Assembly: GCF_002165775.1 (NCBI RefSeq)
Contig: NZ_NDYP01000003.1
Location: forward strand, 1-64,000
Direction of reading: 5' to 3'
Length of the DNA stretch: 64,000 nt
Origin: Campylobacter concisus
Lineage (GTDB): Bacteria > Campylobacterota > Campylobacteria > Campylobacterales > Campylobacteraceae
The notes under the pieces are model-generated. The model had not been told where the DNA came from and made no database searches. It saw nothing but the letters and a program-made list of their open reading frames with translations. Below, piece after piece: positions 1 through 64,000 of the stretch; the first letter of the stretch is position 1, and each line of letters starts with the position of its first letter. Both the position numbers and the translations under genes were made by a program.

Positions 1-1
1 A

Positions 2-574
<573 letters not shown>

Positions 575-580
575 TACTTC

Positions 581-601
581 AAGCCCCTATTTTTGGGGCT
601 T
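581..601 (+). terminator. Rho-independent terminator after rpoC
   Basis: A perfect hairpin AAGCCCC-tattttt-GGGGCTT begins seven bases after the rpoC stop. The T-rich stretch lies in the loop and the 3' tail is not a clean T-run, but the position and GC-rich stem fit a terminator. Confidence 0.8.
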
Positions 602-632
602 AACCTCCTTAAAAAATTAAATCAATTAAAAA

Positions 633-664
633 TTTACAAGCTATTAACTATCACCTAATAAAAT
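633..664 (+). promoter_or_regulatory. Probable sigma70 promoter of the DoxX gene
   Basis: A -10 box TAAAAT lies at 659-664. Upstream are two similar pentamers 11 bases apart, TTTAC (633-637) and TTAAC (644-648), the same arrangement seen before rpsL and dps in this window. There is no E. coli-like -35 box, as is usual for Campylobacter. Confidence 0.5.
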
Positions 665-696
665 CCTTATCTTTGAAATCACATCATGGAGAATTT

Positions 697-1086
697 ATGA
701 AAAACGTTGATCTTGGACTTTTATTTATACGTTTAGGACTTGGTATCTGCCTTTTTATGCATGGTTTTGGTAAAATTTTACATGGACTTAGTGGGGTAAA
801 AGGTATATTGGTCAATGCTGGTTTGCCTGAATTTTTAGCATATTTTTCTTATCTTGGAGAGGTCTTAGCGCCAATTATGTTAATTATTGGTTTTTATTCA
901 AGGGTAGGTGCTATCCTAGTTTTAGGTACTAGTATTACTATTTTATACTCGTACTATGGATTTGCAAATTTATTTGCATTAAACGAGGTTAATGGATTTA
1001 AATCAGAGCTTATTTACCTTTATATTGCTATTTCACTTTGTATTCTTTTGATAGGTAGTGGCAAATATGCTGTCAAACAAGACTAA
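697..1086 (+). CDS. DoxX family membrane protein
   Basis: A 129-residue hydrophobic protein with about four membrane segments and the DoxX-family pattern: LLFIRLGLGICLFMHGFGKI in the first helix, then GLPEFLAYFSYLGEVLAPIMLIIGF and R-x-G-A-I-L-V-L. DoxX proteins are small inner-membrane proteins linked to quinone or thiol redox chemistry and oxidative stress in other bacteria; the substrate here is unknown. I chose the ATG at 697, preceded by ATGGAGAATTT, over an upstream TTG at 673 that lacks a ribosome site. It appears monocistronic, between the rpoC terminator and the rpsL promoter. Confidence 0.85.
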   Translation: MKNVDLGLLFIRLGLGICLFMHGFGKILHGLSGVKGILVNAGLPEFLAYFSYLGEVLAPIMLIIGFYSRVGAILVLGTSITILYSYYGFANLFALNEVNGFKSELIYLYIAISLCILLIGSGKYAVKQD

Positions 1087-1147
1087 TACAAAATAAAGAC
1101 AGCAGAGTTTTTATAAAATCAAGAATTAGATGAACAAGTCTAACTTA

Positions 1148-1180
1148 TTAACCGTTATTTAAGTTTATTTTAAATAAAAT
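1148..1180 (+). promoter_or_regulatory. Promoter of the rpsL-rpsG-fusA operon
   Basis: A TAAAAT -10 box at 1175-1180 lies 38 bases before the rpsL start. It is preceded by TTAAC (1148-1152) and TTAAG (1159-1163), an 11-base direct repeat. These could be the periodic T-rich signal of Campylobacter RpoD promoters or a CosR/HsrA-type regulator site. Confidence 0.55.
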
Positions 1181-1217
1181 TAGGTCTTTTTAATAAATTT
1201 AGTTGAAAGGAATTATT

Positions 1218-1616
1218 GTGCCAACCATAAATCAATTGGTCAGAAAAGAACGCAAGAAAGTGACTGTTAAGTCAAAATCTCCAGCGTTAAAAGAGTGCCC
1301 TCAAAGAAGAGGAGTTTGCACTAGGGTTTATACTACAACTCCTAAAAAACCAAACTCGGCTTTGAGGAAAGTTGCCAAAGTTAGGCTAACAAGCGGTTTT
1401 GAAGTCATCAGCTATATCGGTGGTGAAGGTCACAACCTACAAGAACACAGTATCGTTTTAGTTCGCGGCGGTAGGGTTAAAGACTTACCAGGTGTTAAAT
1501 ATCACATCGTTCGTGGTGCACTTGATACTGCTGGTGTTGCAAAAAGAACAGTTTCTCGTTCTAAATATGGTGCAAAACGCCCTAAAGCTGGCGCTGCAGC
1601 TGCAACAAAAAAGTAA
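1218..1616 (+). CDS. rpsL: 30S ribosomal protein S12
   Basis: A 132-residue S12, a decoding-centre protein of the small subunit. It opens with [14 protein letters not shown] and carries the hallmark [19 protein letters not shown], so the lysines whose substitution gives streptomycin resistance (K43 counted with Met, and the [12 protein letters not shown] lysine) are wild type. The start is the GTG at 1218, preceded by AAAGGAATTATT; an upstream in-frame TTG at 1203 would overlap the ribosome site. The Ala/Lys-rich tail [10 protein letters not shown] is typical of the group. It is first in an operon with rpsG and fusA. Confidence 0.97.
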
Positions 1617-1639
1617 AAATTTAGGTTCGCAGACGTTGC

Positions 1640-1645
1640 TATAAT
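1640..1645 (+). promoter_or_regulatory. Possible internal -10 box before rpsG
   Basis: A perfect TATAAT lies in the 78-base gap between rpsL and rpsG, beside AAACGTTT-type inverted sequence. It could be a secondary promoter for rpsG-fusA. Only the -10 supports this. Confidence 0.3.
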
Positions 1646-1673
1646 TTGCAAACGTTTGAGTAAAATTTCATAA

Positions 1674-2165
<492 letters not shown>

Positions 2166-2177
2166 GAAAGAATTAGT

Positions 2178-4256
2178 ATGGCAGAGAGAAAAACGCCTTT
2201 ACATAAGGTAAGAAATATCGGTATTGCGGCTCACATTGATGCTGGAAAGACAACTACTAGTGAGAGAATTTTATTCTTTACTGGCATGAGCCATAAAATA
2301 GGTGAGGTTCATGATGGTGCTGCTACCATGGACTGGATGGAACAAGAAAAAGAGCGTGGTATTACTATTACTTCAGCTGCAACTACGGCATTTTGGAAGG
2401 GTTATCAAATAAACCTAATCGACACTCCGGGACACGTTGACTTTACTATCGAAGTTGAGCGTTCTATGCGTGTTCTTGACGGTGCTGTTTCAGTATTTTG
2501 TTCTGTTGGAGGTGTTCAACCACAATCAGAAACTGTTTGGAGACAAGCAAATAAATATCACGTACCAAGAATTGTTTTTGTTAATAAAATGGACAGAATT
2601 GGTGCAAATTTCTTTAGAGTTGAAGAGCAAATCAGGGAAAGACTAAAAGCAAACCCAATTCCTATTCAAATTCCTATAGGTGCCGAGGATAACTTTAGAG
2701 GTGTGGTTGACCTTGTAAGAATGAAAGCTTATGTTTGGAATGACGAGAAAAAGCCAACTGACTATGTAGAAGAAGAAATTCCAGCTGAAGTTAAAGATAA
2801 AGCTGAAGAATACCGCGCAAAACTAATCGAAGCTGTTTCTGAAACAGACGATAGCTTGATGGAGAAATTCTTTGCAGGCGAAGAACTAACTGAAGAAGAG
2901 ATCAAAAAAGGTATAAAAGCAGGCTGCTTAAGAATGACTATCACACCTATGCTTTGCGGAACTGCGTTTAAGAACAAAGGTATCCAACCTCTACTTGATG
3001 CTGTTGTTGATTATTTACCAGCTCCAGATGAGATCGCAGCGATAAATGGTGTTTATGAAGATGGCACTGAAGTGACTGTTGAAAGTACAGATAATGGCGA
3101 ATTTGCTGCTCTTGCGTTTAAGATCATGACTGACCCATTTGTTGGACAGCTAACATTTATCCGTGTTTATAGAGGAAGCCTTGAAAGCGGTAGTTATGCT
3201 TACAACACAGTTCAAGACTGCAAAGAGAGAATCGGCCGCTTACTAAAAATGCACTCAAATAAACGTGAAGAGATTACAGAACTTTTCGCTGGTGAAATCG
3301 GTGCTGTTGTTGGTCTAAAAAATACCCTAACCGGCGATACTCTTGCAAGTGAAAAAGATAAAGTTATCCTTGAGAGAATGGACTTCCCAGAGCCAGTTAT
3401 TAGTGTTGCGGTTGAGCCAAAAACAAAAGCAGATCAAGAAAAAATGGCGATCGCTCTTCAAAAACTAGCTCAAGAAGATCCAAGCTTTAGAGTTAGCACT
3501 GATGAAGAGAGCGGACAAACTATCATTAGTGGTATGGGTGAGCTTCACCTAGAGATCATTGTTGATCGTATGCTTCGTGAATTTAAAGTAGATGCTGAAG
3601 TTGGTCAGCCACAAGTTGCATACCGCGAGACTATCCGTAAGTCAGTTGAACAAGAGTATAAGTATGCTAAACAATCAGGTGGTCGTGGTCAATATGGTCA
3701 CGTATTCTTACGTATCGAGCCACTTCCAGCTGCTAGTGGATTTGAATTTGTTAACGACATCAAAGGTGGTGTTGTTCCAAAAGAGTACATCCCAGCTGTT
3801 GAAAAAGGTTGTAAAGAGGCACTTCAAAGCGGTGTTCTTGCTGGATATCCAGTTGAAGATGTTAAAGTTACACTTTTTGATGGTAGTTACCACGAAGTTG
3901 ACTCATCTGAAATGGCGTTTAAACTTGCTGCTTCAATGGGCTTTAAAGAGGGCGCTAGAAAAGCAGGCGCGGTTATCCTTGAGCCAATGATGAAAGTTGA
4001 AGTTGAGACTCCAGAAGAGTATATGGGTGATGTTATCGGTGACCTTAATAAACGCCGTGGGCAAGTAAATTCAATGGATGATAGAAATGGTGTAAAAATC
4101 ATTGCAGCTTATTGTCCACTTGCTCAAATGTTTGGCTACTCAACAGATCTTCGCTCAATGACTCAAGGTCGTGCGACTTACTCTATGGAATTTGATCACT
4201 ACGAAGAAGTTCCTAAAAACGTAAGTGAAGAGATCATTAAAAAGAGAAATGGCTAA
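2178..4256 (+). CDS. fusA: Translation elongation factor G
   Basis: A 692-residue EF-G, the GTPase that drives ribosomal translocation and, with RRF, ribosome recycling. The G domain shows the P-loop AHIDAGKT (residues 18-25), the switch I segment [18 protein letters not shown] and NKMD. Domain IV/V signatures include [15 protein letters not shown] and [18 protein letters not shown]. Length is standard. It is last in the str operon and is followed at once by a terminator hairpin. Confidence 0.98.
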
Positions 4257-4268
4257 TTAGCCAAAATA

Positions 4269-4286
4269 GGGCAGAGCGATCTGCCC
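4269..4286 (+). terminator. Rho-independent terminator after fusA
   Basis: A perfect seven-base stem GGGCAGA / TCTGCCC around the loop GCGA begins 13 bases past the fusA stop and is followed by TTTAAAATTT. Confidence 0.85.
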
Positions 4287-4334
4287 TTTAAAATTTAACC
4301 ACTTGAGTAAAAATTTAAACTAACTTGCAAATTT

Positions 4335-4411
4335 GTCCTCATAGCTCAGCTGGATAGAGCGCAGAATTCCTAATTCTGAGGCCACAGGTTCGAACCCTGT
4401 TGGGGACACCA
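4335..4411 (+). tRNA. tRNA-Arg (anticodon CCT)
   Basis: A 77-base cloverleaf. The acceptor stem GTCCTCA pairs with TGGGGAC (one G-T pair), followed by discriminator A and an encoded CCA. The D-arm is AGCTCAGCTGGATAGAGC, the anticodon stem is CAGAA/TTCTG around the loop TTCCTAA (anticodon CCT at 4369-4371), and the T-arm contains GGTTCGAACCC. It decodes AGG. tRNA genes are common integration sites, but no integrase follows this one. Confidence 0.97.
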
Positions 4412-4423
4412 TCATACAATCGC

Positions 4424-4440
4424 CTTTGTAAAATACAAAG
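4424..4440 (+). terminator. Weak hairpin after tRNA-Arg
   Basis: CTTTGTA-aaa-TACAAAG is a perfect seven-base stem 12 bases after the tRNA, with AAACAAGTGTTTTTT following. It may end the tRNA transcript, but the stem is AT-rich. Confidence 0.4.
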
Positions 4441-4551
4441 TGCTCAAACAAGTGTTTTTTAAATATACTAAAACATATAATAAGATATAGCAATTTATAA
4501 AAATGCTCTTATGCTGATCAGTATAATATAGTAAAAGAAAAAATGTAAAGA

Positions 4552-4629
4552 ATGGACTTTATAAAAAAGATTACAAGTGATATGCAAATAAGATCACTAA
4601 TATCAAAGAGAAATTTTATAAAAACATAA
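4552..4629 (+). CDS. Candidate 25-residue small ORF
   Basis: MDFIKKITSDMQIRSLISKR plus five residues: a basic peptide whose stop codon overlaps the ATG of the next small frame (TAATG). A perfect TATAAT lies 25 bases upstream (4522-4527). There is no good Shine-Dalgarno sequence. It could be chance, a leader peptide or part of a decayed gene. Confidence 0.2.
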   Translation: MDFIKKITSDMQIRSLISKRNFIKT

Positions 4630-4739
4630 TGGTAAATGACTATATTTCCATCAATCTAGTCGGTTTATCTATATATGCATTCGTAGTGGGTTTAGCTTTT
4701 TTATCAACACGTTATATTATTAATTTTTATCTAAACTAA
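4629..4739 (+). CDS. Candidate 36-residue single-span membrane peptide
   Basis: The frame begins MVNDYISINL, followed by a hydrophobic run (VGLSIYAFVVGLAFL) and a short tail STRYIINFYLN. The composition fits a single membrane-spanning peptide. It overlaps the preceding 25-residue frame by one base (TAATG), which would allow coupled translation. The ribosome site is poor. I recognise no family. Alternatives are a remnant of a larger transporter gene or chance. Confidence 0.3.
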   Translation: MVNDYISINLVGLSIYAFVVGLAFLSTRYIINFYLN

Positions 4740-4815
4740 TAAATTTTATCAACAAAAATTTTTATATATTTAATAATCCGTGCTAACATTTCAAAAATTT
4801 ATTTAAGGAGAGTAG

Positions 4816-5193
4816 ATGAAAAAAATTTTACTTTTAGGAGCTGTTTGTTGTATGTTGTCAGCTGATGTTAAAACCGTTAATATAAGCCCAGACGAGATCA
4901 AAAAATATGATCAGATTATCGATATAAGAACTCCATCTGAGTGGCAAGAGACTGGCGTTATCGCAGGTGCAAAGACTATAACTTTTAATCCAAACGATAA
5001 GAGTGCATTTTTAGAGGAGCTTTCAAAAGAAGTTGATGTCAAAAAACCTATTGCTCTTGTTTGCAGAAGCGGCAGAAGAAGCACAGCAGCTGCAGCAGCG
5101 ATAGATAGCTCAGATCTTAAGATAATAAATTTAGATGGAGGTATGAGTAGCTTGATTGAGCAAGGCTACAAAACTACGCCTTATAAAAAATAG
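4816..5193 (+). CDS. Exported rhodanese-like protein
   Basis: A 125-residue protein with a hydrophobic N-terminal export signal (MKKILLLGAVCCMLSADV) followed by a single rhodanese domain. The catalytic loop is ALVCRSGRRS, with the active cysteine in the C-R-S-G-R-R-S pattern, preceded by the conserved IIDIRTPSEWQETGVIAGA. Such proteins carry sulfane sulfur or act in periplasmic sulfur and thiol chemistry. Cleavage is predicted near the Ala/Asp at residues 16-17, putting it in the periplasm. A strong AAGGAG site precedes the ATG, and a 12-base-pair hairpin follows the gene, so it is monocistronic. The substrate is unknown. Confidence 0.88.
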   Translation: MKKILLLGAVCCMLSADVKTVNISPDEIKKYDQIIDIRTPSEWQETGVIAGAKTITFNPNDKSAFLEELSKEVDVKKPIALVCRSGRRSTAAAAAIDSSDLKIINLDGGMSSLIEQGYKTTPYKK

Positions 5194-5213
5194 ATAAATT
5201 TTTATAATTCTAC

Positions 5214-5249
5214 ATTTGACTACAAGATAATTTTATTTTGTAGTCAAAT
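5214..5249 (+). terminator. Rho-independent terminator after the rhodanese gene
   Basis: A perfect 12-base-pair stem, ATTTGACTACAA paired with TTGTAGTCAAAT, around a 12-base loop and followed by TTTTA. Confidence 0.85.
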
Positions 5250-5255
5250 TTTATA

Positions 5256-5280
5256 TCAAATAATAAATTTTATTATTTGA
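5256..5280. promoter_or_regulatory. 25-base palindrome upstream of dps, possible operator
   Basis: TCAAATAATAAA-T-TTTATTATTTGA is a perfect 12-1-12 inverted repeat ending 26 bases before the dps -10 box. Its A/T-rich form is compatible with a Fur- or PerR-type operator, and dps genes are commonly iron- and peroxide-regulated. It could also be a second AT-rich hairpin of the preceding terminator. Confidence 0.4.
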
Positions 5281-5312
5281 TTAACTACCGATTAACTCTA
5301 GCTATATATAAT
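5281..5312 (+). promoter_or_regulatory. dps promoter
   Basis: A perfect TATAAT at 5307-5312 lies 32 bases before the dps ATG. Two TTAACT copies at 5281 and 5292, an 11-base direct repeat, occupy the region where a -35 box would be. The layout matches the promoters before rpsL and DoxX. Confidence 0.6.
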
Positions 5313-5344
5313 TTCATTATATTTATAATAAAGAAGGAGACAAA

Positions 5345-5779
5345 ATGTCAAAAGTTATTTTACAATTAAATGTTATTCAGGCTGATGCAAATGCACTTTA
5401 TATTAAATTTCACGATCTTCACTGGAATGTAAAAGGTATTCAATTTTTTAGCGTTCATGAATACACAGAAAAGGCTTACGAAGATATGAGTGAGATATTT
5501 GACGATACAGCTGAGAGAGCTCTTATGCTTGGTGGCAGACCTATTGTCAAGGCTGAGGAGCTAGCAAAAGTTACTCATATCAAACACGAGCCAAAAGAAA
5601 TTTACACTCCAACTGAGGTTTTAGAGATTGTCTTGGCTGATTATAAACACCTTTTGGGCGAGTTTAAAAAGCTTGACGAACTTGCAGAAGGCGATACAAC
5701 AACTCAAATGTATGCACAAGATCAAATCGCAAAATTTGAAAAAGCGATCTGGATGCTAAACGCAACACTTAGCAAATAA
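5345..5779 (+). CDS. dps: Dps-family ferritin-like DNA/iron-protection protein
   Basis: A 144-residue four-helix protein that oxidises and stores iron in a dodecameric shell and protects DNA from peroxide. The inter-subunit ferroxidase signature is visible: KFHDLHWNVKG early, then H-E-Y-T-E-K-A-Y-E-D-M and IFDDTAERALMLGGRP. Length is typical of the H. pylori NapA/C. jejuni Dps class, and there is no extended Lys-rich N-terminal tail, so sequence-specific DNA binding is not implied. A strong AGAAGGAG site precedes the ATG. Regulation by iron, peroxide or CosR is suggested by the upstream palindrome and direct repeats. Confidence 0.95.
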   Translation: MSKVILQLNVIQADANALYIKFHDLHWNVKGIQFFSVHEYTEKAYEDMSEIFDDTAERALMLGGRPIVKAEELAKVTHIKHEPKEIYTPTEVLEIVLADYKHLLGEFKKLDELAEGDTTTQMYAQDQIAKFEKAIWMLNATLSK

Positions 5780-5784
5780 CTACT

Positions 5785-5802
5785 AGCGGGAGTTTTCCCG
5801 CT
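5785..5802 (+). terminator. Hairpin terminator after dps
   Basis: AGCGGGA-gttt-TCCCGCT, a perfect seven-base stem six bases after the dps stop. The downstream T-run is poor. Confidence 0.65.
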
Positions 5803-5807
5803 CTATC

Positions 5808-5834
5808 TAAATAAATTCTACTTTTTGGCGATAT
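5808..5834 (+). promoter_or_regulatory. Sigma28 (FliA)-like promoter
   Basis: TAAA (5808-5811), 16 bases, then GCGATAT (5828-5834) resembles the flagellar sigma28 consensus (E. coli TAAA-N15-GCCGATAA; Campylobacter flagellin-type -10 CGATAT). It lies 27 bases before the start of the next gene. No TATAAT competes in the interval. Confidence 0.5.
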
Positions 5835-5861
5835 TGATTCTATAAATTCTAAGGAGCCAAA

Positions 5862-6449
5862 ATGAAAATTTCTCAAATTGCAAACTCATACGATAATTTA
5901 GGTCTAAAAGGAAATGTAAAATCAGAAATTTCGCTTCATAAAGATGAAAAGAATATCTCTAAAAAAGAGTCTGAAATTACAAATTTAACAGCCAAAGACA
6001 TTTCAAATAGCTACTTTTTGCAGTATCAAAAAGATATCGTTAAAAGTAGTAGTTCAAATTTACTAGCCCAAAGCGGCTTAAGCTTTAATGCGCCTAAAAA
6101 TTTATCAGAAATTTTATCAGGACTTGATCTTGCAAATATCGGCTATAACGGTAAATCTTTAAACGAGCTAAGTAGTGACGAGGCAAATGATCTTATCAGC
6201 GAGAATGGATTTTTTGGTATCGCAAATACGGTTGATAGGATAGCTAGCTTTGTGCTAAATGGTGCAGGTGATGACGTGGAAAAACTAAAAGCTGGTAGAG
6301 AGGGCGCGGCAAAGGGTTTTGAGGATGCGAAGAAAATTTGGGGAGGTGAGCTTCCTGAAATTTCACAAAAGACTATCGAAAAGACCCTTGAGACACTTGA
6401 TAAAAAGATCGCCGAGCTTGGCGGTAACGTTTTAAATGTTTCAGCTTAA
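5862..6449 (+). CDS. Unknown protein, probably flagellar co-expressed
   Basis: A 195-residue soluble protein with no signal peptide or membrane span. The N-terminal 70 residues are polar and Ser/Lys-rich. The C-terminal half is better defined: NGFFGIANTVDRIASFVLNG, then a Lys/Glu-rich helical stretch around GREGAAKGFEDAKKIWGGEL and TLETLDKKIAELGG. Similar Campylobacter proteins are, to my recollection, labelled hydrogenase-4 component G, a label nothing in the sequence or neighbourhood supports. The sigma28-like promoter and the C-terminal helices suggest a flagellar-regulon protein, perhaps secreted through the flagellar export gate; that is inference. It is flanked by hairpins on both sides, so it is monocistronic. 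Confidence 0.8.
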   Translation: MKISQIANSYDNLGLKGNVKSEISLHKDEKNISKKESEITNLTAKDISNSYFLQYQKDIVKSSSSNLLAQSGLSFNAPKNLSEILSGLDLANIGYNGKSLNELSSDEANDLISENGFFGIANTVDRIASFVLNGAGDDVEKLKAGREGAAKGFEDAKKIWGGELPEISQKTIEKTLETLDKKIAELGGNVLNVSA

Positions 6450-6451
6450 CC

Positions 6452-6475
6452 ATCTTAGGCAGGCTCGCCTAAGAT
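6452..6475 (+). terminator. Terminator hairpin
   Basis: ATCTTAGGC paired with GCCTAAGAT, a perfect nine-base stem around AGGCTC, followed by AAATTTG, three bases after the preceding stop. Confidence 0.75.
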
Positions 6476-6582
6476 AAATTTGTATGATCGTGTATATAAA
6501 TTTAGATACGAGCCTTTAATTTCCCGCAAAATTTATTTAATCTTAAAAGTTATACTTCGCCGTTTTACACTAAGGAGAAGAG

Positions 6583-7020
6583 ATGAAAGCTAAAATTTTA
6601 CTTCCACTGGCAACTGCCATCATGTTTTTGGGTTGCTCATTTTTTGAGGATAACCCACCAGTGCGAAAACAGCCAAGACAGGTCATGCAAAATACACCAG
6701 TAAAAAGCTCGATCAAAGGTTTTATAAAAGAGGTTACTTATAAAGATTCAAAATACTGCTATGAAATAGTGGCGAGCGATACAAAAAATCACAAACTCAA
6801 TAAAGCAAATTTTTGTGCAAATAGATACTATTATGATAAAGGCGACTTGGTCTATGCGACCTTTTATGCAGATAAACTTATAGATATGCTTATTATAAAA
6901 GAGGGTGGCTCTAGTGGCTTATATAATGGTATAAAAAAGCCACAAAATGAAGTGATTATTAAAAGAAAAAATGTAAAAACAAATATCGAAGTGCCAAAAG
7001 AGGAAAAAATTTCTTTTTAA
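6583..7020 (+). CDS. Putative lipoprotein of unknown function
   Basis: A 145-residue protein with an N-terminal lipoprotein signal: basic start MKAKILLPLATAIMF, then the lipobox LGC, with lipidation expected at Cys18. The mature part has a short OB-like beta segment (KGFIKEVTYKDSKYCYEIV ... GDLVYATFYADKLIDMLIIKEG), two further cysteines and a basic tail. I do not recognise a named family. Location is predicted to be the membrane, periplasm-facing. A strong AAGGAGAAG site precedes the ATG. The downstream region contains an independent promoter, so it ends its own unit. Confidence 0.8.
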   Translation: MKAKILLPLATAIMFLGCSFFEDNPPVRKQPRQVMQNTPVKSSIKGFIKEVTYKDSKYCYEIVASDTKNHKLNKANFCANRYYYDKGDLVYATFYADKLIDMLIIKEGGSSGLYNGIKKPQNEVIIKRKNVKTNIEVPKEEKISF

Positions 7021-7051
7021 TTACCGTTGATTTACTGCTTGCTTATATAAT
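7021..7051 (+). promoter_or_regulatory. Promoter of the candidate small RNA
   Basis: TATAAT at 7046-7051 is perfect. Upstream are TTACC (7021-7025) and TTACT (7032-7036), spaced 11 bases, ending nine bases before the -10, the same layout as the dps promoter. No gene with a ribosome site follows before the terminator at 7083. Confidence 0.55.
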
Positions 7052-7057
7052 TTCAAC

Positions 7058-7114
7058 AGCAATCAAAACTAGAACTCCTTTTAAGGGGCAAAGCAACAGC
7101 CCCTTTTTCTTTTT
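7058..7114 (+). ncRNA. Candidate small RNA, possible porin regulator
   Basis: A perfect TATAAT (7046-7051) is followed by about 25 bases of unstructured sequence and then a strong Rho-independent terminator, giving a predicted transcript of about 55 bases with no reading frame. The segment CTCCTTTTAAGG (7075-7086) is perfectly complementary over 12 bases to CCTTAAAAGGAG (7259-7270), the Shine-Dalgarno region of the next gene, which encodes the major porin. Campylobacter lacks Hfq, so action would be Hfq-independent. CTCCTT can pair with many ribosome sites, and the AAGG end is also part of the terminator stem, so the target is only a hypothesis. Confidence 0.5.
7083..7114 (+). terminator. Strong Rho-independent terminator
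   Basis: AAGGGGC-aaagcaaca-GCCCCTT, a perfect seven-base stem followed by TTTCTTTTT. It ends the candidate small RNA and would also stop read-through from the upstream lipoprotein gene. Confidence 0.85.
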
Positions 7115-7212
7115 ACTTCTTTAAAATTTTGTCCTTGTTTTATTTAAAATTATCAACTTTTATCTATTTTTGATTAATTACGGTAAACGATCGGTAACTG
7201 AAATTAAAAATT

Positions 7213-7245
7213 TTAAGCTTCATGTTAAATTTTATTGATTATAAT
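7213..7245 (+). promoter_or_regulatory. Promoter of the major porin gene
   Basis: TATAAT at 7240-7245 lies 31 bases before the ATG at 7276. TTAAG (7213-7217) and TTAAA (7225-7229) lie upstream with a 12-base period. Further upstream, GGTAAACGATCGGTAACTG (7181-7199) contains another near-repeat of unknown meaning. Confidence 0.6.
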
Positions 7246-7275
7246 CGTCAGCACAAAACCTTAAAAGGAGAAAAA

Positions 7276-8514
7276 ATGAAACTAACGAAAATTAGTTTAG
7301 CCGCTTTGGTTGCTTTAGGTGCATTTTCAAGCGTAGCAAGTGCTACTCCACTTGAAGAAGCTATAAAAAATGTAGATCTTTCAGGATTTGCAAGATATAG
7401 ATATACTCATACTCATGAGTATGACAAAAGACAAGAAAATGTCATAAAAGCCAATGATGCAAAACATAACTTTAAAATGATTACAAATTTTAAAGCTGCC
7501 ATCGATGATAACTTCTTTGGTGTTATCGGCCTAAGATATAATGCAAACGATGGTTCAGGTGATAATGTAGACGCAGGAACAGACAAGACAGATACAAAGA
7601 CACCTTTTAATGTTCACCAATTCTATCTTGGTTATAAAGCTGGAAATACTACTATAACAGCTGGCAAACAAGAGATTGGCTCATACTTTACAGATGATGC
7701 TATCGGTACTGGTGTAAGAGTAGTAAATGAAGATATTGAAGGTCTTACCCTAACAGCTTTAGCTTTTGATGCACTAGAGGGTGGAGATGAAAGCGATGGC
7801 GATCTATATAAAACAAACGTAACCAATAACCTAGATGGTTACGATGTTGGAAATCTATATGCAGCTGGTATCGCTGGTTCATATGATCCTATCAATTTCC
7901 AACTATGGTATGCTAGTCTAACAAATCTAGCTGACCTACTTGCAGCTGATGTTTCAGCAAATTTTGCTATTAATGATGATATTAGCTTAGGCGGTAGAAT
8001 CAACTATGTAAATAGTACAGCTGATAAAGAAGCAAAAAATTATTTATCTTCATTAAATGGTTATAAATACAATGATGGTAACTTCTATGCTGGTGAACTT
8101 TCAGCTTCACTATTTGGTCTTGATTTATCTGCTGGCTATATAGGTTGGAAAGTTCAAGATAAGGGCGCAACATCATTTAGTTTTGAAGATCAAGGTTCTT
8201 TGATAGATGCTGGTGAAGATGTATTTGATTGGACGCTTACAGAAGGTAAAGGTAACTTCTTCTATGCAACAAGTGCATATGCATTTGATAAATTTACAGT
8301 TGGCTTGGATTATGTAAAAGGCAATATAAAAACTGCAGGAGCAAATAATCAAGATGTAAAAGAGAAAATAGAAGAATTTGTTCCAAGATTTGCTTATCAA
8401 TACAGCAAAAAGTTGAAATTTAGCTCATTCTACTCTTTCCAAACACATAAATTTGCTAATGATGTTAAAGCAAAAGAAGATAAATTTAGATTTGAGGCTA
8501 AATACTCATTCTAA
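7276..8514 (+). CDS. Major outer membrane porin (Campylobacter MOMP family)
   Basis: A 412-residue outer-membrane beta-barrel. It has a signal peptide (MKLTKISLAALVALGAFSSV, cleavage after ASA), a mature start TPLEEAIKNVDLSGFARYRY typical of Campylobacter MOMP, many alternating Gly/aromatic strands (FYLGYKAGNTTITAGKQEIG, NFQLWYASL) and a C-terminal strand ending FEAKYSF with the terminal Phe needed for Bam-dependent assembly. It forms a trimeric diffusion channel and is likely a major surface antigen. The ATG at 7276 follows AAAAGGAGAAAAA; an upstream in-frame ATG at 7222 precedes the promoter -10 and is rejected. It has its own promoter and terminator, and the ribosome site may pair with the upstream small RNA candidate. 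Confidence 0.95.
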   Translation: MKLTKISLAALVALGAFSSVASATPLEEAIKNVDLSGFARYRYTHTHEYDKRQENVIKANDAKHNFKMITNFKAAIDDNFFGVIGLRYNANDGSGDNVDAGTDKTDTKTPFNVHQFYLGYKAGNTTITAGKQEIGSYFTDDAIGTGVRVVNEDIEGLTLTALAFDALEGGDESDGDLYKTNVTNNLDGYDVGNLYAAGIAGSYDPINFQLWYASLTNLADLLAADVSANFAINDDISLGGRINYVNSTADKEAKNYLSSLNGYKYNDGNFYAGELSASLFGLDLSAGYIGWKVQDKGATSFSFEDQGSLIDAGEDVFDWTLTEGKGNFFYATSAYAFDKFTVGLDYVKGNIKTAGANNQDVKEKIEEFVPRFAYQYSKKLKFSSFYSFQTHKFANDVKAKEDKFRFEAKYSF

Positions 8515-8542
8515 TCGTAGCTCATTAATCAACTTATGATAT

Positions 8543-8574
8543 AATCCCGGGTCGGAGTAATCTGATCCGGGATT
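8543..8574 (+). terminator. Terminator after the porin gene
   Basis: AATCCCGG and CCGGGATT form a perfect eight-base stem, extended inwards by GTCGGA/TCTGAT with G-T pairs around GTAA, followed by TTT. It is one of the strongest hairpins in the window. Confidence 0.88.
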
Positions 8575-8606
8575 TTTAAATTTAGAGCAAAATTTCAAGG
8601 AAAATT

Positions 8607-9164
8607 ATGAAAAGTATTAAAATTTCTTTTTTGGCGTGTTTTTTGGTGGCAAATGCCTTTGCAGCTTCACAAGTCTACTATATAGAAGCTCGTGGTGAGT
8701 TTGGTAAAGAACTTGCAGAAATGGCAAAAAAGCAGGCTAATGATAGAAATGAAAAAGTAAATGTCTATGTCGATGAAGATCCAAGACGCTATAAAGATAA
8801 TAGAATTTTAAAATTGGGCGTTGATAGAAAGGGCAGATATAGTGTTTCTTTGGGTAAGGAGCTTTATGAAAAGCAATGTGCTAGCTGTCATGGCGAGAAT
8901 GCTGATAAAAGACCATTTGGTTCAACGCCTCTAAAAAATATGGATGCTAAGGATATTGAAGATAGCATCATCTCTTATAGAAGTGACTCAAGTTTTGGTG
9001 GAAGCGGTAAAAATGTAATGCAAAATCAAGCTAAAATTCTTTCAAATAATGACCTTGGTGCGATTCTTGCCTATCTAAAGGGCAAAGATGCATTTGCTGA
9101 ACAAGACGTAAATGAAAACAAACCAGTCTCTACTCAAACAAAGCAAGGCAGTTATTTAAGATAA
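8607..9164 (+). CDS. Periplasmic monohaem c-type cytochrome
   Basis: A 185-residue protein with a cleavable signal (MKSIKISFLACFLVANAFAA) and one haem-binding motif CASCH in YEKQCASCHGENADKRPFG. The C-terminal domain has class I cytochrome c features, including a methionine (KNVMQNQAKILSNNDL) as a plausible distal ligand and the closing helix LGAILAYLKG. The N-terminal 80 residues (YYIEARGEFGKELAEMAKK) precede the haem domain and are of unknown role. It lies just before the cytochrome c biogenesis gene, which would attach its haem. The electron partner is not evident from the sequence. Confidence 0.9.
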   Translation: MKSIKISFLACFLVANAFAASQVYYIEARGEFGKELAEMAKKQANDRNEKVNVYVDEDPRRYKDNRILKLGVDRKGRYSVSLGKELYEKQCASCHGENADKRPFGSTPLKNMDAKDIEDSIISYRSDSSFGGSGKNVMQNQAKILSNNDLGAILAYLKGKDAFAEQDVNENKPVSTQTKQGSYLR

Positions 9165-9209
9165 GTTTTACTTTGATAGCTTTGTCATAATATAAATAAA
9201 AGGAAGCAG

Positions 9210-12200
9210 ATGTTAAATCCAAGATCATTATTTTTAAGTATGGGTCCAGCTATCATTTTGATGATAATCTTTGCCATAGCTAGCGGAGCCGCTACGATAA
9301 TAGAAAGTAAAACCAGCACAGAAGCTGCATGGTACTATGTTTATGGTGCCAGCTGGTTTGCTCTCATTCAACTACTTCTTGGCATAAATTTGGCCTATAA
9401 TATCTTTAGATATAACTTAATAGATCCTAAAAAGCTCCCTTCGCTTATCTTTCACCTTGGTTTTATCGTTATCTTAATCGGTGCTGGCATAACAAGATAC
9501 CTTGGCTTTGAGGCTGATATGCATATAAGAGAAAAAACTCAGTCAAATATCGTTACGACAAAAATATCCTATTTAAATTTAACTGCATTAAACGATAATG
9601 GAGAAGAGATAAACGCTGCTTTGCCACTAGGAATTTCTGATGCAAAAAAAGGTTTTGATCTAAAGCTAAAAATAGCAGATAATGAAGCTAATTTAAAATT
9701 TAAAGAATTTGTGCCAAATGCAAGTTATAAGTTTGTGGATGATAAAAACGGGCAACCAGTAGTGGAATTTGTGGTTTCAAACGAGAGTGAAAGTGAAGAA
9801 ATCTTCTTGTTAGAAGAAGAGGAAGCAAGAGTTGCAGATATTAGTTTTATCTTTAATGCTAAACCAGATGAGAGTAAAAAATATGTGCTTTTTAAATTAG
9901 TGGACGGAAATTTCACAGTTACTTCAAATACTGATCTTTCAAAATTTACAATGAGTGATAGCTCAAAAACTGAGTTAAAAGCTGGTAGTGTAAATGATTT
10001 TGGCATGGGCAGTCTTTATACTATTTCAAATATAAATTTTGCTCCAAGATTAGTTTCGACTCATGCTTTAAGAAAGCTAGTTAGCACAAAAGATAGCGAA
10101 TTTAACGCCTTGATAGCTGAATTAAATTATAAAGGCGAGAGTAAAGAGATGCATATTTTTTATAACCTAACAGAGCCTTCACGCTTAGCTGTGGCTGGAC
10201 AAAAATTTAACGCTTCATGGGGTGCGCAGCAAGTTAAACTTCCGTTTAGCTTATACTTAAAAGACTTTGAGCTTAAAAGATATCCTGGCTCAAATTCTCC
10301 TATGAGCTATTCAAGTGAAGTTATCGTAAAAGATGATACAAACATGTCAGGGCTTGACTATAAAATTTATATGAATCACGTGCTTGACTATGATGGTTAT
10401 AGATTTTTCCAAAGTTCATACGATACAGATGAAAAAGGAACCATTCTCTCTGTAAATAAAGATCCAGGCAAGATACCAACTTATATCGGCTACTTTTTGC
10501 TTGGGCTTGGCTTTGTGTTAAATGTTGTAAATCCTGGTAGCCGCTTTAGAAAGCTAGCTAAGTTAATAGACAATGAATCAACAAAAGGTGGTAAAAAGGT
10601 TGTTGCTATCATTGCCATTATGCTTTTAAGTTTAAGTTTTAGCTCATTAAAGGCTGAAGACTTTTTGCCTAATATCAGCAAAGAGCACACACAAAAGCTT
10701 TCTAGACTTATTGTGCAAAGCTCAGATGGTAGAATGAAGCCATTTGACACTCTTAGTAAAGAAATTTTAAATAAAATACATAGAAGCGAGAACATAAATA
10801 GCCTAAACTCTAATCAAGCTATGCTTTCAATAATGGTAACGCCTGATTTTTGGCGAAATGAAAAAATTATCTCACTTGGACAAAGCAAGGAGCTAAAAAA
10901 AGAGCTTGGCATAGATGAAAATGCAAAGTATGCAAGTTTTAATGATTTTTTTAGAGCTACAAAAGATGGCGGAAGTGAATATAAACTCACAAAATTTGCT
11001 GAAATTGCTAATCGTAAGCATCCTGGATCACGCAATACATTTGATAAAGATGTGATAAAGATCGACGAGAGATTGAATGTTTTTTATATGATATTTATTG
11101 GTGAAATTTTTAAAATTTTTCCAAAGCAAGATGACCCATCAAACTCTTGGTATTCACCTGCTAGTGCAATGATGTATTTTCCGCCTAAGGAGGCCGATCT
11201 AGTCATTAATATGATGAGAGAGTATTTTGCAGCAGTTGATGCAGCAACAAAAGATAATGATTGGAGTAAGGCTGATGCCACACTTGATAAAATTTCAGCC
11301 TATCAGCAAAAGTACGGCTCTGCTGTAATGCCAAGTGAAGAAAAGATAAATATAGAAATTTTGTTTAATAAAATTCAAATTTTTGAACGATTGACGCCGG
11401 TTTATCTTTTGGCTGGCCTTGCACTTTTATTTTTTGTTTTTATCAAAATGCTAGCTCCAAAGGTCCAGATAAATGGTATTGTAAAGATTGTGTATATTAT
11501 AAATTTACTAGCTTTTTTTGCTCACACTGTCGGACTTGGACTTCGTTGGTACATTGCTGAGCATGCGCCTTGGAGTAACGCTTATGAATCGATGGTCTAT
11601 ATCGCTTGGGCTTTAGGATTTTCTGGTATCGTCTTTGCAAAACGTAGCCCTATCGCCCTTGCTCTTACGTCTATATTGGCTGGCGTTACATTGTTTGTTG
11701 CGCACCTTAGCTGGATGGATCCGCAGATCACTACACTTGTGCCTGTACTTCAAAGCTACTGGCTAACAATACATGTCTCTGTCATTACTGCAAGTTATGG
11801 ATTTTTAGGGCTTTGCGCGTTACTTGGTGGCTTTACACTATTGCTTATCATTTTGCAAAATAAGAAAAAGCCAAATCCAGAAATTTCTCGTAATATTCTT
11901 GAAGCTACTCGTATAAATGAGATGGCTATGATACTAGGACTTAGCTTGCTTACTCTTGGAAATTTCCTAGGCGGTGTCTGGGCGAACGAGAGTTGGGGTA
12001 GATATTGGGGCTGGGACAGCAAGGAGACTTGGGCATTAGTTTCGATACTTGTTTATGCCGCAGTTCTTCATATAAGATTTATTCCAAAGCTAAATAACCA
12101 GTATGCATTTGCAGTGGCTTCATTCTTTGCTTATTGGTCGATTATTATGACTTATTTTGGCGTAAATTTTTATTTAGCTGGTATGCACTCGTATGCAGCT

Positions 12201-12305
12201 GGCGATCCATTGCCAGTGCCTGATTTTGTCTGGATTAGTATCGTGATAATGGTGCTTATGAGTATTTTGGCATTTACAAAGCGATCACTTTGCTCAAGGC
12301 TTTAG
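9210..12305 (+). CDS. ccsBA: Cytochrome c biogenesis protein CcsBA (system II haem lyase, fused)
   Basis: A 1031-residue fusion of ResB/CcsB (N-terminal) and ResC/CcsA (C-terminal), which exports haem and attaches it to CXXCH apocytochromes in the periplasm. The N-terminal part has several membrane spans and a large periplasmic domain. The C-terminal part has about eight spans and the WWD-type haem-handling signature GRYWGWDSKETWALVSILVY, with histidines in LLAFFAHTVGLGLRWY and LTIHVSVITASYGFLG. This fused form is characteristic of Helicobacter, Wolinella and Campylobacter. Its length is normal for the family. The next gene starts at the base after the stop, so they are co-transcribed. Confidence 0.96.
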   Translation: MLNPRSLFLSMGPAIILMIIFAIASGAATIIESKTSTEAAWYYVYGASWFALIQLLLGINLAYNIFRYNLIDPKKLPSLIFHLGFIVILIGAGITRYLGFEADMHIREKTQSNIVTTKISYLNLTALNDNGEEINAALPLGISDAKKGFDLKLKIADNEANLKFKEFVPNASYKFVDDKNGQPVVEFVVSNESESEEIFLLEEEEARVADISFIFNAKPDESKKYVLFKLVDGNFTVTSNTDLSKFTMSDSSKTELKAGSVNDFGMGSLYTISNINFAPRLVSTHALRKLVSTKDSEFNALIAELNYKGESKEMHIFYNLTEPSRLAVAGQKFNASWGAQQVKLPFSLYLKDFELKRYPGSNSPMSYSSEVIVKDDTNMSGLDYKIYMNHVLDYDGYRFFQSSYDTDEKGTILSVNKDPGKIPTYIGYFLLGLGFVLNVVNPGSRFRKLAKLIDNESTKGGKKVVAIIAIMLLSLSFSSLKAEDFLPNISKEHTQKLSRLIVQSSDGRMKPFDTLSKEILNKIHRSENINSLNSNQAMLSIMVTPDFWRNEKIISLGQSKELKKELGIDENAKYASFNDFFRATKDGGSEYKLTKFAEIANRKHPGSRNTFDKDVIKIDERLNVFYMIFIGEIFKIFPKQDDPSNSWYSPASAMMYFPPKEADLVINMMREYFAAVDAATKDNDWSKADATLDKISAYQQKYGSAVMPSEEKINIEILFNKIQIFERLTPVYLLAGLALLFFVFIKMLAPKVQINGIVKIVYIINLLAFFAHTVGLGLRWYIAEHAPWSNAYESMVYIAWALGFSGIVFAKRSPIALALTSILAGVTLFVAHLSWMDPQITTLVPVLQSYWLTIHVSVITASYGFLGLCALLGGFTLLLIILQNKKKPNPEISRNILEATRINEMAMILGLSLLTLGNFLGGVWANESWGRYWGWDSKETWALVSILVYAAVLHIRFIPKLNNQYAFAVASFFAYWSIIMTYFGVNFYLAGMHSYAAGDPLPVPDFVWISIVIMVLMSILAFTKRSLCSRL

Positions 12306-12737
12306 ATGCTAATAAAAGGTCTAATAGTTTTCTTTATTGTATTGCTATTAATTGCAATTTGTGCGTTAATCTATTTACTTTTAAGAAATAGAGATTATAG
12401 CGCCGAAATAAAGGAGCTTGCATTAGAAAAAGAAGAGATAACAATCGAAAAACTTGAAAAGCTTGCTGGTGATAATAGTTTAAGTAAAAACGAGCTTTTC
12501 GAACTTATTCAAATCTTTGTAGGAAATTTTAGTATACCAGCTAAAAATAACCAAGTCATGCCAAAAGAGGCAAATAACTATATAAATTTTATAATTTTAA
12601 TCTGCTCTCATAAAAATTCTGATGCAAAGCTCATCAGTTTTTTAGACAAAGAAGCTAAAAAGAAAAATCCAAGCTATATTGTCGAGATAGAAGAGAGTGA
12701 GAAAATCGGCATAGAAAATCGCAAAAATCGTAGATAA
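12306..12737 (+). CDS. Unknown single-span membrane protein
   Basis: A 143-residue protein with one N-terminal membrane segment (GLIVFFIVLLLIAICALIYLL) followed by a charged cytoplasmic or periplasmic domain (EIKELALEKEEITIEKLEKL ... SKNELFELIQIFVGNF) and a basic tail. It begins directly at the base after the ccsBA stop, with CAAGG inside the ccsBA end serving as ribosome site. This tight coupling suggests a role linked to cytochrome c maturation or membrane assembly, which is only inference. I recognise no family. Confidence 0.75.
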   Translation: MLIKGLIVFFIVLLLIAICALIYLLLRNRDYSAEIKELALEKEEITIEKLEKLAGDNSLSKNELFELIQIFVGNFSIPAKNNQVMPKEANNYINFIILICSHKNSDAKLISFLDKEAKKKNPSYIVEIEESEKIGIENRKNRR

Positions 12738-12789
12738 ATTTATTTAAAAAAGTGTAGTTAAATATCTTAAAATTAAATTTGGTATAAAA

Positions 12790-13290
12790 ATGAGTTCTTA
12801 TGATTTTGATTCTATGTACGTGATATTTCTTATTTTATTTTTAATCGTATTGCCTATATTTTTGATAATTCCTGCAGGTAGATATAATATAAAGGTTTAT
12901 ACGAGTAAATTTGATCTAATTGGACTTCATCTAATTTTTCCAATCATTATATTGCCTACTTTGGTAGGTACTTTTATTTTAGTTTGTAGCTTTTTAAATA
13001 TTTCAGATTATACTGGTTTAAGCTTTGTGTTCTATGCTTTTTTGATTCTAATGATATCCTATATAATTTATGGCTTTTATGTTTGCATCAAATATAACTA
13101 CGGCTTTTTTCATTGTATCGTAGCGCTTTTTTTAAGATTTAATTATGTTACCCCGCTTATTTATCTGCTCTTTTTAGGCGGAAAAAACTACAAAGATGAC
13201 AAAGAGATAACTTCTAAAAATATTAAGGGCTTAAATCTTTTTGATCAGTTTAGATTTTCTATTTATAATTTAATTGCTATTAGAAACTAA
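12790..13290 (+). CDS. Unknown polytopic membrane protein
   Basis: A 166-residue protein with about four hydrophobic spans (MYVIFLILFLIVLPIFLIIP; LIGLHLIFPIIILPTLVGTF; FVFYAFLILMISYIIYGFYV; and a shorter fourth around YVTPLIYLLFLGG) and a polar C-terminus. The ribosome site is weak (TTTGGTATAAAA). It follows the ccsBA pair and runs convergently into ftsI. No family recognised and no catalytic residues evident. Confidence 0.65.
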   Translation: MSSYDFDSMYVIFLILFLIVLPIFLIIPAGRYNIKVYTSKFDLIGLHLIFPIIILPTLVGTFILVCSFLNISDYTGLSFVFYAFLILMISYIIYGFYVCIKYNYGFFHCIVALFLRFNYVTPLIYLLFLGGKNYKDDKEITSKNIKGLNLFDQFRFSIYNLIAIRN

Positions 13291-13402
13291 AAGTATTTTA
13301 AGAGCATTAAAGGTTTTGCAATTAGAGAAAATGCCAAAAAGCAAGAGAAATTTTTATATTTAGCTTTTGCTTAGTTTTTATATCTTTCTTATCTTTAAAA
13401 TT

Positions 13403-15235
13403 TTAGTCCAAAGCAGGCTTTTGTTTTGTCTTATCGTTTTTAAGCTTATCTTTTTTGGCTTCAAACTCAGCTATTATATTTGCATCAGGAAATAAATATC
13501 CATCCTCAACCATCAGATCAACTGCCTTTTTAAACATAGGCAAGGCACTTTGAGCGCCGAAGTAGTAGTAAGGTCTTTTAGGATCCCTTGCTAAAACGCC
13601 TATTGTGTAGCTATTACCTCTTGTGTCGTTCACAAAGCCAAAAAATGAGCCATTGTAGGTGTTGCTGTATCCACCACTACCTGAAGCAATGTGTGCAGTT
13701 CCAGTCTTGCCACCTATCTCAAGTCCTGGCGTAAAGGCTTTTAGTCCAGTACCTTTCTCAACCGTTTTTATTAAAATTCTCTTCATTATCTTTGCGGTCT
13801 CTTGTGATATAACTTGAGCTGGCTCGGACTTTGGCAAATCGTATCTTTTTCCATTTCTCTCTAAGTAGGCAACCATGTGAGGAGTAACTTCAATGCCTTT
13901 ATTATTAAATGTATTATAGGCTTTTAAAAGCTGCATAAATGTAGCTTGCAAGCCGTATCCGTAGCTCACAGTCGCCTTATATGTTGATGAGTTTAGCTTT
14001 GTAACTGTTGGCATCATACCTACTTGCTCGTAAGGTAGATCTATGCCTGTTTTTCTTGAAAAACCAAAATTTAAAAGTCCTTGATAAATTTGTGGCCCAT
14101 TTAAACGCTCAACAAGCTGGATCATACCGATGTTTGAGCTATGTACGATTATATCCTCAGCACTCATAAAAGGCTCCGGATGGGTATCTTTAATTATCCT
14201 TTTGCCAAGTTGGTATCGGCCATTATAGGTATTTACAAGCTCGAATGGATTTACTTTCTTCTCTTGAAGTAAGATAGAAAATATAAATGGTTTAAAAACT
14301 GAGCCAACTTCATAAGCATATTCGCTAACGGTCGAATTTAGAGCGCTATAATCTTGCTTTCTTATGTTTGAAGGATCATATCTTGAGCTAGAGGCTAGAG
14401 CTAAAATTTCTCCATTTTTGCTATTCATTATACAGATGACTAGCTCTTTTGCATCTAGAAATTCACGCTTTTCATCTAAAATTTGCTCTAGTTTGGTTTG
14501 AAATTTTAATGGTATAGAAAGCACCGCATTGTAGCCATCTACTCTTGTTGCCAAATTTGAGTCACTTGTTAAAATAATATTATTTCCAATATCGCGAGGC
14601 CCTAAAATTTTTGCATTTTGTATAGGGGCTAAATAATCTTCATAATATCTCTCAAGACCTTTTACGCCTTTGCTTTTTGTAAGCGCGTCACTTTCAGTTT
14701 TGCTCACGTAGCCAATAGCTGGTGTGAGGGCATCTTTTGACATAAATTTACGATTTTGACCGCTCTCCATTACTCTCATGCCCTGAAATGAAGCAAGGCC
14801 TGTTTTTGGGTCAAGGTATGAAACCAAAATGCTCTTGCGATTTAGCTTTCTTGAGAGCTCTTGAAGGTAGGTAGCACCCTTTGCATCAATACTATATGAG
14901 AGTGTAACGATGCCTTTTGTGTCATTTATAATCTTTCTTACTTTGTTTGGATCATCGCCGCTGTAAAGCGAATATAGCTTGATAAACATCTCTTTTTTAT
15001 TAGGATCAATATTTCTAGTATCAAGCATTACTTTGTAGAGCTTTTGGCTTGAAGAGATACTAAAGCCATCTTTTGTGATTATATTGCCACGAATTGCTGT
15101 GTTTATATCGCTTGTTTGAAGTCTAGGAAGCTTTCGCTCGATACTTGCTCTATAAAATATGACAAGCACAAATATTGAAATTCCAAAAGTAATTAATAAA
15201 AAAAGTATGGTTATTTTTGATTTTCTGGAATTCAT
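13403..15235 (-). CDS. ftsI: Septal peptidoglycan transpeptidase FtsI/PBP3-type penicillin-binding protein
   Basis: About 610 residues with an N-terminal membrane anchor (KITILFLLITFGISIFVLVIF), a pedestal domain and a class B transpeptidase domain. Active-site motifs are SVFK (catalytic Ser about 312), SSN in IVHSSNIGMIQLVERL and KTGT (about 510) in GGKTGTAHI. It cross-links septal peptidoglycan and is the target of beta-lactams. I prefer the ATG at 15235, seven bases beyond the fliE stop; the frame also offers a GTG at 15277 that would overlap fliE by 35 bases. It sits at the end of the flgB-flgC-fliE unit, an arrangement also known from C. jejuni, so division and flagellar transcription may be linked. 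Confidence 0.93.
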   Translation of the reverse strand: MNSRKSKITILFLLITFGISIFVLVIFYRASIERKLPRLQTSDINTAIRGNIITKDGFSISSSQKLYKVMLDTRNIDPNKKEMFIKLYSLYSGDDPNKVRKIINDTKGIVTLSYSIDAKGATYLQELSRKLNRKSILVSYLDPKTGLASFQGMRVMESGQNRKFMSKDALTPAIGYVSKTESDALTKSKGVKGLERYYEDYLAPIQNAKILGPRDIGNNIILTSDSNLATRVDGYNAVLSIPLKFQTKLEQILDEKREFLDAKELVICIMNSKNGEILALASSSRYDPSNIRKQDYSALNSTVSEYAYEVGSVFKPFIFSILLQEKKVNPFELVNTYNGRYQLGKRIIKDTHPEPFMSAEDIIVHSSNIGMIQLVERLNGPQIYQGLLNFGFSRKTGIDLPYEQVGMMPTVTKLNSSTYKATVSYGYGLQATFMQLLKAYNTFNNKGIEVTPHMVAYLERNGKRYDLPKSEPAQVISQETAKIMKRILIKTVEKGTGLKAFTPGLEIGGKTGTAHIASGSGGYSNTYNGSFFGFVNDTRGNSYTIGVLARDPKRPYYYFGAQSALPMFKKAVDLMVEDGYLFPDANIIAEFEAKKDKLKNDKTKQKPALD

Positions 15236-15242
15236 TAATGAC

Positions 15243-15536
15243 TTAAATTTGTGTTCTAGAAATTTCTTTATAAGCACTTAGCGCTTTGTTGCGAATTTCT
15301 AGCATAAGCTTCATGCTAGTCTCTGCTTTACCTATCGCAATAGCAGCTTGGTGAAGATCTTTTACCTCGCCAGTCGCAAGATCAGCTATGGCTTTATCAG
15401 CGTTTATTTGAACCTTGTTTAGCTCTTTTAAAGAGTCGTTTAAAGCATTTTCGAAGCCACCTTGTTCGCCTGCTTTTACTATTTTATTTGAATTTTCATT
15501 TTTATTTATTTTGTCTAAATTTATACTATTTATCAT
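15243..15536 (-). CDS. fliE: Flagellar hook-basal body protein FliE
   Basis: A 97-residue protein that joins the MS-ring to the proximal rod. The C-terminal signature AIAIGKAETSMKLMLEIRNK followed by LSAYKEISRTQI is clear, preceded by DLATGEVKDLHQ. The start overlaps the flgC stop by one base, so translation is coupled. It is third in the flgB-flgC-fliE operon under the sigma54 promoter at 16511-16529. Confidence 0.96.
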   Translation of the reverse strand: MINSINLDKINKNENSNKIVKAGEQGGFENALNDSLKELNKVQINADKAIADLATGEVKDLHQAAIAIGKAETSMKLMLEIRNKALSAYKEISRTQI

Positions 15537-16036
15537 TATGCTTGTCCTGAAATAAGTGATATCGCACTTTGTGCTATTGTTTTTGCGTTTTGAAAGGCTG
15601 CCACGTTTGCTTGATATGCTCTTGTTGCTTCAAGTAAGTCAGACATCTCAATGACCGGATTTATATTTGGAAATGCGACGTAGCCATTTGCATTTGCGTC
15701 TGGATGACTTGGGTCATATTTTAGCTGAAAGTCCTTATCGTTGCGCACCACTTTATCTACGATCACACTAGTTAGGGCAGGGTGAGCGTTTCTTGGTGAG
15801 CTTGGGTCGTCGAGCGGATTTTCATACTCGAGTAGACTTTGTGAGCTTTTAAGTTGATCGTTTAAAATTTTATCAAAGTTCATCTCTTTAAAGATGACCT
15901 CTTGCCTTCTGTAAGGGCCACCTTCGGCCGTTCTTGTGGTTTGAGCGTTTGCTATGTTTGAGCTGATGACATTCATCCTAAAGCGTTGCGCGCTTAGTCC
16001 GTATCCGCTAATATCAAAATCATTTAAGTATGACAT
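15536..16036 (-). CDS. flgC: Flagellar proximal rod protein FlgC
   Basis: A 166-residue rod protein of the flagellar basal body, exported by the flagellar type III apparatus. The N-terminus carries the rod/hook signature ISGYGLSAQRFRMNVISSNI followed by ANAQTT, and the C-terminus the matching helix LEATRAYQANVAAFQNAKTI. Two ATGs are adjacent; the second (16036) has better spacing from AGGAG. It sits between flgB and fliE. Confidence 0.96.
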   Translation of the reverse strand: MSYLNDFDISGYGLSAQRFRMNVISSNIANAQTTRTAEGGPYRRQEVIFKEMNFDKILNDQLKSSQSLLEYENPLDDPSSPRNAHPALTSVIVDKVVRNDKDFQLKYDPSHPDANANGYVAFPNINPVIEMSDLLEATRAYQANVAAFQNAKTIAQSAISLISGQA

Positions 16037-16044
16037 CATCTCTC

Positions 16045-16479
16045 CTAGTTTTTAGCACTTGCGTCTATTACGCTTTTAAAGATATTGCTTTGAGCCTTGT
16101 AGGCGTTATCAAGAGCGTTTATCATAACTGTATTTTTGCCCATTTCTGTTGTCTCAACATCAAGATCAACCGTGTTTGCGTCATTTCTAGCCATGTGACC
16201 ATCACGCAAGAAAATTTGAGCTGTGTCACTTTTTGGAAAATCAACCACAGCCATATGCGCTTCGTTTGTCTTAGCAAGCTGTAGCTTTTTTTGGCTTGAA
16301 GTGTTATAAATTTCATTTGCTTTTTCTTTTAAGACATCTTCAAATCTTATATCTCTAGCTTTATAAAATGGTGTATCAACGTTTGCAAGATTGCCAGAGA
16401 TTAGTTTTTGGCGTAGTTCTCTGCCTGCAAGAGCCGATTCAACAAGTGGGCTAGATTTTGATTTATCTAAAACAAACAT
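16045..16479 (-). CDS. flgB: Flagellar proximal rod protein FlgB
   Basis: A 144-residue rod protein. It shows ALAGRELRQKLISGNLANVD near the N-terminus and the C-terminal EMGKNTVMINALDNAYKAQS helix of rod proteins. The ATG follows AAGGATTTTAA, and a sigma54 promoter lies 32 bases upstream. It is the first gene of flgB-flgC-fliE, middle-class flagellar genes controlled by FlgS/FlgR and RpoN in C. jejuni. Confidence 0.96.
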   Translation of the reverse strand: MFVLDKSKSSPLVESALAGRELRQKLISGNLANVDTPFYKARDIRFEDVLKEKANEIYNTSSQKKLQLAKTNEAHMAVVDFPKSDTAQIFLRDGHMARNDANTVDLDVETTEMGKNTVMINALDNAYKAQSNIFKSVIDASAKN

Positions 16480-16510
16480 TTAAAATCCTTATGAAATTTC
16501 ACACTTTTAT

Positions 16511-16529
16511 AAGCAAACTATGTTCCAAA
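16511..16529 (-). promoter_or_regulatory. Sigma54 (RpoN) promoter of the flgB operon
   Basis: On the minus strand the sequence reads TTTGGAACATAGTTTGCTT. It matches the Campylobacter RpoN consensus TTGGAAC-N5-TTGCTT exactly, with TTGGAAC at 16528-16522, five bases, and TTGCTT at 16516-16511. The spacing places transcription start just before the flgB ribosome site. Confidence 0.9.
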
Positions 16530-16541
16530 TATAGAGCAAAT

Positions 16542-17138
16542 TTATTTTGTCTCATAAATTTTTGCCAGATCTTCTTTCATTTTTGTGACTTTTATACCAC
16601 CAAGATAGTATTTTACCCCGTATTGTCCGCTATCTACGTCTGTTAAAATTTGATATTCGCCATTTTTTATCACTACTTTAAAAGGTAGTGCGATCTCGTG
16701 TTTATATTCGATGTCTCTTACGATCTGCTCGGCAAGTCTATCATTTATCTTTTGATCGTTTGTTATGAAATAGTAGGCGTTAAATTTTTGCATAAATTCG
16801 TGTAAAACATACTCATTTGTGACATTTTCAAAGTGAGTTAGTCCAACTAGCGTAAATTTATCTTTGTTTTCAAGCTGATATTTTGTAAGTTCAGCTGCCT
16901 CTTTTTGGCAAGGCGGGCAAAATGTGCCAAAAATGTCGATCATTAAAACCTTATTTTCATCATTTTTGATAGCAAAGCCGTGATCTTTTCTAACTAAAGT
17001 AAGCTCCTTGCCGCTTACGTCTATAAGCTTAACCTCTTCATTTGGGCTAAATTCTTTAAAATTTGTACTGCTGCTCTCGTCCTCATCGCAACCAAAAAAA
17101 GTAAATAAAGCGATTATTAAAACAATTAATTTCTTCAT
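16542..17138 (-). CDS. Thioredoxin-like (TlpA-type) lipoprotein
   Basis: A 198-residue periplasmic thiol-disulfide protein. The N-terminus is a lipoprotein signal (MKKLIVLIIALFTFFGC, Cys17), followed by an acidic/Ser linker and a thioredoxin fold with the redox motif CPPC in MIDIFGTFCPPCQKEAAEL. A cis-proline segment (ALPFKVVIKNGEYQ) is present. It may reduce apocytochrome or other periplasmic thiols. A homologue precedes smpB in C. jejuni (Cj1106 in my recollection). It lies 8 bases downstream of smpB, so it is probably the last gene of the smpB-containing run. Confidence 0.9.
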   Translation of the reverse strand: MKKLIVLIIALFTFFGCDEDESSSTNFKEFSPNEEVKLIDVSGKELTLVRKDHGFAIKNDENKVLMIDIFGTFCPPCQKEAAELTKYQLENKDKFTLVGLTHFENVTNEYVLHEFMQKFNAYYFITNDQKINDRLAEQIVRDIEYKHEIALPFKVVIKNGEYQILTDVDSGQYGVKYYLGGIKVTKMKEDLAKIYETK

Positions 17139-17146
17139 CTTATTCC

Positions 17147-17602
17147 TTAAATATATCTTTTTATGGCAGCTCTTGCCTCTTTGTCTGCCTCGCGTCTTTT
17201 TAAAGTCTCGCGCTTGTCGTGTAAATTTTTACCTTTTGCAAGAGCTAGTCTTGCTTTTACGATGTTTTTATCGCTTAGATAAAGTGCCAAAACAACTAGT
17301 GCTAGTCCATCTTGCGAGACTTGACCGAAAATTTTATCAATCTGCTTTCTATGCATCAAAAGTTTTCTGGCTGCTCGCTCATTTGGACGAAATATGCTAT
17401 GTGTAGTCTCGAGATAGCTGATATGGGCGTTTAGTAAGAAAAGCTCGCCCTTTATGACGCGCACAAAGCTATCTTTTAAATTTGCTCTACCAGCCCTTAG
17501 AGCCTTGACTTCACTACCTTTTAGAACGATGCCAGCCTCGAAGGTTTCAAGTATGCTAAAGTCATGCAAAGCTTTTTTGTTTTTTGCTAGATCTTTTATC
17601 AA
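17147..17602 (-). CDS. smpB: SsrA-binding protein SmpB
   Basis: A 151-residue tmRNA partner that brings SsrA to stalled ribosomes for trans-translation. Recognisable blocks are [35 protein letters not shown], then [11 protein letters not shown] and the basic C-terminal tail [20 protein letters not shown]. The tail sequence is the ribosome-monitoring element. It is followed closely by the thioredoxin lipoprotein and preceded by ispE. An SspB-like candidate lies a few genes upstream in the same run, which may be functionally relevant. Confidence 0.97.
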
Positions 17603-17613
17603 AATTTTACCTT

Positions 17614-18357
17614 TTATTTTACGCTAAATACGCTACTGCCGCTACCACTTAGAAATTTATCTTTAAACTCATTCATCTGTGGATAGAGCTTAAAGCATGG
17701 GGCAAAAAGATCGTTTAACTCCCCATTTTTATAAATTTCAAGTAGCTTTTTGCTCTTTAAATTTTGCATCTTTTTTGCAGCATTAACGTCTATGTATTGT
17801 AAGAAATTGCTTCTAAATTCTTGATAAACCGCCGGTGTAGAGCAAAAAACATTTGGCGTGAAAATATTTAAACCAGGTACTTCATCATCAAATTCTTCTA
17901 TGATCTCACCTATGCCGCTTACATTTGCTGCTTTGTAGCCACTTACGAAAAAAGCCACATCTGCACCGATTTTAGACGCTATTTGTATCAAATTTTCACG
18001 TTTTATATTTAAATTTAGCTCATCATTTACCATTATCAAAAAGGTGGCAGCGTTTGAACTACCTCCACCAAGGCCCGCACCAATTGGAATATTTTTATCA
18101 ACAATGATTTTGTGTGAGCTAAAAAACTCATCAAGCTCGTTTGAAAAGCCAGCTTTTTTTAGCTCGTCTATTGCTCTTTTAATAATGTTATCTTTTATTT
18201 CGTGGTTGTTGCATTCTATGGCAAATGAATCTGACTTTTCAAAATAAATTTCGTCAAAAAGCTGCTCACAGAGGATAAAGCGCGATAAAATTTCGTGGTA
18301 GCTGCCTCTAGTGCCAACTATCTTTAAAAATATATTTATCTTTGCAAAGCTTTTCAT
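17614..18357 (-). CDS. ispE: 4-diphosphocytidyl-2-C-methyl-D-erythritol kinase
   Basis: A 247-residue GHMP-family kinase that phosphorylates CDP-methylerythritol in the non-mevalonate isoprenoid pathway. The glycine-rich ATP motif [17 protein letters not shown] and the N-terminal [17 protein letters not shown] (substrate Lys) are present, as is the C-terminal [10 protein letters not shown]. It is slightly shorter than E. coli IspE, as is usual in Campylobacterota. Its ATG overlaps the csrA stop (ATGA). Confidence 0.95.
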
Positions 18358-18584
18358 TTCTCAATTTTTTTAGCTAGCTCATGAATATCGGCTTCACTTG
18401 CAGTTTTTGTGGCATGGATATTTTCGTTTTTGATATCGTTTGCTAGTTCGCTTCTTAGTATCATTGTATTTCGTGGCGCTTCGATACCGAGTTTAACAGT
18501 ATTTTTTGAAATATTTACTATGACAACTTTTATGTCATTTCCTATTAAAATTTCTTCATTTTCTTTTCTTGCTAGGATTAACAT
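18354..18584 (-). CDS. csrA: Carbon storage/flagellar regulator CsrA
   Basis: A 76-residue RNA-binding dimer that blocks translation at A(N)GGA sites. The start MLILARKENEEILIGNDIKV and the R44-type segment GIEAPRNTMILRSEL are canonical. In C. jejuni, CsrA represses flaA and other flagellar mRNAs and is antagonised by FliW. The C-terminus is about 15 residues longer than E. coli CsrA, typical of the group. It overlaps truB by seven bases and ispE by four, so the three are translationally coupled. Confidence 0.96.
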   Translation of the reverse strand: MLILARKENEEILIGNDIKVVIVNISKNTVKLGIEAPRNTMILRSELANDIKNENIHATKTASEADIHELAKKIEK

Positions 18585-19399
18585 TTTTCAACCTTATTTA
18601 GAGTGTAATTTATAGTATCATCCGTGATTTGGATTACGCTCATAAATTTATCATAATTTAGCAAATAAATTCCTTGCTTTTGTGTTTCAAAATCGTTAAT
18701 TTTTAATTTCTTACCATCAAGAATATCGTTTATATCCCCAAGGTATGTATTTTCCTGAATGTTTAAAAAATCACAAATATTCAAAATTTTTTCATTTTCG
18801 TAGTAAAATTTGCCTTCACTTATCCTTTTTAATGAGCTTAAAGTTACATTATAACCAAGCTTTTTTTCAAAAATTTCTGCATACGAACGGATATAACTTC
18901 CTTCGCTTACGCTTAGACGGATAGTTAAAAATGGATGTGAGTAGTTTAAAATTTGACTCTCATAAATTTCCATAGTCTCTGGCTTTAGTTCAAATTCTTC
19001 GCCGTTTCTAGCTAGCTTGTAGGCTCTTGTGCCATTTACATGCTTGGCGCTAAATTTTGGTGGGATGTAGCTTATCTTACCAGTTAGCTCACCTCTTATG
19101 ACTTCAAGTTTTTCTAAATTTATCTCTTTTACATTTGAAATTTCAGTGATATTTTCATTATCCATGCTAGGACTGCTAGCTCCAAGCCAGATCGTCGCCT
19201 CATAGACCTTTGGGCTTTTGTCTAAAAATCTAAAAAATTTCGTATACGAGCCAAAAGCGACTATCAGACAGCCACTCGCAAATGGATCAAGCGTGCCTGA
19301 AAATCCAGCCTTTTTAACGCCATATTTTCTCTTTAGTCGTCCTAAAAAGTGGTTTGAGCTCATGCCAGCAGGCTTGTTTGCCACGAAAATGGCGTTCAT
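18578..19399 (-). CDS. truB: tRNA pseudouridine(55) synthase
   Basis: A 273-residue enzyme that makes pseudouridine 55 in the T-loop of tRNAs. The N-terminal VANKPAGMSSNHFLGRLKRK and the catalytic-Asp motif GFSGTLDPFASGCLIVAFG are clear, followed by YEATIWLG and the SEGSYIRSYA block. The C-terminal PUA-like region is short. It overlaps the uvrD stop by four bases. Confidence 0.95.
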   Translation of the reverse strand: MNAIFVANKPAGMSSNHFLGRLKRKYGVKKAGFSGTLDPFASGCLIVAFGSYTKFFRFLDKSPKVYEATIWLGASSPSMDNENITEISNVKEINLEKLEVIRGELTGKISYIPPKFSAKHVNGTRAYKLARNGEEFELKPETMEIYESQILNYSHPFLTIRLSVSEGSYIRSYAEIFEKKLGYNVTLSSLKRISEGKFYYENEKILNICDFLNIQENTYLGDINDILDGKKLKINDFETQKQGIYLLNYDKFMSVIQITDDTINYTLNKVEKC

Positions 19400-21465
19400 A
19401 CGGCCTTTTCCACGAAGCTTGACATGATCTCTCTTACATTGCCACCAAAATTTATAGTAAGTTTAAACTCTTTTTTGATCTTGCTAACCGCACTCACCCT
19501 GCCGATACCAAAAATTTTATGTTTAACAAGGTCGCCTTTTTTAAATTCATTACTCTGTTCGATAACTAGCGAGCCATGCGTGATACCGCTCTCGCTTAAA
19601 AATCTACTCTTATTTAGCCTCGTGCGCTGACCTTTGTAAAAGCGCGAATTTGCAAAGCTTAGGCTAAGTGTCCTTTTGGCTCTTGTTATCGCCACGTAAG
19701 CTAGCCTGCGCTCCTCTTCGATGTCGCTACCATCGCCGATGAGCGGGAAAAATCCCTCTTCAAGGCCGATCACAAAAAGGTGCTCAAACTCAAGCCCCTT
19801 GCTAGCATGCACGCTCATGATGCTAATAGCCTCGTCGCTAATGCCGTCTTGCTCGCTTGTTAGCGTGATCTCGTTTAAAAACTCCTCCAGATCAAAGCTT
19901 GGATTTTGCTTGATCTGATCTTTTAAAACAGCGTAAAACTCGTCAATGTTTGCTGCTCTTTCAGCGCCATCTGGCAGGCTCTCGTAGTATTTTTTCACGC
20001 CAAATTTAGCTTCAAATTTATCTATGAGGTCAAAAACCGAGCTGCTTTCTTGAAGCTCTTTTAGGTTGTTTGCAAACTCAAGAAGGGCTGATTTTACCTT
20101 TTTGCTAAAAGCATCGTCGTTATCAGAGATGTTTGAGATCGCTTCAAAAATGGAAATTTTGTCTTCAAATGCCATTTTTTCGAGCTTGTCAAGACTTACT
20201 TTGCCTAGGCCTCGCTTTGGGCGGTTGATGATGCGTCTTATTGAAAAATCATCATTTGGATTATTTATCAGCCTTAGGTAGCTTATGATATCTTTGATCT
20301 CGGCTCTTTCGTAAAATTTAACTCCGCCTACCATTTTATAGGCGATCTGCTCTTTGTTTAGCCCATCTTCAAGCGAGCGAGAGAGAGCGTTTATGCGGTA
20401 TAAGATAGCGATATCTTTTGCCTGAACGCCTTTACTCAAAAGCTCTTTTATATTTTTTGCGATCTTGCCAGCCTCGACGCTCTCATCAAAGCTCTCTATC
20501 AAATTTACAGCCTCGCCTTCGCCCTTTGTGCCCACAAGCTTCTTGCCAAGGCGGTTGCGGTTATGATCTATTAGCTCGTTTGCAGCCTTTAGTATCGCCT
20601 CGCTCGAGCGGTAGTTTTTCTCAAGTCTAATGATCTTTACATCTTTAAATTGATCTTTAAAATTTAAGATATTGTCTATCTTAGCACCACGCCAGCCGTA
20701 GATACTTTGGTCATCGTCGCCAACGACACAGATATTTTCGTGGCACAAGCAGAGCTTCTTTAGGAGTTTGTACTGAAGATCGTTTGTGTCTTGATACTCA
20801 TCGACCATTATGTATTTGTAGCGATTTGAAATTTCTTTCGCAAGATCTTCGTTTTCATCTAAAATTTTATATGTAAGCCCTAACAGATCGTCAAAATCAA
20901 CAAGATTATTTGTTTTGAGATAATCTTCATATTTTTCATAAATTTGAGCAGCTTGTTTGTAAAAATTATCCTTGCTCTTATCAAATGAAGAGAAATTTGC
21001 GTTTTTATAGACCTCTTCGACGCTTAAAAGTGAGTTTTTGTAGTTTGAAATTTCGTTTGAAAGTATCGCGGTCGCGACTGGACTTTCAAAGCTTTTGATG
21101 ATGCGTTTTTTATCGTCTGTGTCGATTATGACGAAGTTATTTTTTCTGCCAAGCTTTTCGATGTAGAGCTTTAAAAATAAAAGCCCAAATTTATGAAATG
21201 TACAAAGTAGTGGCGAATAGTTTTTACCACTTTGGCTTAGCATCGCCATGGCTCTGCTTCGCATTTCGTTGGCAGCTTTATTTGTAAAAGTAAGAGTTAG
21301 TGTATTTGCAGCGTCTATGCCGACTTCGCCGATGAGGTAGGCGAGTCTAGTAGTGATCGTCTTTGTCTTACCGCTTCCAGCTCCTGCAAGTATGAGCATC
21401 GGACCATCTATATGAGTGGCTGCTTCGCATTGGGCTTCGTTTAAATTTGATAGTATTTTTTCCAT
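19396..21465 (-). CDS. uvrD: UvrD/PcrA-family ATP-dependent DNA helicase
   Basis: A 689-residue superfamily 1A 3'-5' helicase. It shows the Q motif (LNEAQCEAATHIDGP), Walker A in LAGAGSGKTKTITTR, DEYQDTNDLQ (motif II), VGDDDQSIYGWRGA (motif III), LEKNYRSSEAIL (IV), MSVHASKGLEFEHLFVIGLE (V) and VAITRAKRTL (VI). The C-terminus carries the Tudor-like RNAP-interacting segment KKGDLVKHKIFGIGRVSAV typical of PcrA/UvrD. It acts in nucleotide excision repair and replication conflict. It is first in the run uvrD-truB-csrA-ispE-smpB. Confidence 0.95.
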   Translation of the reverse strand: MEKILSNLNEAQCEAATHIDGPMLILAGAGSGKTKTITTRLAYLIGEVGIDAANTLTLTFTNKAANEMRSRAMAMLSQSGKNYSPLLCTFHKFGLLFLKLYIEKLGRKNNFVIIDTDDKKRIIKSFESPVATAILSNEISNYKNSLLSVEEVYKNANFSSFDKSKDNFYKQAAQIYEKYEDYLKTNNLVDFDDLLGLTYKILDENEDLAKEISNRYKYIMVDEYQDTNDLQYKLLKKLCLCHENICVVGDDDQSIYGWRGAKIDNILNFKDQFKDVKIIRLEKNYRSSEAILKAANELIDHNRNRLGKKLVGTKGEGEAVNLIESFDESVEAGKIAKNIKELLSKGVQAKDIAILYRINALSRSLEDGLNKEQIAYKMVGGVKFYERAEIKDIISYLRLINNPNDDFSIRRIINRPKRGLGKVSLDKLEKMAFEDKISIFEAISNISDNDDAFSKKVKSALLEFANNLKELQESSSVFDLIDKFEAKFGVKKYYESLPDGAERAANIDEFYAVLKDQIKQNPSFDLEEFLNEITLTSEQDGISDEAISIMSVHASKGLEFEHLFVIGLEEGFFPLIGDGSDIEEERRLAYVAITRAKRTLSLSFANSRFYKGQRTRLNKSRFLSESGITHGSLVIEQSNEFKKGDLVKHKIFGIGRVSAVSKIKKEFKLTINFGGNVREIMSSFVEKAV

Positions 21466-21516
21466 TTTTTGCTTTTTAATTTTTCTTTTGATTTTAGCTA
21501 AAAATGCTTAAAATTA

Positions 21517-21966
21517 CTATTTTTTCTTAAATATATCTTTATTTTTAGGATTTTGCAAAAAGACTGAAACCGATTTTTTTGTGTGGTCCGCTTGCTTCTC
21601 TTTGGGCTTATGAATGGAAAAATTTACAAGAATCGGGCTATTTTCAACCAAAATTTGAACCACTGCACCAAGTGGGAAAGAGACCACTGAGGCAAAATTT
21701 TCACTACCAAAGCCAGCCTCAAAACTAAGCTCATCTTGCGTTAACTTTGCACTCTCAAGCGTATAGCCACCAAGTGAAAACATAATGACTGGCATATTAA
21801 AGCTTCTACTTATCTCATCTGGCAAGCTTGGCTCAAAGCTAACTAGCGGTAAATTTGCCATAACTGAGAAATTTGCCCCTTTTTCAAGCAAAAAATCAAT
21901 GCACTCATAGACGTGCATTTTCATCAAAAGCGCAAATTTCTCATCGTCTAAAATTTCATCTAACAT
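21517..21966 (-). CDS. Unknown protein resembling the ClpXP adaptor SspB
   Basis: A 149-residue soluble protein. I recognise no firm family, but residues 15-110 follow the SspB pattern: an N-terminal helix (VYECIDFLLEKGANFSVMAN), LPLVSFEP, a strand VIMFSLGGYTL, then LSFEAGFGSENFASVVSFPL followed by GAVVQILVENSPILVNF. This parallels E. coli SspB VRFNARFGGIPRQVSVPLAAV-LAIYARENG. The C-terminal 35 residues are Lys-rich and disordered-looking, as SspB tails are, ending KNKDIFKKK. SspB delivers ssrA-tagged proteins to ClpX, and smpB lies 4 kb away in the same run. The assignment is by eye and the overall identity is low. It overlaps pepF by seven bases. Confidence 0.6.
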   Translation of the reverse strand: MLDEILDDEKFALLMKMHVYECIDFLLEKGANFSVMANLPLVSFEPSLPDEISRSFNMPVIMFSLGGYTLESAKLTQDELSFEAGFGSENFASVVSFPLGAVVQILVENSPILVNFSIHKPKEKQADHTKKSVSVFLQNPKNKDIFKKK

Positions 21967-23690
21967 TTTATTCCTTTTGAAATTTCTAAAAACTCATCTA
22001 CTAACTTTTTAACTTCATTTATACCGATCTGCCAGAAATTTTTATCATCGATATCAAAGCCAAATTTGCCTACAAGCTCCCTTGGGCTAAGGCTGCCACC
22101 AAGACTTAAAAACTCGGTGTAAATTTCTACAAAATTTTCGCATTTGCCACTTTTGTAAAGCCCAAAAAGTGCAAGTACTAGAAGCTGTGCATAAGAGTAG
22201 GCATAGCAGTAAAATGGTGTGTGGATGAAGTGTGGGATGTAGCTCCACCAAATTTTGTAGTAGTCATTTAGCGTGACACTTTTACCAAACATCTTTTTGC
22301 TCTCTTGAAGCCAAATTTTATTTAGCTCATCTAAACTAATCTCGCCCTCATGTGCGTGCACAGCTCGCTCAAAAGTGGTGAAATTTATCTGGCGGTAAAG
22401 TGTGGCAAATATGTCTTCTATCTTGCCAGCAAGCAGTGAAATTTTCTCTTTTTTGCTAAGGTCATCTTTTATGTGATCAAAAACCAACATCTCGCAAAAG
22501 ACCGAAGCCGTCTCAGCCGTCGTTAGTGGCGTGTCCGAGTTTAGGTAGCTTACATTATATGAAAGCTTTTGATGCACGGCGTGGCCAAGCTCGTGAGCTA
22601 GCGTAAAAAGGTCTCTTCGTTGATTTGTGTGATTTAGCAAAACATAAGGATGTGTGTCGCTTGATCCTGAGTGAGAAAACGCCCCACCTCGCTTGTTTGG
22701 TGCTGGATAAACGTCGATCCAACCGTCACTAAAGGCACTTTTAGCGATTTCGCCAAACTTGCTTGAGAAATTTGAAAATGCTTTTAAAACTATCTTTTTG
22801 CACTCATCAAATTTATACTCGCCCTCACTGCTAAGGGGCGCATATCTATCATAATCATAAAGTCTTTTAAGGCCTAAAATTTCTCTTTTGCGCTCGTAAA
22901 ATTTAGAGACTAGATCAAAATTTTTCTCAGTTACGGCGATGAGTGAGTCAACGCTTTTTTTGGTAATTTGATTTTCAAGGTGTCTTGGCTCTTCTGGAAG
23001 ATTGAAATTTCGCAGCTCGCAGCTCGTTTTTAGATCAGTTTTTATCATATTATATATATAGCCAAGAAGGTGCTGGTGTTTACTAAGCTCATTTGAAAGG
23101 CTTTTGGCGGCTAGTTTTCGTACGCTTTGGTCGCTCTCATGAAGCTTGGCTAAAATCTCTTCTTCATTTAAAAGTTCGCCTTTAAATTTAAACCTCATCT
23201 TGCTCATGCTCTCATCAAAAAGCCTTGAAAATCCATCAGCTCCGGTGCTTGCAGTGCGAAGCAAGACTCTCTCTTCTGCAACGCTTAGCTGGTGCGGTTT
23301 AGCTTTGGCTAGGTTGCTTAAATAGTAGCTGTATTTTTTAGAGCTTTTTATGATCTCTTCTTGTTTTTTAGGACTAAGCTCATTAAATTTGATCTCAAAA
23401 AATATCAAATTTTCATTTGCTTTTGTTGCTATCTCATCGATCTTTGCGTAAAATGCACCCTTGCTTGTATCTTTAGCAAAATTTAAAAAAGCGTAAGTCA
23501 TTACTTTTGAAATTTTAGCGATCAAGTTTTCATATTCAGAAAATGCCTTTAAAAACTCATCTGTTTTTAAATTTTCATAACTTTCAAGGTATTTATCTTT
23601 AAATTTCTCGCACTCTTTTTGTAAATTTAGTGCGTTTTGCTCGCACTCTTTTTCGTTTGCAAAAAGTGCTTTTAGATCCCAAATTTGCAT
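21960..23690 (-). CDS. pepF: Oligoendopeptidase F (M3 family)
   Basis: A 576-residue zinc metallopeptidase. The active site is HELGH in LAHELGHAVHQKLS, with a downstream Glu in LTTAETASVFCEMLVFDH completing the zinc site, and the substrate-loop Tyr/His region HFIHTPFYCYAYSYAQLLVL. It degrades short cytoplasmic peptides. Length is typical of M3B peptidases. No signal peptide. It is followed by the SspB-like gene with overlapping stop and start, suggesting a shared proteolysis context. Confidence 0.94.
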   Translation of the reverse strand: MQIWDLKALFANEKECEQNALNLQKECEKFKDKYLESYENLKTDEFLKAFSEYENLIAKISKVMTYAFLNFAKDTSKGAFYAKIDEIATKANENLIFFEIKFNELSPKKQEEIIKSSKKYSYYLSNLAKAKPHQLSVAEERVLLRTASTGADGFSRLFDESMSKMRFKFKGELLNEEEILAKLHESDQSVRKLAAKSLSNELSKHQHLLGYIYNMIKTDLKTSCELRNFNLPEEPRHLENQITKKSVDSLIAVTEKNFDLVSKFYERKREILGLKRLYDYDRYAPLSSEGEYKFDECKKIVLKAFSNFSSKFGEIAKSAFSDGWIDVYPAPNKRGGAFSHSGSSDTHPYVLLNHTNQRRDLFTLAHELGHAVHQKLSYNVSYLNSDTPLTTAETASVFCEMLVFDHIKDDLSKKEKISLLAGKIEDIFATLYRQINFTTFERAVHAHEGEISLDELNKIWLQESKKMFGKSVTLNDYYKIWWSYIPHFIHTPFYCYAYSYAQLLVLALFGLYKSGKCENFVEIYTEFLSLGGSLSPRELVGKFGFDIDDKNFWQIGINEVKKLVDEFLEISKGIKC

Positions 23691-23739
23691 ATTTATCCTT
23701 TAAATTTTTGGGACATTTTACAAAAAAATGGATAAAAGT

Positions 23740-23770
23740 AAAATTTCAGCCAAAATTTAGCTGAAATTTT
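23740..23770 (-). terminator. Terminator after sstT
   Basis: AAAATTTCAGC and GCTGAAATTTT form a perfect 11-base stem around nine bases, seven bases past the minus-strand sstT stop. The stem ends supply the T-run. Confidence 0.8.
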
Positions 23771-23777
23771 ATGAAGG

Positions 23778-25145
23778 TTAGTTTGAAGTCTCTGAGGCTA
23801 CGGCTGTAAAAAGCACATCTGATGAGCTATTTAACGCAGTTTCAACTGAGTCTTGGATGACGCCTATTGTAAAGCCAACTGTGACAAACTGCATGGCGAT
23901 GTCGTTGCCGATACCAAAAAGACCGCACGCTAATGGCACTAAAAGAAGTGAGCCCCCAGCCACGCCAGATGCACCACAAGCGCCAAGAGCTGAGATAAAG
24001 CAAAGAAGTAGCGCATCGCCAAATGTAACTGTGATAGATGGGATAGAATTTACCGCAGTAAGTGCTAGGATGCTGATGGTAACTGCTGCACCGCCCATGT
24101 TTATGGTGGCACCTAGTGGGATCGAGATCGAGTAAAGCTCCTCTTTTAGACCAAGCTTTTTGCAAAGCGCCATATTTACAGGGATATTTGCAGCTGAGCT
24201 TCTTGTAAAAAATGCCGAAATAGCACTCTCTTTTAGGCAGATCATGACAAGCGGATAAGGATTTTTCCTGGTTAATACAAAAACCATCGCTGGATAGATG
24301 ATAAATGCGACAACAAGCATTGCCCCAACAAGAACTAAGATCAGTTTTAGATATCCTGCAAGTACTTCAAATCCAGTTTCATGAATGCTGATAGTAACCA
24401 TACCAAAGATACCAAATGGAGCTAGTCTAATGATAAATTTAACGATATGAGTCACACCATCGCTTATGTCTTTAAATACTTTTTTGGTCTCGGCTGTGGA
24501 GTTTCTAAGTGCGATACCACTACCAACTGCCCAAGTGATAATACCTATATAGTTACCATTGGCTAAAGCATTTATTGGGTTTTCAACCATTTTATAAATG
24601 AGATCTTTTAAAACATTGGTAATCCCTTGAGGCGCTGACATATCAGCACTTGCAAGACCTTTTAAAGAAAGCTCCACTGGAAATAAGAAACTAGCAACAA
24701 CTGCAACAACGGCTGCTAAAAATGTACCAATTAGATAGAGTGTGATGATCTTTTGCATACCTTTTGTATGACCAAAATCTCTTAAAATGATGGATGTTGC
24801 CACTAAAACAAAGACAAGAATTGGTGCGATAGCTTTTAAAGCGCCTTTGAATAAATCGCCTAAAACTGAAGCTGAAGCTGCGATAGAATCGGCTGAACTA
24901 GCTTTTTCTTTGGCTTCGTTTAGCTGCTTGGCTTCATCTTGACTAAGGTGAGTTTTTATAACTTCATCTACGCTCAAACCACTTTCGTTTTGAATAGTTT
25001 GAATTTTAGCTGAGATCTTGTTATAAGGAGTAGCTTCGTAGTGTGTGTAAAAGCCAACTAGGGCACCTAGAATGATACCAACTAAAATTTGAACTATCAA
25101 ATTTCCATCGGCGTATCTTCTTGCTATGTTTTTAAGCATATTCAT
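23778..25145 (-). CDS. sstT: Sodium:serine/threonine symporter SstT
   Basis: A 455-residue DAACS-family transporter with about eight spans and two re-entrant loops. Signatures are the serine-rich [12 protein letters not shown] loop, [13 protein letters not shown] and a C-terminal [21 protein letters not shown] hairpin, with the start [20 protein letters not shown] conserved in SstT. An unusual polar insertion of about 50 residues ([20 protein letters not shown] ... [14 protein letters not shown]) lies after the first span. It imports serine/threonine, key carbon sources for Campylobacter. The start is ATG 25145 or 25139. It is monocistronic with a clear terminator. Confidence 0.93.
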
Positions 25146-25244
25146 TTGACACCTTAATAAATTAGTTTTTTGTTGATTTTAGCTAAACAATTTTTAAATA
25201 TAAAGAATTTGATAAAGATTAATTAGCTTTTTAAATAGATTTGT

Positions 25245-25250
25245 TACAAT
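25245..25250 (+). promoter_or_regulatory. Putative metK -10 box
   Basis: TACAAT lies 33 bases before the metK ATG in the 137-base gap shared with the divergent sstT gene. No SAM riboswitch-like structure is visible in the short leader. Confidence 0.4.
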
Positions 25251-25282
25251 TGCACAAAATTTTAGTTAATAAAAGGATAAAA

Positions 25283-26488
25283 ATGTATCTATTTACTTCT
25301 GAAGTTGTAAGTCCAGGTCACCCAGATAAATGCGCTGATATTATCGCTGATAGCATTGTTGATACCATCTTAACGCAAGATCCAAATGGACGCGTCGCAA
25401 GCGAAGTTTTTGTAGCTGGAAAAAATATAGTAATAGGCGGAGAGATAAACTCAAAGGTGAAACTCTCTTATAAAGACTACGAAAAGATTGTAAAAGACGC
25501 TCTTGCGCATATTGGATATGATGGAAAGAGCAATTTCACAAAAGAGCAGTGCTTGCACCCAGATGATATTGAGGTTAAAGTTTGCATAAATCAACAAAGT
25601 CCAGATATAAATCAAGGTGTTGATCAAAGTGATGGCGAGATCGGAGCAGGTGATCAAGGCATCATGTTTGGCTTTGCAAGCTGCGAAGCAAAAGAATTTA
25701 TGCCAGCAGCTATAACTTACGCAAGAATGCTTTGCGATAAAGTATATAAATTTGCCAAGGCAAATCCTGATAAGCTTGGTGTTGATATAAAAACACAAGT
25801 TACGATTGATTACGGTAGCAAAGATAACTTCGAAAACTGCAAACCTCAAAGCATCCACACTATCGTCGTCTCTGCACCTTGCACGGAGAGCATGAAGATA
25901 GAAGAGCTTCGCGCATTAATTCAAAATTTAATAGATGAAACTGGCCTTCCAAAAGAGCTATATAATAAAGAAAAAACGATCATCTATATAAACCCAACAG
26001 GCAGATATGTAAATCACAGCTCACTTCACGATAGTGGCCTAACAGGCAGAAAACTAATCGTTGATAGCTTTGGCGGATATAGCCCGATAGGTGGCGGTGC
26101 TCAGTCAAGCAAGGACTACACAAAAGTTGATCGTAGCGGTCTTTATGCAGCTCGCTGGATAGCTAAAAATATCGTAGCAGCTGGCCTTGCTAAAAAATGT
26201 ATCGTTCAGATAAGCTACGCTATCGGCGTTGCAAAGCCAACTTCAGTTAGTGTTGATACTATGGGAACTCATGCAAACGGCGTAAATGATGATATGCTTT
26301 CAAATTTTGTAAGCGAGCATTTCTCTCTAACACCTCGCTGGATAACAAATAAATTTGGTCTTGATAAGCCAAGCAAAGATACATTTTTATACGCAAAAGT
26401 AGCTGCAAAAGGCCAAGTGGGAAATGCAAAATACCCTTGGGAAAAGCTCGATGCGGTCGATACTTTTAAGGCTTTACTAAAAAAATAA
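25283..26488 (+). CDS. metK: S-adenosylmethionine synthetase
   Basis: A 401-residue enzyme making SAM from methionine and ATP. N-terminal MYLFTSEVVSPGHPDKCADI with the catalytic His, the hexapeptide-like GAGDQGIMFG and the phosphate-binding GGGAQSSKDYTKVDRSG are all present. The start is ATG 25283 after AAAAGGATAAAA; an in-frame TTG at 25241 lies before the -10 region and is rejected. It converges with lnt through a shared terminator. Confidence 0.97.
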   Translation: MYLFTSEVVSPGHPDKCADIIADSIVDTILTQDPNGRVASEVFVAGKNIVIGGEINSKVKLSYKDYEKIVKDALAHIGYDGKSNFTKEQCLHPDDIEVKVCINQQSPDINQGVDQSDGEIGAGDQGIMFGFASCEAKEFMPAAITYARMLCDKVYKFAKANPDKLGVDIKTQVTIDYGSKDNFENCKPQSIHTIVVSAPCTESMKIEELRALIQNLIDETGLPKELYNKEKTIIYINPTGRYVNHSSLHDSGLTGRKLIVDSFGGYSPIGGGAQSSKDYTKVDRSGLYAARWIAKNIVAAGLAKKCIVQISYAIGVAKPTSVSVDTMGTHANGVNDDMLSNFVSEHFSLTPRWITNKFGLDKPSKDTFLYAKVAAKGQVGNAKYPWEKLDAVDTFKALLKK

Positions 26489-26493
26489 TCAAA

Positions 26494-26520
26494 AAAGTGG
26501 CTTTATTTTAAAGCCACTTT
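26494..26520. terminator. Bidirectional terminator between metK and lnt
   Basis: AAAGTGGCTTT-attttt-AAAGCCACTTT style perfect 11-base stem (26494-26504 with 26510-26520) around ATTTT, with A-runs before and T-runs after on both strands. The minus-strand lnt stop codon (26508-26510) lies inside the hairpin. Confidence 0.85.
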
Positions 26521-27827
26521 AAATTTATAAATTTAAAACTCATCCCAAAACGCTTTTTTGGCTTTATGATCTCACTTTTTGAGCCATTTACGCTGTGATA
26601 GACCACTTTATTATATTTTGTAGCGAGATGTTTTATGAGCACTCTTTGAAGCAGTGGCTCGCTACTTGGCACAAACCAGCCGTTATTTGTAATAGCCACA
26701 ACCACATCAAATTCGCCCTTGTAAAGCTCCTCTCTTGTAGCTTCGTAGCAGATGGCGTTTCTGATTTTAACTCCGTCTATCTCATAGTCACTAAAATTTT
26801 CAGCCTTTTTAAAGTCGCTAGCTCCGTCGAAAAATAGCTTATTTACCGCATCTTGCATAAATTTTGGCAAAGGAATTTCTTCTCCAAAAGGGACTAAAAA
26901 TTTCTTATCCATTCGCCTAAGATTACCATCTTGAAACAAAAATGCAGAGTTATAAATTTGCTTATTTTCATAGGCAAGCGCGCCAGCTACGATGGTTATC
27001 CTTTTTGAAAGCTCTTTTAGCTCATCAACAAGTAGTGGCTCGTTTGTCATAAACAGTGGAAATGCACTCTCTGGAAGCACGATGAGACGTTTTTGCTCAG
27101 CAATGGCGCTATTGATGAGGTCTAAATTTTCATTTGTAAATTTCATACGCAAGCTTTTATTCCAGCGCACTCTTTGAGCGACATTGGTATTTACTAGCTC
27201 CACGTCAAATGGCAAAGTTTTTGCCTCGCTACTTTTAAACTGCAAAGCGGCGATGAGGCAGATAAAAGCTAGGCTAAATTTTAAAAATTTATTATTTAGA
27301 CTTAAAGAGATGGCTGCTAAAAATATAAATATAAGCCCCCTAGTGCTTGGCTCAAAAGCTCCTAAAACAAGGGTGGCTTCAAGGTTAAACCAGTTAAAGC
27401 CAAATGGGTGAACGTAGCTTATTAAAAATAGCAAAATGGCTCTTAGTGCCACAAAGCTTGGGAAAGAGGCCATCCAAAACATAAGCCCATAAACAAGGGC
27501 TACAAAGAGGATAACAAATGGGATAAGCCAGACAAGCTCGTAGTAGATGAAGCTAAAGCCGATCCAGTAAAACCACAAAATTCCAGTGAAAAATCCAGCT
27601 GCGAAAAAGCCAGCCCTGTTTAAATTTATAATGATGTAAATTCCAGCTAGCGTGAGAAAAGGAGAGATGAAATTTAAAATTTGATTTTCAGCCATAGCTA
27701 AAAAAATGAAATTAGAGAGCAAAAAAGCACCGACAAAGGCTTTTATTATAATTTTAGTGCTAAAATGTCCGTTTAAAAATCTTACAAATAAGGAAATCCA
27801 TGCAAAACGCAGAATTTTTAACATCAC
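26508..27827 (-). CDS. lnt: Apolipoprotein N-acyltransferase
   Basis: Up to 439 residues. It has about seven membrane spans followed by a nitrilase-like catalytic domain: LIVLPESAFPLF (catalytic Glu), KKFLVPFGEEIPLP (Lys) and GVKIRNAICYEATREELYK (Cys). It adds the third acyl chain to lipoproteins in the inner membrane. The frame starts with ATGATG at 27827, which overlaps the divergent yajC start by 28 bases. The true start may be a rare codon near the segment FSTKIIIKAFVGAF, since homologues appear to begin about there; no ATG, GTG or TTG lies between. Confidence 0.9.
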   Translation of the reverse strand: MMLKILRFAWISLFVRFLNGHFSTKIIIKAFVGAFLLSNFIFLAMAENQILNFISPFLTLAGIYIIINLNRAGFFAAGFFTGILWFYWIGFSFIYYELVWLIPFVILFVALVYGLMFWMASFPSFVALRAILLFLISYVHPFGFNWFNLEATLVLGAFEPSTRGLIFIFLAAISLSLNNKFLKFSLAFICLIAALQFKSSEAKTLPFDVELVNTNVAQRVRWNKSLRMKFTNENLDLINSAIAEQKRLIVLPESAFPLFMTNEPLLVDELKELSKRITIVAGALAYENKQIYNSAFLFQDGNLRRMDKKFLVPFGEEIPLPKFMQDAVNKLFFDGASDFKKAENFSDYEIDGVKIRNAICYEATREELYKGEFDVVVAITNNGWFVPSSEPLLQRVLIKHLATKYNKVVYHSVNGSKSEIIKPKKRFGMSFKFINLKWL

Positions 27828-28072
27828 TACTACCCCTTGTTGTGCTTTTCGCCATATTTTACTTTTTGGTTATCAGACCTCAACAAAAACAACAAAAAGC
27901 CCATGCAGCAATGCTTGCAGCTCTTGATAAAGGCGATAAGATAGTAACTAATGGCGGACTTATATGCGAAGTGATTAAAGCCGAAAATGATTTTATCAAA
28001 GTTAAACTTAACGATGATGTAATTGTTCGTGTAGCACGTGAGTTTGTAGCTAAAAAGATCGAAGATAAATAA
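27800..28072 (+). CDS. yajC: Sec translocase accessory subunit YajC
   Basis: A 90-residue inner-membrane protein with one span (LLPLVVLFAIFYFLVIRPQQ) followed by the conserved QQKQQKAHAAMLAALDKGDK and VTNGGLICEV. It associates with SecDF and the Sec/YidC machinery. Ribosome site AAGGAAATCC. Its TAA overlaps the secD ATG (TAATG). Confidence 0.96.
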   Translation: MQNAEFLTSLLPLVVLFAIFYFLVIRPQQKQQKAHAAMLAALDKGDKIVTNGGLICEVIKAENDFIKVKLNDDVIVRVAREFVAKKIEDK

Positions 28073-29652
28073 TGCGTAACGCAAGAGTTACATATAGGCT
28101 GATTATATTAATATTAGCCTTGATTTTTAGTTTTGGCTTTTCGGTGCCATCTTTTTTTCAGACTCAAAGCGGAGCTAAAATTTCGCTGGGACTTGATCTT
28201 CAAGGTGGCCTTCATATGCTTCTTGGTGTTGAGACTAACGAAGCCATCCACTCTAAGATCAAATCAATCGCTGGAAGTATAAATTATTATGCTAAAAAAG
28301 AAGATGTACTTATTGATAAATTTAAGATAAAAGAAGATAGTGTTGATTTTGCACTACTTGATAGTGACGAGGCTTCAAAGGTTGATAAGGCACTTGCTGA
28401 GATAAAAGGGCTTGATATCAAAAAAGATGGACTAAACTATCACATTACTCTAACAGAGCAAGAGAGACTTGATACGATCGAGTATGCGATCTCGCAAGCT
28501 GTTGAGACTATTAGAAACAGACTCGATCAGTTTGGTCTAGCTGAGCCAACTGTTGCCAGACAGGGCAAAGATAATATCCTAGTTGAGCTTCCTGGCATAA
28601 AGACTGAAGAGGATGAACAAAGAGCAAGAGATCTCATCGCAAAGGCTGCTCACTTGCAGCTTATGGCAGTTGATGATAAAAGACAAGATCAGTCTAATAC
28701 AATGAGCGAGGCTGAAGCTGAGAGCTACGGCGATGTGATCTTTAAAGATGCTAAAAATGACCGTGTAAAATATGTCGTTAAAAATATCCCAGTGCTTGAT
28801 GGCTCGATGCTAACTGACGCAAAGGTTGCATTTTCTCAGCAAAATAACCTACCGATCATAAATTTCACTCTAAATTCAGAGGGTGCTAGAATTTTTGGCG
28901 ATTTTACTGGTGCAAATGTTGGCAAAAGGCTTGCTATTGTGCTTGATGGCAAGGTTTATTCAGCTCCTGTTATAAATGAAAGAATAGGTGGCGGCAGCGG
29001 CCAGATTAGTGGTGGCTTTACTCTTGATGAAGCTCACGACGTAGCGATCGCGCTTAGAAGCGGTGCACTTTTAGCCCCTGTTAAGATGCTGGAAAAAAGA
29101 AGCGTTGGCCCATCTTTGGGACAAGAGAGTATCAACCAAAGCATGGTAGCTCTTGCTGCCGGATCTATCTTGGTCGTGCTATTTATGCTAGCTTATTATG
29201 GAATTTCTGGAATTTTTGCAAATATTGCACTAGTTGCAGACGTCGTTATATTAGTAGCTGTCATGGCGCTTTTTGGAGCGACACTTACTCTTCCTGGTAT
29301 GGCTGGTATCGTGTTAACGATTGGTATGGCTGTTGATGCAAACGTCATCATAAATGAGCGTATACGTGAGCTTTTACGCGAGGGAGTGGCGATAAGGACA
29401 GCTGTGCAAAAGGGCTATGAGCATGCAATGAGCGCGATCATCGACTCAAACTTAACTACTATCATCACAGTTGCAGTACTCTATGCTTATGGTACTGGAC
29501 CAGTTAAAGGCTTTGCAGTAACAATGGCAATAGGTATAATGGCTTCGATGCTAACAGCTATACTTGGTACTCATGGCATGTTTGATGCTGCTATGGACAA
29601 GATAGAAAAAAGCGGAAATACCAGACTTTGGTTTGGTTATAAAAGGAGCTAG
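28072..29652 (+). CDS. secD: Protein translocase subunit SecD
   Basis: A 526-residue RND-family subunit using the proton-motive force to drive late steps of Sec export. It contains SLGLDLQGGLHMLLGVE (D1 motif), a periplasmic P1 domain, EVGPSLG-like RSVGPSLGQESINQS, and the membrane motifs LPGMAGIVLTIGMAVDANVI and NERIRELLREG. It is one base overlapped with yajC and two bases before secF. Confidence 0.97.
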   Translation: MRNARVTYRLIILILALIFSFGFSVPSFFQTQSGAKISLGLDLQGGLHMLLGVETNEAIHSKIKSIAGSINYYAKKEDVLIDKFKIKEDSVDFALLDSDEASKVDKALAEIKGLDIKKDGLNYHITLTEQERLDTIEYAISQAVETIRNRLDQFGLAEPTVARQGKDNILVELPGIKTEEDEQRARDLIAKAAHLQLMAVDDKRQDQSNTMSEAEAESYGDVIFKDAKNDRVKYVVKNIPVLDGSMLTDAKVAFSQQNNLPIINFTLNSEGARIFGDFTGANVGKRLAIVLDGKVYSAPVINERIGGGSGQISGGFTLDEAHDVAIALRSGALLAPVKMLEKRSVGPSLGQESINQSMVALAAGSILVVLFMLAYYGISGIFANIALVADVVILVAVMALFGATLTLPGMAGIVLTIGMAVDANVIINERIRELLREGVAIRTAVQKGYEHAMSAIIDSNLTTIITVAVLYAYGTGPVKGFAVTMAIGIMASMLTAILGTHGMFDAAMDKIEKSGNTRLWFGYKRS

Positions 29653-29654
29653 GG

Positions 29655-30626
29655 ATGCAAATTTTTACTAAAGCAAAAGTTTATGATTTTATGCGGTTTA
29701 GATTTGCTTCATTGGCACTTTCTATATTTTTATTTGTTGGTTCGATCTTTTTGCTTGCAACAAAGGGTTTAAACTATGGCATCGATTTTTCTGGTGGTAC
29801 GCTTATACAGCTAAAATACGATACCAAAGCGCCACTTGATAAAATTCGCGATGCTTTTGGCACAAATGAAGTTCTTAAAAACGCCTCTGTTACTGAGTTT
29901 GGAAGCGAAGATGAAGCTGTTATTAGATTTTCAGGATCAAGCTCAAATTTAACTGGTGACATCGGCACTGAGATAAAACAAATTTTAAAAGATACTGGAA
30001 ATTTTGAAGTAAGACGTGTTGATATCGTTGGTCCAAAGGTTGGTGACGAGCTTAGGCAAAAGGGTTTGATGGCTCTTGGAATTTCACTAATTGGCGTGCT
30101 TCTTTATATCACATTTAGATTTGAATGGCGATTTGCGCTAGCTGCGATCGCAACTGAAATTCACGATATAGTCATAACCGTCGGTGCTATTTCACTATTT
30201 GATATCGATGTAAATTTGGACACACTAGCGGCTGTTTTAACAGTTCTTGGCTACTCTCTAAATGATACGATCATCATTTTTGACAGAATCAGAGAGGGTA
30301 TTAAAGAGAGTAAGAGAACTGACATAGAGGGCGTTATCAACGAGTCGGTCTCAGCCACGCTTTCAAGAACTATTCTAACTTCTGCAACTACTATGATGAC
30401 GGTTCTTGTGCTATTTTTATTTGGTGGAGATATGATACATGGATTTTCATTTATTCTTATCGTTGGTATCATTATAGGAACGATCAGCTCGATCTACATC
30501 TCTTCGCCGTTTCTTATCTGGTTTAAATTTAGCATTGAGCATTTTAGAGCTAGAGAGACTGAGAAGCAAAGGATCAGAAAAGAGCGCGAAAAAGAGCGCG
30601 CTATGTTTGAAAAAGGCGTTGTATAA
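29655..30626 (+). CDS. secF: Protein translocase subunit SecF
   Basis: A 323-residue partner of SecD. It shows GLNYGIDFSGGTLIQLKYD, the family signature VGPKVGDELRQKGLMALG, GYSLNDTIIIFDRIREG and TSATTMMTVLVLFLFGG. It completes yajC-secD-secF. The C-terminus is a charged Arg/Lys/Glu helix (ETEKQRIRKEREKERAMFEK). Confidence 0.97.
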   Translation: MQIFTKAKVYDFMRFRFASLALSIFLFVGSIFLLATKGLNYGIDFSGGTLIQLKYDTKAPLDKIRDAFGTNEVLKNASVTEFGSEDEAVIRFSGSSSNLTGDIGTEIKQILKDTGNFEVRRVDIVGPKVGDELRQKGLMALGISLIGVLLYITFRFEWRFALAAIATEIHDIVITVGAISLFDIDVNLDTLAAVLTVLGYSLNDTIIIFDRIREGIKESKRTDIEGVINESVSATLSRTILTSATTMMTVLVLFLFGGDMIHGFSFILIVGIIIGTISSIYISSPFLIWFKFSIEHFRARETEKQRIRKEREKERAMFEKGVV

Positions 30627-30635
30627 GGAGGGGTA

Positions 30636-30974
30636 ATGAACTGGGGAAAGGTTATCTACATATTTTTTGCGCTGATGAGTCTTACGACTACGGCGGAGTT
30701 TTTATATGATAAAAATGAGATTGCCCTTTTTGTGGCAGCTAGTATAAATTTGGTTTCGACGTTGCTTAAGATCGGTGTTAAAAATTTACTTTCAGCTGAG
30801 CTTTTTGCAAGCTCGCTGGTTGCTGATTTACACCTTATACCAGCTTTTGTTATTTTGCAAGTCTCTGAAAATATAACACTTAGCTATTCGTTGGCTATTG
30901 GCGCAGTCATTGCAAATATATTTTCACTAGCCTTGGTTTTAATAGAATCAAGTAAAGCTCAAGAAGAATTTTAG
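30636..30974 (+). CDS. Small conserved membrane protein (DUF6394-like)
   Basis: A 112-residue protein with three or four hydrophobic segments ([78 protein letters not shown]). It resembles a small uncharacterised family found next to secDF-leuS in Campylobacterota; the DUF number is from memory. It begins nine bases after secF and ends eight before leuS, so it is in the operon. AAGGAGGGGTA is an unusually strong ribosome site. Confidence 0.75.
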
Positions 30975-30982
30975 GAGAAAAA

Positions 30983-33448
30983 ATGGCTGAAAAGAGAAAA
31001 TATGAGCCTTTAAAGATAGAAAAAAAATGGCAAGAGATTTGGGATAAAAATGAGGAATTTGAACCAAAATACGATCTAAGCTTGCCAAAAAAATATATCC
31101 TAAGCATGTTTCCTTATCCAAGCGGACGCATACATATGGGGCATGTAAGAAACTACTCTATCGGCGATGCACTTGCTAGATCATATAGAAAAAGCGGATA
31201 TAACGTGCTTCATCCTATTGGCTTTGATAGCTTTGGTATGCCAGCTGAAAACGCAGCCATAAAACATAAAATTCACCCTAAAATTTGGACTTACGAAAAC
31301 ATCGACTATATGAAAAAAGAGCTTGCAAGCCTTGGTTTTTCATTTTCTAAAAAGAGAATTTTAGCCACGTCTGACCCACTTTATACAAAGTGGGAGCAAA
31401 GCTTTTTTATAAAGATGTTTGAAAAAGGGCTTGTTTATAGAAAAAATGCAATTATAAATTGGTGCGAATACGATCAAACCGTGCTTGCAAATGAGCAGGT
31501 GGAGGATGGCAAATGCTGGAGATGTGGTAATGATGTTGTACAAAAAGAGCTTCCAGGATATTACTTTAACATCACAAAATACGCTAGTGAGCTACTTGAT
31601 GATCTGAAACTTCTTGAAGGCAAATGGCCAAATCAAGTAATTACAATGCAAGAAAACTGGATCGGCAGAAGCTACGGCTTGGAGTTTAAATTTTATCTTG
31701 ATGAGACTTCAAAAGAGGCTTTAGGTTGTAAATTTGATGGCTTTGAGGTGTTTACTACAAGAGCTGATACGATTTACGGCGTTAGCTACACAGCCCTTGC
31801 ACCTGAGCATCCTATTGTAAAAGCGTTGCTTGAGAGTAATAAAATTGATGAAAACAAAAAGACAAAGATAAAAGCAATCCTAAATCAAAGCCCAAGAGAG
31901 CGTCAAGCGAGCGAAAAAGATGGAGAATTTTTAGGAATTTATGTCGTTCATCCACTTACCAATGAAAAAATCCCAGTTTGGGTTGCAAATTTTATCTTAG
32001 CTGACTACGGCAGTGGTGCTATCATGGCTGTTCCTGCGCACGATCAAAGAGACTTCGAGTTTGCAACCAAATTTAATCTACCTATAAAACCAGTCGTAAA
32101 GTCACTTGATGGAGAGAGCGACGGCTCTAAGGCATATTCAGAGTATGGAATTTCCATAAATTCTGAGCTGATAAACGGTCTTGCTTCAGAGGAAGCTAAA
32201 AGCTTTATAATAGAGAAATTTGAAAAAGATGGTTTAGGCAAAAGGATCACAAACTATAAGCTAAGAGACTGGGGAATTTCTCGCCAAAGATACTGGGGTG
32301 CGCCAATACCTGTCGTGCATTGCAAATGCTGCGGCGTAGTGCCAGAAAAAGATGAAAATTTGCCTATTGCGCTGCCTGAAGATGTTGAGATCACAGGCGA
32401 GGGCAACCCCCTCGATAAACACCCAACTTGGAAATTTGCAAAGTGTCCAAAATGTGGCAAAGACGCGATCAGAGAGACTGATACGATGGATACATTTGTG
32501 GAGAGTAGCTGGTATTTTGCTAGATTTGCAAGCGATGAGAAGACTTGGGAGCAAAAAGCGCTTGATAAAAAGAGCGTGAATTACTGGATGAATGTAGATC
32601 AGTATATCGGTGGTATCGAGCATGCGATATTGCACCTTTTATACGCTAGATTTTTCCAAAAGGTCTTAAGAGATCTGGGCTATCTAAGAGATGATGAGCC
32701 ATTTGAAAATTTGCTAACTCAAGGCATGGTCTTAAAAGATGGTAAAAAGATGAGTAAAAGTAAGGGCAATGTCGTAGATCCTGACGATATCATCAATAAA
32801 TACGGTGCCGATACGGCAAGGCTTTTTATACTTTTTGCTGCTCCTCCTCAAAAAGAGCTTGAGTGGAACGACAGTGCAGTTGAGGGTGCATTTAGGTTTT
32901 TAAATAGACTTTGGGAAAAGGCACAAACTATCAAAAAGATAGACGAACTGCCTCAGATAGACCATGAAAGTCTAAACAAAGATGAGAAATTTGCAAGGCT
33001 AAAAATTTATGAAGCACTTAAAAAATCAACCGAGGTTTTTGGCGACACATTTGCTTTTAATACATTGATCGCTGCTTGCATGGAGGCACTAAATGCTATA
33101 AATGCTCAGGATAACGAAGATGTAAATGCTGAGGGCTTTTTCATCATCTTAAATTTACTAGAACCTATCGTGCCGCACATTGCAAACGAGCTTAGCGAAG
33201 AGCTTTTTGGTAGAAAAAATTTCACAGAGATAGCTGTAAAAGAAGAGGTCTTTGTAAAAGATAGCATCGCTCTTGCAGTTACAGTCAATGGCAAGAAAAG
33301 GGCTGAGTTTGAAGTGGCAACAAGCGAGAGCGAGGGTGAAATTTTAAAGCTAGCTAAGCAAAATGTGGCTAAATGGCTTGAAGGAAAAGAAATTTTAAAA
33401 GAGATTTATATAAAAGGCAAATTAGTAAATTTTGTCATTAAAGGATAA
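30983..33448 (+). CDS. leuS: Leucyl-tRNA synthetase
   Basis: An 821-residue class I synthetase. ATP-site motifs are HMGH (51-54, in [18 protein letters not shown]) and KMSKS (589-593). The CP1 editing domain includes [20 protein letters not shown] and [18 protein letters not shown]. Zinc-type Cys pairs occur in CEYDQ...GKCWRCG and in HCKCCG...KCPKCG. The C-terminal anticodon-binding domain is complete. Ribosome site AGGAG. It lies in the secF-leuS-lptE run. Confidence 0.97.
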
Positions 33449-33451
33449 ATT

Positions 33452-33991
33452 TTGAGATATTTTTTAGCGTTTTTTATTGCGATATTTATCTGCGGGTGTG
33501 GTTATAAGCCGGTTTCAAAGATCACACATGATCTAGTAGGTGATAAAATTTACGTTGATGTGATCATCAGTAAAGAAGAGCCAAAAAATAGTGTTTGGAT
33601 AAAGGATGCTGTAAAAGAGGGCATGGTCGCAAGGCTAAATAAAAATTTATCAAGCAAAGAGAGTGCTGATACTTCGATAATTATTTCGGTAAAAGATTTA
33701 AATTACGAAGCAATTATTTATGACGAATTTGGCTACATTACGTCATACAAAGCACATTTAAACTTAAATTATAAGACTAAATTTAAAGATGGTAGCGTGG
33801 TTGATATTCCAGCCACTGGCGAGTATGACTTTAGTGTCGCAAGACGTCAAAAAGATGTAAGATTTGCTGATAGCGTTCTTAGTGATACTCAAAAATACGA
33901 AGCTATCAAAGAGGCATCAAAAGAGGCCTTTGATGAGTATATCGCAAGTTTAGCGGTAAAAGGATATAGAAATGGCAGCAGTAACCGTTAG
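33452..33991 (+). CDS. lptE: LPS-assembly lipoprotein LptE
   Basis: A 179-residue lipoprotein that plugs the LptD barrel for LPS insertion. The signal MRYFLAFFIAIFICGCGYKP has a lipobox (Cys16 or so) followed by the G-Y-K/R-P start typical of LptE. The mature domain has the alternating strands IYVDVIISKEEPKNSVWIKD and ADTSIIISVKDLNYEAIIYD. The start is TTG, with AAAGGA seven bases upstream. The position after leuS matches other Campylobacterota and E. coli (leuS-lptE). It overlaps the next gene by 20 bases. Confidence 0.88.
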   Translation: MRYFLAFFIAIFICGCGYKPVSKITHDLVGDKIYVDVIISKEEPKNSVWIKDAVKEGMVARLNKNLSSKESADTSIIISVKDLNYEAIIYDEFGYITSYKAHLNLNYKTKFKDGSVVDIPATGEYDFSVARRQKDVRFADSVLSDTQKYEAIKEASKEAFDEYIASLAVKGYRNGSSNR

Positions 33992-35546
33992 TCAAATAGT
34001 CAAGGAAGCCTTAAATGAGATCAAAGATCGTCATTTGATGCTAACGCCAGAGAATTACACTGAAGTCTATAATGAAATTTCTAAAAAATATGGCTTTACA
34101 ACAGAAGAGAGTAAAAAGATAGAAAAATATATCTCAAGGCTTGGTGATGAATATAAAAATCAAGCCCTAAGCCTTCATATAAAGACGGTCGATGAGTTTG
34201 TCGCTTTTATGACTGCTAGGCTCTCTAGAGGTGCTCAACAAGGAGCAGGACTTGCGGCTGACGATAAAAAATTACAATCACTAAACGCATTTGCTAGAAG
34301 AATTCTACAAGCTATCTCAATGCTTCACAATAAAGATGCAAAAAGCTTAGCAGAGCAAAGTATGCAGCTACTTGCTAGAAGATATGATGAGAAAAATCTT
34401 GAAGAAATGTGCCTTAGATGGTTTGACTTTGTTAGCTCTTACGACACTGAATTTTTAGAATTTTTAAAATATTATGGCGTGAGGGACTTTGATGATTTAA
34501 AGACAATGAGTTCTGAACTTGAGAAATTTCTTACACAAAAAGATGAAGATGGCGAAGAAGATGTTTTGATTCAGCTTTTAAGCCTTACTCTTGAACCTTC
34601 TATTACAAAGGATCTTGATGAAGAGCTTAGCGCGATAAGAAGTACTTTGAAACAAAATCCTAAAACCTTAAATAGCAAAGAATTTCAAGAAAAGGTAAAG
34701 GCATTTGTTGATCGCAGAATAGAAGAAGATAGAACGGAGATCATAGAAAAAGTTGGTTCGTTAAATAATGTCTTACAAAATATAAGCGAGAGAATTTCTG
34801 ATATCGCGGTTAGTTCGCAAAGTAGTTCCGATAAAGTAAAAAGCATTAAAAATGATCTTAAAAATGTAAATTTAAATACAAATAGCATTGATCAAGTAAG
34901 AAGCATGCTTATTGAGATCGCTGGTGCTTTGGAGATCGAGAGTAAAGAGCTAGGTATCGAGATGCACAATAGGCAAGCTACTATCTTAGAGCTTCAAAAT
35001 AGAGTGAACAGCCTTGAAAAAGAGCTTGAAGAAGCTAAGTTGGAGAGTAAAGAGGACTTTTTGACAAAAGTATCTACTAAGCGTGCTTTGATGAATGAGA
35101 TTCAACGCATTGAAGAGGCATATAAACGCTATGGGACTGATTACTCTATATGCTTTGTTGATATTGATCATTTCAAAAGCATAAACGATACTTATGGGCA
35201 TGAGGCTGGAGATGTTATTCTTTCAGCAGTGGCTCAAGTGCTTAAGAAAAATGCTAGAAAGGTTGATTTTGTTGGTAGATATGGCGGTGAAGAATTTGTA
35301 ATCTTACTTCCAAGCACTGGCTTAAAAGATAGTGTTAAATTTGGAGATAAGCTAAGAAGTATGATAGAAAATTTCAAATTTATCTATAAAAATGAGCGTA
35401 TTAAGGTTACTATCAGCTCTGGTATAGCGACAAGAAGTGCAAATTTAAGCGAGACGATGACGCTTGAAGCTGCTGATAAGATGCTTTATCTCTCAAAAGA
35501 AAATGGTAGAAATCAAGTAATGCCAAAGATAATCGAGGAAAAATGA
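33972..35546 (+). CDS. GGDEF diguanylate cyclase with novel N-terminal helical region
   Basis: A 524-residue cytoplasmic protein. The N-terminal 330 residues are helical and polar without a recognised sensor, ending in a coiled coil (LELQNRVNSLEKELEEAKLE). The C-terminal 170 residues form a GGDEF domain: DFLTKVSTKRALMNE, CFVDIDHFKSINDTYGHEAG and the active site GGEEF (438-442). An inhibitory I-site RxxD (RKVD, 429-432) lies exactly five residues before it. It should make cyclic di-GMP and be feedback-inhibited. It lies between lptE and folC with overlaps on both sides, an odd neighbourhood for a signalling enzyme. Confidence 0.93.
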   Translation: MAAVTVSQIVKEALNEIKDRHLMLTPENYTEVYNEISKKYGFTTEESKKIEKYISRLGDEYKNQALSLHIKTVDEFVAFMTARLSRGAQQGAGLAADDKKLQSLNAFARRILQAISMLHNKDAKSLAEQSMQLLARRYDEKNLEEMCLRWFDFVSSYDTEFLEFLKYYGVRDFDDLKTMSSELEKFLTQKDEDGEEDVLIQLLSLTLEPSITKDLDEELSAIRSTLKQNPKTLNSKEFQEKVKAFVDRRIEEDRTEIIEKVGSLNNVLQNISERISDIAVSSQSSSDKVKSIKNDLKNVNLNTNSIDQVRSMLIEIAGALEIESKELGIEMHNRQATILELQNRVNSLEKELEEAKLESKEDFLTKVSTKRALMNEIQRIEEAYKRYGTDYSICFVDIDHFKSINDTYGHEAGDVILSAVAQVLKKNARKVDFVGRYGGEEFVILLPSTGLKDSVKFGDKLRSMIENFKFIYKNERIKVTISSGIATRSANLSETMTLEAADKMLYLSKENGRNQVMPKIIEEK

Positions 35547-36745
35547 GCCTAGCTAAATTTCTTGATGGCAAACCACTTTATTACAAAGAGATTGATTATG
35601 GCAGGATCATTAGAGCGTATGCGACTATAAAAGAGCATATAAAGCCATTTAAGATTATTCACATAATAGGCACAAATGGCAAAGGCAGCACCGGCCGCTT
35701 TTTAGCGCAAATTTTAAGCCAAAATGGTGCAAAAGTAGGGCACTACACGAGCCCACATATATTTAAATTTAATGAGCGATTTTGGCTAAATGGTGAGGTT
35801 GCTAGCGATGAAATTTTAGAGGCAGCTCATGAGCGTTTGCAAGCTCTTTTAAGCGACGAGTACAAGATAAAAACGAGCTATTTTGAGTATATGACGCTGC
35901 TTTCTGCGGTACTTTTTGAGGGTTGCGACTATTTTATCTGCGAGGCTGGCATGGGCGGTGTGCTTGATGCGACAAATGTCTTTGAAAAAGAGTTAAGTAT
36001 TTTTACGCCCATCGGACTTGATCATACGGCAGTTCTTGGAGATAGTTTGGAAGAAATCTCACGCACGAAATTTGAGGCTATGGGCAAAAGAGCTATTTTA
36101 AATGATGAGATGAACGAGATAAGCGTTGCTATCGCAAAAGAGATCGCAAGCAAGAGGAGCTCAATTTTGAGCTTCCCAAGAGAAATTTTAACTGCTGAAA
36201 ATTTAGACGAGATAGCAGGATATGCTGACAAATATAACTTGCCAGAATTTTTACGCTCAAATTTAACTCTAGCCTACGCTGCTGCTAAAATTTTAGATAA
36301 CAGCATAGATATCAAAAAGCTTGGTGCCTTATCGCTTCGAGGTAGATGCGAAAAGATCGTTTCAAATTTATACGTTGATGTCGGTCACAACGAGCTTGGC
36401 GCAAAGGCTGTGGCTAAGAAATTTAGCTCTAAAGAGTTTAGTAACAAGAAGCTAACTCTAGTTTATAACTCATTTTTAGATAAAGATTTTAAGACGGTTT
36501 TGGCAGCTTTAAAGCCAGTCGTTGAGGATGTGCTGCTTTATCACTACCACTGCGAGGGCAGGGAGCTTGGCGGAGAGCTTATAAACAAGGCACTAAACGA
36601 GCTTGAAATTTCACATAGAGAGTTTGAGCCAAGCGATATGAACGATATAAAAGAGGCAAAAAACGGCAAAATTTACCTAGCATTTGGCTCGTTTCACCTA
36701 GCTGAAGCCTTTTTAAAAGAGTACTATGCAAGCAAAGGTCTATGA
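35543..36745 (+). CDS. folC: Folylpolyglutamate/dihydrofolate synthase
   Basis: A 400-residue Mur-ligase-family enzyme that adds glutamate to folates. ATP-binding loop HIIGTNGKGSTGRFLAQIL, then VGHYTSPHIFKFNERFWLNG and EAGMGGVLDATNVF, with FTPIGLDHTAVLG. It overlaps the diguanylate cyclase stop (ATGA) and mfd by 20 bases. It is somewhat shorter than E. coli FolC at the C-terminus. Confidence 0.95.
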   Translation: MSLAKFLDGKPLYYKEIDYGRIIRAYATIKEHIKPFKIIHIIGTNGKGSTGRFLAQILSQNGAKVGHYTSPHIFKFNERFWLNGEVASDEILEAAHERLQALLSDEYKIKTSYFEYMTLLSAVLFEGCDYFICEAGMGGVLDATNVFEKELSIFTPIGLDHTAVLGDSLEEISRTKFEAMGKRAILNDEMNEISVAIAKEIASKRSSILSFPREILTAENLDEIAGYADKYNLPEFLRSNLTLAYAAAKILDNSIDIKKLGALSLRGRCEKIVSNLYVDVGHNELGAKAVAKKFSSKEFSNKKLTLVYNSFLDKDFKTVLAALKPVVEDVLLYHYHCEGRELGGELINKALNELEISHREFEPSDMNDIKEAKNGKIYLAFGSFHLAEAFLKEYYASKGL

Positions 36746-39671
36746 GTATCTTTTAACACACGCCCCACAAATTCTCATCTGCGAAGATGACAAAGAGGCG
36801 GCACTCTGCGCTGATGCGGCCAGTTTTACTGGCTTTAGCGCATTTAAACTACCTGATTTTAGAGCTAAAAAGGGTGATGATCTAAGAAGCTTTAACGAAG
36901 AGCTTTTTGAAATTTCATCCGTTCTTAGCAAATACTATAAATTTGATGGCAAAAAGATCATCATAAGCCCATTTAGCACGCTTTTAAACCCACTTCCAAC
37001 GCAAAAAAACCTAGAAAGCTCAACAATCAAGCTAAAAGATAATATAAATTTAAACGAATTTGCCGACTTGCTCATACGCTTTGGTTACGAGTGCGTCGAT
37101 ATCGTTGAGAGCGTTGGCGAGTTTAGTATCCGTGGCGAAGTCATTGACATTTACGGCGTAAATATGGACGATCCAGTTAGAATTTTACTCTTTGGCGATG
37201 AGGTGGAGAGCATTAGAAACTATAACACCGCCACACAAATTAGCAACAAAGCTGAGTTAAGCGAAGCCGAGATCGTACCATTTATCGCAAATTTGAGCAA
37301 AGATGAGTTTGAAAAAGTTAGCCAAAAGATCGAGGATATGCAAAGCGATGCCTTGGTGAGTGATCTAAATTCGCTTGGATTTTGGGCGATAGATAGCTTT
37401 AGTGACTATTTAAAAGAATTTGACTCAAAACTTGTTAAAAAAATCGATTTTGAAATTTATGATGTGCCCAAGGAGAAATTTAAGGGCATTGAAATTTTGC
37501 CTGAGCCAAAGGTCTATAAAGACCTAGAAGTTACTTTAAATTTTGACTTTTTTGAGCTAAATAAGAGTAAAAGCATAACCGTTCTTTCAAGAAATGAGGG
37601 GCTTTTTAAGGGCTATGAGCTTGATGGATTTGCAAATGTCAAACTTGAAATTTCGCCCCTTGTAGTAAATTTAACCTCAAGCGACAAGATCGTAGTATCA
37701 CTTAATAAATTTGAGAAAAAAAGGCGAGTTAAGCGCTCAAGCCTTGTGGTGGATGAGCTAAAAGTAAATGACTACGTCGTGCATGAAGATTATGGTATAG
37801 GCAGATTTTTGGGGCTTGAAAAGATCAAGGTTTTAGGCGCGACGAAGGAATTTGTGGTTATCGCCTACCAAAATGACGATAAGCTTCTTTTGCCAGTTGA
37901 ACATCTAAATCTGATAGACCGCTACATCGCGCAAAATGGCTCTATGGCGGTGCTTGATCGCTTAGGCAAGGCAAATTTTGCCAAGATAAAAGAGAAGGTT
38001 AGAGAAAAACTCTTTGCGATCGCTTCAAAGATAGTCGCGATGGCAGCAAAAAGAGAGCTAATCGCAGGCAAAATTTTACAAAAAGAGGATATCTCTTATC
38101 TAAATTTCGTCCAAGATGCTGGTTTTTCATACACGAGCGATCAGCAAAAAGCAGTAAATGATATAAGAGATGAGCTAAAAAGCGGCAAGGTGATGGATAG
38201 GCTGCTTAGCGGAGATGTTGGCTTTGGTAAGACCGAAGTCGCGATGAATGCCATATTTACCTGCATAAAATCAGGCTTTAGCGCGTTTTTCTTCGTGCCA
38301 ACGACACTTCTTAGCTCGCAGCACTACAAGACACTAAGCCAGAGGTTTAGCAAATTTGGCATAAAGGTCTTTAGGCTGGATCGCTTCTCAAGTACAAAAG
38401 AAAAGGCGAGCCTGCAAAAAGCGCTAAAAGAAAATGAGCCCATAGTTTGCGTGGGTACGCATGCGCTTCTTGGCGTAAAGGCTGAAAATTTAGGGCTTAT
38501 AGTGGTTGATGAGGAGCATAAATTTGGCGTTAAGCAAAAAGAGCAGCTAAAAGAAATTTCTCAGCACTCACACATCTTAAGCATGAGCGCCACGCCGATA
38601 CCAAGAAGCCTAAATATGGCGCTTAGTAAGATAAAAACATATAGCATTTTAGCCACTCCGCCAAGCTCGAGGCTGGATGTGAGAACAAGTGTGAGAGAGT
38701 GGGACGAAAAGGTCGTCAAAGAGGCGATCATGCGTGAGTTAAGACGCGGCGGGCAGACTTTTTACATTCACAACCATATCGCAGACATAGAGCAAACGGC
38801 AAATGATCTAAGGAAAATTTTGCCAAAGCTTAGGATTTTGATCCTGCATTCAAAGGTAAATGCGAAAGTTACTGAAGATGAGATGATGAAATTTGAGCAG
38901 GGTGAGTACGACTTGCTGCTTTGCACCAGTATCGTTGAAAGTGGCATTCATTTGCCAAATGCAAACACCATAATTGTAGAAAATGCCAATAAATTTGGCA
39001 TGGCTGACCTGCACCAGCTGCGTGGACGAGTTGGCAGAAGCGACAAGCAGGCCTACTGCTACTTTTTGGTGGAAGATAAAAACGCCATTAGCAAAGACGC
39101 TCTAAAACGCCTTGTCGCACTTGAAGGCAACTCATTTTTGGGCGCTGGCTCAGTGTTAGCCTATCACGACCTTGAGATAAGAGGTGGTGGTAACATCATC
39201 GGCGAGGCACAAAGCGGCCACATTGAGGCTATCGGCTACTCGCTATATCTAAAAATGCTAGAAGATGAGATAAATAAGCTTCTAAATCAAGACTCTGCAA
39301 AGCTTGACAAGATCGATCTAAAACTTAGCGTAAGTGCCTTTTTAAATCAAGAATTTATAAGAGAAGATAGGCTAAGGCTTGAAATTTACAGGCGTCTTAG
39401 CAAGTGCAAAGAAGTGGGTGAGGTCTATGAGATACAAAGCGAGCTTGAGGATAGATTTGGCAAGATAGATATGTTTACAAAGCAGTTTTTAGACGTTATT
39501 ATCATCAAAATTTTAGCTCTAAAAGCTGGCATAAAAACGATCTCAAATAGTGAGCAAAACATACTAATAACAAAAAATGACGATGAAAAGATCAGGCTAA
39601 AGTCACGTAGCAAGGATGATGACGATGTATTGGCTGAAATTTTGGTCTATCTAAGAAAGGATAAGAAGTGA
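36726..39671 (+). CDS. mfd: Transcription-repair coupling factor
   Basis: A 981-residue translocase that removes stalled RNA polymerase and recruits UvrA. The N-terminal UvrB-like module has FGYECVDIVESVGEFSIRGE followed by VIDIYG. The RNAP-interaction domain has VNDYVVHEDYGIGRFLGLE. The helicase core has LLSGDVGFGKTEVAMNA, a DEEH box (VVDEEHKFGVKQKEQL), LSMSATPIPRSLNMAL and QLRGRVGRSDKQAYCYF. About 150 residues shorter than E. coli Mfd, as in other Campylobacterota. The ATG follows AAAGAG inside folC. Confidence 0.96.
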   Translation: MQAKVYEYLLTHAPQILICEDDKEAALCADAASFTGFSAFKLPDFRAKKGDDLRSFNEELFEISSVLSKYYKFDGKKIIISPFSTLLNPLPTQKNLESSTIKLKDNINLNEFADLLIRFGYECVDIVESVGEFSIRGEVIDIYGVNMDDPVRILLFGDEVESIRNYNTATQISNKAELSEAEIVPFIANLSKDEFEKVSQKIEDMQSDALVSDLNSLGFWAIDSFSDYLKEFDSKLVKKIDFEIYDVPKEKFKGIEILPEPKVYKDLEVTLNFDFFELNKSKSITVLSRNEGLFKGYELDGFANVKLEISPLVVNLTSSDKIVVSLNKFEKKRRVKRSSLVVDELKVNDYVVHEDYGIGRFLGLEKIKVLGATKEFVVIAYQNDDKLLLPVEHLNLIDRYIAQNGSMAVLDRLGKANFAKIKEKVREKLFAIASKIVAMAAKRELIAGKILQKEDISYLNFVQDAGFSYTSDQQKAVNDIRDELKSGKVMDRLLSGDVGFGKTEVAMNAIFTCIKSGFSAFFFVPTTLLSSQHYKTLSQRFSKFGIKVFRLDRFSSTKEKASLQKALKENEPIVCVGTHALLGVKAENLGLIVVDEEHKFGVKQKEQLKEISQHSHILSMSATPIPRSLNMALSKIKTYSILATPPSSRLDVRTSVREWDEKVVKEAIMRELRRGGQTFYIHNHIADIEQTANDLRKILPKLRILILHSKVNAKVTEDEMMKFEQGEYDLLLCTSIVESGIHLPNANTIIVENANKFGMADLHQLRGRVGRSDKQAYCYFLVEDKNAISKDALKRLVALEGNSFLGAGSVLAYHDLEIRGGGNIIGEAQSGHIEAIGYSLYLKMLEDEINKLLNQDSAKLDKIDLKLSVSAFLNQEFIREDRLRLEIYRRLSKCKEVGEVYEIQSELEDRFGKIDMFTKQFLDVIIIKILALKAGIKTISNSEQNILITKNDDEKIRLKSRSKDDDDVLAEILVYLRKDKK

Positions 39672-40432
39672 TAGATTGGGGCGTGAAGTATGCAGCGATT
39701 TACAGAAGTACAAAAGGTATGTTAAAACCAGTTGATGATATTGATTTTGTAGATATTGACTCACTTTATGGGCTGGAAAAACAAAAAGAAATTTTACTAA
39801 AAAATACTCTAAATTTTATAGAAGGCAAGGATGCGAACCACGTGCTTCTTTGGGGCGAGAGAGGATGTGGCAAGTCAAGCCTTGTAAGGGCTGTTTTTAC
39901 TAAATTTTATAAAGAGGGACTTCGCATCATTGAGATCGGCTGCGAGGATCTAAAATACCTTGGCGATATCATCGATGAGATCAGAAAAAGCGAGTTTAAA
40001 TTTATCATTTTTTGTGATGATCTAAGCTTTGAAAATGGCAGCAATGAGTATAAATTTCTAAAGCCTATAATGGACGGCTCTATCCAAAAGCCGCCAAAAA
40101 ACGTACTTTTATACGCTACGTCAAACCGCAGACATCTAATAAGCGAGTTTAAAAGCGAGAATGAAAACTCAGAGCTAATAGACGGCGAAATCCACTACAG
40201 CGACGCAGCTCAGGAGAAAATTTCTCTCTCAGATCGCTTTGGTCTTTGGATCAGCTTTTATCAAGGCAACTACGACGAGTACCTAAAAATGGTTGATTTT
40301 TACTTTAAAGACTATAAAGGCAATAAAGACGAGCTTCATACGCTTGCTAAAAATTTTGCTACGCTAAGAGCTAGTAGAAGTGGCAGGACAGCAAAGCAGT
40401 TTTATCTTACTTTTAAAGAAAATTTAAAATGA
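39668..40432 (+). CDS. AAA-type ATPase of the DUF815 family
   Basis: A 254-residue P-loop ATPase. Walker A is in LLWGERGCGKSSLVRAVF, Walker B in FIIFCDDLSFENGSNEY, and a sensor-like NVLLYATSNRRHLI follows. The DUF815 family resembles the DnaA/ORC clade, but its function is unknown. Start GTG at 39668 overlaps the mfd stop (GTGA). It overlaps the downstream glycosylase by four bases, suggesting but not proving a DNA-maintenance role. Confidence 0.88.
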   Translation: MIDWGVKYAAIYRSTKGMLKPVDDIDFVDIDSLYGLEKQKEILLKNTLNFIEGKDANHVLLWGERGCGKSSLVRAVFTKFYKEGLRIIEIGCEDLKYLGDIIDEIRKSEFKFIIFCDDLSFENGSNEYKFLKPIMDGSIQKPPKNVLLYATSNRRHLISEFKSENENSELIDGEIHYSDAAQEKISLSDRFGLWISFYQGNYDEYLKMVDFYFKDYKGNKDELHTLAKNFATLRASRSGRTAKQFYLTFKENLK

Positions 40433-41097
40433 CTTCAACCGATCTATTTTTAATCTTGTTTAATCACAAAGACAAAAATTTTGATGAGCTAAAATGGCCA
40501 GGTGAGGGTACTTTTGAGGTTATTTTGGGTGCTATCCTAGTGCAAAATACCAACTGGAAAAACGTAGAAAAAGCATTAAATAATCTAAAAAATGCTGGCA
40601 AAGATAGTTTAGAAGGCATCTGTTCTCTTGAAAACAGCGAGCTTGCCACGCTTATAAAGCCAAGTGGCTTTTATAACACAAAAGCTAAACGGCTAAAGAC
40701 GCTTTGCCAAGCCATAAGAAATGAATTTGAGGATTTTGAAAATTTCAAAGAAAATGTAAGTCGTGAGTGGCTCATAAGCGTAAAAGGCGTTGGAGCCGAG
40801 ACTTGTGATGCGATACTGGCATATGCTTGTGGCAAGCCATATATGGTCGTTGATGCTTACGCACTTAGGATAATGGCATATTTTGACTATACTTTTGAGA
40901 GCTACGACGAGGCTGCTGAGTGGTTTAGCTCGCTTGATTATGATGAAATTTATAAAATTCTTGATAGCGAGGAATTTGATGAGGTTGAAATTTTAAAACT
41001 CTATCACGCTCTTATTTTGGAGTTTTGTAAAGAGAATTTCAAAGGTAAAATTTTAAGCCAAAATGGCCAAAAAATATTAAGCAGCATTAAAAATTAA
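40429..41097 (+). CDS. HhH-GPD DNA glycosylase, MagIII-type 3-methyladenine glycosylase
   Basis: A 222-residue base-excision repair enzyme. It has the helix-hairpin-helix ISVKGVGAETCDAILAYACG followed by the catalytic Asp in YMVVDAYALRI, and the substrate-entry segment VILGAILVQNTNWKNVEKAL. The four-cysteine iron-sulfur loop of endonuclease III is absent; the C-terminal segment YHALILEFCKENFKG fits the MagIII group (H. pylori HP0602) instead. It probably removes alkylated adenine. It is last of the mfd-ATPase-glycosylase run. Confidence 0.88.
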   Translation: MTSTDLFLILFNHKDKNFDELKWPGEGTFEVILGAILVQNTNWKNVEKALNNLKNAGKDSLEGICSLENSELATLIKPSGFYNTKAKRLKTLCQAIRNEFEDFENFKENVSREWLISVKGVGAETCDAILAYACGKPYMVVDAYALRIMAYFDYTFESYDEAAEWFSSLDYDEIYKILDSEEFDEVEILKLYHALILEFCKENFKGKILSQNGQKILSSIKN

Positions 41098-41127
41098 ACT
41101 ACTAATATGTAACAAATCTTTATAAAT

Positions 41128-41154
41128 TTGCCAAAGATTGGGGCTTTTTATAAT
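41128..41154 (+). promoter_or_regulatory. Putative cysK promoter
   Basis: TTGCCA (41128-41133), 15 bases, then a perfect TATAAT (41149-41154), 61 bases before the cysK ATG. Confidence 0.5.
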
Positions 41155-41215
41155 CTATTTTAAAATTCTGTGCTAAATTTACACAAAATTTATCTTATTT
41201 AATTTAGGAGGAGTG

Positions 41216-42121
41216 ATGATTTACGATAACATCGTTAAAACGATTGGTAATACACCTATTGTAAAGATAAAAACAGGTGCTGATGAAGCCGAAATTTACG
41301 TAAAATTAGAGTTTTTTAATCCAGGTGGCTCTGTAAAAGATAGGATCGCGTTTAATATGATAACCAAAATGCTAGCTGACGGTACGCTAAAACATGGCGA
41401 TACGATCGTTGAGCCAACGAGCGGAAATACTGGCATTGGTGTAGCGATGTGCGGTGCTGCACTTGGTTTTAAAGTGATACTTTGCATGCCAGAGAGCATG
41501 AGTATCGAAAGACGCAAGATCGTTGCTGCTTATGGCGCACAGCTTGAGCTTACTCCTGCGTCTGGTGGCATGAAAGCAGCGATCGCAAGAGCTACAGAGC
41601 TAGCAACTCAGCCAAATCACGTAATGCTAAGCCAGTTTGAAAACAAGTATAACCCACAAGCTCACGAACTAACAACAGCAGCTGAAATTGTGGCTGATTT
41701 TAGTAAGCTTGATGCATTTGTAGCTGGCGTTGGCACAGGTGGCACAATAAGTGGCGTAGCAAAAATTTTAAAAGAAAAAGGATATGATACTAAGATCATC
41801 GCAGTAGAGCCTGAAGCATCGCCGGTTTTAAGTGGTGGCAACCCAGGACCACATAAAATTCAAGGCATTGGAGCAGGATTTTTACCAAATACTATGAATA
41901 TGAGCTTAGTTAGCGAGGTAGAAAAAGTAAGCAACGATGACGCACTAAACGCAGCTAGAGCAATTGCAAAAAGTGATGGACTCATGATAGGTATAAGTGG
42001 TGGTGCTGCTTACGTGGCTGCAAAAAGAGTAGCTAAAAGACTTGGCGCTGGCAAAAAAGTACTTTTCATAGCTCCAGATAATGGCGAAAGATACTTAAGC
42101 ACAGAGCTTTACGGAGCATAA
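41216..42121 (+). CDS. cysK: Cysteine synthase A (O-acetylserine sulfhydrylase)
   Basis: A 301-residue PLP enzyme converting O-acetylserine and sulfide to cysteine. The PLP lysine is in [14 protein letters not shown], followed by [11 protein letters not shown] (substrate loop) and the phosphate cradle [15 protein letters not shown]. The C-terminal [18 protein letters not shown] is conserved. I prefer ATG 41216 over GTG 41213 for spacing from AGGAGG. It is followed four bases on by serine acetyltransferase, its complex partner. Confidence 0.96.
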
Positions 42122-42125
42122 AAAT

Positions 42126-42677
42126 ATGTGGGAGAGTCTAAAGGAGCTAGTTCAAACTGTTCGTGAAAAAGACCCATCGGTACATAAGTGTTGCTTTTTG
42201 GCAATACTTATAAACACTCCTGGTATTCATGCGGTTTTATTTCATAAAATATCTCATTTTTTATATAAAAAAGAGCATTTTTTTCTAGCTAGGCTCATCT
42301 CGCAAATTGCAAGATTTTTAACGGGCATCGAGATCCACCCAAGCGCAAAGATCGGTAGGAGATTTTTCATAGATCATGGTATGGGTGTGGTTATCGGTGA
42401 GACAGCTGAGATAGGCGATGATGTAATGATGTATCATCAAGTAACACTTGGAGGCACTGGAAAAGAGTGTGGCAAAAGACATCCGACTGTAAAAAATGGT
42501 GTGACTATCGCAGCTGGCTCAAAGATACTAGGTGCCATAACGATCGGTGAAAATGCTAAGATCGGTGCAAACTCAGTCGTGTTAAAAAATGTCCCAGCAA
42601 ACGCAACAGTCGTTGGTATACCAGCAAGAATAGTTCGGGTAAATGGGACAAAATTTGAACCAGAGTTTATTATCTAA
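42126..42677 (+). CDS. cysE: Serine O-acetyltransferase
   Basis: A 183-residue left-handed beta-helix transferase making O-acetylserine. It shows [20 protein letters not shown] followed by [20 protein letters not shown] and LGGTG, the active-site histidines, then [20 protein letters not shown]. It is the short EpsC-type form without the long N-terminal domain of E. coli CysE, and the C-terminus lacks the usual ...I residue-ended extension but ends EFII, so it could still dock in CysK. Confidence 0.95.
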
Positions 42678-42692
42678 TCTCAAAGATTAGAT
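42672..42692. terminator. Hairpin at the cysE stop
   Basis: ATCTAATCT-caa-AGATTAGAT, a perfect nine-base stem containing the cysE stop codon (42675-42677), followed by AAATTTATTC. It lies between convergent genes and may serve both. Confidence 0.65.
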
Positions 42693-42702
42693 AAATTTAT
42701 TC

Positions 42703-42903
42703 TTACTTTTTATGCTTTAAAATTTGAGCATAAATTTCGTCTTTTAGTTTTAACTTCTCTTTCTTTAAATTATCAATTTCAGATGGTTTTGCTAGGTTGT
42801 CGTCTATTTTTTTATTTAGCTCATCATGTTTTTTGCAAAGAGTAGCAAAACGAGCATCGGTTTTCTTTAGCTCATTTATAAGGTCTGTATATTCATGTAA
42901 CAT
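42703..42903 (-). CDS. DUF465 (YdcH-like) small helical protein
   Basis: A 66-residue all-helical protein starting MLHEYTDLINELKKTDARFA with the family pattern (E-x-x-x-L-I-x-x-L-K ... F..L...H..L...I) and DNLKKEKLKLKDEIYAQILK. It is a probable coiled-coil dimer. Function is unknown. It is monocistronic, between cysE and the channel gene. Confidence 0.85.
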   Translation of the reverse strand: MLHEYTDLINELKKTDARFATLCKKHDELNKKIDDNLAKPSEIDNLKKEKLKLKDEIYAQILKHKK

Positions 42904-43018
42904 ATTGGCTCCTATAAAAATTTGAGAAATTTTATCAAGACTTTGTAAATGCTTGGATATAAAAAAGGTGCCAAGACATTACTTAAATTTTTAAAAAGAG
43001 TAAGTAGAAAAATTTATT

Positions 43019-44149
43019 TTATACGTATTTGAATTCTTCAGGTTTGTGTTTGCTTTTTACAACACGCTTGGTTAGACGTATTCCATCAACGGTGCCGATG
43101 ACTAAAAGCTTTGATCCTGTTCCTACTAATGTGTCACCATTTGGCATTGGTACAAAATTATTATTTATATCTCTAATGCCCACTATATCTGCATTTGTTA
43201 TGTTTCGTAGATGAGTCTCTTTTAATCTTTTGAATCTTATCCAAGAGTAATCAGGCACAAGAATTTCTTCTATATCGATAGGTGAATTTTTTGTATACAA
43301 AAACTGTTCTAATAAATTTTCCATGTCCGGCCTTACGCTCATGGCACTTAACCGCTGCGCGACTAAGCGAGATGGACTTACCACATTGTCAGCGCCTAAT
43401 TTTTTTAATCTTTGCGTATCGTCTTCTGTCTCTGCATTTGTGATGATATGATAAGGCTTTCTGCGGCCTATCTCTTTTTCATAAAGTCTTACAGATGCTA
43501 TAAGGGCGATGTTATCAGCAATATTTGAGCTAAGAGTTATAAGACCTTTTGCGCTTGATAGATGTGTTTTTAAAAAGGCAATTTGCGTGTGTGGCTGAGC
43601 TTTTATGAAATATGGGTATTTATAAATTTGAGCTAGCTCTGCGATATCTTCTCTATCATCAACCACTACAAAAGGTATATGATTTTCGCGAAATTGAGCA
43701 CTAAGTTCGATTGTGTATAGATTGTGATAACAAATAACGAAGTGATTTTTTAGTCTTGCGATCCTATAAAGCATGCGTCGTTCCTTTAAAATGCTAATTA
43801 ATGTGCCTCTTTTTAAAACCTCAACCACAATACCGATCGATAGTGTAAATATGATAAAACCAATAAGTATAAACGTGATAGTAAAAATTCTGCCCTTTGG
43901 AGTTATTGGAGCAACTTCGGTAAAACCAACTGTTGTAAAAGTCATGCCAGCTTGGTAAAAGGCATCTATTAGCGAGAAATTATCTATTAAGACATAACCT
44001 AATGTTCCAAAAAGTAACAGTAATACGACTGAAATTAGTGGAAATCTAAAAGGTTTTAATTGTTCGTAAAGCTCAGTATCTAGGCTTATTTCTGGTTTTG
44101 TAGAGTTTGACCAGTTGAGGAATTTTAAAAGTCTTGAGAGAAAAGACAT
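43019..44149 (-). CDS. Two-span potassium channel-like protein with divergent RCK domains
   Basis: A 376-residue protein with two membrane spans flanking a pore loop (GMTFTTVGFTEVAPITPKGR), so the filter is TVGFT rather than the canonical TVGYG. The cytoplasmic part resembles TrkA-N (FVICYHNLYTIELSAQFREN) followed by a TrkA-C-like domain (LVPDYSWIRFKRL ... NGDTLVGTGSKLLVIG). The Rossmann GxGxxG is missing, replaced by CYHNLYT, so nucleotide binding is doubtful. It may be a K+ channel of the H. pylori HpKchA type or an altered relative. It lies 23 bases after rpmB. Confidence 0.85.
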   Translation of the reverse strand: MSFLSRLLKFLNWSNSTKPEISLDTELYEQLKPFRFPLISVVLLLLFGTLGYVLIDNFSLIDAFYQAGMTFTTVGFTEVAPITPKGRIFTITFILIGFIIFTLSIGIVVEVLKRGTLISILKERRMLYRIARLKNHFVICYHNLYTIELSAQFRENHIPFVVVDDREDIAELAQIYKYPYFIKAQPHTQIAFLKTHLSSAKGLITLSSNIADNIALIASVRLYEKEIGRRKPYHIITNAETEDDTQRLKKLGADNVVSPSRLVAQRLSAMSVRPDMENLLEQFLYTKNSPIDIEEILVPDYSWIRFKRLKETHLRNITNADIVGIRDINNNFVPMPNGDTLVGTGSKLLVIGTVDGIRLTKRVVKSKHKPEEFKYV

Positions 44150-44172
44150 AAATTCCTCTTCATTTTATATTC

Positions 44173-44364
44173 TTAGTTTGATTGTTTTTTCATCGTTCTT
44201 AGAGTAGAAGCAGCAACTTTTATCTTTCTTGTAGTACCATCTTCTAGTGTAACGCGAATCGTTCTAAGATTTGGCAAGAATCTTCTTTTAGTTTTGTTGT
44301 TAGCGTGGCTCACATTGTTGCCTATCATCGGTCCTTTGCCTGTTATCGCACATCTTTTTGACAT
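44173..44364 (-). CDS. rpmB: 50S ribosomal protein L28
   Basis: A 63-residue L28: [20 protein letters not shown], then [14 protein letters not shown] and [20 protein letters not shown]. Cysteine-poor, single Cys5. Ribosome site AAGGAAAAAAA. Its position beside rpe is shared with C. jejuni, except that two extra genes intervene here. Confidence 0.97.
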
Positions 44365-44490
44365 TTTTTTTCCTTATAAACAAAAATTTCTGCTGATTTT
44401 ATCTAAAACAAACAAAAGTAATGCTTAAATAGATTCTTTTTTAAAAGAATTGATTTTTATTAATAATCTAGATAAAATAACACCTTTGCC

Positions 44491-44496
44491 TATAAT
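44491..44496 (+). promoter_or_regulatory. Promoter of the HDOD-STAS/CheC unit
   Basis: A perfect TATAAT, followed by TATAA, lies 42 bases before the ATG at 44538 in the 173-base gap between divergent genes. A TTTGCC sits directly before it. Confidence 0.45.
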
Positions 44497-44537
44497 TATA
44501 AATAGCAAAAATATTTAGAAATCTTGAGTGATACAAA

Positions 44538-45284
44538 ATGCTTAGTAAAGAGTTGATCGAAAAAAATGTTGATTTTGTTTTACAGATGCCAACTCTTTTT
44601 GAAAAGATCGAGCACTTTTTGTTAGCTGGTAATGTAACTGAGGCAGTTGCTACTTTACAAAATATAGCATCTTTTAAAACTTATTTTAGCTCCATTTTTA
44701 AGCGTGCAAAATTTGATATTCCTTATGATGGCGACGATTTGGTAGTAATAGCAAATATGCTTGGCATTGATACCTTTAGGGCGATAGTGCTTTCTTATTT
44801 TATATTTTTAAAATCCCCAAAAATTTATAAGGTATTTAATTTTAAAATCGTCGATTTGATCGAGCTTAATGCTAAAATTTTATCAGATTGGCTAAAGATA
44901 TTAAATTCTTTTAAAGAAAAACACTATAACTATTTATCGCTTGCTCCGTATTCTATTGCCTGTATTATAGTGTGTGAGAATTTATTTTCGAAATTTCCAT
45001 CTTATATGTCAGATGTTATTTCGTATTCTGACGTAAGCTATAATAAAATTTTGCAAAAAAAATATGGCTTTAGTCTTTGGGATATTTTTTTAAAAGCAAT
45101 GAATATGAGTAAGCAATCATTAAGCAAGATTGATAAAGAGATGCTTTGTTTTTTTGAAATTTTACTCTCTTATGAGTCCAGCAGGCCTGAATTTTATGAT
45201 TTTGGAGTTGATAAAATTTTAGATATCAATGTTTATCCAGAGATGCAAACCATTATATTTATTAAAAAAGCTCTACAAAAATGA
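44538..45284 (+). CDS. HDOD-like signalling protein
   Basis: A 248-residue cytoplasmic protein. The pattern of an HDOD domain is visible: VDFVLQMPTLFEKIEHFLL near the start, FKTYFSSIFKRAKFDIP, then the signature VVIANMLGIDTFRAIVLSYF that in HDOD proteins is I..A...LG...L..L.L. It lacks metal-binding HD residues, as HDOD proteins do. HDOD proteins act in chemotaxis, motility or cyclic-di-GMP signalling, e.g. Cj0248 in C. jejuni. It overlaps the next gene by four bases (ATGA). AT-rich composition is like its neighbours. Confidence 0.7.
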   Translation: MLSKELIEKNVDFVLQMPTLFEKIEHFLLAGNVTEAVATLQNIASFKTYFSSIFKRAKFDIPYDGDDLVVIANMLGIDTFRAIVLSYFIFLKSPKIYKVFNFKIVDLIELNAKILSDWLKILNSFKEKHYNYLSLAPYSIACIIVCENLFSKFPSYMSDVISYSDVSYNKILQKKYGFSLWDIFLKAMNMSKQSLSKIDKEMLCFFEILLSYESSRPEFYDFGVDKILDINVYPEMQTIIFIKKALQK

Positions 45285-46654
45285 AATTAACTTTTAATGG
45301 TTCAATGGCTATTATAAGGCCCTTTGGTTTTTTGGAAGCAGAGAATGTTCCATTAAAATTAAGTGAAAAATATATAAACCAAATTTCATCGCGCGATATC
45401 AGCGCTATACTGCTCTCACTAAAAAATGTTACATTTTTTAGTCCTATTTGGCTTGGTAGAATAATTGAAAATTTAAGCGAAGAAGCACAAAAGCTTGGCG
45501 TGGTATTTGCGATTTGCGATTACAATGAAATTTTTTATGAATTGATGATGAAAACAGTTAAGAATATTTTAAATATTTCAATGTTTGAAAGTGAAAATAT
45601 CGCAAGCTTGTTTTTAAATAAATTTCTAAACAATGCAAATGACAAAGTTTTCATTTATAACTCAACTGAGCAGTATAAGCACTATTTGGCTAATTATCTC
45701 AAAAATCGCTCATTTGATGTGGTTGAGGCTAGAGATGCGACCGAATTTAATAAAAAAAAGAATTTATATGGTTATGCAGTGTCACAGCTAAATCATGTGA
45801 GATTAAGACAAAATCAGATAGATACTTTTATAAAAGATGGTGTCGTTGTTTATGCCATAAAAAGTTTTATGGACTCAGATTTTATCGAAGATTTTGATAT
45901 GTCAGCTCATGACATTATGCTAAAAATCGGATATAAATTTTTTATTTTATGGGTAAATATTTCTGGTGCTTTAAATATAAGGGGTGCAAAATTTCTAATC
46001 AAACTTGCTAGCATTAGCAAAAGATCAGGTGCATTTATTTCGCTTTGTGGCATAAACGAATCAAATTTATCTATCGAATTAGTAACATACCTTAAAGATG
46101 CAAATATATTTATCTATAAAAATTTAAATGACTTTTACAAAGACGACACTATTTTTTATCTTAAAAAAAGAGAGTTTGATGCAGAGCCAGTAGATATTAA
46201 TAAGAGCGTTGCTCAAATTTCATCTTATGTGACGCAAATTGCGAGCAAAATTATCTCACAATTAGCAGAAGAAGAAATTTTGTGTGTTGATACCAAAGTT
46301 AGTGCGCTTGACATAGAGGATGAGTGCGATTATTTGCGTATTTGTGTTCAGTGTTATGGTGATATTTACGCAAGAGTGCTATTTGGAGTAAAAAAAGATA
46401 AATTAGACAAAATTTGCTCTATTTTTATGCCTGAAGGCGATGATTCAAATGATTATTTAAGTGGATATTCTCAAATTTTTAGTATCATTACAGATAAATT
46501 TTTGACTCATCTTTGGCAAAAAGGCATAAAAGCAAAAGTTAGCTTGCCTAAAATTTTATCTGATGATGTTTTTTTTGATCACAATAGTGTAGGCATCATG
46601 AATAGACTAGATGTAAAAGATGATGAAATAGGCTTTGTATTTGTAACCAAGTAA
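45281..46654 (+). CDS. STAS-STAS-CheC/CheX-like fusion protein
   Basis: A 457-residue cytoplasmic protein I read as three domains. Residues 1-115 fit a STAS fold (SMAIIRPFGFLEAENVP, ISAILLSLKNVTFFSPIWLG, VVFAICDYNEIFYELM). Residues about 185-290 fit a second STAS (VVVYAIKSFMDSDF, FFILWVNISGALNIRGAKFL, GAFISLCGINES). Residues 305-457 resemble the CheC/CheX/FliY phosphatase fold, with two pseudo-symmetric helices SYVTQIASKI and SGYSQIFSII and the strand VSLPKIL. In both helices the catalytic pattern (D/S)xxxExxN reads SxxxQxxS, so classic CheY-P phosphatase activity is doubtful. It is coupled to the HDOD gene. Confidence 0.65.
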   Translation: MKLTFNGSMAIIRPFGFLEAENVPLKLSEKYINQISSRDISAILLSLKNVTFFSPIWLGRIIENLSEEAQKLGVVFAICDYNEIFYELMMKTVKNILNISMFESENIASLFLNKFLNNANDKVFIYNSTEQYKHYLANYLKNRSFDVVEARDATEFNKKKNLYGYAVSQLNHVRLRQNQIDTFIKDGVVVYAIKSFMDSDFIEDFDMSAHDIMLKIGYKFFILWVNISGALNIRGAKFLIKLASISKRSGAFISLCGINESNLSIELVTYLKDANIFIYKNLNDFYKDDTIFYLKKREFDAEPVDINKSVAQISSYVTQIASKIISQLAEEEILCVDTKVSALDIEDECDYLRICVQCYGDIYARVLFGVKKDKLDKICSIFMPEGDDSNDYLSGYSQIFSIITDKFLTHLWQKGIKAKVSLPKILSDDVFFDHNSVGIMNRLDVKDDEIGFVFVTK

Positions 46655-46663
46655 GGAGAAGAA

Positions 46664-47311
46664 ATGTATGTTGCACCTAGTATTTTATCGGCTGATTTTG
46701 GAAATTTGGCAGCTGAGATAAGAGCCATTTGCGAGGCTGGGTGCGATCTGGTGCATGTTGATGTTATGGATGGGCATTTTGTGCCAAATTTAACCATCGG
46801 ACCAGTCGTTGTAAATGCCGTTGCAAAAGCAGCCACAAGGCCACTTGATATACATTTGATGGTTGAGAATAACTCATTTTTTGCTGGTCTTTTTTTGCCG
46901 CTAAAACCAAAATTTCTAACCTTTCACATTGAAGAAGAGAAGCACCCATTAAGGCTCATCGATCACATCAGGAAAAATGACGTTAGCCCTGGCATCGTGC
47001 TAAATCCACACACGCCAGTTAGCGTGATCGAGCATATCATAGATGAAGTCGATATGGTGCTTTTGATGAGTGTAAATCCTGGCTTTGGCGGTCAAAAATT
47101 TATGCCAGTCGTGCTTGAGAAAACAAGGGCGCTAAGAGAGCTGATAGAACGAAAAAACGCTAAGTGTCTTATTGAAGTAGATGGCGGCGTAAACGGACTA
47201 AATGCACCTGATCTTGAAGAGGCCGGAGCTGACATCTTGGTAGCTGGCAACTACATCTTCTCATCAAATTCTTACGAACAAGCCATTCGCGCCATAAAGC
47301 TTGAGTTTTGA
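46664..47311 (+). CDS. rpe: Ribulose-phosphate 3-epimerase
   Basis: A 215-residue TIM-barrel enzyme of the pentose phosphate pathway. It shows VAPSILSADFGNLAAEIRAI, CDLVHVDVMDGHFVPNLTIG (metal His and Asp), DIHLMVEN, LMSVNPGFGGQKFMP and EVDGGVNGLNAPDLEEAGAD followed by LVAGNYIF. Ribosome site AAGGAG. It overlaps the exonuclease start by four bases. Confidence 0.96.
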   Translation: MYVAPSILSADFGNLAAEIRAICEAGCDLVHVDVMDGHFVPNLTIGPVVVNAVAKAATRPLDIHLMVENNSFFAGLFLPLKPKFLTFHIEEEKHPLRLIDHIRKNDVSPGIVLNPHTPVSVIEHIIDEVDMVLLMSVNPGFGGQKFMPVVLEKTRALRELIERKNAKCLIEVDGGVNGLNAPDLEEAGADILVAGNYIFSSNSYEQAIRAIKLEF

Positions 47312-48108
47312 AACCAAAAAAACAGCGTTTAGAAAATAGCATAGAAATTTTAGCTAGGCAAAATTTAGGCTATCATGAGTTTATTTTAAGATTTAGCGAT
47401 ATTGAAGAAATTGCATCACTTATTGACGTGCGCGACCTTGATATGTGGCGAACTCTTGGGCTTGACATCACTAGAAATGAAGAGAATGAGATTGAGCTTG
47501 GTACGAGATTTAGAGATATTGGTGATCAGGAATTTTGCGTGGTTGATATCGAAACGACTGGTGGTACGACGAGCGGACAGATCATTGAAATCGGCTCAAT
47601 CAAAATGAAAAATGGCGTTGAGATAGGGCGTTTTGAAAGCTTTGTGGCAGCTAATGTAGTGCCTGAAAATATCACCGAGCTAACCGGCATAAAGGCGAGC
47701 GATCTAGTTGGTGCGCCAAATTTACTAAATGTGCTTGAGCGGTTTAAAATTTTTCTAGGAACTAGCGTCTTTATCGCGCACAACGTAAATTTTGACTATG
47801 GCTTTATCTCTCACAGCTTAAATGAGATCGGCCTTGGCATGTTGCTAAACAGAAAGCTTTGTACCATCGATCTTAGTCGCCGCACTATCGCTTCGCAAAA
47901 ATATGGCCTTGGTTCACTAAAAGAGCTTCTTGGTATAAACAATACCCACCACAGAGCGCTAAACGACGCAATAGCTGCAGCTGAAATTTTTAAAGTTTGT
48001 CTCACGCGCCTACCTTTTAGTATCCAAACCACAGAGGATCTCATAAGCTTTAGCAAAACAGCTCCAAGCGTGAAGCTAAAACCTGAACCAGTTTTGTGTG
48101 CAAATTAG
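47308..48108 (+). CDS. DnaQ-family 3'-5' exonuclease
   Basis: A 266-residue DEDDh exonuclease. Exo I FCVVDIETTGGTTSGQIIEI, Exo II VFIAHNVNFDYGFISHSLNE and Exo III HRALNDAIAAAEIF with the catalytic His give the DEDDh set. The N-terminal 70 residues (QNLGYHEFILRF) form an extra segment. It probably serves as a polymerase III epsilon-type proofreader or repair nuclease; the rpe-dnaQ order is as in C. jejuni. The start is TTG overlapping the rpe TGA (TTGA). Confidence 0.92.
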   Translation: MKPKKQRLENSIEILARQNLGYHEFILRFSDIEEIASLIDVRDLDMWRTLGLDITRNEENEIELGTRFRDIGDQEFCVVDIETTGGTTSGQIIEIGSIKMKNGVEIGRFESFVAANVVPENITELTGIKASDLVGAPNLLNVLERFKIFLGTSVFIAHNVNFDYGFISHSLNEIGLGMLLNRKLCTIDLSRRTIASQKYGLGSLKELLGINNTHHRALNDAIAAAEIFKVCLTRLPFSIQTTEDLISFSKTAPSVKLKPEPVLCAN

Positions 48109-48196
48109 CGATAAAAAATTATCCACAATCCTACATTAATTTTTATGCGATCTTTTTTTTAAAGGATTGTGGGGAGTTTGCTAAATTTTACAAAAA
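48109..48196. other. Intergenic region with a long inverted repeat
   Basis: CCACAATCCT (48123-48132) and AGGATTGTGG (48163-48172) are perfectly complementary across 30 bases containing a run of eight Ts. TTATCCACA (48119-48127) matches a DnaA box. It could be a transcription terminator with a large loop or a protein site. Confidence 0.35.
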
Positions 48197-48646
48197 ATGA
48201 GGCAAATGAGCCAGAAAAATCCTATTTCAAATTTTATCTCAGCTGACGATGAGATGCTTACTTTTTTGTTAAATTTTAGCAATAAGTGGTGCGTGAGTAA
48301 CGATGGAGCGGAGTTTATAGAACAAAATTTGACCTTTATTGGCTCAAAGCCAGTTTTACAAAATTTAAAAGATTACAAAATGGCTGAATATAAAAATTTT
48401 GCAGACATTAAAAAATTCCTCAGCTCAAATCCAAGCATCAAAAGTAAAATTTTAAGTGGCGATATAAACTACATCGGCGACAACTTAACAAATATAGAGA
48501 TTAAATTTGAGCCTGAGGATTTTTACGATTTTTTAAAATTTATAGTTGAAAATATCCCAGAGCATCACTATTTTTGTAGTCCCAAGGAGGGCTGGATATT
48601 GTTTATTGCGATGGAGGGATGTGTGGAATTTGGTGTTTTGCACTAA
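48197..48646 (+). CDS. Unknown small soluble protein
   Basis: A 149-residue acidic protein without signal or membrane span. It begins MRQMSQKNPISNFISADDEM, has a middle repeat-rich region (NFADIKKFLSSNPSIKSKIL) and a C-terminus rich in aromatic strands (HHYFCSPKEGWILFIAMEGC, VEFGVLH). The W-I-L-F-I-A-M-E-G-x-V-E-F-G ending recalls small immunity proteins of the SMI1/Imm type by pattern only, and no toxin lies nearby. The ribosome site is poor, and the start could be MSQ three codons later. I assign no function. Confidence 0.6.
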   Translation: MRQMSQKNPISNFISADDEMLTFLLNFSNKWCVSNDGAEFIEQNLTFIGSKPVLQNLKDYKMAEYKNFADIKKFLSSNPSIKSKILSGDINYIGDNLTNIEIKFEPEDFYDFLKFIVENIPEHHYFCSPKEGWILFIAMEGCVEFGVLH

Positions 48647-48804
48647 TGAATTTATTAAATTTGTTTTTAAGCAGTTGTCTAAATTTGTCCACAAAGGCAA
48701 AACGCAAAAGCAAATTCTTTCCGTAAAGATTCTTAAAATTAACAAAAAGTTAGGATCGCATGTCAACACCTCTTATTGCTAGCAAAATTTAATCAATTTT
48801 TTTA

Positions 48805-48810
48805 TATAAT
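48805..48810 (+). promoter_or_regulatory. Promoter -10 of the NSS transporter gene
   Basis: A perfect TATAAT preceded by TTTTTTTA lies 26 bases before the ATG at 48836. The 188-base gap before it shows no gene. Confidence 0.55.
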
Positions 48811-48835
48811 CCCTATTTTTCACAAAGGCAAAAAG

Positions 48836-50209
48836 ATGAATAGAAAATCTTGGAGTTCAAGGCTCACATACATTTTAGCTGTTGCAGGAGCTACGGTCGG
48901 CTTTGGTGCGACGTGGCGTTTTCCGTATCTAGTCGGGCAAAACGGCGGCGGCGCCTATGTTTTAATATTTTGCATAGCAATGATTGTTATAGGGATTCCT
49001 ATGATTTTAGTTGAAAACGCGATCGGTAGACGTCTAAAATGCAACGCTGTGGATGCTTTTGGTGGATCAATAAATGGCAAAAAGATTAGCAAAAAGTGGC
49101 AGATCGTTGGCTGGATGGGGCTTGTTGGCGCATTTGGCATTATGGCTTACTACATGGTTATTGGCGGCTGGGTGCTAAACTATATCGCGCAAATTTCATT
49201 TGGTTTGCTTGATCTCTCGCATGTGGTTAGTTTTGAGGAGACAAGTGCATTTTATGAGCAAAATATCGTAAGCAATCCACTTGCTATAAGCTTTGCGACG
49301 CTTGTTTTTGTGCTGGTTAATTACGCTATTTTGGTGCAGGGTGCGGTCGGCGGTATCGAGCGATCAGCGAAATTTTTAATGCCACTACTTTTTATTTTAA
49401 TGCTTATTATGATTGCTAAAAATATCACGCTAGATGGTGCAATAGAGGGCGTAAAATTTTACTTAACACCTAACTTTTCAAAGATAAACTTAAAGCTTTT
49501 CGTTGATGTTTTGGGGCAGGTCTTTTTTGCTCTTTCGCTTGGATTTGGTGTGATGATCACTCTTTCTAGCTTTGTGAAAAAGGACGAAGGGCTGGTTAAA
49601 ATTTCTATCATTACAGGCATTTTAAATACGGTAATCGCTGTGCTTGCAGGCTTTATGATATTCCCTTCTCTTTTTAGCTATGGTGTATCGCCAGATAGTG
49701 GCCCAAGTTTGGTATTTAAATCACTACCAATTGTTTTTTCTCACATGCCATTTGGTGGTTTTTTTGCGGTTGCGTTTTTTACACTATTAATGATCGCTGC
49801 ACTTACGACATCACTACCAATATATGAAGTAATAATCACAACACTTCAAGAAAAATTTAAGATAAAACGCAAGAAAGCAATATTTTTAGTTCTTGGAGGC
49901 ATATTTATTTTAGGAAATTTACCTTCGCTGATGGCCACAAATATACTAAGCCATGTAAGCATTTTTGGTAAGAATATTTTTGATGCATATGATTCAATAA
50001 GTGCAACGATATTTTTTGTATTTACCTCATTTGGTTGTGCTATATTTGTAGGTTGGGTGCTAAAAGATGATGCAAAAAAAGAGATTTTGCAAGGTAGTGA
50101 AAAACATGCAAAATTAATAAATGTCTGGTTTTGGTATATAAAATTTGTCGTGCCGTTTATCATTTTGGTGCTTTTTATCAGCTCGTTTTACGATAATTTT
50201 TTAAAATAG
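48836..50209 (+). CDS. Sodium-dependent transporter of the NSS (SNF) family
   Basis: A 457-residue protein with about 11-12 spans and NSS signatures: TYILAVAGATVGFGATWRFP (Na+/substrate site 1 in TM1) followed by YLVGQNGGGAYVL, IPMILVENAIGRRL, and FALSLGFGVMITLSSF in TM6. It imports amino acids or related osmolytes with sodium; the substrate cannot be told from the sequence. The start is ATG 48836 after AAAGGCAAAAAG, not the upstream TTG 48776, which precedes the promoter. Confidence 0.93.
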   Translation: MNRKSWSSRLTYILAVAGATVGFGATWRFPYLVGQNGGGAYVLIFCIAMIVIGIPMILVENAIGRRLKCNAVDAFGGSINGKKISKKWQIVGWMGLVGAFGIMAYYMVIGGWVLNYIAQISFGLLDLSHVVSFEETSAFYEQNIVSNPLAISFATLVFVLVNYAILVQGAVGGIERSAKFLMPLLFILMLIMIAKNITLDGAIEGVKFYLTPNFSKINLKLFVDVLGQVFFALSLGFGVMITLSSFVKKDEGLVKISIITGILNTVIAVLAGFMIFPSLFSYGVSPDSGPSLVFKSLPIVFSHMPFGGFFAVAFFTLLMIAALTTSLPIYEVIITTLQEKFKIKRKKAIFLVLGGIFILGNLPSLMATNILSHVSIFGKNIFDAYDSISATIFFVFTSFGCAIFVGWVLKDDAKKEILQGSEKHAKLINVWFWYIKFVVPFIILVLFISSFYDNFLK

Positions 50210-50220
50210 GGCGTAAAAAT

Positions 50221-51423
50221 ATGTTTTATTTTTTACTCGGTATTTACTTTTTTTACGTCGCCGCAAAGGCTATTTTGGCGATTTTGCAGATAAATTTTAT
50301 ACGCGCGGAGGCTAAAAAGCCGGCCGTCGTGCTAGAGCAGGGCCAATACGAATCAGCCGCCGTAGCCGCGATAAGCAATCAAAAATTTGAGCTAATTAGC
50401 CTTCTCTATCACGCTGCGATATTTATGATGTGGGCGTGCTGGGGACTTGGCGCGATATCGGGGCATGCTTATAAAACGGGAGATATAGGCGATAACGTCT
50501 TTATGGTTATGGTATTTTTGCTCGTTTCGTCGCTGCTGGAGCTGCCGTTAAATATCTATGAAACCTTCGTCAAAGATAAAAAGCTCGGCTTTTCAAACGT
50601 AACGCCCAAAATTTTCGTACTCGATCTACTTAAAACGCTCGCGCTCACGCTGGTGTTTGGCACTCTGTTTGTGTGGCTGGTGCTTCTTTGCATTAGATTT
50701 TTGGGCGATTTTTGGTGGTTTTGGGCGTTTTTGATGAGCTTCGCGGTCGCGCTCGTTATAAATCTCATTTACCCGACGCTTATCGCGCCTATCTTTAACA
50801 AAATGCAGCCGCTAGAGGACGGTGAGCTAAAAAGCCGTATAGAATGGCTTTTGGCGCAGTGCGGCTTTAAAAGTAGTGGCGTTTTTACGATAGACGCCAG
50901 CAAGCGCGACAACCGTCTAAACGCCTATTTTGGCGGCCTTGGCGCGACTAAACGCGTGGTGCTTTTCGACACGCTCGTTAAGAAACTAAGTTTAGAGGAG
51001 ATAATCGCCGTTTTGGGGCATGAGCTTGGGCACTTTAAGCACAAAGATATCCTAAAAATGATCGCCCTAAGCGCGGTTATGCTTTTTGCGATGTTTTTTA
51101 TATTCGGTAACATCCCTGACGAGGCGTATCAGGCGCTGGGGCTTCATAGCGGAGGCGGCGGAGTGATCGTGTTTTTGCTACTTTTTTCGCCGATTTTCGG
51201 ATTTTTATTTTCGCCTATTAGCTCGTATTTTAGCCGCGCGAACGAATTTGGCGCCGATAAATTCGCTGGCGAAATCTCAAACAAGGCCGACATGATAAGC
51301 GCGCTAAAAAAGCTAGGCTCCGAGAACAAGGCCTTCCCGAAGGCTCATCCGCTCTACGCGTTTGTATATCACTCGCACCCAAGCCTTTTTGAGCGTATAA
51401 ACGAGCTGGAAAATGAAAATTGA
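50221..51423 (+). CDS. M48-family membrane zinc protease (Ste24/CAAX prenyl protease-like)
   Basis: A 400-residue integral membrane protease with about six spans. The active site HELGH in VLGHELGHFKHKDILKM and the downstream Glu in ANEFGADKFAGE bind zinc. The N-terminal NQKFELISLLYHAAIFMMW and LPLNIYETFVKDKKLGFSN are typical of the Ste24-like bacterial M48 group. It may degrade or mature membrane proteins. The DNA is much richer in GC than its neighbours (one 60-base sample at 50641-50700 counts 50% GC, versus 27% at 52441-52500), suggesting a different history. It overlaps prmC by 11 bases. Confidence 0.92.
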   Translation: MFYFLLGIYFFYVAAKAILAILQINFIRAEAKKPAVVLEQGQYESAAVAAISNQKFELISLLYHAAIFMMWACWGLGAISGHAYKTGDIGDNVFMVMVFLLVSSLLELPLNIYETFVKDKKLGFSNVTPKIFVLDLLKTLALTLVFGTLFVWLVLLCIRFLGDFWWFWAFLMSFAVALVINLIYPTLIAPIFNKMQPLEDGELKSRIEWLLAQCGFKSSGVFTIDASKRDNRLNAYFGGLGATKRVVLFDTLVKKLSLEEIIAVLGHELGHFKHKDILKMIALSAVMLFAMFFIFGNIPDEAYQALGLHSGGGGVIVFLLLFSPIFGFLFSPISSYFSRANEFGADKFAGEISNKADMISALKKLGSENKAFPKAHPLYAFVYHSHPSLFERINELENEN

Positions 51424-52225
51424 AGAAGCTCTTAAAGAGGCTAGTTTAAGGCTAAGCTCGCTTTGCCAAAATCCAAGCAGAGTGGCTAAAATCTTGATTA
51501 TGAACTATCTTGATGTGAGCATTGAATGGATATTTTTAAATCAAAAAAATGAATTTGACGAGAGCGGCTATTTTGCTCTAGTTAAAAGGTATGAAAACTA
51601 CGAGCCTCTTGAATATATAACTGGTAAAGCTAGCTTTTATGGGCTTGATTTTTACGTGGAAAGTGGAGTACTTATCCCAAGACCTGAAACAGAAATTTTA
51701 GTGGATAAAGTAATAGAAATTTCACGCGAATATAATGAACCAAAGATCGCAGAAATAGGCACAGGAAGTGGAATTATTAGTATCATGCTAGCTCTAAAAA
51801 CAAAGGCAAATATTGTAGCGACAGACATCAACGAAAAAGCTTTGATGCTTGCTAAAAAAAATGCAGATAAATTTGATGTAGGTGGGAGGATCAAATTTTT
51901 AAACTGCTCTTATGTGGATGAAATTTTAGAAGATATTGATATTTTGGTTTCAAATCCGCCATATATTGCAAGAGGCTATAAACTTAGTGAATTTGTACTA
52001 AATGAGCCAGAAAGTGCGCTCTTTGGAGGTGAAGTAGGAGATGAAATCTTAAAAGATATTATTCTCATAGCCAAAGATCGTAATATCAAAAATGTTGCTT
52101 GTGAGATGGGGTACGATCAAAAAGCAAGTATGCAAAAATTCTTAGAGGCCAATGGTTTTGAGTATAGTTTTTACAAAGATTTAGCTGGCTTTGATAGAGG
52201 CTTTTGCGCGAAGTTAAAAATATAA
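51413..52225 (+). CDS. prmC: Release factor glutamine methyltransferase PrmC (HemK)
   Basis: A 270-residue SAM enzyme that methylates the GGQ glutamine of RF1/RF2. It has YEPLEYITGKASFYGLDFYV followed by the SAM motif KIAEIGTGSGIISIMLALKT, and the catalytic NPPY in DILVSNPPYIARGYKLS. It begins inside the M48 gene, but its composition reverts to AT-rich DNA. C-terminal ACEMGYDQKASMQKFLEANG is conserved. Confidence 0.95.
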   Translation: MKIEEALKEASLRLSSLCQNPSRVAKILIMNYLDVSIEWIFLNQKNEFDESGYFALVKRYENYEPLEYITGKASFYGLDFYVESGVLIPRPETEILVDKVIEISREYNEPKIAEIGTGSGIISIMLALKTKANIVATDINEKALMLAKKNADKFDVGGRIKFLNCSYVDEILEDIDILVSNPPYIARGYKLSEFVLNEPESALFGGEVGDEILKDIILIAKDRNIKNVACEMGYDQKASMQKFLEANGFEYSFYKDLAGFDRGFCAKLKI

Positions 52226-52235
52226 AGGAGAGAGT

Positions 52236-52715
52236 TTGAGAGGAATTTATTTTTTGCTTTTGGCAGTACTTATAGGAGCTGAGCTAACGCTTGGTATTTT
52301 AGTGGCACCAGTCATATTTTTCCCGCAAAGCATCATAGGAGATGGCATACTTACGCATTTTATGAGCGGTCAAATGATGACAAAGATATTTTTGAAATTT
52401 AATTATATTTTGCTTTTTGTAAGCATATTTGTAATGATTGGTGAGCTATTTGATCTTAGAAAAAAGCTTATTTTTTCACTAAAATTTAGCATGTTAATGC
52501 TTGCTTTTTTAAATTTAGCCTTAGCTTTGAGCTTTGTATTTTTCTTTACGCCTTTTATAGTTTACGCTCAAAATTTGGGGGTCGATGCGACACAGACGGC
52601 TGAATTTGCCAAAATGCATAGTGCGAGTGAATATGTGATGAAAATCATGCTTGTTTTGCAAATCATTTTATTTTTTGTGAAATTTAAGATTAGTCAAAAT
52701 GAACGCAAAGCCTGA
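52236..52715 (+). CDS. DUF4149 membrane protein
   Basis: A 159-residue protein with four spans (YFLLLAVLIGAELTLGILVA; KFNYILLFVSIFVMIGELFD; FSMLMLAFLNLALALSFVFF; MKIMLVLQIILFFVKF). The pattern G-A-E-L-T-L-G-I-L-V-A-P-V-I-F fits the DUF4149 family, whose function is unknown. Start TTG at 52236 after AAGGAGAGAGT. It lies between prmC and the threonine exporter, overlapping the latter by 17 bases. Confidence 0.75.
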   Translation: MRGIYFLLLAVLIGAELTLGILVAPVIFFPQSIIGDGILTHFMSGQMMTKIFLKFNYILLFVSIFVMIGELFDLRKKLIFSLKFSMLMLAFLNLALALSFVFFFTPFIVYAQNLGVDATQTAEFAKMHSASEYVMKIMLVLQIILFFVKFKISQNERKA

Positions 52716-53481
52716 TATTCAAGTCTTAACAAATTTTCTAGCCGAATACACGAGTGCGATGGTGAGCGCGGGCACCTACACTGCGCGCGTAGAAAAGTGC
52801 GTAGACCGCATAGCTAAACACTACGGCTACGACATTAGCGTGACGATTTTTGTGAAGTATTTTACGATTAGCGTCATGGACTCGGCCGACAACTCCCTGC
52901 GCCGAACTTACGTGAAAAAGATCCCGTTTGGTCATGTGAGTTTTAACCGCATTTCCGAGCTTTCGTCGCTTAGTTGGCGGATCTTGGATGAAAATTTGAG
53001 CTTAGAGGAGGCCAAAGAGCAGTTTGAGGGCGTCATGCGCATTGGTGCGCATAAATTTATAAGCTCGCTTATTTTAATAAGTCTTGCAAATGCGGCGTTT
53101 TGCAGGCTTTTTGGCGGCGATATTGGCTCGGTAGCTTGCGTATTTTTTGCGACGCTCGTGGGATATAGCCTTAGATTTGCGCTTGCTAAAATGGGCATAA
53201 ATTTAAAAATCCAGTACGTCCTAGTCTCGTTTGTCGTCTCTTTTATCGCCTATCTTGGTGTGTTTTACGGCTTTACGCACACTAGCGACGTCGCGATCGG
53301 CTCGTCGATACTCTTTTTGATGCCGGGCGTTTTTCTCATAAACTCGGTCTTTGATATCCTAAACGACAACACGCTTGTAGGCATCAGCAGGGCCGTGAGC
53401 ACGGGCATCTTGATACTTTGCATAGCAGTGGGCGTCTATATCACGCTCTCGCTTAGCAATGCGGAGATTTTACATGTTTGA
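52699..53481 (+). CDS. Threonine/serine exporter, ThrE N-terminal (DUF1212) subunit
   Basis: A 260-residue protein. The N-terminal soluble domain (TSAMVSAGTYTARVEKCVDR, YDISVTIFVKYFTISVMDS, FNRISELSSLSWRILDENLS) is characteristic of ThrE/DUF1212, followed by five spans ending ILILCIAVGVYITLSL. With the next gene it makes a two-component ThrE exporter of threonine and serine. The DNA is GC-rich relative to prmC and DUF4149. The start lies inside the DUF4149 gene. Confidence 0.9.
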   Translation: MNAKPDIQVLTNFLAEYTSAMVSAGTYTARVEKCVDRIAKHYGYDISVTIFVKYFTISVMDSADNSLRRTYVKKIPFGHVSFNRISELSSLSWRILDENLSLEEAKEQFEGVMRIGAHKFISSLILISLANAAFCRLFGGDIGSVACVFFATLVGYSLRFALAKMGINLKIQYVLVSFVVSFIAYLGVFYGFTHTSDVAIGSSILFLMPGVFLINSVFDILNDNTLVGISRAVSTGILILCIAVGVYITLSLSNAEILHV

Positions 53482-53998
53482 GCTTTTGACCGCGACTCTT
53501 ATAGACGGCTCTTTTGCGGCGGTGGCGGGGCTTGGCTTTGCCTACGCTAGCTCTCCGCCAAAAAGGACTCTCGCCTTTTGCGCGCTGCTTGCGGCGTTTG
53601 CGCACGCTAGCCGCTTTTGGATCATGCAGATGGGATTTTTTAACATTAGCGTCGCCACCCTCATCGTCTCTTTTTTAAGCGGAATTTTAGGTATGCTCTT
53701 TGCCAAACGGCTCAAAGTGCCGGCTGAAATCATCGCGTTTCCCGCGCTTTTGCCTATGGTGCCGGGAGTCTACGCGTACAAGGGCATTTTGGCGCTATTT
53801 TCGTTTCTAAACGAGCCTGATATCGCTAAGAAAAACGAATATCTAATTATATTTTTCGATAACGCGATCACAACCACGACGGTCTCGCTAGCTCTAGGCG
53901 TCGGCGTTTCGGTGGTGCTTATTTTATTTTACGATCAGTCCTTGATGATTACCCGCGGCGCCAAGTGCGATCTGGCGACGAGAAAGATGCGCGAGTGA
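53474..53998 (+). CDS. Threonine/serine exporter, ThrE C-terminal (DUF3815) subunit
   Basis: A 174-residue protein with five spans (AAVAGLGFAYASSPPKRTLA, SVATLIVSFLSGILGMLFAK, EIIAFPALLPMVPGVYAYKG) and the LPMVPG motif of the DUF3815 half of ThrE. ATG 53474 follows GGAGATTTTAC; an in-frame ATG at 53459 within the preceding gene is less likely. A 60-base sample at 53581-53640 counts 57% GC, strongly unlike the neighbourhood average. Confidence 0.9.
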   Translation: MFELLTATLIDGSFAAVAGLGFAYASSPPKRTLAFCALLAAFAHASRFWIMQMGFFNISVATLIVSFLSGILGMLFAKRLKVPAEIIAFPALLPMVPGVYAYKGILALFSFLNEPDIAKKNEYLIIFFDNAITTTTVSLALGVGVSVVLILFYDQSLMITRGAKCDLATRKMRE

Positions 53999-54062
53999 AT
54001 TTGCCTTTTGCTATAGAAATAGAAATTTTGTATGGCTTTTTGATAGTTTTTATTATTTTTAC

Positions 54063-54089
54063 TAGATATTTTTTCAATTTTGCCGATCT
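54063..54089 (+). promoter_or_regulatory. Sigma28-like promoter before the Cj0814-family gene
   Basis: TAGA (54063-54066), 15 bases, then GCCGATCT (54082-54089), close to the FliA consensus TAAA-N15-GCCGATAA. It lies 28 bases before the ATG at 54118. Confidence 0.5.
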
Positions 54090-54117
54090 AGCTTAAAACA
54101 AAATTTCAAAAGGATTT

Positions 54118-55293
54118 ATGATGTTAAGCGGTATCGGTGGATTTTCGAGTGTCGCTAAAAATTTTCAACTAAATGAAAAACATAGCATAAAGAGTCAAAT
54201 CATATATAAAAATGAAATCTCGCAGCCGGATACGGTCGAGCACAAATTTAACGAAGTTTTAGGTTATAAAGTAGGTGCGGACGGATATTTTACGTCCGAA
54301 TTTAACGAAGCCGCAGGTATCCCAAAGGACTACAAAATCCACTCAGATACCTTAAAATCGCTCGTAAACGTAAATACTAATTCAGGAATTTTAAAAGCCG
54401 ATTTTAAAAACATAGATATAGCCAAAACAGTCGGCAATGCATATAAAATTTTATCCCAAGTAGTAGGCGAGGACGTTTTAAATTCCAAAGAAAGTTTTAA
54501 CAAAGAAGACCTCGCCAAATTTCCTCAAGGATACGAATACGACAATAAAACGCTCAAGGTATTAAAGCTTCATAGCAAAATATCAGACTATATGGGAGCC
54601 GATAGTAGCTTTCAAAGAAATGAACGGACTAGCATAACGACTACTTTTTATAATAGCTCCACGATCGGTTACTACTCAGAGCATAAGAGCTTAAAACCAT
54701 CTACCGATATATTAAACAGCAACAGCGGCGGCAAAGAAGATATAAACAGCGGGATGTATTTTGATACTACAAAAGACAAATATACGGGTAAAGACGGCAA
54801 TATAACCAAAGGCGGGCTTTTGATCGGTATTTTAAATAAAAATAGTCACGCCATAGAAGGTGAAACCACCTATCACGGCAAGATTAACGGGCTGGATAAA
54901 AACATATCCTCACAAGAGTACCAAGCAAAAATTAGAGCCTTTACCGACTTGCATGGACATAAATACGATAAATACTCGCAATCTTTAGTGGATTCATTGC
55001 CTCAAGATTTAAAAGATTTCGTAGATTTTGCAAGGAGTTTAAAATTTGTCGGCGAGATAAATATCAGCGACGACGGCAAAGAATCAAAAAGCCTCTTTGA
55101 AATAATGCAAGAGGATATGAAAGAGGCGCAAAAACGCCTAGAAAAGCTAATCGAGCAAGAAAAGCGAACACAAAAGATGCTGGATAAAAACAGAAAATAC
55201 GACAAAGAGCTAGAGCAAAATACTAGAAAAAATTTAGAAGAACTTGAGGCGATGATGAAATTTAACGCTAAGAGCGTGGATATAAAGGCTTGA
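54118..55293 (+). CDS. Cj0814-family protein, probably flagella-secreted
   Basis: A 391-residue protein of the Campylobacter family named after Cj0814, which I recall as flagellar-dependent secreted. The defining block is near the N-terminus: VGADGYFTSEFNEAAGIPKD followed by YKIHSDTLKSLV. There is no Sec signal, consistent with export through the flagellar apparatus. The middle contains tandem-looking Ser/Thr/Asn segments (SITTTFYNSSTIGYYSEHKS, GKEDINSGMYFD), and the C-terminus is a charged helix (EDMKEAQKRLEKLIEQEKRT). Start ATG 54118 or 54121 after AAAAGGATTT. A sigma28-like promoter precedes it. Confidence 0.85.
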   Translation: MMLSGIGGFSSVAKNFQLNEKHSIKSQIIYKNEISQPDTVEHKFNEVLGYKVGADGYFTSEFNEAAGIPKDYKIHSDTLKSLVNVNTNSGILKADFKNIDIAKTVGNAYKILSQVVGEDVLNSKESFNKEDLAKFPQGYEYDNKTLKVLKLHSKISDYMGADSSFQRNERTSITTTFYNSSTIGYYSEHKSLKPSTDILNSNSGGKEDINSGMYFDTTKDKYTGKDGNITKGGLLIGILNKNSHAIEGETTYHGKINGLDKNISSQEYQAKIRAFTDLHGHKYDKYSQSLVDSLPQDLKDFVDFARSLKFVGEINISDDGKESKSLFEIMQEDMKEAQKRLEKLIEQEKRTQKMLDKNRKYDKELEQNTRKNLEELEAMMKFNAKSVDIKA

Positions 55294-55303
55294 AAGGATT
55301 AAT

Positions 55304-55456
55304 ATGATAAACGGCGTAAACGGATTTGGCGCAAACGTAAATTATGATTTTAGCGGCACTCGCGGGCAAAATTTAAAGACGCATGAGGAAAAAGAGACGG
55401 ATATAATGGGTCTTTTAAGAAAAATCGGTAAAATGGGGCTTGATCTAAAAGCATAA
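55304..55456 (+). CDS. Small 50-residue protein sharing the Cj0814-family N-terminus
   Basis: A complete 50-codon gene, ATG 55304 to TAA 55456, with ribosome site GAAAGGATTAAT. It starts MINGVNGFGANVNYDFSG, recalling MLSGIGGFSSVAKNF of the preceding gene (pattern M-x-x-G-x-x-G-F), and ends MGLLRKIGKMGLDLKA. It lies 10 bases after the preceding gene and nine before ybgC, whose AAGGAG site follows its stop. It may be a co-secreted partner or a remnant of a duplicated copy. Composition matches the preceding gene. Confidence 0.65.
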   Translation: MINGVNGFGANVNYDFSGTRGQNLKTHEEKETDIMGLLRKIGKMGLDLKA

Positions 55457-55465
55457 GGAGCTACC

Positions 55466-55855
55466 GTGAAAATACGAATCTACTACGAAGATACCGATGC
55501 TGGCGGCATAGTCTATCACGCAAACTACATAAAATTTTGCGAGCGAGCTAGAAGTGAAGCATTTTTTCAGGCTGGGCTAAATTTTACAAAAGAGGGCGGA
55601 TATTTTGTAGTTTCGTCGCTGGAGGCTAAATTTATAGCTTCTGCTGTGCTTGGCGATGAAGTATTTGTTAGAACCAAAATCTTAGAGCTTAAAAAAGCTA
55701 GTCTTGTTTTGGAGCAAGAAATTTATAAATTTGATGACAAAAATGCCGAAAAGCTACTTTTTAGAGCAACAATTACGTTAGCCTTTATGAAAGAAGAGAA
55801 GCTTGCTAAGATAAATGACGAGATAAAGAAATTTTTGGAGAATTCTAAATTTTAA
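55466..55855 (+). CDS. ybgC: Acyl-CoA thioesterase, YbgC family
   Basis: A 129-residue hotdog-fold thioesterase. The N-terminal signature IYYEDTDAGGIVYHANYIKF with the catalytic Asp and H-x-N-Y is complete, followed by CERARSEAF. It acts on acyl-CoA or acyl-ACP and in other bacteria accompanies tol-pal, which is not seen here. The start is GTG at 55466 after AAGGAGCTACC. Confidence 0.94.
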   Translation: MKIRIYYEDTDAGGIVYHANYIKFCERARSEAFFQAGLNFTKEGGYFVVSSLEAKFIASAVLGDEVFVRTKILELKKASLVLEQEIYKFDDKNAEKLLFRATITLAFMKEEKLAKINDEIKKFLENSKF

Positions 55856-55858
55856 ATC

Positions 55859-55890
55859 GTGACTAAGTTTAGAAATTTAACTTTAGCCAC
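55859..55890. terminator. Imperfect hairpin between convergent genes
   Basis: GTGACTAAGTT and AACTTTAGCCAC pair with one mismatch and a bulge around TAGAAATT. It lies between ybgC (+) and the next gene (-) and may end both. Confidence 0.45.
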
Positions 55891-55899
55891 TTTGTGCTT

Positions 55900-57150
55900 T
55901 TACATTGAGCTGTTTTGATCGAGCAAAATTTCTTGATTTGCTTCGTCAAAGTGGTCGCCTTTTGCGTTATAAATTTTAACTCCATATAAAACTTGAGAGT
56001 TTTCAACTCTTTCGGTAAAAATTCTATCAGCACTTTTATCTATAAAATTTGTATATATATACTCGGCACCAAAAGCACTTGAATAGCCGATTTGCGAATA
56101 TCTAAAATCTACATCAAAAAGATCACCAAGCCCCAAAAATAAGTCGTTAACAGGATTTAGTGAGTTTGCGATGAAAAGGTTTTGTCTATCTCTTTGTGCG
56201 ATGGCATTAAAGATATTTGGTAAAAAATTTATCTGTGTGCTTAAAAGTGCGTATGGTTTTATCTCAAAGCCTCTCATCTGCGTTGCTACAAGAGAAGCTT
56301 TGACGATTGGGATGTTTAAAAATATACTTGCATTATCAAACTTGGATTTTTTACTTAAAGTGTCGTTTAAATTTATATCTTTGCCTACGATAGAGGCTTC
56401 ATGATAATCGCTACTTTGCATGCGGACATATTCATTTAGCTTTTGCCCTAATGAACTACCATCATCAAATGCAACTATTTTTTCGTTCGAGTAAGCTAAC
56501 AAAGCTGAAATTTGCTCTTTATAATCAATGCCACCAAAGATCAAATTTGGCTTTGGATTTATGATAAAAGAGCTATGAACACTTGGAATGTAGATAAGCT
56601 CATTTGATAGAACTAGTGAATTTATAATGTTTGCACCATTTGATGTAAGGGCTGCGATAAAATAATTAAAGCCTTGGGCTCTAGCCGTTTGCATAGCATT
56701 TGTAAGACTTTGTGGGCTTTCATCGTTGCTATTTATAAATTTGATTTCAATATCTGCGTCTTGCTTTAAGACATAGCTCAAGACCGCATTTGATACAACA
56801 TTTGCATAAGATTTTATAATCTTTTGTGGAATGATTACAGCGATTTTGCCGCTTTTATTAACTTTTAAAATAGCTTCACCACCAAGAGAGATATAAAGCT
56901 CTAAAAGAGCGTTATCGTCTATTTTTGTTGGCTCAAATCTCGCCATAAAACTAGCCAGTAAATCAGCCTTGATAAGCTCATTTAAGCAGGCATTATCACA
57001 GAATTCTGGTTCTAAATTTATATAAGTAATCTTTGCTGGAGGTATACTTGATAGACTTTGGTTTTTTGTAACATTACTCTCAAAATTTATCTCATCTTGT
57101 GATGCAAAAATAGTCGAAAAAATGGCTAAAAAAAGTAAAATTTTTCTCAT
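55900..57150 (-). CDS. Periplasmic protein with a type 1 periplasmic-binding-like fold
   Basis: A 416-residue exported protein (signal MRKILLFLAIFSTIFASQ). Its alternation of strands and helices (KIAVIIPQKIIKSYANVV, ARAQGFNYFIAALTSNGANI, LIYIPSVHSSF, PNLIFGGIDYKEQISALLAY, IVAFDDGSSLGQKL) resembles LpoA/branched-chain binding folds. It has two Cys (CDNAC) that could form a disulfide. The corresponding gene in C. jejuni (Cj0964) is, as I recall, annotated only as periplasmic. It may bind a ligand or a cell-wall enzyme. It overlaps the next minus-strand gene by four bases. Confidence 0.75.
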   Translation of the reverse strand: MRKILLFLAIFSTIFASQDEINFESNVTKNQSLSSIPPAKITYINLEPEFCDNACLNELIKADLLASFMARFEPTKIDDNALLELYISLGGEAILKVNKSGKIAVIIPQKIIKSYANVVSNAVLSYVLKQDADIEIKFINSNDESPQSLTNAMQTARAQGFNYFIAALTSNGANIINSLVLSNELIYIPSVHSSFIINPKPNLIFGGIDYKEQISALLAYSNEKIVAFDDGSSLGQKLNEYVRMQSSDYHEASIVGKDINLNDTLSKKSKFDNASIFLNIPIVKASLVATQMRGFEIKPYALLSTQINFLPNIFNAIAQRDRQNLFIANSLNPVNDLFLGLGDLFDVDFRYSQIGYSSAFGAEYIYTNFIDKSADRIFTERVENSQVLYGVKIYNAKGDHFDEANQEILLDQNSSM

Positions 57151-57800
57151 ATCACTCCTTTGATCTTTCTTAAATCATCTATAAAAATATTTTCAAAACT
57201 AGGATTTTTGCTGATCCACTCTGGCGAAAACGTTGGTAAAATAAGGCTATTTTCATTTTTTAAAATACTACCTCTTATGCTTGCAAATCCGCCTTTTAAC
57301 AATAAATTTGGGTATAAATGCATAAAAGCTTTTTCCCCTAAAGTCACGATTATCTTTGGCTTTATCAGCCTAATCTCTTCAAACAAATAAGGACGACAAA
57401 GTTCAATAGAACGGCTTAAAATCGGACTTTTATCATCATTTTGTGAAATTTCACACCGAAGTAGAGAACTTATATAAATTTCTTTTATATCTAAATTTAA
57501 ACTATTTTTTATAGCATTTTCTAAAAATTTTTTACTGTTATTTTCATAAGAATCATTTTTTTTAGAAAATAATATAAACATGATTTTGCTATTTTCATTG
57601 CCGATGCCGGCTGTTACGCCTTTTGAACTATTTCGCAAAGAACAAAGAGAACATTTTTTTACTTCGCGATTTAGCTCATCAATATTGTTGTAATCATGAT
57701 AATTGCTTAGACTAAGAAAATTTTTATCAATAAACTTATAGCCAATTAGTTTTAAGAAAAATAATTTTTTTAAAAGCCTATTGTCTTTATTAAAATTCAT
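57147..57800 (-). CDS. Uracil-DNA glycosylase family 4-like protein with degenerate active site
   Basis: A 217-residue protein. The iron-sulfur cluster pattern of family 4 UDG is visible: CSLCSLRNSSKGVTAGIGNE, then RCEISQND and IELCRPYL, giving four plausible cluster cysteines, and LIKPKIIVTLGEKAFMHLYP matches the family core. The catalytic GEAPG motif is replaced by ILFSKKND, and the HPS loop by PTFSPEWISKNP. Activity on uracil is therefore doubtful, and it may bind DNA or have another role. The position beside the periplasmic protein matches Cj0963 in my recollection. Confidence 0.8.
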   Translation of the reverse strand: MNFNKDNRLLKKLFFLKLIGYKFIDKNFLSLSNYHDYNNIDELNREVKKCSLCSLRNSSKGVTAGIGNENSKIMFILFSKKNDSYENNSKKFLENAIKNSLNLDIKEIYISSLLRCEISQNDDKSPILSRSIELCRPYLFEEIRLIKPKIIVTLGEKAFMHLYPNLLLKGGFASIRGSILKNENSLILPTFSPEWISKNPSFENIFIDDLRKIKGVI

Positions 57801-57869
57801 TTTTGGATTATAACTTGATTTGCTTAAAGTTTTAGTTGTGGCTTTTTAAGCTAAGTTATTCAAAGGAAT

Positions 57870-57891
57870 TTAAGTATTGCTTTGATAAAAT
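57870..57891 (+). promoter_or_regulatory. rpmH promoter
   Basis: TTAAG (57870-57874) and TAAAAT (57886-57891), 31 bases before the rpmH ATG, spaced as in the other promoters of this window. Confidence 0.45.
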
Positions 57892-57922
57892 CCCACTTTT
57901 TATATTAACTTTAAGGATAGAA

Positions 57923-58057
57923 ATGAAAAGGACTTATCAACCTCATAAAACCCCTAAAAAACGCACTCATGGCTTTCGCTTAAGAATGAAAACTAAAAAT
58001 GGCCGAAAGGTAATAAACGCTAGACGTGCCAAAGGTAGAAAAAGATTGGCTGCTTAG
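57923..58057 (+). CDS. rpmH: 50S ribosomal protein L34
   Basis: A 44-residue L34: [20 protein letters not shown], then [20 protein letters not shown]. Ribosome site AAGGATAGAA. First gene of rpmH-rnpA-yidD-yidC-jag-mnmE. It ends with TAG at 58055-58057, which overlaps the rnpA reading frame. Confidence 0.97.
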
Positions 58058-58380
58058 CTGGTTTTGAGTCGTTAAGCGGCTCAAAAGAATTCTCTCAAGT
58101 TTATAAAGAGGCTAGCAAGTGGCATTGTGATGCTTGCATTGTTTTTTATAAACCAACAAATGAAAAAAAAATAGCAGTAGTTGCTAGTAAAAAAGTAGGA
58201 AAAGCGGTAGTTAGAAATAGAGCTAAAAGACTTTTGAGAGCCGCTTTTTTTAACATTTCTAGTGAATTAAAAGATGGCACATATATTATGATCGCAAAAA
58301 ATGGAATTACAGAAATTTCATTTGAAAAAATTTGTAAAAATTTAAGTTGGTCTACAAAAAAAATGGGATGTTTAAAATGA
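58045..58380 (+). CDS. rnpA: Ribonuclease P protein component, no canonical start codon
   Basis: The frame encodes the RnpA fold that helps the P RNA cleave tRNA 5' leaders: [40 protein letters not shown] followed by RLLRAAF, and GTYIMIAKN. The RNR motif ([13 protein letters not shown]) is intact and there are no internal stops. The frame is open only from 58039, and before the conserved core there is no ATG, GTG, TTG or CTG. The candidates are ATT at 58045, nine bases after AAAGG (111 residues), or TTA at 58054 overlapping the rpmH stop (108 residues). I coordinate it from the ATT. Its stop overlaps the yidD ATG. Confidence 0.88.
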
Positions 58381-58718
58381 AAAAAATTGCGATTAAAACT
58401 ATCGCTTTTTATCAAAAATATATTTCCATACTTCTACCAAAAAGCTGTCGTTATTATCCGACTTGCTCACAATACGCGATTTGGGAATTTCAAACAAATA
58501 GTTTTTTTTCTGCTTTTTTTGCAACCTTCATGCGAATTTTAAAATGTAATCAGCTTTTTAAAGGCGGTATCAACTACCCAATCATCTACAAAAAATTTAA
58601 CTTATGTTTTATATCTCAAAAAAGTGATACCAGAAATGTAAATTTTTGGTTTGTCCCTTGTCAGAATAGTAAATTTTATGTCGTAAAAGTATTAGATAAA
58701 TTAAAGGAAAAAAATTAA
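58377..58718 (+). CDS. yidD: Membrane protein insertion efficiency factor YidD
   Basis: A 113-residue protein with the family signature FYQKYISILLPKSCRYYPTC followed by SQYAIWEF, containing the conserved Cys pair, then RILKCNQLFKGGINYP. It assists YidC-dependent insertion. The ATG at 58377 overlaps the rnpA stop (ATGA). It is longer at the C-terminus than E. coli YidD. Confidence 0.93.
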   Translation: MKKIAIKTIAFYQKYISILLPKSCRYYPTCSQYAIWEFQTNSFFSAFFATFMRILKCNQLFKGGINYPIIYKKFNLCFISQKSDTRNVNFWFVPCQNSKFYVVKVLDKLKEKN

Positions 58719-58719
58719 A

Positions 58720-60273
58720 ATGGAACAGATGTCTATGCAAAAAAGGTTGCTTCTTGCAGCGCTTTTATCTATTGTTTTTTTTATAGTGTATGATTTTTTT
58801 ATGCCAAAAAGAGTGATACCTGAGCAAAACCAAACTACAATGTCTCAAACAATAGATCAAAATAAAGCTCCAAATATAAATCAAAATACACCAAAATCAA
58901 ATGAAAATTTGGCTTCAAATGAGATAATTGCTACGATCAAAGGCCAAAGCTACGAAGCGAAGATAGATAAACTAGGAAGAATTTCAAAATTCTATCTAAC
59001 TGAAGATAAGTATAAAACAGAAGATGGCAACAAAATCGAGCTTGTTTCACAAAATCCATTGCCACTTGAGCTTAGATTTAACGATAATACGCTAAATGCC
59101 GATGCTTTTAAGGTTGCATATAGCAGTGACGCTAGAGAGATAGATTCCAGCAGCGAGCCTAAAACTATAAAACTTACTCAAAGCTTAGACGGCGTTATAG
59201 TCACAAAAAATATCAAATTTTATCCAAATGGTCGTTATGAGGTTGAAGTAAATTTAAGTAAAAGCGTTGATTATTTTATCACTCCTGGCTTTAGGCCAAA
59301 CATCGCAGTAGATAGCTACACAGTTCATGGCGTGATGCTTAGAAATACAGATGATAGCCTAAACATCATAGAAGATGGTGACGCCAAAGAGGTTAAAAAC
59401 TATGCAAATACTACAATAGCAGCCGCATCTGATAGATACTATACAACGCTATTTTACTCATTTGAAAAGCCATTTGAAGTAGCCGTAGATAAAGATTCTA
59501 ACAACAATCCTATTCTTTTTGTAAAGGCAAATGATAATTTAAAATTAGGTGCATATATCGGACCAAAAGAGCATAAAATTTTAAGTTCGATGGATGAGAG
59601 ACTAAACGACGTTATTGAGTATGGTTGGTTTACATTTATAGCAAAACCGATGTTTGCATTTTTAAATTTCTTGCATAACTACATTGGCAACTGGGGCTGG
59701 GCAATAGTTGTGCTAACGCTTGTTATAAGGATAGTTTTATTCCCGCTTACATATAAGGGTATGCTGTCTATGAATAAGCTTAAAGAGCTTGCTCCAAAGG
59801 TAAAAGAGCTTCAGGCAAAATATAAAGATGATAAGCAAAAAATGCAAGTTCATATGATGGAGCTTTATAAAAAGCATGGTGCAAATCCTATGGGTGGCTG
59901 CTTGCCGATCTTGCTTCAAATTCCAGTATTTTTTGCGATCTACCGTGTCTTACTAAATGCGATCGAGCTAAAAGGTGCTCCTTGGGTACTTTGGATACAC
60001 GATCTTTCAGTAATGGATCCATATTTTGTGTTACCTATCTTGATGGGGCTAACGATGTTTTTACAGCAAAAGCTTACACCAACGACATTTACTGATCCTA
60101 TGCAAGAAAAGGTGATGAAATTCTTACCTCTTATATTTACATTTTTCTTCGTGACATTCCCAGCTGGTCTTACACTTTACTGGTTTGTAAATAACGTTTG
60201 CTCAGTTGTTCAGCAAGTATTTGTAAATAAACTTTTTGAAAAACATAAAAAAGCTACGGAGGTAAAGGCTTAA
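58720..60273 (+). CDS. yidC: Membrane protein insertase YidC
   Basis: A 517-residue insertase. It has an N-terminal anchor (LLLAALLSIVFFIVYDFFMP), a large periplasmic domain (LVSQNPLPLELRFNDN ... GVMLRNTDDSLNI) and the conserved five-span core: WGWAIVVLTLVIRIVLFPLT, MLSMNKLKELAPKVKELQAK followed by YKDDKQKMQ, and LPILLQIPVFFAIYRVLLNA. It inserts and folds inner-membrane proteins with SecYEG. It ends one base into the jag start (TAATG). Confidence 0.97.
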   Translation: MEQMSMQKRLLLAALLSIVFFIVYDFFMPKRVIPEQNQTTMSQTIDQNKAPNINQNTPKSNENLASNEIIATIKGQSYEAKIDKLGRISKFYLTEDKYKTEDGNKIELVSQNPLPLELRFNDNTLNADAFKVAYSSDAREIDSSSEPKTIKLTQSLDGVIVTKNIKFYPNGRYEVEVNLSKSVDYFITPGFRPNIAVDSYTVHGVMLRNTDDSLNIIEDGDAKEVKNYANTTIAAASDRYYTTLFYSFEKPFEVAVDKDSNNNPILFVKANDNLKLGAYIGPKEHKILSSMDERLNDVIEYGWFTFIAKPMFAFLNFLHNYIGNWGWAIVVLTLVIRIVLFPLTYKGMLSMNKLKELAPKVKELQAKYKDDKQKMQVHMMELYKKHGANPMGGCLPILLQIPVFFAIYRVLLNAIELKGAPWVLWIHDLSVMDPYFVLPILMGLTMFLQQKLTPTTFTDPMQEKVMKFLPLIFTFFFVTFPAGLTLYWFVNNVCSVVQQVFVNKLFEKHKKATEVKA

Positions 60274-61334
60274 TGAAAATAGAAGCAAATACCCTTCAAG
60301 AGGCGTTTCAAAAGGCAGCTGAGCAGCTTAACTGCTCAGTAACTCAGCTTGATATAAAAGTTTTACAGCATCCAAGCAGTGGTTTTTTTGGATTTTTTAA
60401 AAGAAGTGCGATCATCGAAGCAAATTTAGAAAATCAGTCAAAACCACAACACAAGTCAAAAAATGATAAAAATTTTGTTAAAAAAAATGATGAGAACGAG
60501 GCCGTAAAAGAAGATAAAAAGCAAGCTAAAAAACACGATCATAGTGATAAAAAGCGAGGCCCTAAAAAACATAGAGATGAAAAATGTGAAACTAAATTTG
60601 AGCAAAAAGAGCATAAAAATGAAAAGTCAAATTTAAGTGAAAAAAATGAAGCTCTAGCTAAAGATGCGTTTGCTCAAAAGAGTGAAGAAGAAGCTGAACC
60701 GAGATATGTGATAAAGAGACTTGACGAGCCAAAAGAAATAAAGGAGCCACAAGCTAGCAAAAATGCTCCTAAAAATATTTTAGATAATTCTATTATTGAA
60801 AATTTTAACCAAACTGATGAAGAGAGTGCAACTCAAGCTTTACAAAAAGAAAAAAAAGAAAAAGCAGCAATCGACTTTGATAAAATTTTACCTGAGATCA
60901 AAGATGGCATGAACCGTCTTTTTAAGGCAAGTTGTTTTGATATTAGTAAAATTGAAGTTAGCAAATTTGACGATGAAACGGTGCTTATAGAGCTTGACGG
61001 AGCTGATGCAGCGCTACTTATCGGCAAAGAGGGCTATAGATATAAAGCGATCTCTTACATGCTTTATAACTGGCTAAATTCAAAATACAACCTCGCTATC
61101 CGCCTAGAGATCGCGCAATTTTTGCAAAATCAAGAAGCGATGATGGATCAATATCTAAATGGCGTGATCGAGCGTGTGCAAAATAGCGGTAGAGCTCAAA
61201 CTAAGCCACTTGATGGGGTTTTGGTTAAGATCGCGCTTGAAAAGCTTCGCGAGAAATTCCCAGATAAATATGTCGGCATAAAAAGTGGCAATGACGGCAA
61301 ATTTGTCGTCGTAAATGACTTTTTTAAAAAATGA
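60273..61334 (+). CDS. jag: Jag/KhpB-type RNA-binding protein
   Basis: A 353-residue protein with a Jag-N domain ([20 protein letters not shown] followed by [20 protein letters not shown]), a long Lys/Glu/Asp-rich linker (about residues 55-200), and a KH-like domain ([20 protein letters not shown]). The C-terminal R3H-like part ([20 protein letters not shown]) is shorter than in firmicute KhpB. It probably binds RNA and helps envelope assembly. The low-complexity linker is unusual in length. It overlaps mnmE by four bases. Confidence 0.9.
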
Positions 61335-62656
61335 GTGAAACTATCGTAGCCCTTGCCACAGCTTATGGCATCGGCTCAGTTTCTATTGTAAGGCTTAGTG
61401 GCAAGGACGCTCTAAGTATTGCCTTGAGACTTCTTAAACTACAAAAATTAGAACCAAGATACGCAAAATTAGCAAAAATTTATTCACTTGATAATGAAAT
61501 TTTAGACGAAAGTATTGTTATTTATTTTAAGGCTCCAGCAAGTTTTACGGGTGAAGATATAGTCGAGTTTCAAACACACGGCGGTATCGTAGTTAGTGAA
61601 AGAATTTTAAACGAACTAATTAAAGCAGGTGCAAGACTTGCCGCCCCAGGAGAGTTTAGCAAACGCGCCTTTTTAAATGGCAAAATGGATCTTTCTCGTA
61701 TCGAAGCAATGCAAGGTTTAATTACTTCAAAAAGTGAGATCGCTGCTAAAATTTTGACCCGTCAAATGCAAGGTGATCTTAGTAAATTTGTAGGAGAGAT
61801 AAGGGGCGAAGTGGTCAAAACTCTTGCTTTTGTTGAGACGATGATCGATTATGCTGATGATGATCTGCCCACAAATTTGCTAGATCAAACCAAAGATATG
61901 CTTTTAAAAAATAGCGAAAAGTTAGAGCATATAGCCACTCTTAGTGAGCAAAGAAGAGGACTAATAGATGGCTTTAAGATCGCTATCGTTGGTAAGCCAA
62001 ATGTTGGCAAAAGCTCCATTTTAAACTCGTTTTTGGCATACGAGAGAGCGATCGTTAGCGACGAGGCTGGCACGACCAGAGATAGGATAGAAGAAAATTT
62101 CAAGATCGGCTCGCATCTAGTTCGTATAATAGACACCGCAGGCATCAGAAAAGATGCTGGAAGGATCGAGCAAATTGGCATAAACTACTCGATTTCTGCC
62201 ATAAATGAAGCTGACATCATCCTAGCTATCTTTGATGGCTCAAATATAAGCGACGAGCAAGACAAAGAGATAATTAGACTCGTTTCTAACTCAAGTAAAA
62301 AAGCCTTTTTTATCCTAAACAAAAGTGATCTGGCGTTTAAATTTGACATAGAGCTAGAGAGCGCTATCAAAATTTCAGCAAAAACCGATACGAGTGTAGT
62401 TTTAAAAGAGCTTGAGGGTTACCTCAAGACGCAAGACACCGACGAGATCATGCTAAGCTCAAACCGCCAAATTTTAAGCTGCAAAGAGGCGAGTGAAGCT
62501 TTAAAAAGAGCGTTAAATTTGCTTGTCGAGTCTGAGCTTGAGCTTTTTGCTTATGAGCTAAATGTGGCGATAGAGCAAATCTCGTCGATCACAAAGCCGT
62601 TTGAGAGAAGCGAAATTTTAGACGAAATGTTTAGCAACTTTTGCCTCGGCAAATAA
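61331..62656 (+). CDS. mnmE: tRNA modification GTPase MnmE
   Basis: A 441-residue enzyme that with MnmG makes 5-aminomethyl-type wobble uridines. The N-terminal folate-binding part has [20 protein letters not shown], then [14 protein letters not shown]. The G domain has [20 protein letters not shown] followed by [20 protein letters not shown] and LNKSD. It ends CLGK, the conserved C-x-G-K tail. Last of the rpmH-mnmE run. Confidence 0.97.
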
Positions 62657-62687
62657 CGAAATTTACTCTATAAAAAAGGAAAAAATA

Positions 62688-63425
62688 GTGAAAAAAATCT
62701 TATCTATAGCCGCTCTAGCTGCGTTGCTGGGCGGTTGCATGCCTTCACAGGATCATATAGCGGCTAACGTAGTATCGCCTGCGCCGGACTGGATCAAATA
62801 TCTAGAAAATGACGGCAGCGTCGGCAATATAGCATTTTTCTCGGAAAATTTGGGCGCAACTTATGCGCAAAAAAACGGCGATATCATCGGTATGGCGCTC
62901 ATAAAAAAAGATGGTCAAAACTTGAAGCTTGGCGATATGTACGCGCAAAACGGAACTTCTTTTATAGTTTTGGAGCTTAACGATAAAGAGCAATTCGGTT
63001 ACCAGTACATAAATATGCGCGATAAAAACGAGCTTACGACTCTAAGAGGGGCTAGAAAGGTCAAATTTTATCAGTTTGGCGGCGGCATATTAGAGAGCGT
63101 GGTTTTTAGCTCGGACTCGGGTGCGGTGTGCGAGAGTTTTGCGGCGGGTAAGGCGGTAAAAGCTCGTGCGGTGACTAATTATTACGATAAAGAAAGCGCC
63201 GACAATAGCGAGTTTTTCGCGACTTTGATGGATATCGGAGTGAAAAAGGGCAAAAGCGCCGAGATCAAAAATCTAGACTTTAAATTTTTCGTTAGCGACG
63301 GTAAGCTGGCCAGCACTCAGACGCGGGCTCGATCTGTGGAATTTAGGAGTAAAGTCATAGACGCCGACGCTAAAAAACAGGAGCGAATCCTATCAAACAT
63401 CGTTTGCGCCGCTCCTAAAAACTGA
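62688..63425 (+). CDS. Putative lipoprotein, first of a tandem pair
   Basis: A 245-residue lipoprotein: signal MKKILSIAALAALLGGC, lipidated Cys17. The mature part shares a pattern with the next gene: W-x-x-Y-L-x-x-D-G-x-V, RKVKFYQF, VCESFA and NYYD. The start is GTG at 62688 after AAAAAAGGAAAAAATA. The DNA is GC-rich (a 60-base sample at 63061-63120 counts 48%) compared with mnmE. No named family recognised; the periplasmic face is predicted. Confidence 0.8.
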   Translation: MKKILSIAALAALLGGCMPSQDHIAANVVSPAPDWIKYLENDGSVGNIAFFSENLGATYAQKNGDIIGMALIKKDGQNLKLGDMYAQNGTSFIVLELNDKEQFGYQYINMRDKNELTTLRGARKVKFYQFGGGILESVVFSSDSGAVCESFAAGKAVKARAVTNYYDKESADNSEFFATLMDIGVKKGKSAEIKNLDFKFFVSDGKLASTQTRARSVEFRSKVIDADAKKQERILSNIVCAAPKN

Positions 63426-63457
63426 TCTTTTTTATCAAATTTAAACGCGAGCGCGAG

Positions 63458-64000
63458 ATGAAAAAATTATTTCTAGCAGCCGTCGCAGCCTTGGCATTTA
63501 GCGGTTGCGCGAGCATTACTAGCAGCGCAAACAAAGCCGAGCGCGACGTCTCAAATATCGACGTTCCGGAGGATGGCTGGACGAGATATCTGGGTACTGA
63601 TGGTACCGTTAGGGAGGTCGCCTTTTTGACGGCGTTTTTCTCGCGCGATTTTCGTACTCAGCCTGAAGACGGCGAGACTACAGGCTTTGCTCTTACTAAA
63701 AAAGAGGGCAGCAGGCTGCCTTTTAGGCTCGGGGCCGTCCATAAAAGCGGAGATAGAGCGTTTATGCTAAAAGATGCCGATACCGAGGCGGAGTTTGATC
63801 TAAAGGACGAAGCGAGCGTGACCGAGCTTTGGGACGCTCGGCGGATCAAATTTTATGAATTTAGCTCAAATTTGACGACGGTAGCGGTTTTTGAGGCGCC
63901 GATTTCGGTTTGCGAGGCATTTAAAAAAGGCGGCGACGTTAGCGTGAAATCCGTATCTAGCTACTATGATACGCAAAATTTAGAAAAACGGTATTTTACG
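63458..64000 (+). CDS. Putative lipoprotein, second of a tandem pair (partial)
   Basis: The frame opens with ATG at 63458 (GCGCGAG before it) and runs off the window: signal MKKLFLAAVAALAFSGC with the lipobox Cys17, then a mature domain paralogous to the preceding protein (GWTRYLGTDGTVREVAFL, RRIKFYEF, VCEAFKKG, SSYYD). Identity by eye is moderate, so the duplication is old. GC-rich like its partner. The C-terminus lies beyond the window. Confidence 0.8.
   Translation, partial: MKKLFLAAVAALAFSGCASITSSANKAERDVSNIDVPEDGWTRYLGTDGTVREVAFLTAFFSRDFRTQPEDGETTGFALTKKEGSRLPFRLGAVHKSGDRAFMLKDADTEAEFDLKDEASVTELWDARRIKFYEFSSNLTTVAVFEAPISVCEAFKKGGDVSVKSVSSYYDTQNLEKRYFT

Follow-up and report, generated by a model that had tools for sequence, protein, structure and literature searches.

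A conserved small RNA gene 5' of the porin gene of Campylobacter concisus, probably of the CjNC140 family, with a predicted pairing to the porin ribosome site

Overview

In the window analyzed here, a stretch of 64,000 nucleotides of Campylobacter concisus (contig NZ_NDYP01000003.1), the space between a lipoprotein gene and the MOMP porin gene almost certainly holds a small RNA (sRNA) gene, and comparison among genomes makes it very probable that this sRNA is a member of the CjNC140 family (Table 1). Considered as a whole, the data are best and fairly probably explained by a regulated sRNA of this family that would act through Hfq-free anti-Shine-Dalgarno pairing, with the neighboring porin as its likeliest target. 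The new elements, a clear extension of what was known, are the wider range of the CjNC140 family and a newly noticed control site common to the sRNA and the porin. A preliminary description of this DNA had located the -10 box, a 12-base segment, its porin site and a terminator, and all of these coordinates prove exact on direct reading. In the following, g1 denotes the genus of the window (taking in C. concisus, C. showae, C. gastrosuis and C. majalis), g2 the jejuni-like genus, and g4, g5 and g7 other Campylobacter genera.

Table 1. Features of the sRNA-porin locus in the C. concisus window
Feature	Position	Strand	Remarks
Lipoprotein gene	6583..7020	+	145 aa; constant upstream neighbor of the sRNA gene
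Direct repeat TTACCG-N4-TTTAC, 11-bp (units RTTACC, TTTACY)	7021..7035	+	Predicted OmpR/PhoB-type response regulator site
sRNA promoter -10 box TATAAT	7046..7051	+	Read directly; conserved
Predicted sRNA, ~57 nt	7058..7114	+	5' end predicted; conserved in 48/48 genus genomes
Invariant 5' segment AGCAATCAA	7058..7066	+	No variation in g1; largely retained in g4; missing from g2
Single-stranded anti-Shine-Dalgarno seed ACTCCTTTT	7074..7082	+	Invariant in g1
CTCCTTTTAAGG, sRNA part complementary to porin	7075-7086	+	Read directly
Intrinsic terminator	7083..7114	+	Stem 7083-7089/7099-7105, then T tract to about 7114
Terminator stem letters	AAGGGGC 7083-7089 / GCCCCTT 7099-7105	+	Read directly
Direct repeat, second copy	7183..7197	-	Porin promoter region
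Porin promoter -10 box TATAAT, predicted	7240..7245	+	Leader ~25 nt; read directly
CCTTAAAAGGAG, porin Shine-Dalgarno region	7259..7270	+	Perfect complement of sRNA 7075-7086
MOMP porin gene	7276..8514	+	ATG at 7276; Pfam Campylo_MOMP PF05538, E 8.8e-93

Conservation and structure of the sRNA gene

The strong support for the sRNA gene is comparative. The stretch 7021-7120 is present in all 48 g1 genomes, and aligning them shows no change in the -10 box, 5' segment or seed, but divergence everywhere past the T tract; the unpaired 5' part of the sRNA (AGCAATCAA-N-ACTCCTTTT) is likewise unchanging across the genus. The pattern AGCAATCAA-N2..16-CTCCTTTT is found once in 47 g1 genomes and twice in another (G032), with no match for the reversed pattern. 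The -10 box is conserved as TATAAT, or as TATACT in jejuni-like genomes, and the terminators vary in their letters with the full stem retained (AAGGGGC...GCCCCTT, TGGCGAG...CTCGCCA, GGCGTCTC...GGGACGCC, GGTGAG...CTCACC). The terminator hairpin is the sole fold of the predicted RNA, in which the CTCCTT seed is unpaired with a probability of 0.97. Genus-wide conservation, terminators rebuilt around a kept stem and a counterpart, CjNC140, detected by Northern blot in C. jejuni all bear out the small RNA that the preliminary description had proposed, and we infer that it is transcribed in C. concisus.

Single-sequence searches were less informative. At gathering score, an Rfam search of the window returned tRNA only and no sRNA family; a promoter scan of this sequence alone gave promoter-like sites at chance level, and a terminator scan of the same sequence did not pick up the sRNA terminator because its loop is 9 nt long. 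In the literature, we found no description of this sRNA in C. concisus. The chance level of promoter-like sites in the region, together with the position directly behind the lipoprotein stop codon, would suit an element that does no more than terminate the lipoprotein transcript, the TATAAT and the match to the porin both being accidental. This is improbable in the extreme, since the -10 box, the repeat with its fixed 10-bp spacing, the 5' segment and the seed are kept across genera, while it is the terminator letters that change.

With respect to gene order, a lipoprotein-like open reading frame lies directly 5' of the sRNA in 49/49 g1 loci examined, and the same order is observed at four g4 loci (L071, L072, L167 and L168). 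In the window, the sRNA promoter region touches the stop codon of the lipoprotein gene, for which no family match was found in Pfam. The gene 3' of the sRNA varies within g1, being the porin in some species and an unrelated or opposite-strand gene in others. A cis-acting leader or attenuator, whereby some transcripts begun at 7058 continue past the terminator into the porin, would fit the arrangement in C. concisus, where the element lies on the same strand 160 bp 5' of the porin. However, at least seven g1 species retain the complete element before an unrelated or opposite-strand gene, which rules out such a leader as a general explanation. In addition, a -10 box of its own and conserved repeats precede the porin; we therefore consider attenuation very improbable.

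Two further observations concern the gene itself. Within g1, the 5' segment AGCAATCAA shows as little variation as the seed. It has no evident pairing partner and may provide a second contact or 5'-end protection. One contig of genome G032 carries two copies of the lipoprotein-sRNA locus (L035 and L036), ~211 kb apart and identical in their flanks, and p19 is also doubled, which reflects either a segmental duplication or an assembly artefact.

Relationship to CjNC140

CjNC140 of C. jejuni lies immediately 5' of porA, is 73 nt long (deleted as 66 bp from -110), binds AAGGAG RNAs through its CUCCUU segment in EMSA, and was not found encoded in any non-thermotolerant species (PMC10470494). The C. 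concisus sRNA resembles it in having its own promoter, an intrinsic terminator, an accessible CUCCUU and a place 5' of the porin (PMC10470494, PMC3656092). More specifically, the RpoD-type promoter reads ATTA-N7/8-TTWAC-N10-TATA in both, the accessible segment corresponds to the invariant seed, and the terminator stands at the 3' end; the gene is on the same strand just 5' of MOMP in C. concisus (7058-7114 vs 7276), but not in part of g1. The promoter repeat and its spacing are identical in the jejuni-like genome G120 (a C. jejuni MOMP N-terminus served as query for finding porin loci only; G120 is 96% identical to it, hence "jejuni-like").

Running the pattern ATTA-N7/8-TTWAC-N10-TATA-N16..46-ACTCCTT on 153 family genomes gave matches in 72 (47 in g1, 19 in g2, 5 in g4 and 1 in g5), each with a single match except G032 with two, against 1 for the reversed-pattern control. 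By their coordinates, 17 of the 19 g2 matches, all 5 in g4 and the one in g5 lie just 5' of a porin gene, and sRNA-like elements with variant promoters are also seen 5' of porins in g5 and g7. Because the g2 matches sit at the place of CjNC140 and carry its seed, the C. concisus sRNA very probably belongs to the same family. It nevertheless differs from CjNC140 in length (~57 nt vs 73 nt), in having AGCAAUCAA at its 5' end in place of the anti-start-codon segment CAUUCAUAA, and in showing no preferential match to p19, a CjNC140 target. The 5' parts differ between g1 and g2, with g4 forming a bridge to g1 only; as the sequences are unlike outside promoter and seed, the proposed kinship is based on the locus, on the promoter architecture and on the seed. 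Overall similarity is the customary criterion, although homology of short sRNAs does not require it.

Some candidates were rejected. Matches of the looser pattern AGCAATCAA...CTCCTTTT in two g2 genomes (G059 and G148) look like chance, being away from any porin and inside apparent coding sequence, and in a g5 candidate (G073) only a terminator-like stretch matched. Another C. jejuni sRNA, CJnc230/FlmE, likewise exposes an unpaired anti-Shine-Dalgarno segment (CCUU) in an Hfq-less host, but it is largely processed from behind flgE, is RpoN-dependent and comes from a different locus (PMC11187230).

A direct repeat common to the sRNA and porin promoters

The 1.87-Mb genome contains exactly two exact copies of TTACCG-N4-TTTAC, 162 bp apart, one in the sRNA promoter and one, on the opposite strand, in the porin promoter region; in many sister genomes the same promoter pair accounts for all copies. 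Reversed controls of the motif give a few matches per genome. The copy count is unremarkable; it is the coincidence of place that is noteworthy. When up to two mismatches were allowed, the promoter motif was no commoner than its control, and no wider regulon emerged.

In the sRNA promoter, the half-sites are 11 bp apart and end 10 bp before the -10 box, an arrangement kept in g1, g2, g4 and g5, and repeats of the type GGTAAAY-N4-GGTAAY are kept 5' of the g1, g4 and g5 porins, including porins that do not adjoin the sRNA. An 11-bp spacing of two half-sites ahead of a -10 box is the layout of promoters activated by OmpR/PhoB-type regulators (the pho box). By analogy, the repeat at 7021-7035 is a candidate binding site for an OmpR/PhoB-type response regulator. 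HP1043 of Helicobacter pylori likewise uses 11-bp-spaced repeats (PMC5253667). A similar combination is known from the CiaR-dependent csRNAs of streptococci, whose promoters carry an 11-bp-spaced response-regulator repeat (TTTAAG-N5-TTTAAG) and which are predicted to pair with start-codon regions, although phylum, repeat letters and targets are all different (PMC9603419).

Porin promoters of several genera (7183-7197 and loci L167-L196) show 11-bp-spaced GGTAAY arrays followed by TTTAAG-N5-TTAAG-like repeats that resemble the HP1043 consensus. At one porin locus (L175, genome G060), a run of about nine G lies ~160 bp 5' of the porin start and is possibly a phase-variable tract.

Pairing with the porin start region

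The complementarity between the sRNA and the porin Shine-Dalgarno region claimed in the preliminary description is perfect over its 12 bases. One in 20,000 base-shuffled versions of the sRNA gave such a match to the porin start region. The match is the longest among 399 sampled start regions, all others reaching at most 10 bases. The above-chance match is partly due to the seed being a general anti-Shine-Dalgarno sequence, and 4 of the 12 paired bases sit in the terminator stem, so that both caveats raised earlier hold. Five genes in the C. concisus genome carry AAAAGGAGTT...ATG.

Ranked by pairing energy, computed without accessibility and with start sites called by a simple rule, among start regions from sampled 20-kb stretches rather than whole genomes, the porin is 2nd of 399 in C. 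concisus, 8th of 333 in the jejuni-like genome, 19th of 309 in g4, 21st of 316 in g5 and 62nd of 332 in g7 (combined Fisher p 3e-4, the genomes not being independent). Among equally strong Shine-Dalgarno sites of the same five genomes, its ranks are 1/36, 8/89, 12/84, 1/27 and 12/29; as it is not consistently first, taking the general seed into account weakens the porin preference.

Furthermore, we observe that the pairing of each sRNA with the porin of its own lineage is the best of 120 group permutations. The extended pairing runs to the start codon in g2 (UUCAUAAGAAAAACUCCUU with AAGGAGAAUUCUCAUGAA), takes the form UUAGAACU(U)CCUUU fitting AAAGGAGUUCUAA in g5, and runs toward the terminator side in C. 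concisus. Among g1 genomes, a porin adjacent to the sRNA ranks at 0.5-9%, against a median of 21% for porins at other sites (Mann-Whitney p 0.007, approximate as the genomes are related), and in 7 of 9 cases a porin away from the sRNA ranks 72-192 of 400 with the seed retained. Most distant porins match only ordinarily. The preliminary description held that its proposal would be refuted if close relatives with promoter and terminator intact had lost the complementarity, and this applies in part: the seed has been kept, whereas the additional pairing has gone in C. majalis, C. gastrosuis and several others. A second MOMP copy (G093:C1:1134544-1134741) is seemingly broken by a stop codon.

These patterns have to be weighed against a plausible, though less likely, alternative: a real CjNC140-family sRNA for which the porin is no meaningful target. 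Its seed would then serve different mRNAs or a second sRNA, and the match to the porin would be a by-product of a strong ribosome site and the A/T tracts around the terminator. In C. jejuni, PorA protein is unchanged by western blot upon deletion and complementation of CjNC140, whose published targets are p19, positively regulated, and CjNC110 (PMC10470494). The retention of the seed where the porin is distant and poorly matching points the same way and means that other targets must exist. On the other hand, the lineage-specific extended matches fit their own porin best, adjacent porins rank high, and the porin and the sRNA have a predicted regulator site in common. As MOMP is abundant and probably stable, a steady-state western blot in stationary phase may miss a moderate effect, and the activation of p19 by CjNC140 indicates that the outcome can differ by target. 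In the specific case of p19, the gene is present in C. concisus but its start region ranks only 94/400 for pairing with the sRNA; it is unsupported as a conserved target in g1, and targets may differ between lineages. Silencing of the porin, as first proposed, therefore stands in part: the best 12-base match, the lineage fit and the common regulator site argue for it, the ordinary match of distant porins and the unchanged PorA against it. That the porin is a direct target of the sRNA in C. concisus is, judging from sequence, a serious possibility that falls slightly short of an even chance.

Proposed mechanism and significance

In the regulated, Hfq-free pairing that we favor, the sRNA would act in trans after transcription from its own promoter behind the lipoprotein gene, switched by an OmpR/PhoB-type response regulator on the 11-bp direct repeat at -35. 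This regulator would also bind 5' of the porin, setting sRNA and porin together. The unpaired ACUCCUUUU could pair with strong Shine-Dalgarno sequences without Hfq, which C. jejuni is published to lack, and thereby block ribosome loading or, at some mRNAs, promote it; where the flanking bases fit too, translation initiation would be blocked. Where the sRNA lies next to the porin, the porin mRNA would be the likeliest direct target, through lineage-specific pairing past the Shine-Dalgarno core.

MicF of enterics is an Hfq-dependent sRNA linked to porins (OmpC/OmpF), and its regulator controls porins as well. The system predicted here is similar in its porin-linked sRNA and common regulator, by analogy and not by kinship, and differs in sequence and in regulator, with porin repression as a prediction from complementarity. 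A more far-reaching reading, possible but on balance doubtful, is a pan-Campylobacter module of Hfq-free porin control, with one regulator, a common repeat and seed flanks that co-evolved with the neighboring porin in each genus; it would be an independently arisen parallel to the enteric OmpR-MicF-porin circuit.

If the sRNAs described here are orthologs of CjNC140, which has been described as limited to thermotolerant species, few sRNAs of the family would be conserved as widely. Their detection through promoter and seed instead of whole-sequence similarity would then suggest that BLAST surveys underestimate the age of other epsilonproteobacterial sRNAs as well. The otherwise unique repeat would tie sRNA and porin to one regulator, and Hfq-free adjustment of the single dominant porin of Campylobacter becomes a directly testable question.
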